Shown piece by piece: positions 1 through 26,297 of a stretch of DNA of 26,297 bases. Source of the DNA: a virus; IMG/VR virus record IMGVR_UViG_3300042518_000627, positions 1-26,297 of that record; one strand, 5' to 3'. The translations under genes and the position numbers were made by a program. The notes beneath the pieces are model-generated. The model was given only the letters and a program-made list of their open reading frames with translations, did no database searches and was not told the DNA's origin. How positions within the stretch are numbered: position 1 is the first letter of the stretch; each line of letters starts with the position of its first letter.

Positions 1-229
1 CAAACTGTGCCTTGCAGGGCGTATCTGGACCAATTCGGGAGGAGGGGCCTTTTGGCTTAGGCCGGTTTGGGGATCTTTATTTTCCGGCCGAGGTTTCGTC
101 GGAAACTTCATGCGACACATGTAATTCAGTAGTGCTCGGAAGCTGCGACGGATTTTGGTATCTCACGGAGGACTACTGCGAATCCGGCGGCCGATACACA
201 TGCTCGTGGGATATCGAGATTCTGCCGCT
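1..229. other. Left-end stretch without a supportable gene
   Basis: This stretch looks less GC-rich than what follows. A 73-codon frame opens from a TTG at 12, but it has no ribosome-binding site and no recognisable domain. A short inverted repeat, GTTTC-GTCG-GAAAC, lies at 93-106. A GGAGG at 166-170 has no good start codon at normal spacing. The first phage operon may be transcribed from here, but I cannot point to a convincing -35/-10 pair. Confidence 0.4.
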
Positions 230-544
230 ATGAAGTGCTCTTATCAAAGCGACACGCTCACGTGTCGTCGTTGCGGGCATATTGCCAAACGACTCCCCAC
301 GTTTCGCACGTGCCCGGCCGTGCCGATTCGACCCAATGTTAGGCTGCCGCGGGTCGCCCTCGGCGACGCCCTCGAGCGGATGCTGTCATCCATCGGCATC
401 ACGAAGGAACTCGTTCAGCGGATCACCCGCAAGCCGTGCAATTGCCCGGCCCGGCAGAAGTGGCTCAACCAATGGGGCTATGAGAAGCAGGCCCAGGTCG
501 AGCGGATCGTCAAGAAGGCCGCTCGCTGGTACGGCATCACTTGA
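230..544 (+). CDS. Small Cys-rich protein, possible zinc ribbon
   Basis: This 104-residue protein has an N-terminal Cys-x2-Cys knuckle (CRRCG, near residues 12-16). Further cysteines lie at about residue 28 and in a CNCPARQKWLNQWG segment near residue 76. The tail is basic and helical. The cysteine spacing suggests metal binding, perhaps a zinc-ribbon regulatory or nucleic-acid-binding protein, but I recognise no named family. The start is uncertain: ATG 230 lacks a clear Shine-Dalgarno site, and ATG 200 and TTG 155 are in frame upstream. I prefer 230 because the Cys-rich domain starts immediately after it. It is the first gene of the left operon. Confidence 0.6.
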   Translation: MKCSYQSDTLTCRRCGHIAKRLPTFRTCPAVPIRPNVRLPRVALGDALERMLSSIGITKELVQRITRKPCNCPARQKWLNQWGYEKQAQVERIVKKAARWYGIT

Positions 545-579
545 CACGCCGGCCACGATGACGGGCGAAAGGAAAGCCC

Positions 580-876
580 GTGCCGAAGGACCACGTTTTC
601 ACGCTGAACGGTGACGAACGCTGGCTCGTCCGCTGGACGACGCTCCAGGGCCAGGCCTACGGCATCACCTACACGCGGAAGGCGAAGCATCCCAGGATCG
701 TCCTGCATGACGGGATGAGGGGGAAACATCGCCTGACGATCCTGCTGCACGAGCTGTGCCACGCGATCTTTCCGCAGGCGAGCGAGGAAGTCATCGAGCA
801 GGCCGGAAAAGACCTGGCGAAGGTTCTGTGGGCTCACGGATACAGGGAGGTGCCTGATGCCAACGACGGGCGGTGA
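580..876 (+). CDS. Small HExxH zinc metallopeptidase-like protein
   Basis: The 98-residue protein carries LLHELCHAIF, a textbook HExxH zinc-binding and catalytic helix, near residues 51-60. It is followed by SEEVIEQAGKDL, whose glutamates could supply the third zinc ligand, as in gluzincin, SprT or IrrE-like minimal peptidases. A beta-rich segment precedes the helix. GTG 580 is chosen because a GGAAAG site sits just upstream; no earlier start fits better. The 3' end overlaps the metallophosphoesterase gene by 20 bp, so the two are probably co-translated. ImmA/IrrE-type phage peptidases cut repressors, but nothing here shows the substrate. Domain call solid, function inferred. Confidence 0.75.
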   Translation: MPKDHVFTLNGDERWLVRWTTLQGQAYGITYTRKAKHPRIVLHDGMRGKHRLTILLHELCHAIFPQASEEVIEQAGKDLAKVLWAHGYREVPDANDGR

Positions 877-1867
877 CGCGATTACGGCGATGGCTCGCAA
901 GTTGTGCAAGGCGCACCCAGACGCCCCGGCTCGGACGCTGGCTCGGCGGCTCGTCAAGGAGTCGAACAGGGCGATCACGCTGGAGCAGGCCCGTAGCAGG
1001 ATTCGTGCCCAGCTTGGCGTCAACGGAGCGAGGGAGCGCGTGAAGCGGAACGCAGCGGCCCCGCGTCCACCTCGAGCCGCCGGCGAGATCCTCGCCATGC
1101 CGAAGTCGATGGCCGAGCCGTGGACGCCGCACGTCCTCAACGTCCTCGGGCCGGTCGGGATCATCAGCGACGTACACGTCCCGTATCACTCCGAGATCGC
1201 CGTCGCCGCAGCAATCGGCTTCCTCAAGGATCAGAACCTCTCGGCCCTCCTGCTCAACGGTGACATCGCCGACTTCTACGCGATCAGCCGGTACATGAAA
1301 GATCCGAGCCAGCGGGACTTCAAAGCGGAGTTGGAGGCGGTGCGGTCGTTCATCGCATACCTCAGGCAAGAGTTCCCGGGCATCCCGATGGTGCTCAAGG
1401 AAGGCAATCACGAATACCGCTGGAAGTCGTGGCTGTTTCAGCACGCCGCCGAGATCAGCGACGACCCACGTATGAGCCTCGGGGCGTGGCTCGACCTAGA
1501 CAAGCACGGCGTCGAGCTCGTCGAGGACCAGCGGCCGATCATGCTCGGCAAGCTGCCCGTGTTCCACGGTCACGAACTGCCCCGCGGAATGGCTGCCCCG
1601 GTTAACGTCGCCCGTGGCGTCTGGATGCGAATGAAAGGCACTGGACTCGTCGGGCATCATCACCGGACGAGCAACCACGCCGAGAGCGATTGGCGGCACA
1701 CCGAGACGGCCAACTGGTCGGTCGGCTGCCTGTGCGACCTGACGCCGGAGTACGCCCGCATCAACGCTTGGAACCACGGATTCGCAGTCGCCACGCTCCA
1801 CAAGGGCGGCGCGTTCGACGTCAACAACTATCGGGTAATGGGTGACGGTACGGTTCGGTCTGCGTGA
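857..1867 (+). CDS. Calcineurin-like metallophosphoesterase
   Basis: This 336-residue protein shows the metallophosphoesterase metal-site motifs in order: SDVHVPYH (D105, H107), NGDIADF (D136), GNHEYR (N184, H185), HGHE (H237, H239) and GHHHRT (H267-H269). Together they form the two-metal phosphodiesterase or phosphatase centre. The first 90 residues are a basic, helical extension that could bind DNA. Phage members of this family often sit in nucleic-acid metabolism modules, acting as nucleases, phosphatases or 2',3'-cyclic phosphodiesterases; the substrate cannot be told here. It overlaps the metallopeptidase-like gene at its start and nearly touches the next gene. Confidence 0.9.
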   Translation: MPTTGGDAITAMARKLCKAHPDAPARTLARRLVKESNRAITLEQARSRIRAQLGVNGARERVKRNAAAPRPPRAAGEILAMPKSMAEPWTPHVLNVLGPVGIISDVHVPYHSEIAVAAAIGFLKDQNLSALLLNGDIADFYAISRYMKDPSQRDFKAELEAVRSFIAYLRQEFPGIPMVLKEGNHEYRWKSWLFQHAAEISDDPRMSLGAWLDLDKHGVELVEDQRPIMLGKLPVFHGHELPRGMAAPVNVARGVWMRMKGTGLVGHHHRTSNHAESDWRHTETANWSVGCLCDLTPEYARINAWNHGFAVATLHKGGAFDVNNYRVMGDGTVRSA

Positions 1868-1881
1868 CGAAAGGAATCAAC

Positions 1882-2406
1882 ATGACCATCGACATCGTGA
1901 ATGAGCCCCTACGGGCGGCGGTGAGGTCTCGACTGGAGGCAACGCCGGTAGATGATCCCAAGATGCAGGGCTACCGGCCGCCCATCCTGGCCGGCTGCAA
2001 GCCCGCCGAGGCGTGCGCCGCCGAAGTGCTGAGCCGGGCGGCGTCCTGCTGCGACGGGCAGCGGATGCGTGGCGACTCGCTCTTGAAGTCCGAGGTGCAT
2101 CCCACATCGCAGGCGTACTTCGACCTCCTCGACCGGATGAAGTCGCTGCACTCCAGCAAAAGCCGCGACTACGGCAGCGAGCACGACCCGCTGGCGAACA
2201 TTCGCAACGGTGCCCTGTTCGTCGGCATTGAGCCGTGGAAGGGTGCGATGGTGCGGCTCTCGGACAAGGTGACGCGGCTCGCCACGTTCAACCGGACGGG
2301 GACGCTCACACACGAGGGGGTCGAGGACAACCTCATGGACTTGGCGTCATACGCTCTGCTGGCCCTGCTGCTGTACCGGGAGGAGCACGGTGGAGCCACT
2401 CTCTGA
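1882..2406 (+). CDS. DUF1599 / nucleotide-modification-associated, MazG-like protein
   Basis: The 174-residue protein has a C-terminal half that matches my memory of the DUF1599 family. The segments are KSRDYGSEHDPLANIRN, then a DKVTRL core, then EGVEDNLMDLASYALLAL. This all-alpha family resembles MazG-type NTP pyrophosphatases and appears near phage base-modification or nucleotide genes. The acidic residues of the EDNLMDLASY helix would bind metal. ATG 1882 is preferred over GTG 1864 because GAAAGGA ends 8 bases before it. The protein probably hydrolyses or senses nucleotides, but no modification enzyme is visible in the window. Confidence 0.75.
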   Translation: MTIDIVNEPLRAAVRSRLEATPVDDPKMQGYRPPILAGCKPAEACAAEVLSRAASCCDGQRMRGDSLLKSEVHPTSQAYFDLLDRMKSLHSSKSRDYGSEHDPLANIRNGALFVGIEPWKGAMVRLSDKVTRLATFNRTGTLTHEGVEDNLMDLASYALLALLLYREEHGGATL

Positions 2407-2593
2407 CGCCTACCTCCAGCAGGCTGAATGGGACGCCCGCAAGTTCAGCGGTGCCTACACCGGAACGGCTGGCACCCTCGCCGCCCACGTCATGCGACTC
2501 CTGGCCGAGCTCTCGCGGGTCAAGGGGACGCTGGCCGTCACCATCGCCCAGCGGGACGAGCGGCCCTGCCTGAGTCACATCCGCGGAGACTGA
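2390..2593 (+). CDS. Small unknown protein
   Basis: This 67-residue protein starts at GTG 2390, overlapping the preceding gene by 17 bp. It has a helical middle (HVMRLLAELSRVKGTL) and no recognised domain. It is the last + strand gene before the integrase. Its stop codon is the first base triplet of a long hairpin that ends with the integrase stop. Tight coupling and normal codon use support it being real; function unknown. Confidence 0.55.
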   Translation: MEPLSDAYLQQAEWDARKFSGAYTGTAGTLAAHVMRLLAELSRVKGTLAVTIAQRDERPCLSHIRGD

Positions 2594-2669
2594 GCCGGGC
2601 CGGCGCGTTGATTGCACGTAGGGCGTCATCCTTTCCGCCCCGCGTCGCGTCCGCGCCGTGCCCGGCTCA
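2591..2669. terminator. Hairpin between convergent genes, possible bidirectional terminator
   Basis: The left arm at 2591-2607 begins TGAGCCGGGCCGGCGCG. It is the reverse complement of 2652-2669 except for one bulged T at 2659, giving about 17 GC-rich base pairs around a 44-base loop. Each arm contains the stop codon of one of the two converging genes: the small ORF ending at 2593 and the integrase ending at 2667. No T-tract follows, so an intrinsic terminator is only a guess. The structure could instead protect the 3' ends or mark a recombination site. Confidence 0.5.
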
Positions 2670-3623
2670 GGCCGCCGGCCGGTCCCCTGGCGAATCCTCG
2701 GTACTTTCCGGCAACTGCCGAGGATTTGTCGCCGGCCCGTCGAGATCGAGGGGCGGTAGGTAGTCCAGGGCCGAGGCCTCCTCCACGATGTTTGGCGAGA
2801 GGTAATGCTCGCGGGTTGTCTTACTGTCCCGATGCGTCAAAAAGGTCGTGGCATCACCTCCTGCCGCGTGGACGTAAGACCCGGCCGCTTTGCGGATCGA
2901 ATGGAATCCCTTGGGCGTGACGCCCGCCGACTCGCAGATGTACCGCAGGCGAGGGTAGATCGAGCCCTCGTTCCGGTGGTCGAGCCAGGGCCATACGAGC
3001 TCGCTGGGGCCCCTCCTGCCCTTCTCCAGCCATTCGGCCAGCTGGGGCGTGATGTGCCGCGTAATCGTGCGTCCGAGGCCCTTGCGGTGCTCGGACAGGA
3101 ATGTCATGGTCCGCCGCTGGGTGTCCACCTGCGACCAGCGGAGTTGAAGCAGGCTGCCGATACGCTCGCCGCTGTACCAGGCGCTCATCAAGAGCGTCGG
3201 CCAAAGCCACGCGGCAGCCACGGGCCCAACCCGGCCCGACCGGCGGCGGGCCACGATCACCATGCGGCTGACCTCCTCGACCGTGTAGGCCTCGGGGGCG
3301 TGGTGCGGCACCCGGACCAGGTTGCGGGGCAGATCCGGGAACTGCTCGACCAGGCGGCGTTTGGCGGCGGCATTCCACAACGAGACGAGGTGGGCCTTGT
3401 CCTTGGCGACGCTGGCCGGCGAGCAGATCCGCCCCTTGTGCGGAGTGACGGCCCGCCACCGCAAGTACTTAGACACGGTCAAGTCGTCAAAATCCGTCAG
3501 TTCCGGCTCGCGCCCGAGAAAGTCGGCCAGCCTGTCGATAGAGTGGCCGAAGAGGATCACCGTCCTCGGCTTCAAGTTGTGCAGCACCGCATACCGCTCG
3601 ACCAGAAATTCCCTCACCGTCAT
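2667..3623 (-). CDS. int: Tyrosine recombinase (phage integrase)
   Basis: This 318-residue site-specific recombinase integrates and excises the phage genome. The N-terminal SAM-like core-binding domain covers about residues 1-105. In the catalytic domain I see SGERIGSLLQL (Arg154), a candidate beta-hairpin lysine near 181, HSIR (His241, Arg244), LTHRDSKTT (His264) and REHYL (nucleophile Tyr274). The pentad is therefore intact. The start is well supported: on the minus strand GGAGGA lies 7 bases before the ATG. It is the only minus-strand gene in the window and is divergent from the HTH gene, as expected for an int/xis control region. The tail after residue 285 is Pro-rich. Confidence 0.93.
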   Translation of the reverse strand: MTVREFLVERYAVLHNLKPRTVILFGHSIDRLADFLGREPELTDFDDLTVSKYLRWRAVTPHKGRICSPASVAKDKAHLVSLWNAAAKRRLVEQFPDLPRNLVRVPHHAPEAYTVEEVSRMVIVARRRSGRVGPVAAAWLWPTLLMSAWYSGERIGSLLQLRWSQVDTQRRTMTFLSEHRKGLGRTITRHITPQLAEWLEKGRRGPSELVWPWLDHRNEGSIYPRLRYICESAGVTPKGFHSIRKAAGSYVHAAGGDATTFLTHRDSKTTREHYLSPNIVEEASALDYLPPLDLDGPATNPRQLPESTEDSPGDRPAA

Positions 3624-3803
3624 GGCTTAGTCCTCCACGTTTTCGGCGAAGCTTAGCATGGTGAACAAATGTTTCATCCCCATGCCCTCCGCTGGATGGT
3701 TTGTTCAGTACGCATGGATAGTACGGGCCGGCCGCCAAGATGGGCAAGCTGGCGGCGGTTTGACTAGCTACCGCTGGCCGGTAGTATCTCAGGGATGGTC
3801 GCA
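3624..3803. promoter_or_regulatory. Divergent int / HTH control region
   Basis: This 180-base intergenic region separates the leftward integrase from the rightward HTH gene. It contains a rightward promoter with an embedded operator (3760-3787) and the octamer CGTTTTCG at 3638-3645 in the integrase leader. It also has an AACAAA...TTTGTT inverted repeat at about 3664-3705 and an AGTACGGG that recurs beside the second promoter near 4154. The phage attachment site could also lie here, but I cannot identify its core. I see no convincing leftward -10/-35 pair. Confidence 0.6.
3760..3787 (+). promoter_or_regulatory. Sigma70-like promoter A with palindromic operator in the spacer
   Basis: TTGACT (3760-3765), a 16-base spacer and TAGTAT (3782-3787) form a good housekeeping promoter. 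The spacer and the first half of the -10 contain the perfect palindrome CTACCG-CTGGC-CGGTAG (3768-3784). A protein bound there would block RNA polymerase. Transcription should start about 7 bases downstream, giving a very short or absent leader for the HTH gene. Confidence 0.65.
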
Positions 3804-4079
3804 ATGACACCGCAGAAAATCGACGGCGGCGAATACCTCACGGTCACCGAGGCCGTGGAGGTCATGGGCTGCACGGACGGCTGGGTCCGAATCCTGCTCC
3901 GCGAGGGGAAGCTGCCCGGCGCACGGCGGATCGGCCAGCGTGTCTGGCTGATCCCCTCGGCCGCCGCCAAGCAGGCTCGAGACGCCCTGACCACCAGATC
4001 GGTCGGGAAGAAGCATTTGGCGAAGCGGCCAGCTGCCAAGCGGAAGAAGGCGTCCAAGCGGAAGCCCGGCCGGAAGTAG
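3804..4079 (+). CDS. Excisionase-like helix-turn-helix DNA-binding protein
   Basis: Residues 8-55 of this 91-residue protein match the MerR-like excisionase fold (HTH_17 type). They read YLTVTEAVEVMGCTDGW, then a helix, then GKLPGARRIGQRVWLIP as the wing. The last 30 residues form a Lys/Arg-rich tail that should bind DNA non-specifically. The gene sits next to, and divergent from, the integrase, so an Xis or directionality role, or an early regulator, is likely. ATG 3804 has AGGG 9 bases upstream. ATG 3795 is also possible and would be nearly leaderless from promoter A. The operator palindrome just upstream makes autoregulation plausible. Confidence 0.75.
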   Translation: MTPQKIDGGEYLTVTEAVEVMGCTDGWVRILLREGKLPGARRIGQRVWLIPSAAAKQARDALTTRSVGKKHLAKRPAAKRKKASKRKPGRK

Positions 4080-4099
4080 CGTTTTCGCCGGCGAAAACG
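4080..4099. promoter_or_regulatory. Perfect 20-bp palindrome after the HTH gene
   Basis: The bases from 4080 to 4099 form a perfect palindrome, each half being CGTTTTCGCC or its complement. It starts directly after the TAG stop codon. As RNA it could form a stem with a GCCGGC loop, but no T-tract follows. As DNA it contains two inverted CGTTTTCG octamers, a word repeated in the int leader and before the promoter at 4916. I favour an operator over a terminator. Confidence 0.45.
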
Positions 4100-4126
4100 G
4101 CCCCCTTGGAAATCCGATTCATGGGC

Positions 4127-4155
4127 TGGACGCCCAACTACCGATAGGCTACAGT
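4127..4155 (+). promoter_or_regulatory. Sigma70-like promoter B with operator-like 17-mer
   Basis: TGGACG (4127-4132), a 17-base spacer and TACAGT (4150-4155) form a plausible promoter for the small genes from 4207 on. The spacer and -10 hold CTACCG-ATAGG-CTACAG (4138-4154), which matches the left half of the promoter A palindrome exactly and the right half partly (C...AG). The placement, overlapping the -10, is like that at promoter A. Confidence 0.5.
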
Positions 4156-4206
4156 ACGGGCGTCAGGCACATGAGACCTGACGCAACGCCAACGGGAGAC
4201 GAAACG

Positions 4207-4452
4207 ATGAACGCCGCAACGCTCAAGGGAATTCGGATGATAGCTGACGAGATGGTCGCTGGTGGTTGCTCGGTCAATGCTGGCGACGAGATTCGCACCA
4301 AGAATGGTGGCGGGCACTACATCGTTCGGCAGGTCGAGTGGGCCCAGCTCATCGGTGAGTATGTCCTGACCGTCAGCCCGGACTTTCGCTCAATCGGACG
4401 CGGCATCGACAAGGCGACCATCCGCCTGCCGATGAGCTGCTTCGCTGCCTGA
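4207..4452 (+). CDS. Small unknown early protein
   Basis: This 81-residue protein starts at ATG 4207, with GGGAG at 4194-4198, 8 bases upstream. An in-frame ATG at 4171 lacks such a site. The N-terminus looks helical (TLKGIRMIADEMVAGG). The rest looks beta-rich, with alternating polar and hydrophobic residues and a GGGHYIVRQVEW stretch. No named family is recognised. It is the first gene downstream of promoter B, so probably expressed early and under the same control as the HTH gene. Confidence 0.6.
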   Translation: MNAATLKGIRMIADEMVAGGCSVNAGDEIRTKNGGGHYIVRQVEWAQLIGEYVLTVSPDFRSIGRGIDKATIRLPMSCFAA

Positions 4453-4460
4453 CCAATACC

Positions 4461-4486
4461 GCCCGCCGGCAATCGGGCCGGCGGGC
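4461..4486. other. Strong GC hairpin between small early genes
   Basis: A perfect 10-bp stem, GCCCGCCGGC paired with GCCGGCGGGC, encloses the loop AATCGG. It lies 8 bases after the stop of the upstream gene. The following sequence is CACACACGAAAGGG, the ribosome-binding site of the next gene, with no T-tract. An RNA processing or stability element, or a weak attenuator, is more likely than a full terminator. Confidence 0.45.
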
Positions 4487-4506
4487 CACACACGAAAGGG
4501 CACGTC

Positions 4507-4674
4507 ATGACCATCTACCGCATCATCACGATCAAGGATCCCCGCAGCCCCGGCTTCCGCTGGTGGGAGATCGAGGCCCGCGACACCGCCACGGGCCAGA
4601 CCGAAACAGTCGCCGTCTGCGACACAAAGGGTGAGGCCAGCCAACTACTGCGGGCAATGGAGGCGGCAGCATGA
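4507..4674 (+). CDS. Very small unknown protein
   Basis: This 55-residue ORF has a good site, GAAAGGG ending 6 bases before ATG 4507. It reads as a beta-rich start (TIYRIITIKDPRSPGFRWWE) followed by EIEARDTATGQTETVAV and a C-terminal helix ending MEAAA. It overlaps the next ORF by ATGA, a sign of translational coupling. The fold is unknown. The promoter, RBS and coupling argue for a real gene despite its size. Confidence 0.6.
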   Translation: MTIYRIITIKDPRSPGFRWWEIEARDTATGQTETVAVCDTKGEASQLLRAMEAAA

Positions 4675-4814
4675 ATCGCCGCTGGAACGCTGCCCTGCAA
4701 TCGCTAGTCCTTGTCCGCATCGGCCAGGAGCTCGGCACTGACTCCACGGCGGCCCGCGCCGTCCACGACCTGCTCGAGTTCCTTGCCAGCCTGGCCGGGG
4801 CCTTGACACGCTGA
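4671..4814 (+). CDS. Very small unknown helical protein
   Basis: This 47-residue ORF starts in the ATGA overlap with the preceding gene. It is predicted to be helical and fairly hydrophobic (LQSLVLVRIGQELG, then VHDLLEFLASLAGALTR). The C-terminal 15 residues could form an amphipathic helix. Its 3' end contains a TTGACA that may serve as the -35 of a further promoter. No family recognised. Confidence 0.45.
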   Translation: MNRRWNAALQSLVLVRIGQELGTDSTAARAVHDLLEFLASLAGALTR

Positions 4815-4858
4815 CCGAACTACCGCTAGACCATAGCCCACCTACCGCTACCAGCACA
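4803..4858 (+). promoter_or_regulatory. Possible promoter C with repeated CTACCGCT elements
   Basis: TTGACA (4803-4808) is followed after 18 bases by a weak TAGACC. Here the operator-like word appears as CTACCG-CTAGA-CCATAG (4820-4836), the same 17-base layout as at promoters A and B. A second left half, CTACCGCTACC, starts at 4842, 22 bases or two helical turns later. Promoter strength is doubtful; motif recurrence is the main evidence. Confidence 0.35.
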
Positions 4859-4869
4859 AAGGAGGACGC

Positions 4870-4887
4870 AAAAAGCCCGGCATTTTT
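4870..4887 (+). terminator. Weak intrinsic-terminator-like hairpin
   Basis: AAAAAGCC and GGCATTTTT pair with one bulge around a very small GC core, giving an A-tract, GC stem and T-tract pattern. It lies between the tiny genes and the strong promoter at 4916. A neat AAAGGAGG just before it (4857-4864) has no start codon at the usual spacing. The stem is short, so the call is tentative. Confidence 0.3.
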
Positions 4888-4915
4888 AGTCCAAAACTTT
4901 TCCGCCCGAAAACGC

Positions 4916-4943
4916 TTGACGCATCACTGAACCTGCGTACATT
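4916..4943 (+). promoter_or_regulatory. Sigma70-like promoter D
   Basis: TTGACG (4916-4921), a 16-base spacer and TACATT (4938-4943) make the second-best promoter in the window. The octamer CGAAAACG (4907-4914) abuts the -35, where an activator or repressor could act. The downstream leader carries GAAAGGA before ATG 4971. Confidence 0.6.
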
Positions 4944-4970
4944 GCCGCCCCACAAGAAAGGACGCCCCCC

Positions 4971-5198
4971 ATGAGCACGATGAATCACCCACACGACAAC
5001 GAGTACCTGGCCGCCATCGCCGGGCTGCACGAGCAGACCATCAGCCCGAGGGCCCTGCCCGCCATCGGCGACTTCGTCTCGGGCTTCTCCGGCGGACGCC
5101 ACTGGTCGGGCTACGTCCAGCAGATCGAGCCCCGACGCATGGTCGTCGAGGTCAGCGGTGCCTGGCTCGTCGTGGATCCGCAGGACATCACTCACTGA
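4971..5198 (+). CDS. Small unknown protein before the recT leader
   Basis: This 75-residue protein has a helical, His-rich start (NHPHDNEYLAAIAGLHEQ). A compact beta-rich part follows, with SGFSGGRHWSGYVQQIE and VVEVSGAWLVVDPQDITH, resembling a small SH3-like barrel. This resemblance is only by eye. It sits directly downstream of promoter D with the GAAAGGA ribosome-binding site. No catalytic motif is visible. Confidence 0.6.
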   Translation: MSTMNHPHDNEYLAAIAGLHEQTISPRALPAIGDFVSGFSGGRHWSGYVQQIEPRRMVVEVSGAWLVVDPQDITH

Positions 5199-5393
5199 CC
5201 AAGGGTGCGGAGGTGTGACGGCCGGTCGTGCGAACAAACACGGCCGAAACGGCACAGGGGTTGCCCCCACCCCCCCCCCCCTTTAACTTCGCCGCCGATT
5301 GCTGGGGGGAACAAGCGCACAGGACCGCCGGGAGAAGGATTTAACCACGCGGAAGGAGGCCGTCGGAGACGGCAGCGCAGGGACGCACGAACC

Positions 5394-5424
5394 ACCCGCC
5401 GAGCAGGACGCAGAGCGGGTTTTT
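5394..5424 (+). terminator. Candidate attenuator terminator
   Basis: ACCCGC (5394-5399) pairs with GCGGGT (5415-5420), followed directly by four more T, an intrinsic-terminator layout with a 15-base loop. The stem is only six pairs. Its last two bases are shared with the next hairpin, so the two cannot fully coexist. Confidence 0.35.
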
Positions 5425-5456
5425 CATACCTGAAAAACGACACGAATCGTCGTTTT
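5419..5456 (+). promoter_or_regulatory. Two mutually exclusive hairpins before recT
   Basis: GTTTTTCA (5419-5426) pairs perfectly with TGAAAAAC (5431-5438) around TACC. AAAACGAC (5434-5441) pairs perfectly with GTCGTTTT (5449-5456) around a 7-base loop. Bases 5434-5438 belong to both, so only one can form. The arrangement resembles an attenuator or riboswitch expression platform. As DNA the arms could equally be protein-binding half-sites. Confidence 0.45.
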
Positions 5457-5477
5457 GGACATACGAAAGGACGCGAC

Positions 5478-6338
5478 ATGAGCACGGAGATCAGCACACA
5501 ACGGGCCGGCGGGCTGGCCCTTCAGACGTTCGACGACGCCTTCCGGTTTTCCAAGATGGTGGCGTCGAGCGAGTTCGCCCCGAAGGACTTTCGGAACAAG
5601 CCCGAGTCGTGCCTGCTGGCGATCCAGCACGGCAGCGAGGTGGGCCTGTCGCCGATGCAGTCGCTCCAGAGCATCGCCGTCATCAACGGCAGGCCGACGA
5701 TCTGGGGCGACGCGGCCCTGGCCCTGGTGCAGTCGAGCCCCGTCTGCGAGTACGTCCGGGAATACACCGAGGGCGAAGGCGACTCCCTGGCAGCGGTCTG
5801 CGAGGCCAAGCGGAAGGGCTACCCAGCCCCGACGATCAGCCGGTTCTCGATGGCTGACGCCAAGCGGGCTGGCCTCGCCGGCAAGGCAGGGCCGTGGACC
5901 CAATACCCTGCCAGGATGTTGGCCCTGCGTGCCCGTGGCTTCGCCCTGCGGAACGCCTTTGCAGACGCCCTGCGTGGCCTCATCACCGCCGAGGAGGCCC
6001 AGGACTACCCGACGGCCGAGCCGGCCCCGACGCCCACCCAGACGCCAGCCAGGGGCGGCGTTACGGTCACGCACCCGACGTCGTTTAGCCCGCAGTCGGG
6101 CATCGACGACCCGATGGGGCGGGCCCGCCTGGCGGTCAGCCGTGCCACCAACCTCGACATGCTCGACGCCCTGCGAACGCTCGTCGACAAGCGGGCAGCC
6201 GAGGGCGTGTTCAGCGAGACGCAGAAGTCGGAGCTCGTGGATCTCATCCATCACAAGGCCGAGATCCTGCTCGCCGAGCCCGAGGACAAGGGCCAGGAGT
6301 TCGAGCACGAGGCCGCCGGCACGGAGGCCACGACATGA
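5478..6338 (+). CDS. recT: RecT-family single-strand annealing protein
   Basis: This 286-residue protein anneals complementary single strands in phage recombination. The family signature is clear: SCLLAIQHGSEVGLSPMQ, then LQSIAVINGRPTIWGDAALA, near residues 38-80. FSMADAKRAGLAGKAGPW and YPARMLALRARGFALR follow before about residue 160. The C-terminal third (Pro/Thr linker, then an acidic helical tail) is the variable region that in such proteins often contacts SSB or the partner nuclease. ATG 5478 has GAAAGGA upstream. I see no RecE or lambda-Exo-type exonuclease next to it, so it may work with host nucleases or with a gene outside the window. Confidence 0.88.
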   Translation: MSTEISTQRAGGLALQTFDDAFRFSKMVASSEFAPKDFRNKPESCLLAIQHGSEVGLSPMQSLQSIAVINGRPTIWGDAALALVQSSPVCEYVREYTEGEGDSLAAVCEAKRKGYPAPTISRFSMADAKRAGLAGKAGPWTQYPARMLALRARGFALRNAFADALRGLITAEEAQDYPTAEPAPTPTQTPARGGVTVTHPTSFSPQSGIDDPMGRARLAVSRATNLDMLDALRTLVDKRAAEGVFSETQKSELVDLIHHKAEILLAEPEDKGQEFEHEAAGTEATT

Positions 6339-6577
6339 TCCCGCCAGAGACCATCGACGACACGTTTACCTGCACGGCCGACGTCGTGCGGGAGCTCCAG
6401 CGGCTGAGTCGGCCCCGGATGGCGGCTTGGGTGAAAGACCTCGGCGGCGCGAGCCAGCGATTCAATCAGCGGGAGTTTCGTTTGATCGACCGCATCAACG
6501 AGCTCGAGGCGAAGTACGAGCCGGTGGTGCGCGTGCAGCCATACGACCCGACACCACCACCGGAGGCGAGCGACTGA
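6335..6577 (+). CDS. Small unknown, helical protein
   Basis: This 80-residue protein is translationally coupled to recT (ATGA). The middle is strongly helical and charged (VVRELQRLSRPRMAAWVKDL, RLIDRINELEAKYE), which could form a short coiled coil. The C-terminus is Pro-rich. Immediate recT coupling suggests an accessory role in recombination, but no homolog is recognised. Confidence 0.6.
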   Translation: MIPPETIDDTFTCTADVVRELQRLSRPRMAAWVKDLGGASQRFNQREFRLIDRINELEAKYEPVVRVQPYDPTPPPEASD

Positions 6578-6729
6578 TGGCATGGCACGACTCCTGGGAG
6601 CAGATGAGGAAAAAGCCCCAGCCGCAGGGGGAAACCCGGACGACGGGAGCGGTCGCCAAGCGGGAGAGGCGTAAATCCACCGCAGCCGCAGCCCGGCCTC
6701 CGCGGGCGAAGCGGTCGCGCCGGGCGTAA
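6577..6729 (+). CDS. Very small basic protein
   Basis: This 50-residue ORF starts one base inside the preceding TGA (TGATG). It begins MAWHDSWEQMRKKPQPQGE and continues as a Lys/Arg/Ala-rich, probably disordered tail (AVAKRERRKSTAAAARPPRA). Such a composition suggests nucleic-acid binding. It may be genuine because of the coupling, but the evidence is only positional. Confidence 0.45.
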   Translation: MAWHDSWEQMRKKPQPQGETRTTGAVAKRERRKSTAAAARPPRAKRSRRA

Positions 6730-6763
6730 CCCGGCAAATACACGGACGACGAGGGCTCAACGG

Positions 6764-7063
6764 ATGGGCACATACATCGACAGCCAGTGCGACCTCCCGC
6801 TCTTTCGCCGCACCGACCCGGTCACCAGCAAGGTCGCAGGCCAGGCGGCCCGCGAGTTCCTCGGCGACCACGAGCGGCGGATCCTCGAGGCGCTGGCGGC
6901 GGGGCCGGGCACCAAGGACGAGCTAGCCGCACGCTGCGGGCTGACCGAGCAACAGGTGGCTCGAAGGATGCACGGACTCGCACGGGCCGGGAGAGTCGAG
7001 ACGACGGGGACGACCAGGCCGTCGGCGAGTGGACGACCGGAGCGGGTGTGGAGGGTGGTGTGA
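6764..7063 (+). CDS. Winged-helix protein with a clamp-binding-like peptide
   Basis: The 99-residue protein carries TDPVTSKVAGQAA (residues 17-29), a phrase typical of small phage proteins. A winged helix-turn-helix follows: RRILEALAAGPGTKDELAA, then TEQQVARRMHGLARAGRV as recognition helix and wing. Residues 8-14 read QCDLPLF, which fits the beta-sliding-clamp-binding consensus QxxLPLF seen in Hda-like and polymerase partners. Because a dnaN homolog lies 3.7 kb downstream, it may link DNA binding to the clamp. ATG 6764 is the start, without an ideal Shine-Dalgarno. The HNH gene overlaps its end by 4 bp. Confidence 0.75.
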   Translation: MGTYIDSQCDLPLFRRTDPVTSKVAGQAAREFLGDHERRILEALAAGPGTKDELAARCGLTEQQVARRMHGLARAGRVETTGTTRPSASGRPERVWRVV

Positions 7064-7260
7064 ACAGGACGCTGCGGAGCAAAAAACTGAGGGCCGCGTT
7101 GTGGCGAATGACAGACGGCAAGTGCGGCATTTGCGGGTGTGACCTGCCGGAAACATGGCACGCCGATCACATCGTGGCCTGGGTTAAGCGCAAGAGAACG
7201 AACGTCCATGAAATGCAGCCTGCATGTCGCAGTTGCAACCTGAAGAAAGGAGCTCGGTAG
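7060..7260 (+). CDS. Small HNH endonuclease
   Basis: This 66-residue protein has the HNH layout: CGICG zinc knuckle (residues 24-28), then HADHIVAW with the catalytic DH pair, and CRSCNLKKG as the second knuckle. The start GTG 7060 overlaps the previous stop (GTGTGA). Its TAG stop overlaps the helicase GTG start by one base, and the helicase ribosome-binding site lies within its 3' end. This 1-base coupling suggests that nuclease and helicase are produced together. It is much shorter than the packaging HNH at 21415. A free-standing homing-type nuclease is an alternative. Confidence 0.82.
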   Translation: MNRTLRSKKLRAALWRMTDGKCGICGCDLPETWHADHIVAWVKRKRTNVHEMQPACRSCNLKKGAR

Positions 7261-8852
7261 TGAATCTCCGAAGTCATCAAAAGGCGCTGCAGGTGATCTT
7301 GCAGGGGCTTGATTCAGCAGACCTGCCAGCTGACATCCTGGTGGATGTGGTGCCTGGCGGCGGAAAGTCCATGCTGCCCGGCCTGCTTTGCCAGCGATTC
7401 CCGAACCATCGCCTGGCGTGGTTTGTGCCCAGGCTCTCCCTGGCACGTCAAGCGGCCATCGGCATGCTTAAAGACTTCGGCGTCGAGATCCGCGAAAGCG
7501 GTAACGACACGAACCCGAGCCGCGGCACTAGAGGTTTCGTCACCACTCACGCTGCGCTTACGACAGATCCAAACTTGTGGCACCACGAATTGTCTCGCCA
7601 TCCGTATCTCGTGGTCATCGACGAGTTGCACCACGCAAAGCTTACGCGGTCTGGCGACGACAACGCTCTGACCAAGGCGATCTGCAGGCTGCCGTTTTAC
7701 GTGCGGCTCTGTATGACAGGGACGCTCGAAACCAACGACAACACGCTGATTTACAACGTTCCGTACACCGGCACTGCTAGAGGCTACGAACTTGACCTTG
7801 GATGTTTTGAAGGCGAGGTGATTCGCTACAGCAGGTCGTCTGCGCTTAGCGAAGGTGCCATTGTGCCTGTCGAGTTTCATTACCACGACGGCCCGGTGAA
7901 GTGGGAGGATCCGGACGGCATTCAAGAGTCGCGGCTTTCCGAGGTGAACGCCGACGATGAATCGCAGGCCGTCTGGACAGCGTTGCGAACCGACCTTGCT
8001 GACCAGTTGCTCGACAACTGCGTGTCTCACTGGAAGCAGTTTGGCGACCGCCTGCTGGTGGTAACGGCCGACCAAGCAACCGCCAAGGACTATCACGCCA
8101 GGCTCAGGCGGCAGGGGATCTCGTGCGGATTAGCGGTCAGCGACGCAGACGACGCACACGGCGACATCGAGCTGTTCCGTGAGGGGGCGTTCCAGTGCCT
8201 AGTCACATGCCAGATGGCATACGAGGGCCTGGACGTTCCCCCCATTACTCACGTGGCGTGCCTGACGCACATCCGCTCTTTGCCGTGGATCTTGCAGATG
8301 CTTGCTCGAGCATGGCGGGCAATCCAAGGCAAGACGAAGTGCTGGGCATTTGTGCCAAATGACCCTCGCATGAATCGGGTCATCGACAAAATCCGCGAGG
8401 AGCAGGACGCGGTAGTGCCGCTACTCAAGGATGGCGGCCCCGGAGGCGGAGGCGGCAGGCCATTGGCGTTCGTGCCCATCAGCGGCGAAGTGGTTGCCGT
8501 CACCGCAGAGATGCTGGATGGCGGTATCGCGGACGATCCGATCTTGCAGCAGGTTGCGGCGCTGTGCCGCCAGGCCAACCTCCCTATCGATCACCCGATG
8601 GCCGCGCAGTTTATCAGTGCGCTGCGGAGCGGCGGCTTGTTGCAGCGGAAAGATGTAACAGTCGCCGAGAAAGAAACGCAGTGCCGCGGCGAGATTGCCA
8701 AGACTTGTAACAGGGCTGATTACGCCAAGGAGGTGCCTCCGGGGACTCACCAGAAAAAACTGCACAAGGCCCTTGGCTTCCGCAGCATCACGACCATGAC
8801 CCTCAAGGAGCTTGCACATGCCCGCAGTGTCTGTGCGCGTATCTGCTCTTGA
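7260..8852 (+). CDS. Superfamily 2 DEAD/DEAH-type helicase
   Basis: The 530-residue protein shows Walker A PGGGKS (residues 32-37), motif Ia (WFVPRLSLARQ), DELHH (121-125, DEAH-like motif II) and MTGTLE (motif III). Motif V (QMAYEGLDVP) and QMLARAWRA (motif VI) are also present. It should be an ATP-dependent DNA or RNA translocase. The organisation resembles restriction-type and phage replication helicases. The C-terminal 130 residues after a Gly-rich linker (GGPGGGGG) are unassigned. GTG 7260 is preferred because AAAGGAG ends 7 bases before it; the upstream ATG 7224 lies in the HNH gene. Codon use looks somewhat less GC-rich than its neighbours, a possible sign of separate acquisition. Confidence 0.88.
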   Translation: MNLRSHQKALQVILQGLDSADLPADILVDVVPGGGKSMLPGLLCQRFPNHRLAWFVPRLSLARQAAIGMLKDFGVEIRESGNDTNPSRGTRGFVTTHAALTTDPNLWHHELSRHPYLVVIDELHHAKLTRSGDDNALTKAICRLPFYVRLCMTGTLETNDNTLIYNVPYTGTARGYELDLGCFEGEVIRYSRSSALSEGAIVPVEFHYHDGPVKWEDPDGIQESRLSEVNADDESQAVWTALRTDLADQLLDNCVSHWKQFGDRLLVVTADQATAKDYHARLRRQGISCGLAVSDADDAHGDIELFREGAFQCLVTCQMAYEGLDVPPITHVACLTHIRSLPWILQMLARAWRAIQGKTKCWAFVPNDPRMNRVIDKIREEQDAVVPLLKDGGPGGGGGRPLAFVPISGEVVAVTAEMLDGGIADDPILQQVAALCRQANLPIDHPMAAQFISALRSGGLLQRKDVTVAEKETQCRGEIAKTCNRADYAKEVPPGTHQKKLHKALGFRSITTMTLKELAHARSVCARICS

Positions 8853-9393
8853 TGAAGTCGGGGACCGTGACGCACCGGTCGGATCAAAGCCGTGGGCGTT
8901 GTGGGTCGTCGGCCAGGCCAAGCTACAGCGAGACGAGCTCGAGCGTGACGCCTCAGCGTTGCGCCGCCTGATCGGCAAGATGCAGAAGCATGAGGCGTGG
9001 AAGGCTCTCGGCGTTCCATCGTTCGACATGCTGTGCACGACGCAGTTGCGTCTGTCTGCGGACGAGGTGTCTGCGGTGTTAAAGGCCCGCAAGGGGCAGA
9101 GCCTTGGCACGGTCCTTGGCGGTCACGGCGGCAAGCGAGAAAAGGGCAAGCAAGGTGCTAATAGCACCTTGAGCCGTGGCAGCACACAGTCTGCCTACCT
9201 CGCTGCCCGCCTTCGCCGCGACCACCCCGATGCCGTCTTTGACGAGTCGGTGCGCGGCAGCGTCCGCCAGGCCGCCATTGCCGCCGGCATCGTCAAGGTG
9301 CCAAGTGTGCTTGAAAAGCTACGCACGTTATGGGCGAAGGCATCGGAAGCCGACCGCCAAACCTTCATGGATGAGGTGACCTGTGGCCGGTGA
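8818..9393 (+). CDS. Unnamed phage/mobile-element protein with RGST-type domain
   Basis: The 191-residue protein has a predicted helical first half. A basic linker (GGKREKGKQGANSTLSRG) follows, then a helical domain with AYLAARLRRDHPDAVF and GSVRQAAIAAGIVK. The second half matches a widespread unnamed family in cyanobacterial, planctomycete and phage genomes, where a Gly/Asn-rich linker precedes arginine-rich repeats. Function unknown, presumably DNA-associated. ATG 8818 has AAGGAG 7 bases upstream; the helicase end overlaps it by 35 bp. The linker contains a perfect 9-bp hairpin at 9151-9171. Confidence 0.7.
   Translation: MPAVSVRVSALDEVGDRDAPVGSKPWALWVVGQAKLQRDELERDASALRRLIGKMQKHEAWKALGVPSFDMLCTTQLRLSADEVSAVLKARKGQSLGTVLGGHGGKREKGKQGANSTLSRGSTQSAYLAARLRRDHPDAVFDESVRGSVRQAAIAAGIVKVPSVLEKLRTLWAKASEADRQTFMDEVTCGR
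9151..9171. repeat. Perfect 9-bp inverted repeat inside a gene
   Basis: CAAGGTGCT-AAT-AGCACCTTG is a perfect palindromic hairpin with a 3-base loop, inside the linker of the 191-residue protein. Such symmetry is unusual within coding DNA. It may be a protein-binding site, a pause hairpin, or a chance result in low-complexity linker codons. Confidence 0.5.
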
Positions 9394-10207
9394 GTGGTGC
9401 CCCATCGACTGCAATCTCGCCACGAAGCCCGAGGTGCTCGAGCTCGTGGACGAGACCGGCGACCAGGCCGACGCCGTGATCGGCCGGCTGGTGCAGCTGT
9501 GGCTGTGGTCTGCAATGAACTCCGAGGACGGCACGGCCCGGATGACGGTCCGCCGGCTTGGGAGGCTGTTTGGTGGCAGCGATGCGTTCTGGGCGGGTGT
9601 CCAGCGTGTCGGCTGGCTCCAGGTGGACGAGGCCAGCGGAACTGTGGCGATCCCCGGATGGGAGCGTCGGTTCGGCTCGGCCGCGAAAGCCAGGGTCCAG
9701 GCTGCCGTCAGGCATGCACGGGACAAGGAGGTGCGGCGCGCGAGCGCCCAGGGTGGGGGCGCGTGCGCGTCGGACCATGGGCGCGCGAGCGTCACAGAAC
9801 TAGGAGAACTAGGAGATAAGAAGTTCTCTTCCTCCCCGCGAGAGGCGTGGCCGGAAATCCGGGCGGCATGGAACGGGATCGACACGCTGAAGCCGTGGAA
9901 GCCCGATAGGCCGCCCAAGCAGAACGCCGAGCATCTGGACGATCCGGGCTGGTGCTCCGACGCCCTGGCCGCCATTGAGCGGCTGCCTCGATGCCGGTTC
10001 TTCAAGACCCCGCCGACGATGCTGCAGCTGTTTTCGCCGGGGTTCGTCGACAAGGTGCTGGCCGGCACGTTCGACGACCTGCCGCCACGCCAAGGAGGCC
10101 GCGACTTCGGTGATGCCCCGGCACCGCCAAAGGTCTTCACCGGCGAGGTGGCCGAGGCATTTGAACGTACCCGTAGAAAACTAGCAGCCGCCAAGGAGGG
10201 CACATGA
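9383..10207 (+). CDS. Replisome-organizer-like replication protein
   Basis: The N-terminal 100 residues of this 274-residue protein (EWCPIDCNLATKPEVLELVD through MTVRRLGRLFGG) look like the winged-helix domain of phage replisome organizers. A low-complexity linker of about residues 115-150 is followed by a C-terminal part with RCRFFKTPPTMLQLF and FVDKVLAGTFDD, a pattern known from lambda O/DnaD-like helicase-loader recruiters. It should bind the phage origin and recruit the replicative helicase. GTG 9383 has GAGGTG nearby and overlaps the previous gene by 11 bp. The linker-coding DNA holds a repeat cluster that may be the origin. Confidence 0.7.
   Translation: MAGEWCPIDCNLATKPEVLELVDETGDQADAVIGRLVQLWLWSAMNSEDGTARMTVRRLGRLFGGSDAFWAGVQRVGWLQVDEASGTVAIPGWERRFGSAAKARVQAAVRHARDKEVRRASAQGGGACASDHGRASVTELGELGDKKFSSSPREAWPEIRAAWNGIDTLKPWKPDRPPKQNAEHLDDPGWCSDALAAIERLPRCRFFKTPPTMLQLFSPGFVDKVLAGTFDDLPPRQGGRDFGDAPAPPKVFTGEVAEAFERTRRKLAAAKEGT
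9735..9828. other. Candidate replication origin with direct and inverted repeats
   Basis: Within the linker of the replication gene are two copies of GGCGCGCGAGCG (9735-9746, 9780-9791) and a tandem pair of AGAACTAGG (9796-9804, 9805-9813). There is also an inverted repeat GAGAACT...AGTTCTC (9804-9810 with 9822-9828). The A/T-rich purine stretch 9796-9825 interrupts very GC-rich DNA. Lambdoid phages place iterons inside the initiator gene, so an origin here is plausible but unproven. Confidence 0.45.
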
Positions 10208-10464
10208 CCACCACCGAAACCATATCCGTCACGAAACGCCAGGTGGAGATCCTTCGCTGGATCGCCAATTACATCAACTCTCATGGGTTCAGCCCGACGA
10301 TTCGGGAAGGCATGAAAGCCTTCGGGTTCGACTCACCGAATGGTTTTGTGTGTCACCTGCAGCCGCTTGCGAGGAAGGGGCTTCTGGTGTGGGTTGAGGG
10401 CTGTCCTCGGACGCTGCGTTTGACGCCGGCCGGCGTGGCGCTGCTCGAGGAGGTGCAGCCATGA
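10204..10464 (+). CDS. LexA-type winged-helix repressor without protease domain
   Basis: The 86-residue protein is almost wholly a LexA-like DNA-binding domain: TKRQVEILRWIANYINSHG, then FSPTIREGMKAFGF, then SPNGFVCHLQPLARKGLL as the recognition and wing region. LexA continues with a self-cleaving serine peptidase, which is absent here, so this is a stand-alone DNA binder that would not be inactivated by RecA. ATGA overlap with the replication gene suggests co-expression. It might repress an SOS-type or phage promoter; target unknown. Confidence 0.8.
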   Translation: MTTTETISVTKRQVEILRWIANYINSHGFSPTIREGMKAFGFDSPNGFVCHLQPLARKGLLVWVEGCPRTLRLTPAGVALLEEVQP

Positions 10465-10700
10465 GGGACAACCCGTACAAGGCCCCGGCCCCTGGCGTGC
10501 TCGCCGACATGTGTGCCATCCACGCATGGAGCGACCACCTGGACGACCAGTCGAGGCTGCTCCTGGAGTGGGCCGCCGAGACGATTCGCATCCTGGTCGT
10601 GTCGAACAGCCGGTCCATGAACCGGGCCGAGCACCTGGAGGCCGAGGTCGAGACGTATGCGGCCCTACTCTACGGGCCCGAGCGGGGAGGTGCGGCATGA
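10461..10700 (+). CDS. Small unknown protein
   Basis: This 79-residue protein starts ATGA-coupled to the LexA-like gene. It is largely helical (SRLLLEWAAETIRILVVSN, then MNRAEHLEAEVETYAALLYG), perhaps a small oligomeric protein. Its end couples to the next gene by ATGA. No family recognised. Confidence 0.6.
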   Translation: MRDNPYKAPAPGVLADMCAIHAWSDHLDDQSRLLLEWAAETIRILVVSNSRSMNRAEHLEAEVETYAALLYGPERGGAA

Positions 10701-10963
10701 CCGTCACCGACCTCGTCTGGATCGCAATCGGAGAACTGCTCCTGGCGGCGACGTTCGCCCTGGGGGTCTGTGTGGGTGTGACTCTCAAGCGAAAGGAATC
10801 GCACGATGACAACGGCAACGAAAGAACGGCGATCGTCGAGGAAAACGGCTGGTGGCACCTGTCTGACGGCGAGCGAACTGAAACGGGCTCTGCATGCCGT
10901 GGCCCCGGCGGTCGCTGCTCGCGGCGTCAAGCCGGTCTTGGCGAACGTCCTCCTCAGCGGTGA
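10697..10963 (+). CDS. Small single-span membrane protein overlapping dnaN
   Basis: This 88-residue frame begins in an ATGA overlap. Residues 5-30 (DLVWIAIGELLLAATFALGV onward) form a probable transmembrane helix followed by a basic KRKE. Residues 37-88 run in another frame across the first 158 bases of dnaN, a long overlap for this genome. The N-terminal part may be the functional piece and the tail merely read-through. A short lysis, anchoring or inhibitor protein is possible. The dnaN start has its own GAAAGGA site inside this gene. Confidence 0.5.
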   Translation: MTVTDLVWIAIGELLLAATFALGVCVGVTLKRKESHDDNGNERTAIVEENGWWHLSDGERTETGSACRGPGGRCSRRQAGLGERPPQR

Positions 10964-11930
10964 GACGCTGACGGCGACGGACCTCGAACTGCGGATCACG
11001 ACGCCGCTGGCCTATGCGGGCCCGGCGGTGCTGCTGCCGCATGCAAGGCTCTCGGCCATCGTCAACAGCCTGCCGGCGGACGCCGAGGTCACGCTGGCGC
11101 TCGACGGCTCGGCGTGCGTGGTGCGGGCTGGTCACGGCACGTGGCGGCTTCCTGTCGAGGACGCCAACGAGTTCCCTGTGGCCGGCGAGGTGGACGCCAA
11201 GCCGATTGCCCGGCTGCCCGGCGACCAGTTCGCCCAGCTGATGGGTGCGGTGCGGTTCGCCACGGACAACGAGTCGAGCCGCTACGCCCTCGGTGGCGTG
11301 CTGGTGTCGTTCGACGCCGGCATGCTGTCGCTGGTCGGCACGGACGGCCGGCGCATGTGCATCGCCCAGGTCGAGATCGACCAGGCGACGGACCAGGCCG
11401 CCGTGGTGGTGCCCAGGCGGGCGGTGGACGTCCTCTGCCGGCTGGCCCATGCGGGCGAGGTGGTGCAGCTGGAGGCCACGGGCAGCGAGCTCGTGGCGAC
11501 GGTGGACGGCACGGCTGTGCGGGCCCGGCTCGTCGAGGGCCGGTTCCCCAAGTGGCAGGACGTCGAGCCGAAGCGGGACACGCACGCCAGCCAGGTCGTG
11601 GTGGGCGAACTGCTGGCGACGTGCCGCCAGGCGGCGATCTGCACCAGCGAGCAGTCGAAGGGGGTGGTCTTCACGTTTGCTCGTGAAGGCCTGCACCTGA
11701 CGAGCCGGTCGGCCGAGGCCGGCGAGGCCAGTTGCACGTGCGACCTGGTCGAGTCTGGGCACGCCTGCACGGTGTCGCTCGACCCGGCGTTCGTCACCGA
11801 GTGGCTGGGCTGCGGGTCGTTCGACTTGCAGGAGACGATTGAGATCGAGGCGGCGGACGCCCAGTCGGCCGTCGTACTGCGGGCTCAGGACTGCCGCTGC
11901 GTCATCATGCCGCTGGACCCGAAGGGCTGA
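10806..11930 (+). CDS. dnaN: DNA polymerase III beta sliding clamp homolog
   Basis: The 374-residue protein is about the length of bacterial DnaN (366 in E. coli). It begins with the family pattern LKRALHAVAPAVAARGVKPV, then LLSGETLTATDLELRI near residues 50-65. It ends with CRCVIMPLDPKG, which corresponds to the C-terminal MPMRL-type pocket strand. The three-domain, two-layer clamp fold is therefore expected. It would tether host Pol III or other clamp clients to phage DNA. ATG 10806 has GAAAGGA at spacing 9. The gene overlaps a small membrane-protein frame at its 5' end. A DnaN encoded in a temperate phage early operon is unusual. Confidence 0.85.
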   Translation: MTTATKERRSSRKTAGGTCLTASELKRALHAVAPAVAARGVKPVLANVLLSGETLTATDLELRITTPLAYAGPAVLLPHARLSAIVNSLPADAEVTLALDGSACVVRAGHGTWRLPVEDANEFPVAGEVDAKPIARLPGDQFAQLMGAVRFATDNESSRYALGGVLVSFDAGMLSLVGTDGRRMCIAQVEIDQATDQAAVVVPRRAVDVLCRLAHAGEVVQLEATGSELVATVDGTAVRARLVEGRFPKWQDVEPKRDTHASQVVVGELLATCRQAAICTSEQSKGVVFTFAREGLHLTSRSAEAGEASCTCDLVESGHACTVSLDPAFVTEWLGCGSFDLQETIEIEAADAQSAVVLRAQDCRCVIMPLDPKG

Positions 11931-11933
11931 CGC

Positions 11934-12209
11934 ATGGACACGACCATCGACGTGCCACAGCTGTGCCGGCTCTGGCGTACCGAGGATCTGACTGTCTCGG
12001 AGGTGGCCCGCGAGTTGCGGGTTACCGCCGGGATGGTCTACCGGCTCGCGCGGCGGTACGGGCTCGAGCCAAGGAAGCCCGTGATGCGGGCGTTCTCAAT
12101 GGAGGATGCCGAGAGCCCCGAGGAGGAGGAGGCGTCGGCGGATTCGTTGGCGCTGGCACCTGCAGTGCAGAGGCGAATCGTGGAGTTGGGGTACGGCGGG
12201 CCGAGGTGA
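11934..12209 (+). CDS. Small helix-turn-helix protein with acidic tail
   Basis: Residues 16-47 of this 91-residue protein look like a resolvase-type HTH: EDLTVSEVARELRVTAGMVY then RLARRYGLEPRK. An acidic stretch (AESPEEEEASAD) follows, and then a helical end. It could be a DNA-binding regulator or terminase-small-subunit-like protein. It starts 3 bases after dnaN ends. Its stop codon overlaps the first bases of the first cassette-like hairpin at 12206, so that element was probably inserted at or close to the gene's end. Confidence 0.6.
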   Translation: MDTTIDVPQLCRLWRTEDLTVSEVARELRVTAGMVYRLARRYGLEPRKPVMRAFSMEDAESPEEEEASADSLALAPAVQRRIVELGYGGPR

Positions 12210-12297
12210 GAACGCCAGCGATCAGCGGCCCGCGACCTATGACCATGAACAAACCAACCGACGCTCTCGCGGGTCCGCTGCATTGCTTGGTTCTCAC
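12206..12297. repeat. attC-like imperfect hairpin, copy 1
   Basis: This 92-bp element begins GTGAGAAC and ends GTTCTCAC, its exact reverse complement. Inside, CAGCGG-CCCGCGA pairs with TCGCGGG-T-CCGCTG, leaving an extra unpaired T. Between these stems are partly paired bases and a variable loop. Short outer arms, inner arms with an extrahelical base, and a variable centre are the layout of integron attC sites. The ends do not fit the class 1 consensus GTTRRRY exactly. A MITE-like palindrome or structured RNA is the alternative. Confidence 0.5.
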
Positions 12298-12319
12298 GGC
12301 ATTCCTGCTGGCAGGGTCT

Positions 12320-12511
12320 ATGTGGACTTCAGAGCCTCGCGGGCAGGAATACGCTTTGCGGCATGGCGACACGGTGCTGTTTTGGATTCCCGACGAGCGA
12401 CAACCGGCCTATGGAGAGGTCTGCTATCTGTGGGGCTACGTTCCGGCGATTGTTAGCGGCAGCAAGACGTTTCGCTTTTGCGATGTGCAGTGGTGCTACG
12501 GTGGGCTGTAG
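12320..12511 (+). CDS. Small cassette-like ORF between the two hairpins
   Basis: This 63-residue ORF from ATG 12320 is unusual in composition, rich in Trp, Tyr and Cys (FWIPDERQPAYGEVCYLWGY, FRFCDVQWCYGGL), and matches no family I know. The frame stays open upstream to ATG 12240, but that start lies in the hairpin loop and would translate the repeat, producing a spurious hydrophobic stretch. An AGGG sits close to ATG 12320. It ends 6 bases before the second hairpin, as gene cassettes typically do. Confidence 0.4.
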   Translation: MWTSEPRGQEYALRHGDTVLFWIPDERQPAYGEVCYLWGYVPAIVSGSKTFRFCDVQWCYGGL

Positions 12512-12517
12512 ACACAA

Positions 12518-12608
12518 GTGAGAACGCCAGCGATCAGCGGCCCGCGACCGCTGACTTACCATTCCGGCAGACGGAATCGCGGGTCCGCTGCATCGTCTTG
12601 GTTCTGTG
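12518..12608. repeat. attC-like imperfect hairpin, copy 2
   Basis: The first 32 bases are identical to those of copy 1 and the right arm is nearly so, up to GGTTCT. The central loop differs, and the last bases (GTG rather than CAC) diverge. Identity ending just inside the GTT is what cassette recombination at attC would leave. Copy spacing is 312 bp, start to start. The extrahelical T in the inner right arm is conserved. Confidence 0.5.
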
Positions 12609-12625
12609 AGCGTAGAAAGGGAGAC

Positions 12626-12895
12626 ATGGACAACAACTGGCAACCAATCGAAACCGCACCGAAGGGCGGCACCGACATCCTTGTCGGCTGGTGGTCGGCG
12701 GGCGTGTGGTTTGTGAGAAACGCACGGTGGGACGATGGGTTCGACATCAACATCGGAGCCATCGACCCAGCGGGCGTGGGCTGGTGGTATCCCAACACCA
12801 GCGTCGGCACCTACAAGGTCTGCTGGGAGAACAACGCTGTGGACGGTCCGCAGTATTGGATGCCGATGCCGAAGCCTCCCGCAGAGTACAAGTAG
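12626..12895 (+). CDS. DUF551-like small protein (cassette-like)
   Basis: The 89-residue protein starts with NNWQPIETAPKGGTDILVGW and ends with GPQYWMPMPKPP. The pattern W-x-PIETAPK-G-T...HWMPLPxPP is the hallmark of DUF551, common in phages and prophages and of unknown function. AAAGGGAG precedes ATG 12626. It lies directly after the second attC-like hairpin, which would form its left boundary; a weaker attC-like structure at 12942-13000 could be its own site. Confidence 0.7.
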   Translation: MDNNWQPIETAPKGGTDILVGWWSAGVWFVRNARWDDGFDINIGAIDPAGVGWWYPNTSVGTYKVCWENNAVDGPQYWMPMPKPPAEYK

Positions 12896-12941
12896 CCCAC
12901 AGAACCAGTGTTTCTACGGACCTGGATAATCTCCCCCTGTC

Positions 12942-13000
12942 GGATAACGCCCAGACAAGTCGCGCCGCGCGGCCGCTAGGCGCAACGTGCGGACGTTACG
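12942..13000. repeat. Weaker attC-like structure after the DUF551-like ORF
   Basis: TAACG (12945-12949) pairs with CGTTA (12994-12998). Inside it, GCGCC (12962-12966) pairs with GGCGC (12979-12983), flanked by GT...AC. This gives two short stems with asymmetric unpaired stretches and a 12-base loop. The length and outer words resemble short integron attC sites, but sequence identity with the two larger copies is low. A competing CGTTAC...GTAACG hairpin occupies 12994-13013. Confidence 0.3.
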
Positions 13001-13027
13001 CAGCGAGGTAACGCCGCCGCTTGACAC

Positions 13028-13045
13028 GCCCGCGACAGTGCGGGC
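13028..13045 (+). promoter_or_regulatory. Hairpin abutting the rusA start codon
   Basis: GCCCGC-GACAGT-GCGGGC forms a perfect 6-bp GC stem that ends on the base before ATG 13046. No Shine-Dalgarno sequence is visible. A TTGACA lies at 13021-13026, but no -10 follows at normal spacing. The hairpin occupies the ribosome-binding region and may reduce or regulate translation. Confidence 0.45.
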
Positions 13046-13444
13046 ATGGCGATCACGTTCACCGTGCCCGGTCAGCCGGTGCCGCAGCCGAGGCCTCGGG
13101 TCTCAACCCGTGGCGGCTTTGCTCGAGCCTACGTCCCGAGCCGGCATCCGGTGCATGAGTACCGCACGCTAATCGCAGCGGCAGCAAGGGACGCCGGACT
13201 CACTGACACCGGCGAGCCCCTGAATGTCGTCATTGACGCCGTCTTTCAGCGCCCGAAGTCGCACATGCGAAAGGCCGGCGTGAAGCCTGACGCCCCGAAG
13301 CTGCCGAGGCCCGACGTCGACAACATCGGCAAGGCAGTCCTAGACGCCCTCCAGGACGTGATGGGCGACGACACGAACGTCTTCCGCCTGGTCGTCGAGA
13401 AGTCCTACGGAGCGGAGGCACGCACAGTCGTGCGGATCTCGTGA
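13046..13444 (+). CDS. rusA: RusA-family Holliday junction resolvase
   Basis: The 132-residue endonuclease resolves four-way junctions late in phage recombination. The N-terminal FTVPGQPVPQPRPRVS is typical. The catalytic acidic cluster is seen as RPDVDNIGKAVLDAL (D90, D92, K96, D100) and MGDDT near 107. Length fits RusA (about 120-130). ATG 13046 is the only reasonable start, but it is blocked by a hairpin and lacks an RBS. The next gene overlaps its stop (GTGA). It probably cooperates with the upstream RecT. Confidence 0.88.
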   Translation: MAITFTVPGQPVPQPRPRVSTRGGFARAYVPSRHPVHEYRTLIAAAARDAGLTDTGEPLNVVIDAVFQRPKSHMRKAGVKPDAPKLPRPDVDNIGKAVLDALQDVMGDDTNVFRLVVEKSYGAEARTVVRIS

Positions 13445-14067
13445 ACGTCGCCATTGTCACGAGCGTGTCGGGCAACATCGCCGACATGGCGGCGCTCACC
13501 GTGCCGAACAAGCTGGAGTATTGCCTGCGGCACGGGTACACGCTCATCGCCGACAACATGCCCTACCAGGTCGCCGTGTCCAGGACGGACCTGCTGTGCC
13601 ACTACCTCAACAGGTTCGATTTGGTCTGGGCTCTCGACGCCGATGCCATCGTCACGAACATGGCGGTGTCGGTCCACGAGATGGAGTGCCTCGGACCTCA
13701 CGTCACGGTATGCGAGGAAGGCATCGTCGCTTGGAACCGCATCAACTGCGGAAGCGTCATCTGGCGAAACACGACCGAGTCGCGTGGCGTGCTGAACCGC
13801 ATCGCCGCAAGCCGGCCGGAGTGGGAGTCAATGCCGTGCCAGTGGCAGACGTGGATGGGCCTGCTCTCGCAAGCCAGGCCCGACATCGTGACCGTGGCTC
13901 CCTTGCGGGCGTTCAACTCATGTGTGTGGAACAGGCCAGCCAACGCCAGAGACGAGATCGGCGGCCACTGGGAGCCGGGTGACTTCGTGTACCACCCCTG
14001 CGGTGTCTACCCGATGTGCGAGCGGGTGAAGTGGATTCAGTCGGCCTTGCTCGAGGTGCGTCGATGA
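13441..14067 (+). CDS. Glycosyltransferase-like protein with DxD motif
   Basis: This 208-residue protein starts with NVAIVTSVSGNIADMAAL, a Rossmann-type beginning. It then has LEYCLRHGYTLIADN and the metal- and nucleotide-sugar-binding DLVWALDADAIVTN (DxD, near residue 70). A later CGSVIWRNT and HPCGVYP resemble the acceptor region of GT34-type galactosyl/mannosyltransferases. A GT-A enzyme is the best guess; the sugar and acceptor are unknown. It is coupled to rusA and to the next, also glycosyltransferase-like, gene. It might glycosylate virion proteins or host surface polymers. Confidence 0.7.
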   Translation: MNVAIVTSVSGNIADMAALTVPNKLEYCLRHGYTLIADNMPYQVAVSRTDLLCHYLNRFDLVWALDADAIVTNMAVSVHEMECLGPHVTVCEEGIVAWNRINCGSVIWRNTTESRGVLNRIAASRPEWESMPCQWQTWMGLLSQARPDIVTVAPLRAFNSCVWNRPANARDEIGGHWEPGDFVYHPCGVYPMCERVKWIQSALLEVRR

Positions 14068-14960
14068 TCGTCCCCGACCACTTGATTCATCCGCTCGAGT
14101 ATTTCGGGGCCGACTTCGTGCGGCACGTCGAGTTAGGCACGGCTGCATTCGCCGGATCCCGCGTGGCGTTCGTCGGCCTGGCCCGCAACTGCGGGACGCA
14201 CCTGAAGAACAATCTGGCTCGGCTCTGGGAGCTCACGGAGGGCTGCCTGGAGTGGCGGCTGCACGTCGAGACCAACGACAACGAGGACGACACCGACCAG
14301 GTGCTCATTGACTTCTGCAAGGCGCACCCGCAGGCGACGTTCCTCAGTCGCCGACTGAACCGGCAGCAGTTCACGACCGAGTTCGCCGGCCGCCGCACCG
14401 AGGCTTTGGCCGAGTACCGCACGGCGTGCCAGAAGTGGGTGCGGGAGAACGCCAGTGACGCCGACTATGTCGTGGCTGTCGACTGGGACTCCTGGGGCGG
14501 ATGGTCCCATGCGGGATTCCTGCACGGACTCGGCCGTCTGAGCGCCACCCCGCACGCCGCCGGCATGGCGAGTGTGTCGCTGATCCAATACCCGCAGCTG
14601 CAGATGGGCGAAGACCAGAAGCCGTCACTGGGTGTCGGGTGGGTGCATTACGACGCCTGGGCCCTGCGTCTGAATTCCGCATTCGACGACTACACCGCTG
14701 GCCTTGGCGGATGGAAACACCAGTGGATCCCGCCCGTCGGTTCGCCGCCGGTGCCCGTCGTCTCGGCGTTTGGCGGCATGTGTATCTACAAGACCCACGC
14801 CTACCTCGCCGGCACCTATGACGGCAGCGACTGCGAGCATGTGCCGTTTCATCGGACAATGGCAGAGCGGACGAAAGCAACGCTGTACCTCGACCCTGCG
14901 ATGCGGACGGTGATGCACTGGATGGAGCCAGGCGATGGCGGGAATCACGGCGACGATTAA
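14064..14960 (+). CDS. Second glycosyltransferase-like protein
   Basis: The 298-residue protein begins at the ATGA overlap. It contains AFVGLARNCGTHLKNNLARL, HVETNDNEDDTDQVL and, near residue 140, DADYVVAVDWDSWGGW, an Asp-rich strand end like the DxD of GT-A enzymes. The order recalls the CAP59/GT69 mannosyltransferase family. An FGGMCIYKTHAYL stretch near 240 may be the acceptor loop. Pairing with the preceding glycosyltransferase suggests the two act in one pathway. The family call is by eye, without alignment. Confidence 0.6.
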   Translation: MIVPDHLIHPLEYFGADFVRHVELGTAAFAGSRVAFVGLARNCGTHLKNNLARLWELTEGCLEWRLHVETNDNEDDTDQVLIDFCKAHPQATFLSRRLNRQQFTTEFAGRRTEALAEYRTACQKWVRENASDADYVVAVDWDSWGGWSHAGFLHGLGRLSATPHAAGMASVSLIQYPQLQMGEDQKPSLGVGWVHYDAWALRLNSAFDDYTAGLGGWKHQWIPPVGSPPVPVVSAFGGMCIYKTHAYLAGTYDGSDCEHVPFHRTMAERTKATLYLDPAMRTVMHWMEPGDGGNHGDD

Positions 14961-15282
14961 CGTCCAGACGCTGCGGGTCCAGTGGGCATCGCACTCGTCG
15001 ATGTTCGCTATCTGCTCGTATTGGACGATCACGAAAGACCAGCTGATCCGCCTTCGTGACGTCGTTCCGCTGCCCAAGCGGCACGACCGGCGGTTGCGGT
15101 TCAAGCCCGAGCGCCAGCGTGATCCGACGCAGAGGGAAATCGCCCAAGCCTGCCGCGAGATCCAAGCCCGATGGGACGAGCACACCAGGCACGAGCGGCT
15201 GGTGTCGAAGCCGCAGGGGTTCCAGCTGCGGCAGATTGAGACGCCCGACGAACTGCGGCAGTACGTCGAGGGCGACCAGTGA
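14935..15282 (+). CDS. Unknown protein with basic helical half
   Basis: The 115-residue protein overlaps the preceding gene by 26 bp. The N-terminus is beta-like (AGITATINVQTLRVQW). The middle is very basic (KRHDRRLRFKPERQRDPTQR), followed by a charged helix (EIAQACREIQARWDEHTRHE). It ends with DELRQYVEGDQ. No family recognised; the basic helices might bind nucleic acid. Confidence 0.6.
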   Translation: MAGITATINVQTLRVQWASHSSMFAICSYWTITKDQLIRLRDVVPLPKRHDRRLRFKPERQRDPTQREIAQACREIQARWDEHTRHERLVSKPQGFQLRQIETPDELRQYVEGDQ

Positions 15283-15539
15283 GCGACTTCGGCACGCACG
15301 TCATCGGGAAGATCGTCATCGACTTCTCGCAGAAATACGCCAGCGTCTACATCTGCGACGGCGAGGGGAAGGTCCGCGACTCGGACCACTTCCGGTTCCC
15401 CTATGAGCTGACGCGGAAGGACGTCGTGTCCGAGGTCAACGACATGTACGCGATGGTCTACGACTGGTTAAACGACACGCTGAACGACGATTCGGATGAG
15501 GCTGCAAGGGAAGGCGATCCCCCTGCGACAACGGACTAG
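15279..15539 (+). CDS. Small unknown acidic protein
   Basis: This 86-residue protein starts at GTG 15279 in a GTGA overlap. It is acidic, especially at the end (DTLNDDSDEAAREGD), with a probable beta sheet early (HVIGKIVIDFSQKYASVYIC). No domain is recognised. It is kept because of overlap coupling and normal codon bias. Confidence 0.6.
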   Translation: MSDFGTHVIGKIVIDFSQKYASVYICDGEGKVRDSDHFRFPYELTRKDVVSEVNDMYAMVYDWLNDTLNDDSDEAAREGDPPATTD

Positions 15540-15555
15540 ACGCAGGAGGTACGCC

Positions 15556-15861
15556 ATGCCGGCCTTTGAAATGACGCCCGAGGAAGTCGGGCAGTACGGT
15601 GCGAGCCTCTCGATCTGGGAGAAGCTGCTGCTGATCCAGGCGTGGTCTCCGCTCCTGGCCTACGGGCAGCGGTTCATGGCCGCGTCCGATCCGTTCGCCA
15701 AGGCCGTCATCGTCTCGGAGTGTGCGGAATGGCTCGCAAGCAAGACGGACAGCGGCCTCGACAACGAACTGGTAAAGCATCTCGCCGACGTGCTGAAAAC
15801 GCCGCAGGGCGAAGCCCTCGTCCGGTGGGCCGTCAGCAAGGCCGAAGGACGCCGAGCGTGA
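15556..15861 (+). CDS. Small unknown helical protein
   Basis: This 101-residue protein begins at ATG 15556, with a canonical AGGAGGT 6 bases upstream, better than the in-frame TTG upstream. It is helical throughout (IWEKLLLIQAWSPLLAYGQR, KAVIVSECAEWLASKT, VKHLADVLKTPQGEALVRW). It may be a structural, membrane-associated or nucleic-acid protein. Coupled by GTGA to the next gene. Confidence 0.65.
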   Translation: MPAFEMTPEEVGQYGASLSIWEKLLLIQAWSPLLAYGQRFMAASDPFAKAVIVSECAEWLASKTDSGLDNELVKHLADVLKTPQGEALVRWAVSKAEGRRA

Positions 15862-16466
15862 ACACCGATGACGTTCTTCGCATCGCTGCCGCGTCTACTG
15901 CGGTTGCTTTACTCCTTGCTCCCTACTGGCGGCAAGTCGCAGCCGCCAGCCACCGTGCGGTGGAAGCCGCAATACAAAGGGCCGGCACCCTTGCCAGGGT
16001 CGCCGCCGCGGCCCTCCTGATCGCTGCCGCCTGGGGCAAGGTGCCGCTGCCGCGGTGGCCGCAGGCGGCTGTCGCACCCGTGTCCGTCGAGACGCCGAGC
16101 GTTGAGATGCAAGCTCTTGTCGCCCCGATTGCCGAAGCCATGCGGAACGTGTCGCCCGTGGACCGTGCTCTGTGGGCCGAGACGTGGACGAAGGCGGCAA
16201 CCGTCGTGGCCGGCGACGCCGTGACCGTCGAGGTGGCGTTCACTGACACGCGGAGTCTGCGGGCGTTCACCGCCTTGGCCCTCGACATCGCATGGCGGCG
16301 GATCGGCCGGCACCAGCCGGGCGGCAACGAATCGCTCAGGACGGCCCTGGAGGCCGCCTACGGGCAGGCAATCGGCGCGACCGTGATTCCGGTCACGCCA
16401 GACCTGCGAGCCCGCTATGTGGAGTTTGCGAAGGCCGTGGCGTGGGCCGGCGTCGGCAAGGGGTGA
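15858..16466 (+). CDS. Membrane-anchored unknown protein
   Basis: Residues 6-24 (VLRIAAASTAVALLLAPYW) and 48-63 (RVAAAALLIAAAWGKV) of this 202-residue protein are probable membrane helices. The rest is soluble, Ala-rich and helical (IAEAMRNVSPVDRALWAETW, SLRAFTALALDIAWRRIG). It starts at GTG in a GTGA overlap. Its location just before the papain-like peptidase suggests the lysis or cell-envelope module, but its role is open. Confidence 0.6.
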   Translation: MNTDDVLRIAAASTAVALLLAPYWRQVAAASHRAVEAAIQRAGTLARVAAAALLIAAAWGKVPLPRWPQAAVAPVSVETPSVEMQALVAPIAEAMRNVSPVDRALWAETWTKAATVVAGDAVTVEVAFTDTRSLRAFTALALDIAWRRIGRHQPGGNESLRTALEAAYGQAIGATVIPVTPDLRARYVEFAKAVAWAGVGKG

Positions 16467-16469
16467 CCG

Positions 16470-17384
16470 ATGGCCGACTTCCTGCCACTGATGGGCTACG
16501 TGCCGGATCGGGCCGGCACCGAGCGTTTCCTGTCGTCGTTGCCAAAGCCGACGCTCGCCGAAGCCGGGCCTGACCTCGCACTCGACACGTCCCGCGACGT
16601 GTTTCTCGGTTCGGCACTCCTGAAGTGCGAGCCCGGCTGGAAGCGTGGAGCCCAGAAGATCGGGTCGTGTGTCGGCTGGGGCTGGGCTCTCTCCTGCGAC
16701 ATCCTCGCGGCGTGCGACATCCACCTTCGCAACGAGCCGGAGGTCTACGGCGGCCGGGTGCTCGAGGCCAGCGTCTACGCCTTCTCCCGTGTCGAGGTTC
16801 GGGGCCAGCGGAACCTCGGCGGCGACGGCTCTTACGGCGGCGCGGCTGCGAAGGCCGTGACGAAGTACGGCACGCTCCACTACGGCATCGACTACGGCGG
16901 GGAGACGTTCAACGACAACAGCGGACCGAGAGAGAAGGAATGGGGCCGCGACGGCGTGCCTGACCGCCTGGAGAAGTACGCCGCGAACCACAAGGTCTCA
17001 ACGGTCGCCCTCGTCACGACATTCGAGGACGCCGCGAAGGCGATCCAGAACGGTTACCCCGTGGCCGTCTGCTCAATGCAGGGCTTCTCCATGACCCAGC
17101 GTGAGGGCTACCTGTCGCCGATGGGCCAGTGGGCTCACTGCATGATGTTCGCGGGCGTGAAGTGGAAGCCCTACCCGGCCCTGCTCTGCGTCAACAGCTG
17201 GGGCGAGTGCTACTCGGGCGACGTCGACAAGACGCTGCCCCCGCAGTTCCAGCGGTCTTCGGGGTGGGTGCGGTCGGAGACCTGCACTCGGATGCTCAAA
17301 GGAGAAGACTCGTTTGCCCTCTCGGGCTACTCGGGGTTCGCCCCCCGCACGATGCCCGACAACTGGCTGGAGGGCATCCTGTGA
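16470..17384 (+). CDS. Papain-fold (C1A) cysteine peptidase
   Basis: The 304-residue protein has the papain core. It shows QKIGSCVGWGWALSC with Cys67 and an upstream Gln62, GGDGSYGGAAAKAV, and QNGYPVAVCS, a match to the PVAV strand. QWAHCMMFAGV supplies His223, and LCVNSWGECY the conserved Asn242-Ser-Trp-Gly. The active site is intact. No signal peptide or propeptide is visible. In phages C1A peptidases are rare. Its place before lipoprotein and holin-like genes suggests cell-wall or envelope lysis. Processing of virion proteins or attack on host proteins are alternatives. Confidence 0.85.
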   Translation: MADFLPLMGYVPDRAGTERFLSSLPKPTLAEAGPDLALDTSRDVFLGSALLKCEPGWKRGAQKIGSCVGWGWALSCDILAACDIHLRNEPEVYGGRVLEASVYAFSRVEVRGQRNLGGDGSYGGAAAKAVTKYGTLHYGIDYGGETFNDNSGPREKEWGRDGVPDRLEKYAANHKVSTVALVTTFEDAAKAIQNGYPVAVCSMQGFSMTQREGYLSPMGQWAHCMMFAGVKWKPYPALLCVNSWGECYSGDVDKTLPPQFQRSSGWVRSETCTRMLKGEDSFALSGYSGFAPRTMPDNWLEGIL

Positions 17385-17653
17385 GGTGGCTCATTTGCTT
17401 CTGTGTCGTGTTCGTCGGCTGCGTCGCCTCATTGCCGGGCGACCACGGCGTGACTGCTGACCTCGCCTGCGAGACGGCACGCATGGTGGTCAAGCTGCGG
17501 CACGAGATCGCCCCGGCCCCGAAATCGGACAAGTGCGAGAACTGCGACGGCACGGGCAAGCTCGGAGACGGGCGGATCGTCACCGTCTGCCCCATCTGCA
17601 AAGGCACCGGCAAGGCCGTCAAGAGCGTCTGCGTCGAGGGGTGCAAGCCGTGA
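17381..17653 (+). CDS. Cys-rich small lipoprotein with DnaJ-type zinc motif
   Basis: This 90-residue protein starts with a short hydrophobic signal ending in FVGC, a lipobox-like cleavage site. Residues 52-79 hold two Cys-x2-Cys-x-GTG repeats (CENCDGTG, CPICKGTG), the pattern of the DnaJ zinc centre. Start GTG 17381 lies in a GTGA overlap with the peptidase. A zinc-binding lipoprotein could be an Rz1-like spanin piece or an immunity-type protein, but family assignment is unclear. Confidence 0.6.
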   Translation: MRWLICFCVVFVGCVASLPGDHGVTADLACETARMVVKLRHEIAPAPKSDKCENCDGTGKLGDGRIVTVCPICKGTGKAVKSVCVEGCKP

Positions 17654-18012
17654 CCCTCACCGACCTCCAATCCCAGTGCTGGGCCGCACTCCCGCCGCTC
17701 CGCAAGCGGCTTGTGGGCCGCGAGACGGTCGACGACATCGTTGAGCTCGCCGTGCAGAACTGGGAGGGCGAATATCTCAACGCCTGCCAGGACAACGCAC
17801 AGCGGCAGGTCTACGTCTCGGCGCTGCTCGGCCACATCAAGCGATGCCACCAGGTCGCCAGCGGCAAGGACGCCACGGAATACGGGTTCCTCTGGGTGAT
17901 CCTCCTGCAAGCCGTCGCGGTCGCTGCCGTACAGTGGCTTGTGAAGTGGTGGCTGGACCGCAGGGCGAACCGGGCACTGATGACCGTCTGGCACCATGAG
18001 TTGACGCGATGA
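17650..18012 (+). CDS. Small single-span membrane protein
   Basis: This 120-residue protein has a soluble helical N-terminus (TDLQSQCWAALPPLRKRLVG, DDIVELAVQNWEGEYL). A strongly hydrophobic segment follows near residues 81-105 (GFLWVILLQAVAVAAVQWLV). It ends in a basic cytoplasmic-like tail (KWWLDRRANRA). GTG start in a GTGA overlap. It may be a spanin, antiholin or membrane adapter of the lysis module. Confidence 0.6.
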   Translation: MTLTDLQSQCWAALPPLRKRLVGRETVDDIVELAVQNWEGEYLNACQDNAQRQVYVSALLGHIKRCHQVASGKDATEYGFLWVILLQAVAVAAVQWLVKWWLDRRANRALMTVWHHELTR

Positions 18013-18251
18013 CACGAGAGGAAATCGGCGGGACGTTTGCCAGCATCATGGAGCGCTGGGGTTTTCCAGTGCTCGTCGCGGCTGCATGTGGCTACGTTTT
18101 GAGAGCCGATGTCCTTTTACCGCTCGTTGAGGAACACAGGGCCTTCGTGAAACAACTGGGCGAGACGCAACGCGAGATCAGCCAAGCCATCACCGAGCAG
18201 ACGCGGCTGCTCTATGCGTTGCAGCCACGGGCGACCGTCGAGAAGGAATAG
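18009..18251 (+). CDS. Holin-like small membrane protein
   Basis: The 80-residue protein has one or two hydrophobic stretches between residues 18 and 40 (WGFPVLVAAACGYVLRADVL) and a charged helical C-terminus (EEHRAFVKQLGETQREISQA). Length, topology and position after peptidase and spanin-like genes fit a holin or related membrane protein. Starts with ATGA overlap. Holins cannot be confirmed from sequence alone. Confidence 0.6.
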   Translation: MTREEIGGTFASIMERWGFPVLVAAACGYVLRADVLLPLVEEHRAFVKQLGETQREISQAITEQTRLLYALQPRATVEKE

Positions 18252-18254
18252 GCC

Positions 18255-18950
18255 ATGCCGATGGACCCACGACTGATGCGGCCGAAGCGGCGTGCGGCCG
18301 GCGATCCGTATTGGGCCAATGTCGCACTGCTGCTGCACTTCGACGGCCCGTCGTTCGTGGACTCGTCGTCCAACAACCTGACGGTGACGGCGAACGGCGT
18401 CACACAGACGACGGCGCAGAGCAAGTTCGGAGGCAAGAGCGGCCACTTCGAAGGCAGCGAAAGTCTCGCCGTGCCGGCTGGCAGCGACTTCGCCTATGGC
18501 ACGGGAGACTTCACGATCGAGGCGTGGATCTACCGCACAAGCACGTCAGGCGACACGACGGTCTTTTCGCAGACCGAGTCTGGCACGAACTATGTTTTAT
18601 TTGGCGTCAATAGCTCCAGCAAAGTGGTTTTTATTGGCACGGACTCTGGCGGCGGTGACGCGATTGAAGGCCCTGCCGGAAATCTTGTCGCCGCCAATAC
18701 ATGGCACCACGTTGCCGTTGTGCGGGCTTCTGGCGACGTGACGGTCTACTGCGACGGCGTCGGCGGCACGGCGACAGAGAACACGATGGACTTCGACGAC
18801 ACGACGTGGGTGCCGACGGTCGGCAGTTACACACACTCAAGCGACGACTCTTTCGTCGGCTACATCGACGAACTCCGCGTCACCAAGGGCGTCGCCCGCT
18901 ACACCGGCGAGAGCTTCCCGGTTCCCACCGCACCATTCCCGAACGGGTGA
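18255..18950 (+). CDS. LamG-like (concanavalin A fold) virion protein
   Basis: The 231-residue protein matches the laminin-G-like jelly-roll: NVALLLHFDGPSFVDSS at about residues 22-38, GDFTIEAWIYR at 86-96, ANTWHHVAVVRASG near 148-161 and VGYIDELRVTKGVARYTG at 201-218. This domain is common at the tips of phage fibres and binds carbohydrate. The short N-terminus is basic. It begins a run of likely receptor-binding or fibre genes. Confidence 0.8.
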   Translation: MPMDPRLMRPKRRAAGDPYWANVALLLHFDGPSFVDSSSNNLTVTANGVTQTTAQSKFGGKSGHFEGSESLAVPAGSDFAYGTGDFTIEAWIYRTSTSGDTTVFSQTESGTNYVLFGVNSSSKVVFIGTDSGGGDAIEGPAGNLVAANTWHHVAVVRASGDVTVYCDGVGGTATENTMDFDDTTWVPTVGSYTHSSDDSFVGYIDELRVTKGVARYTGESFPVPTAPFPNG

Positions 18951-18953
18951 CGT

Positions 18954-19268
18954 ATGCCATCGTATGACCAGACACCTGGATCGCTGAATTTGTCGTTCGC
19001 ACGCTCCGACGACTTCTCGGCGCTCATCGACTTCTCAATCTCAATGTCGGGGTACACCGTCACCGCCGGCATGACCTCGCTCGTCACGGGCTCGGAGGTG
19101 CAGCCGCTCACCGTGTCTTTCGTCTCGGCGACCGCCGGGCAGGTCAGCGTGTCGCTGACCGACACGCAGACGGCCGCCCTTGCCCGTGGCACCTACGGGT
19201 GGCGCATGACGTGGGTTGAGAGCAACGCCACTCGCACGGCCCTCACCGGATTCGTGGAGGTGCTGTAG
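18954..19268 (+). CDS. Beta-rich virion-type small protein
   Basis: This 104-residue protein looks like a single beta sandwich, with alternating Thr/Ser/Val strands (YTVTAGMTSLVTGSE, PLTVSFVSATAGQVSVSL). It ends with ARGTYGWRMTWVESNAT and GFVEVL, a pattern seen in BppU-like or baseplate/fibre N-terminal modules. It sits between LamG and collagen-like fibre genes, and its stop overlaps the next start (TAGTG). Confidence 0.6.
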   Translation: MPSYDQTPGSLNLSFARSDDFSALIDFSISMSGYTVTAGMTSLVTGSEVQPLTVSFVSATAGQVSVSLTDTQTAALARGTYGWRMTWVESNATRTALTGFVEVL

Positions 19269-19975
19269 TGACGATTCAAGCGAACGTCAGCGGCGGGCAG
19301 CAGATCACGGCGACCGTCGGCGAGACGCAGATCGACGTGAGCGTCAGCGGTGGCGTGGGGCCTGCCGGGCCTGCCGGGAGCGTCGGTCCGCAGGGGCCGG
19401 CCGGGCCGCAGGGAGCGCAGGGGCCGGCGGGAGCAGCCGGCACGACGGACTACACGCAGCTGACGAACGTGCCGAGCACGTTTACGCCGGCTGCACATAA
19501 CCAGGCGTGGTCGACGATCACCTCGACGCCGACGACGCTCTCCGGCTACGGCATCACCGACGCCGTCGCGTCCAGCGACTCGCGGCTCACTGACGCGAGG
19601 ACGCCCACGGCGCACGTCCACTCTGGGGCCGACATTACAAGCGGCACCGTCGCTGCCGCTCGCCTCCCCGTCGTCCTCGAGCAGACGCACACGGTGGGCA
19701 ACAGCGGCACCTCTACGACGCTGGCCTTGACCACCGGCTCCGTGCAGACGGTCACGCTCAACGGCAACTGCACCTTCACCATGCCTACCGCGACAGCTGG
19801 GGCTTCGATCACGCTGATCCTCACGCAGGGCGGCACCAACACGGCGACGTTTACCGGCGTCCTATGGCCTGGCGGGACCGCCCCAACGATCACGGCGACG
19901 GCGAACAAAGTGGACGTCCTAGTCTTCGTCAGCAACGGCACTTCGTGGTTCGGTACGGCCTCGCAGAATCACTAA
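19268..19975 (+). CDS. Collagen-repeat tail-fibre-like protein
   Basis: The 235-residue protein has an N-terminal beta part, then about 10 Gly-x-y triplets (GPAGPAGSVGPQGPAGPQG and on, about residues 31-60), a collagen-like trimeric stalk. A fibre segment with repeated TPTTLSGYGITDAVASSDS and HVHSGADITSGTVAAAR follows. The last 90 residues (VTLNGNCTFTMPTATAG, LVFVSNGTSWFG) are a typical C-terminal phage tail-fibre beta domain. It probably forms a trimeric side fibre binding the host surface. Confidence 0.78.
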   Translation: MTIQANVSGGQQITATVGETQIDVSVSGGVGPAGPAGSVGPQGPAGPQGAQGPAGAAGTTDYTQLTNVPSTFTPAAHNQAWSTITSTPTTLSGYGITDAVASSDSRLTDARTPTAHVHSGADITSGTVAAARLPVVLEQTHTVGNSGTSTTLALTTGSVQTVTLNGNCTFTMPTATAGASITLILTQGGTNTATFTGVLWPGGTAPTITATANKVDVLVFVSNGTSWFGTASQNH

Positions 19976-20814
19976 TGCTCGCAGGAAAGATCGGATTTTT
20001 CCGCGCACCGGCAACGCCCGCCGCCACGGCTGTCGACGGCAGCAACAACACCATCTCGCCGGTGGACTACACGGCGGACGGCGTCCAGTGGCGAGCGTTT
20101 ATCTTTAACACTAGCGGCACGCTCACGTTCTCTCGCGGCGGGGAAGTCGAGTATCTCATCGCAGCCGGCGGTGGTGGTGGTGGCTCGCACTTTGCCGGTG
20201 GCGGCGGCGCTGGTGGTTTGCGTACTGGCAGCGCCACCGTGATCGCACAGGGCTACGCCGTTACGGTGGGCGCTGGAGGCTCCGGGGCGGCCTGGAATGG
20301 CACGTTCGGTGTGCAGGGCGGCGACGGCAATAGCTCATCCGCACTGAGCATCTCGGCGACCGGCGGCGGTGGTGGCGGTGCGAGAGGTCTGTCCAACCAG
20401 CAGCAACCGGGCCGGTCTGGCGGGTCTGGCGGCGGCGGCGGAAACAATCCATCGGCGGCCACTTCGGCGGGCAGCGGAACATCAGGGCAGGGCAACAGTG
20501 GCGGCACCGGATTCGACTCGGGCGGTAACTCTGCTGGTGGTGGTGGTGGCGGCGCTGGCGGTGCTGGCGGCAACGCTGCCAGTGCGGCCGGAGGAGCGCG
20601 TGGCGCTGGGTCGTCGTCCTCCATTTCTGGCACGGCGACAACCTATTGCCAGGGTGGCGGCGGCTCGTCGTCTGGAACTGCTGGGATTGGCGGCGGTGCC
20701 TCGAGTGGGCGAGGCGGGACCGCGAACAGAGGAGGCGGTGGTGCTGGCGGAAACAGTAGCGTCACCGGCGGCGCTGGTGGGAGTGGCGTCGTTGTAGTGC
20801 GATTTCGGAGGTAG
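19975..20814 (+). CDS. Glycine-rich virion protein
   Basis: The 279-residue protein has a globular start (LAGKIGFFRAPATPAATAVD). Then VEYLIAAGGGGGGSHFAGG and many short Gly/Ser/Ala repeats follow up to GGAGGSGVVVVRFRR. This pattern is the glycine-rich domain of phage adhesion tips, whose polyglycine-II sandwiches bind receptors. The reading frame is open and the low-complexity DNA (20160-20790) is GGN-rich, so sequencing errors are more likely here. Starts in a TAATG overlap. Confidence 0.75.
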   Translation: MLAGKIGFFRAPATPAATAVDGSNNTISPVDYTADGVQWRAFIFNTSGTLTFSRGGEVEYLIAAGGGGGGSHFAGGGGAGGLRTGSATVIAQGYAVTVGAGGSGAAWNGTFGVQGGDGNSSSALSISATGGGGGGARGLSNQQQPGRSGGSGGGGGNNPSAATSAGSGTSGQGNSGGTGFDSGGNSAGGGGGGAGGAGGNAASAAGGARGAGSSSSISGTATTYCQGGGGSSSGTAGIGGGASSGRGGTANRGGGGAGGNSSVTGGAGGSGVVVVRFRR

Positions 20815-21002
20815 TGATGGAGAGGTTTTGTGTGCAGATCGTGGAGGGCGTCGTTGCTCGCGTCATAGTCTGCGACAGTGCCGAGTGGGCAGCCACCACG
20901 CACGGTGGCGAGTGGGTGGAGACGGACACGCTGCCGGGGATCGGCTGGGTTTACATGGACGGCGAGATTGTTCCGCCGCCCGACGAGGCAGGGACTGCGT
21001 GA
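20814..21002 (+). CDS. Small protein after the glycine-rich gene
   Basis: This 62-residue protein starts at GTG 20814 (overlapping TAG) or more likely ATG 20817. It is acidic and compact (RFCVQIVEGVVARVIVCD, DTLPGIGWVYMDGEIVPPP). Short proteins of this look follow fibre genes in phages and may assist assembly. Function not assignable. Confidence 0.55.
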   Translation: MMERFCVQIVEGVVARVIVCDSAEWAATTHGGEWVETDTLPGIGWVYMDGEIVPPPDEAGTA

Positions 21003-21054
21003 CCTGCAAGGGATACGCCCTGCTGGGCTACACCACACACACAGGAGACCACGC

Positions 21055-21411
21055 ATGGCAGACGCCACCATCAGCCGCCGTTACCGCGACTTCGACATCA
21101 CCCTGCACACCGCCACCTCCCTGGCAACTACCCTCGACATGCGGGACGTCGCGGGTGCCATCGTGTCTTTCGGCACCATGAGCACCAACAGCAGCACGCT
21201 CCAGATGTTCGTCAGCCCCACCCTTGGCGGGTCGTTCTCCAGGCTCTACAAGGCGGATGGCAGCATCGCCGCTCTGACGCTGGCACCCTCGAGCACGGAA
21301 GCCCGCTCCTACAGCCTGCCCGACGAGGTGTTCGCTGCCGAGTTCCTGAAGATCGTCAGCGTTACCACCAACAGCACGGGCACAGTTGGCGTGGTGATGT
21401 TCAAGAGCTAG
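21055..21411 (+). CDS. Small beta-rich virion-type protein
   Basis: This 118-residue protein starts at ATG 21055 with AGGAG upstream. It looks beta-structured (DFDITLHTATSLATTLDM, STNSSTLQMFVSPTLGGSF) and resembles small phage proteins that end tail-fibre operons. It is separated from the HNH gene by only 3 bases, so cos is unlikely to lie there. No domain identified. Confidence 0.6.
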   Translation: MADATISRRYRDFDITLHTATSLATTLDMRDVAGAIVSFGTMSTNSSTLQMFVSPTLGGSFSRLYKADGSIAALTLAPSSTEARSYSLPDEVFAAEFLKIVSVTTNSTGTVGVVMFKS

Positions 21412-21414
21412 GGC

Positions 21415-21732
21415 ATGCCCCAGCGAATCCCAGCCCATAGGCCGCTGCGTCTGCGTTCGTCACGCCCCAAGCGAGACGATACCGCCAGGCCTAATGCAGC
21501 AGCCCGTGGGTATTGCTCGGCCGCCTGGTTCAAGATGCGGCAGGCCGTGCTGATCCGAGACGCATGGGCCTGCCAGGACTGTGGCCGCGTGTGTGCAGAT
21601 AAGAGGGAAGCCCACGTGGACCACATCACCCCTAAGGCACAGGGCGGCCAGGACGTGATGGAGAACCTCAGGACGCTGTGCATCAGGTGCCACGGCAGGA
21701 AGACGCGCCAGGAGCAGCGGGGGGGAGGGTAG
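21415..21732 (+). CDS. HNH endonuclease of the packaging module
   Basis: The 105-residue protein has CQDCG (zinc knuckle), then EAHVDHITPKAQGG with the catalytic DH, then MENLRTLCIRCHGRKTR with the second knuckle. Such HNH proteins next to terminase genes are required for cos cleavage or packaging in HK97-type phages. The basic N-terminus (RLRSSRPKRDD) may bind DNA. Clear family and context. Confidence 0.88.
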   Translation: MPQRIPAHRPLRLRSSRPKRDDTARPNAAARGYCSAAWFKMRQAVLIRDAWACQDCGRVCADKREAHVDHITPKAQGGQDVMENLRTLCIRCHGRKTRQEQRGGG

Positions 21733-21818
21733 GTCGGATCACAGGGGGTGGCCGGACAATAAACCCCGGTTGTGTGCTCTGCGTATGAATGGCCGTAATT
21801 GGAAGTTGGGTTAAGCCG
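21733..21818. other. Intergenic region upstream of terS, possible cos/promoter
   Basis: The 86 bases between the HNH gene and the preferred terS start contain a GGGGT...ACCCC inverted repeat (21745-21767) and a weak TATGAAT. I cannot identify a cos site. It is the only sizeable gap between the fibre genes and the head operon. Alternative terS start 21789 lies inside it. Confidence 0.3.
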
Positions 21819-22277
21819 ATGGGTAAGGGCCGCAAGCCGACGCCTAAACAGATCCTTAGCCTGCGTGGCTCCCGCATTCGCGGGCCCCACGCGACCGGCA
21901 TCGAGGCCCCGCCTGGCGTCCCGCCGGCCCCGGCCTGGCTGTCCGAGGTCGCCCGTTCCGAGTGGGAGCGGATCGTGCCAATGCTCGAGGCGTCCAAGGT
22001 CATGAGCCCCAGGCATCAGCAGACACTCGCGGCGTACTGCGACTCGTTCGCCGACATGGTTCAGGCGGACCAGGAGCTCAAGGCCAACGGCACCACGCTG
22101 ATGGACGACAAGGGTAGGGTGAGCAATCACCCGGCGTGGAACCGGAAGCGGGATGCACGGAACCAGATGCTGAAGTTCGCGTCGGAGTTCGGGCTGACTG
22201 CATCCGCACTGTCGAGGGTGTCTGCCGTTGACCAAGGCCCGCAAGAAAACGACGACGACGCCCGCATGTTTGCTTGA
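21819..22277 (+). CDS. terS: Terminase small subunit, P27 family
   Basis: The 152-residue protein begins MGKGRKPTPKQILSLRGSRI, the classic P27 start, and continues with PAWLSEVARSEWERIVPML and LAAYCDSFADMVQAD helices. NQMLKFASEFGLTASALSRV is the conserved C-terminal region. P27 proteins recognise the packaging site and regulate TerL. I prefer ATG 21819 to 21789 because the family motif starts there, although the RBS is not strong. It overlaps terL by 50 bp. Confidence 0.88.
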   Translation: MGKGRKPTPKQILSLRGSRIRGPHATGIEAPPGVPPAPAWLSEVARSEWERIVPMLEASKVMSPRHQQTLAAYCDSFADMVQADQELKANGTTLMDDKGRVSNHPAWNRKRDARNQMLKFASEFGLTASALSRVSAVDQGPQENDDDARMFA

Positions 22278-23790
22278 CGCCAAGGCGGCCGACATTGCGA
22301 TCCGGTTCTTCGAGGAGAACCTGACGCACGCGAAAGGCGAGCTCGGTGGTAAAGCGTTCCTGCTCGAGCCGTGGCAGAAGGACTACGTCGGCCGTCTCTT
22401 CGGCACGATGAAAGGCGAGGTGCGGCAGTACCGCACGAGCCTGCTGGCGATCCCTCGCAAGAACGGCAAGAGCACGCTCTGCGCCGGAATCGCCCTCAAG
22501 CTGATGTTCGACGGTGAGCCGGGAGCCGAGATCTACTCGTGTGCCGCCGACCGCGACCAGGCCCGGCTCGTTTTCGAGATGGCGAAGGTCTGCGTCGAGA
22601 ACTCGCCCAAGCTGCGGAGCCGGCTACGGGTGTTTCGCAATTCCATCGTGCGGGAGGACACGCACTCAACGTACAAGGCCCTGTCGTCGGAGGCGTTCAC
22701 GAAGCACGGGCTGAACGCTCACGGGATTATTTTCGATGAGCTCCACGCCCAGCCCGACAGGGAATTATGGGATGTGATGACCACAAGTTCCGGTGCCAGA
22801 AGACAGCCGCTGTGCGTTGCATTGACCACGGCCGGCTACGACCGGAAGAGCATTTGCTGGGAGATCTGGCGATACGCCCTGGCCGTCCGCGACGGGGCGA
22901 TCAAAGACCCCACCTTCCTGCCTGCGATCTACGCCGCCGATCCCGAGGACGATTGGACGAAGGAGGCGACCTGGCGGAAGGCCAATCCGAACCTCGGCGT
23001 GAGCGTGAAGCTCGATGACCTGCGGGTGCGGTGCAAGCGTGCCCAGGACATGCCGAGCGAGGAGAACACCTTCCGGCGGCTGCACCTGAACCAGTGGACC
23101 GAGCAGGATACGCGGTGGCTGCGAATGGAGCACTGGGCACAGGGTAACGAGCCTTGTCCGGTGATGCTGGATGGCCGGGAGTGTTTCGCGGGCCTTGATC
23201 TCGCCAGCACGTTCGACACGACCTGTTTCTGCCTGCTGTTCCAGCTGGACGACGGCACCTTCTGGGTGGAGCCGCATTTCTGGATTCCAGAGACGAACAT
23301 GCGGGACCGGGTCAAGCGGGACCGGGTTCCCTATGACCAGTGGGCGAAGGAAGGCCGGCTGCACCTGACGCACGGCAACGTGACCGACTTCGACCAGGTG
23401 CGGGCCGACATCATGACCCTGACGAAGAAATACAACGTCCGCCAGGTGGCGATCGACCGCTGGAACGCCACGCAGTTGGCGACGCAACTGCAAGGCGATG
23501 GCGTGAATGTCTTAGGTTTTGGGCAGGGCTACGGCTCGATGAGTTCGCCCGCCAAGCAACTCGAGGCCCTGGTCGTGGGCGGCAAGCTGCTCCACGGCGG
23601 GCATCCCGTCTTGGCGTGGCAGGCGTCGAACGTGGCGATTCAGCAGGACCACGCCGGAAACATCAAGCCCAGCAAGGCGAAGAGCAACGAGCGAATCGAC
23701 GGCATCGTGGCGCTGACGATGGCCCTCGGCATCCACGCGACAGCAACCGCCCCGGCACCCGAGCAGAACTGGGACATCATCACGCTATGA
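22228..23790 (+). CDS. terL: Terminase large subunit
   Basis: The 520-residue packaging motor has Walker A IPRKNGKST (residues 75-83) and Walker B GIIFDELHA (166-174). In the C-terminal RNase H-like nuclease domain it has GLDLASTFDTT (D324), AIDRWNAT near 410 and SNERIDGIVAL near 490. These match the HK97/YmfN-like Terminase_1 family. The start is TTG 22228, with GAGGGTG 7 bases before it; no later in-frame Met fits. ATGA overlap with portal. Confidence 0.93.
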   Translation: MTKARKKTTTTPACLLDAKAADIAIRFFEENLTHAKGELGGKAFLLEPWQKDYVGRLFGTMKGEVRQYRTSLLAIPRKNGKSTLCAGIALKLMFDGEPGAEIYSCAADRDQARLVFEMAKVCVENSPKLRSRLRVFRNSIVREDTHSTYKALSSEAFTKHGLNAHGIIFDELHAQPDRELWDVMTTSSGARRQPLCVALTTAGYDRKSICWEIWRYALAVRDGAIKDPTFLPAIYAADPEDDWTKEATWRKANPNLGVSVKLDDLRVRCKRAQDMPSEENTFRRLHLNQWTEQDTRWLRMEHWAQGNEPCPVMLDGRECFAGLDLASTFDTTCFCLLFQLDDGTFWVEPHFWIPETNMRDRVKRDRVPYDQWAKEGRLHLTHGNVTDFDQVRADIMTLTKKYNVRQVAIDRWNATQLATQLQGDGVNVLGFGQGYGSMSSPAKQLEALVVGGKLLHGGHPVLAWQASNVAIQQDHAGNIKPSKAKSNERIDGIVALTMALGIHATATAPAPEQNWDIITL

Positions 23791-25079
23791 GCGAGAACGC
23801 CGCCGCCGACTACAAGATGTTCGACCTCCGCGGCATTGATTGGCCCGAGGTGTCGTCGAGCCGCACGCCCTCAGGCATCCGGGTCAACGCCGACAACTCG
23901 ATGGCGTGCTCGGCCTACACTGCCTGCATTCGGGTCATTTCTGACGCCGTGTCGGCCCTGCCCCTGCACGTTTACGAGCGGCTCGCCGATGGCGGCAAGG
24001 CCAAGGCACCGACGCATCCGGTGTACCGGCTGCTGCACATGCAGCCGAACCCGTGGCAGACGGCGCAGGAGTTCCGGGATTGGATGACCGGCATGTACCT
24101 GCACTACGGTGCCAGCTACGCCGAGATCCGGCCAGGTGCTCGAGGTGCCGTCTCAGAGTTGTGGCCGCTGCATAGCAGCCGGATGGAAGTTGAGCGGCTG
24201 GAAGACGGCACGCTGCGGTATCTGTACCGCGAGCCCAGCGGACGCCAGACCGTCTACTCGCAGTCGCAGATATTCGCCCTGCGGTTCACGACCGAAGACG
24301 GGATTCGGGCGATCCCGACCTACAGGATTTTCCAGAACGCTATCGGCCTGGCCCAGGCGTTGGAGGCCCACGGCAGCACCTACTTCGGCAACGGTGCCCG
24401 GCCCGGCATCGTGCTGGAGAGCGACAACCCGATTCCGGTGGAGGCGGCCGAGCGGCTCCGCGAGCAGTGGGAGCGGATGCACCGGGGCGCAGATCGTGCG
24501 TTCCGCACGGCTGTGCTGCCCAACGGCGTGAAGGCCCACGAGCTCAGCGGCAGCAACGAGGCGGCCCAGTTTCTAGAGACGCGGCAGTACCAGGTCATCG
24601 AGATTTGCCGGGCGTTCCGCGTGCCGCCCCACATGATTCAAGACCTGACCCGCAGCACGTACAGCAACATCGAGGTGCAGGGCACGGAGTTCGTGCAGCA
24701 CTGCCTGCTGCCGCATCTGAAGCGGTGGGAAGCCGCGATCAGCCGCGACCTCATCGTGGACGATGAGACCTTCTTCGCGGAACACTCGGTAAGCGGCCTA
24801 CTCCGGGGCGACCACACCAGCCGGGCGGCGTACTACGTCTCGGCCCTGCAGAACGGGTGGATGACGGTCAACGAGATTCGGGAACTAGAGAACCTCAATC
24901 CCATCGGGCCGGAAGGCGACAAGCACTTCGTGCAACTCAACATGACCACGCTCGACAAGGTGGGCGAAGAGCCGCCTGCAGCGGAGCCGATGCCCGAGCC
25001 GCCCGTCGAGGAAGAAGACACCCCGGCCGATGAAGCCGAGGATGAAGCCGAACAGGAGGAGCAGACCGATGGAAATTGA
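23787..25079 (+). CDS. HK97-family portal protein
   Basis: The 430-residue protein forms the dodecameric DNA gate at the capsid vertex. I see the early CSAYTACIRVISDAVSALPL, then QEFRDWMTGMYLHYG, AVSELWPLHSSRME and IEICRAFRVPPHMIQDLT. SNIEVQGTEFVQHCLLPHLK follows, all in the order typical of the Phage_portal HK97 family. The C-terminal 45 residues are acidic and disordered. It starts by ATGA and overlaps the protease by 11 bp. Confidence 0.92.
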   Translation: MSENAAADYKMFDLRGIDWPEVSSSRTPSGIRVNADNSMACSAYTACIRVISDAVSALPLHVYERLADGGKAKAPTHPVYRLLHMQPNPWQTAQEFRDWMTGMYLHYGASYAEIRPGARGAVSELWPLHSSRMEVERLEDGTLRYLYREPSGRQTVYSQSQIFALRFTTEDGIRAIPTYRIFQNAIGLAQALEAHGSTYFGNGARPGIVLESDNPIPVEAAERLREQWERMHRGADRAFRTAVLPNGVKAHELSGSNEAAQFLETRQYQVIEICRAFRVPPHMIQDLTRSTYSNIEVQGTEFVQHCLLPHLKRWEAAISRDLIVDDETFFAEHSVSGLLRGDHTSRAAYYVSALQNGWMTVNEIRELENLNPIGPEGDKHFVQLNMTTLDKVGEEPPAAEPMPEPPVEEEDTPADEAEDEAEQEEQTDGN

Positions 25080-25710
25080 GCGCCGCGACTTCGCCTTTGA
25101 GGACGACAACGAGCTCGTCGTGGAAAGCCGGGCCGACGGGCGGACGTCCATCGTGGGTTACGCTGCCGTCTATAACCGGCTCTCGCTCGACCTGGGCGGG
25201 TTCCGCGAGGAGATCCTGCCGGGGGCGTTCGACAAGATTCTCGGCCGCCAGCGTGGCCGGCAGGACGTTGTGGCCCTGTTCAACCACGACAGCAACATCG
25301 TCCTGGGCCGCACGTCGAGTGGGACCCTGGAGCTCTCCAGCGACGACAAGGGGCTGCGGTACGTCGTGACGCCGCCCGTCAGCCGGGGCGACGTGCTCGA
25401 GCTCATCCAGCGGCGGGACGTCCGCGGCTCGTCGTTCGCCTTTACAGTGGACCCGAAGAACGAATCATTCCGCACCGGCGAGGACGGCAAGGCCGTGCGG
25501 CAGATCCGAGAGGTGAGCGGGCTGTATGACGTTGGGCCCGTTCTGGTGCCGGCGTACCCCGCCACCTCCGCTTCTGTTGCCATGCGTTCCTACGAAGCCT
25601 GGCTGGCGTCGCAGGCCCCGGCAGAGCCCGAGGTCGTTGCGGCTGTCGCGGCACGCTCGTTGGCCCGTGACGCCGCCGCGGCGTGGGTGCTGAGGCTCCG
25701 CAATGTCTGA
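25069..25710 (+). CDS. HK97-family prohead protease
   Basis: The 213-residue serine protease matures the capsid by removing the delta domain of the major capsid protein. The family pattern appears as IVGYAAVYNRLS and FREEILPGAFDKIL, then VALFNHDSNIVLGR (catalytic His73) and VRGSSFAFTV (Ser121/122). VGPVLVPAYPATSASV closes the core. The start ATG 25069 follows AGGAGG within the portal gene's end. The Ala-rich end may be a linker. Confidence 0.92.
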   Translation: MEIERRDFAFEDDNELVVESRADGRTSIVGYAAVYNRLSLDLGGFREEILPGAFDKILGRQRGRQDVVALFNHDSNIVLGRTSSGTLELSSDDKGLRYVVTPPVSRGDVLELIQRRDVRGSSFAFTVDPKNESFRTGEDGKAVRQIREVSGLYDVGPVLVPAYPATSASVAMRSYEAWLASQAPAEPEVVAAVAARSLARDAAAAWVLRLRNV

Positions 25711-25873
25711 AGCCCGCTGTACGTGTGGCGAGAGGTTGCGGTGCCGATCCAGCCGCCCATGCGGTGACGAGCGGCAGCGCTACCTCCGCTGTCCGCGGTG
25801 TGGCGCTCGTGCGGTGGCGTTTGTGAAAACAACACTTTCCGAGATTCGGTTCTGCAAGAGACCCACCAGGTAG
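25703..25873 (+). CDS. Small zinc-ribbon protein
   Basis: This 56-residue ORF starts inside the protease stop region (8-bp overlap). It has four Cys arranged as CTCG and CPRCG with extra Cys at residues 14 and 20, like the Com or zinc-ribbon proteins found in phage head operons. It is rich in Arg. It could bind RNA or DNA. Supported mainly by cysteine pattern and coupling. Confidence 0.5.
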   Translation: MSEARCTCGERLRCRSSRPCGDERQRYLRCPRCGARAVAFVKTTLSEIRFCKRPTR

Positions 25874-25918
25874 TGGCACCGTGAACTCCATCGGCAATAC
25901 CGCCGGCGGAGAAACCAC

Positions 25919-26297
25919 GTGGACAACCTGAAGAAGCTGCAGGACGAGGCCGCAAAGCTGGCCGACCGGATCGACGCCGTGCGGGCGATCGAGGGCGATG
26001 CCGACAAGATCGCCGAGCGTGACCTTGAGCTCGAGACGCTGACGGCCGACGCCGCCAAGCTCGCCAAGAAGGTCGAGTTTGAGAAGTCGGTCGCCGAGTC
26101 GGCGAAGAGCCTGCGGGCGGTGGTTGACCGTTGCACCCCGGCCCCCGAGGTGCGTGCCGAAGAGCCGAAGACCCGGATCGAGGCGGTTCCGTTCCGTGGC
26201 AAGCTCAAGGCTTTCCGCTCGCACGAGGACGCCTTCAAGAGCGGCATGCAGCTGAAGGCCACGCTTCTCCGCGACGCCGACGCCAAGCGGTGGTGCG
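25919..26297 (+). CDS. Phage major capsid protein, N-terminal part (cut by window end)
   Basis: The open frame from GTG 25919, with GGAG upstream, runs to the window end (126 codons). It starts NLKKLQDEAAKLADRID, a long coiled coil typical of the HK97 delta scaffold domain. A linker (CTPAPEVRAEEPK) follows, then a more globular beginning. Given the upstream protease and portal this is almost certainly the capsid protein; the delta domain would be cut by the protease. Remainder outside the window. No stop is seen. Confidence 0.75.
   Translation, partial: MDNLKKLQDEAAKLADRIDAVRAIEGDADKIAERDLELETLTADAAKLAKKVEFEKSVAESAKSLRAVVDRCTPAPEVRAEEPKTRIEAVPFRGKLKAFRSHEDAFKSGMQLKATLLRDADAKRWC

Follow-up and report, generated by a model that had tools for sequence, protein, structure and literature searches.

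A papain-fold peptidase cassette of uncultured phages as a candidate protease-based lysis module

Introduction

Double-stranded DNA phages are, to our knowledge, generally thought to need a peptidoglycan-degrading enzyme in order to leave their host. The known SAR endolysins and the holin-dependent endolysins both degrade peptidoglycan. Cysteine enzymes of the papain superfamily are represented among the enzymes of phage exit by endolysins of the CHAP and NlpC/P60 type, and the same superfamily contains PeiW and PeiP, pseudomurein endoisopeptidases of Methanothermobacter, which are linked to the lysis of cells that have no ordinary peptidoglycan wall (PMC10318531). In the literature searched, no paper was found on C1A peptidases, the papain-type proteases proper, as phage lysins.

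The present study concerns a gene cassette around such a peptidase in a 26,297-base virus record (IMG/VR IMGVR_UViG_3300042518_000627, positions 1-26,297), referred to in full as the window, which is a fragment ending inside the major capsid gene. An earlier sequence-only reading had proposed that a papain-like peptidase takes the place in which an endolysin is expected, either as an unusual lysin, perhaps suited to an envelope that contains little peptidoglycan, or as a virion-maturation enzyme.

Results

Gene layout of the window

The genes of the window form a single long row on the plus strand, with the integrase on the opposite strand. Recombination and replication genes are followed by glycosyltransferase-like genes and then by the cassette. 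After it come fibre-like genes, HNH, terminase, portal and prohead protease, and the row ends with the first part of the major capsid gene. The phage also encodes a homologue of the DNA polymerase III beta clamp (family 36), the G016 relative of which was matched by the beta-clamp domains of Pfam. The LamG, collagen-like and Gly-rich genes that follow the cassette vary from relative to relative, which is the expected behaviour of fibre or receptor-binding parts. Four ORFs span positions 16470-18251, the neighbouring frames sharing four bases (GTGA/ATGA), and the cassette reaches further upstream to take in the genes of fam3 and fam4 as well; the two small genes before these are perhaps outside the cassette proper. 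Table 1 gives an overview of the coordinates.

Table 1. Cassette genes of the window and further features in the window and in related records.
Record	Coordinates	Strand	Feature	Properties
Window	10806-11930		DNA polymerase III beta clamp homologue (family 36)	Phage-encoded
Window	15001..15539	+	Two further small genes (fam1, fam2)	93 and 86 aa; order before the cassette kept in the window branch
Window	15556..15861	+	Soluble protein (fam3)	101 aa; conserved close upstream in every related genome; also in the variant cassette (hhalign 99.7%)
Window	15858..16466	+	Protein with two helices (fam4)	202 aa; two Ala-rich hydrophobic helices
Window	16470..17384	+	Predicted papain-fold cysteine peptidase	304 aa; Q62 (oxyanion candidate), C67, H223, N242-S-W; from invariant residues, fold and dN/dS
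Window	17381..17653	+	Cys-rich putative lipoprotein (fam16)	90 aa; hydrophobic lipobox-like N-terminal stretch MRWLICFCVVFVGC, ending G-C
Window	17650..18012	+	Small protein (fam6)	120 aa; single hydrophobic helix at about residues 80-98; in 10/10 related genomes and in the variant cassette
Window	18009..18251	+	Small protein (fam21)	80 aa; N-terminal hydrophobic helix, then charged helix
Window	18255-20814		LamG, collagen-like and Gly-rich genes	After the cassette
L260; L262	6262-7131; 2354-3244		Variant-cassette protein of 289-296 aa at the place of the peptidase	Papain-like motifs by eye (C..H..D-S-Y)
L260; L262; L274	7128-7910; 3241-4023; 6748-7566		Cys-rich zinc-motif protein fused to PF13365 trypsin-like domain	
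L195; L197; L127	7132-7362; 2406-2636; 10927-11184		Small multi-helix protein	Inserted after the peptidase
G016; L077; G319	13047-13367 (oriented); 390-692; 858-1247		Family 22	Small secreted-looking protein
G016 (L033-L035)	12203-12982 (oriented)		Trypsin-family protein	Signal-like N-terminus

The peptidase

The sequence-only reading had recognised a C1A fold from motifs, with Cys67, His223 and Asn242 intact, and the alignments and structural models bear out both points. The residues Q62, G65, C67, W70, H223, N242, S243 and W244 are invariant in 53 sequences, the identity of which to the window protein goes down to 31%, and C67, H223 and N242 are also invariant in 28 close sequences. Conservation of the peptidase exceeds chance, as seen from these invariant catalytic residues and from a dN/dS of about 0.12-0.21 against seven relatives, and since the catalytic residues and the sequence as a whole are conserved, it is probably active.

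Searches of Pfam, PHROGs and the PDB sequences with the window peptidase gave no significant match, and the PF00112 sequence profile did not match it either, so that its assignment here follows the fold and not Pfam membership. In a profile search of the PDB sequences, papain was the best match, a weak one (E 0.28) with the NSWG motif in register. AlphaFold2 models were computed from the 28-sequence alignment (pLDDT 64) and from the 53-sequence alignment (pLDDT 78, pTM 0.85), and the models from both match C1A structures. A Foldseek search, the structure-based check suggested in the earlier reading, returned xylellain with an E of 4.7e-7, and VIA aligned the 53-sequence model with xylellain (PDB 3ois) with a Z of 18.4 over 230 residues and an rmsd of 3.1 Å, the first model reaching a Z of 14.7; the rows in the VIA structure listing are C1A-type cysteine proteases. 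On the strength of these models, we regard a papain (C1A-type) fold of the window protein as nearly certain. In the predicted model, C67 starts a helix of residues 67-86, and Q62 lies five residues before it. The peptidases of the window branch have neither a signal peptide nor a membrane helix, and in several first-branch records the open frame is too short upstream for a longer N-terminus.

Partner proteins

A Cys-rich lipoprotein and two small membrane proteins, which the earlier reading had placed after the peptidase, are also seen in our analysis of ORFs and hydropathy, the lipoprotein being putative. After its N-terminus, the Cys-rich protein contains a double CxxCxGxG motif as in a DnaJ-like zinc centre, and thiol chemistry as a role of the CxxC motifs is speculation. 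Read from hydropathy and the lipobox-like G-C stretch, the cassette may contain a pair made up of an inner-membrane-helix protein and a putative outer-membrane lipoprotein, with no match to a spanin family; by its architecture, the fam21 protein may be holin-like or inner-spanin-like. Searched against Pfam, PHROGs and NCBIfam, none of the cassette proteins could be assigned to a described family of holins, spanins or endolysins, and the same three libraries gave no established catalytic or wall-binding domain of endolysins in the window peptidase. Some cassettes contain an additional small multi-helix protein directly after the peptidase, the L195 copy of which has a weak NCBIfam match to PRK10457 (E 3e-5); it is a possible substitute for a holin.

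Family, branches and distribution

A scan with the window protein yielded 31 loci, nearly all of them 69-88% identical or higher. Starting from a divergent copy on a MAG contig, a second branch of 118 relatives was uncovered, and according to the joint profile at least 575 IMG/VR viral contigs encode relatives of the peptidase. In the records searched, the relatives are found overwhelmingly in viral contigs and not mainly as secreted peptidases of hosts. A protein search of 50,697 named phage records revealed no relative of the peptidase and likewise none of three small cassette proteins searched in this way, and no description of the cassette was found in the papers, family libraries and named phages searched.

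Conservation of the neighbouring genes, another check proposed in the sequence-only reading, is pronounced: the cassette order is kept in 10/10 close genomes, with the succession fam1-fam2-fam3-fam4-peptidase-fam16-fam6-fam21 nearly unbroken across the ten, although by clustering fam16 was found in 9/10 and fam21 in 8/10 of them. All ten carry an integrase, as is typical of temperate phages. The second branch has a five-gene cassette, m2-m1-peptidase-p1-p2, the core of which (m2-m1-peptidase-p1) is present in most of 124 wider loci. The gene directly before the peptidase, m1, is homologous to fam4 of the window (hhalign 92.7%, E 4e-7), and p2 is probably homologous to the Cys-rich fam16, as judged from the profile comparison (hhalign 72.6%, E 3e-5). 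The two branches differ at the N-terminus of the peptidase, where hydropathy indicates an Ala/Gly-containing membrane helix in 34 of 35 second-branch members as opposed to none of 18 in the window branch.

Two further observations concern individual records. The small secreted-looking protein of family 22 is common to phages of all three peptidase branches and is absent from the window. In the L031/G023 record, most genes, the peptidase among them, contain frame breaks that have the look of decay or of sequencing errors, and the flanks of this record showed no recognisable host gene.

A variant cassette with a trypsin-like domain

Loci without the peptidase were found by searching with m2. Besides m2, this variant cassette contains a homologue of fam3 (99.7%), two small proteins of membrane or secreted type, a protein of 289 aa, a Cys-rich-Trypsin_2 fusion, and homologues of fam6 and fam21 (hhalign 94.6% and 96.5%, respectively). 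In the fusion, the Cys-rich zinc-motif protein is joined to a Trypsin_2 domain (PF13365) that was matched with E 3e-17 and 2e-21. In three loci (L274, L277, L281), the variant lies exactly between the prohead protease and the capsid gene, and the backbone genes are 41-76% identical to those of genomes with the peptidase cassette at the same locus. Because they are exchanged at one conserved locus in similar backbones, the peptidase and variant cassettes look like alternatives for one task, and as both contain a protease or a protease domain, proteolysis recurs.

The motifs of the protein in the peptidase position of the variant suggest a papain-like enzyme, but hhalign against the peptidase family gave only 0.3% and the PDB no match, so that no such assignment is made here. 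A separate Trypsin-family protein is encoded in G016, eleven genes upstream of the peptidase, and by clustering has members in G017 and G015 as well.

Search for another lysin and for the host

The earlier reading had seen no muramidase or amidase, and the gene-by-gene Pfam scans extend this to three relatives: among the proteins of G016, G317 and G319 there was no muramidase, amidase, CHAP, NlpC, M15, M23 or transglycosylase match, and no canonical endolysin was seen elsewhere in these phages, alongside many ordinary phage functions that were found; the gene calls for these scans came from a simple script, by which small genes may be missed. G317 is closed by a 127-base end repeat, and the ends of G016 overlap in gene content. 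In the latter, the first 5 kb and the last 3 kb have the same gene order and similar, non-identical sequence, as though a circular genome had been put together from strain variants. Targeted searches for PF01510, PF00959, PF01464 and PF13539 were positive in 0 of 16-22 records, with positive controls, and Pfam revealed no peptidoglycan-binding domain in the cassette members scanned. The relatives may nevertheless encode an unrecognised peptidoglycan hydrolase that has no Pfam match.

With regard to the host, no tRNA was found in 20 loci, the integrase has weak plasmid matches only, and the closest named-phage matches of the terminase and the phosphoesterase are too distant to name a host. A scan of bacterial genomes with patterns of the window branch gave matches in a single genome, an alphaproteobacterial MAG. 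It was rejected as host, as the matches are confined to a pair of short phage contigs and none of the other genomes examined from its class (289) and its phylum (398) matched. For planctomycetes, an older report describes a Cys- and Pro-rich protein wall (PMC3035269). A planctomycete host would fit a protein-cutting envelope enzyme. The description of the planctomycete wall as a protein wall has since been disputed.

Genome positions of the cassette

At least four genome positions were found for the cassette, and the backbones that carry it are siphovirus-like or podovirus-like. It lies between the recombination genes and the terminase, upstream of the fibre genes, in the window branch; it adjoins the prohead protease or the major capsid gene in 106 of the 124 second-branch loci; it is placed between the tail-end genes and the integrase in L195, L197 and L117; and in G319 it stands beside RusA and SprT genes in a podovirus-like gene set. 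A large distance separates it from the head genes in the window itself and also in 12 loci. Since the cassette moves as a block, its function is probably self-contained. Lysis genes often lie upstream of the terminase or between the tail genes and the integrase, as the cassette does in the window and in L195 and others, and a site inside the head genes is unusual for them.

Discussion

Proposed function

We propose that the cassette is an envelope-directed, protease-based module for lysis or exit, a reading whose chances we put at about even. It would serve host exit, or a breach of the envelope from the inside, by proteolysis. In most relatives, the papain-fold peptidase would reach the envelope by its own N-terminal membrane anchor; in the window branch, export would presumably proceed through a membrane hole formed by one of the small membrane proteins. 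The peptidase, together with the membrane- or lipid-anchored Cys-rich zinc-motif protein, would then cut envelope proteins or peptide cross-links, and bursting of the cell would follow. The suggestion of an unusual lysin in the sequence-only reading gains indirect support from the membrane proteins of the cassette, its lysis-type positions, the anchor of most relatives and the lack of a recognisable hydrolase in the three relatives scanned, while the missing export signal in the window branch counts against a lysis module. More tentative, and rather doubtful as a whole, is the wider claim that this is the entire lysis module of hundreds of uncultured phages without a peptidoglycan hydrolase, which would break the envelope with proteases (papain-fold or, in the variant, trypsin-bearing) and the membrane-anchored Cys-rich zinc protein, in hosts with a protein-held envelope.

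The membrane anchor of most relatives, the integrase of the temperate close relatives and the shifting of the cassette between genome positions in the manner of a moron would also suit envelope modification or superinfection exclusion, in which an anchored peptidase cuts host surface proteins in infection or lysogeny, so as to keep other phages out or to change the host, and no lysis results. We consider this unlikely, as the cassette occurs in every close relative instead of patchily, is located inside the late structural operon in most loci, and would leave no recognisable lysis enzyme for the exit step.

The vicinity of the prohead protease or capsid gene in the majority of the second-branch loci, and of fibre-like genes with LamG, collagen and Gly-rich domains in the window, could also indicate a peptidase for virion maturation or one carried in the virion for head assembly or entry. 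However, the HK97-type genomes keep a prohead protease of their own (a separate Peptidase_S78 in G016 and G317, the family of which, family 10, is present in 10/10 close genomes), most relatives are membrane-anchored, and the cassette is found both far from the head genes and in a podovirus-like backbone with different head genes. The virion-maturation enzyme of the earlier reading is therefore disfavoured, and we regard it as quite improbable.

A lysis cassette of the conventional kind would differ from known ones in its catalytic domain only, the papain-fold enzyme cutting stem peptides or cross-bridges of peptidoglycan in the manner of CHAP and NlpC/P60. Other families of the papain superfamily are well-known phage lysins (PMC10318531), and among phage proteins predicted to fold similarly, some have titles naming them peptidoglycan-binding, N-acetylmuramidase or Lysin A, which concerns their titles only. 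Against this stand the match of the fold to C1A proteases with the NSW motif, which are mainly protein cutters, the lack of a peptidoglycan-binding domain in the members scanned, and the trypsin-type domain of the variant cassette, so that we allow it only a slim chance. Least probable of all is that the peptidase destroys a defence or regulatory protein inside the host cell and the membrane proteins serve another purpose, for although phages do encode proteases against host proteins and the window branch has no export signal, 34/35 second-branch members have a membrane anchor and the peptidase is tightly coupled to membrane and lipoprotein genes in all branches.

If the envelope-directed lysis module is real, a widespread proteolytic module would be a new answer to the question of how tailed phages lyse cells; it would suggest that the hosts have an unusual envelope, and it would add a class of lysis enzymes that is absent from the annotation libraries searched. 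Even if the function is not lysis, there is a clear annotation gap: the cassette is found in at least 575 viral contigs, has no recorded function and is represented in none of the 50,697 named phage records.

Comparison with known systems

Among the described enzymes, the C1A peptidases xylellain (3ois), cathepsin B and papain share with the window protein the overall predicted fold, the Cys-His-Asn order, and the NSW motif, and a candidate oxyanion-type Gln precedes the Cys. The window protein is distinguished from them by a divergence so high that neither Pfam nor PHROGs nor the PDB sequences gave a significant match, and by its location in a phage cassette. The distance from this Gln to the Cys is 6 in papain as opposed to 5 in the window protein. 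CHAP and NlpC/P60 endolysins are likewise papain-superfamily cysteine enzymes and serve phage exit, but Pfam matched neither family in the cassette proteins or in the three genomes G016, G317 and G319. PeiW and PeiP, which are likened here by description, differ in belonging to family C71 of the transglutaminase-like group, in having a known substrate and in their archaeal hosts.

The presence of a predicted N-terminal Ala/Gly membrane anchor in the cassette enzyme of some phages and its absence in others resembles the division into SAR and holin-dependent endolysins. The cassette resembles the Rz/Rz1 spanin pairs in its small lipoprotein-like gene and its gene for a small protein with a predicted N-terminal membrane helix and a helical tail, which follow the enzyme in overlapping frames. 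Unlike Rz/Rz1, the lipoprotein-like product, which has no family match, carries a Cys-rich zinc motif and in the variants is fused to a serine protease domain.
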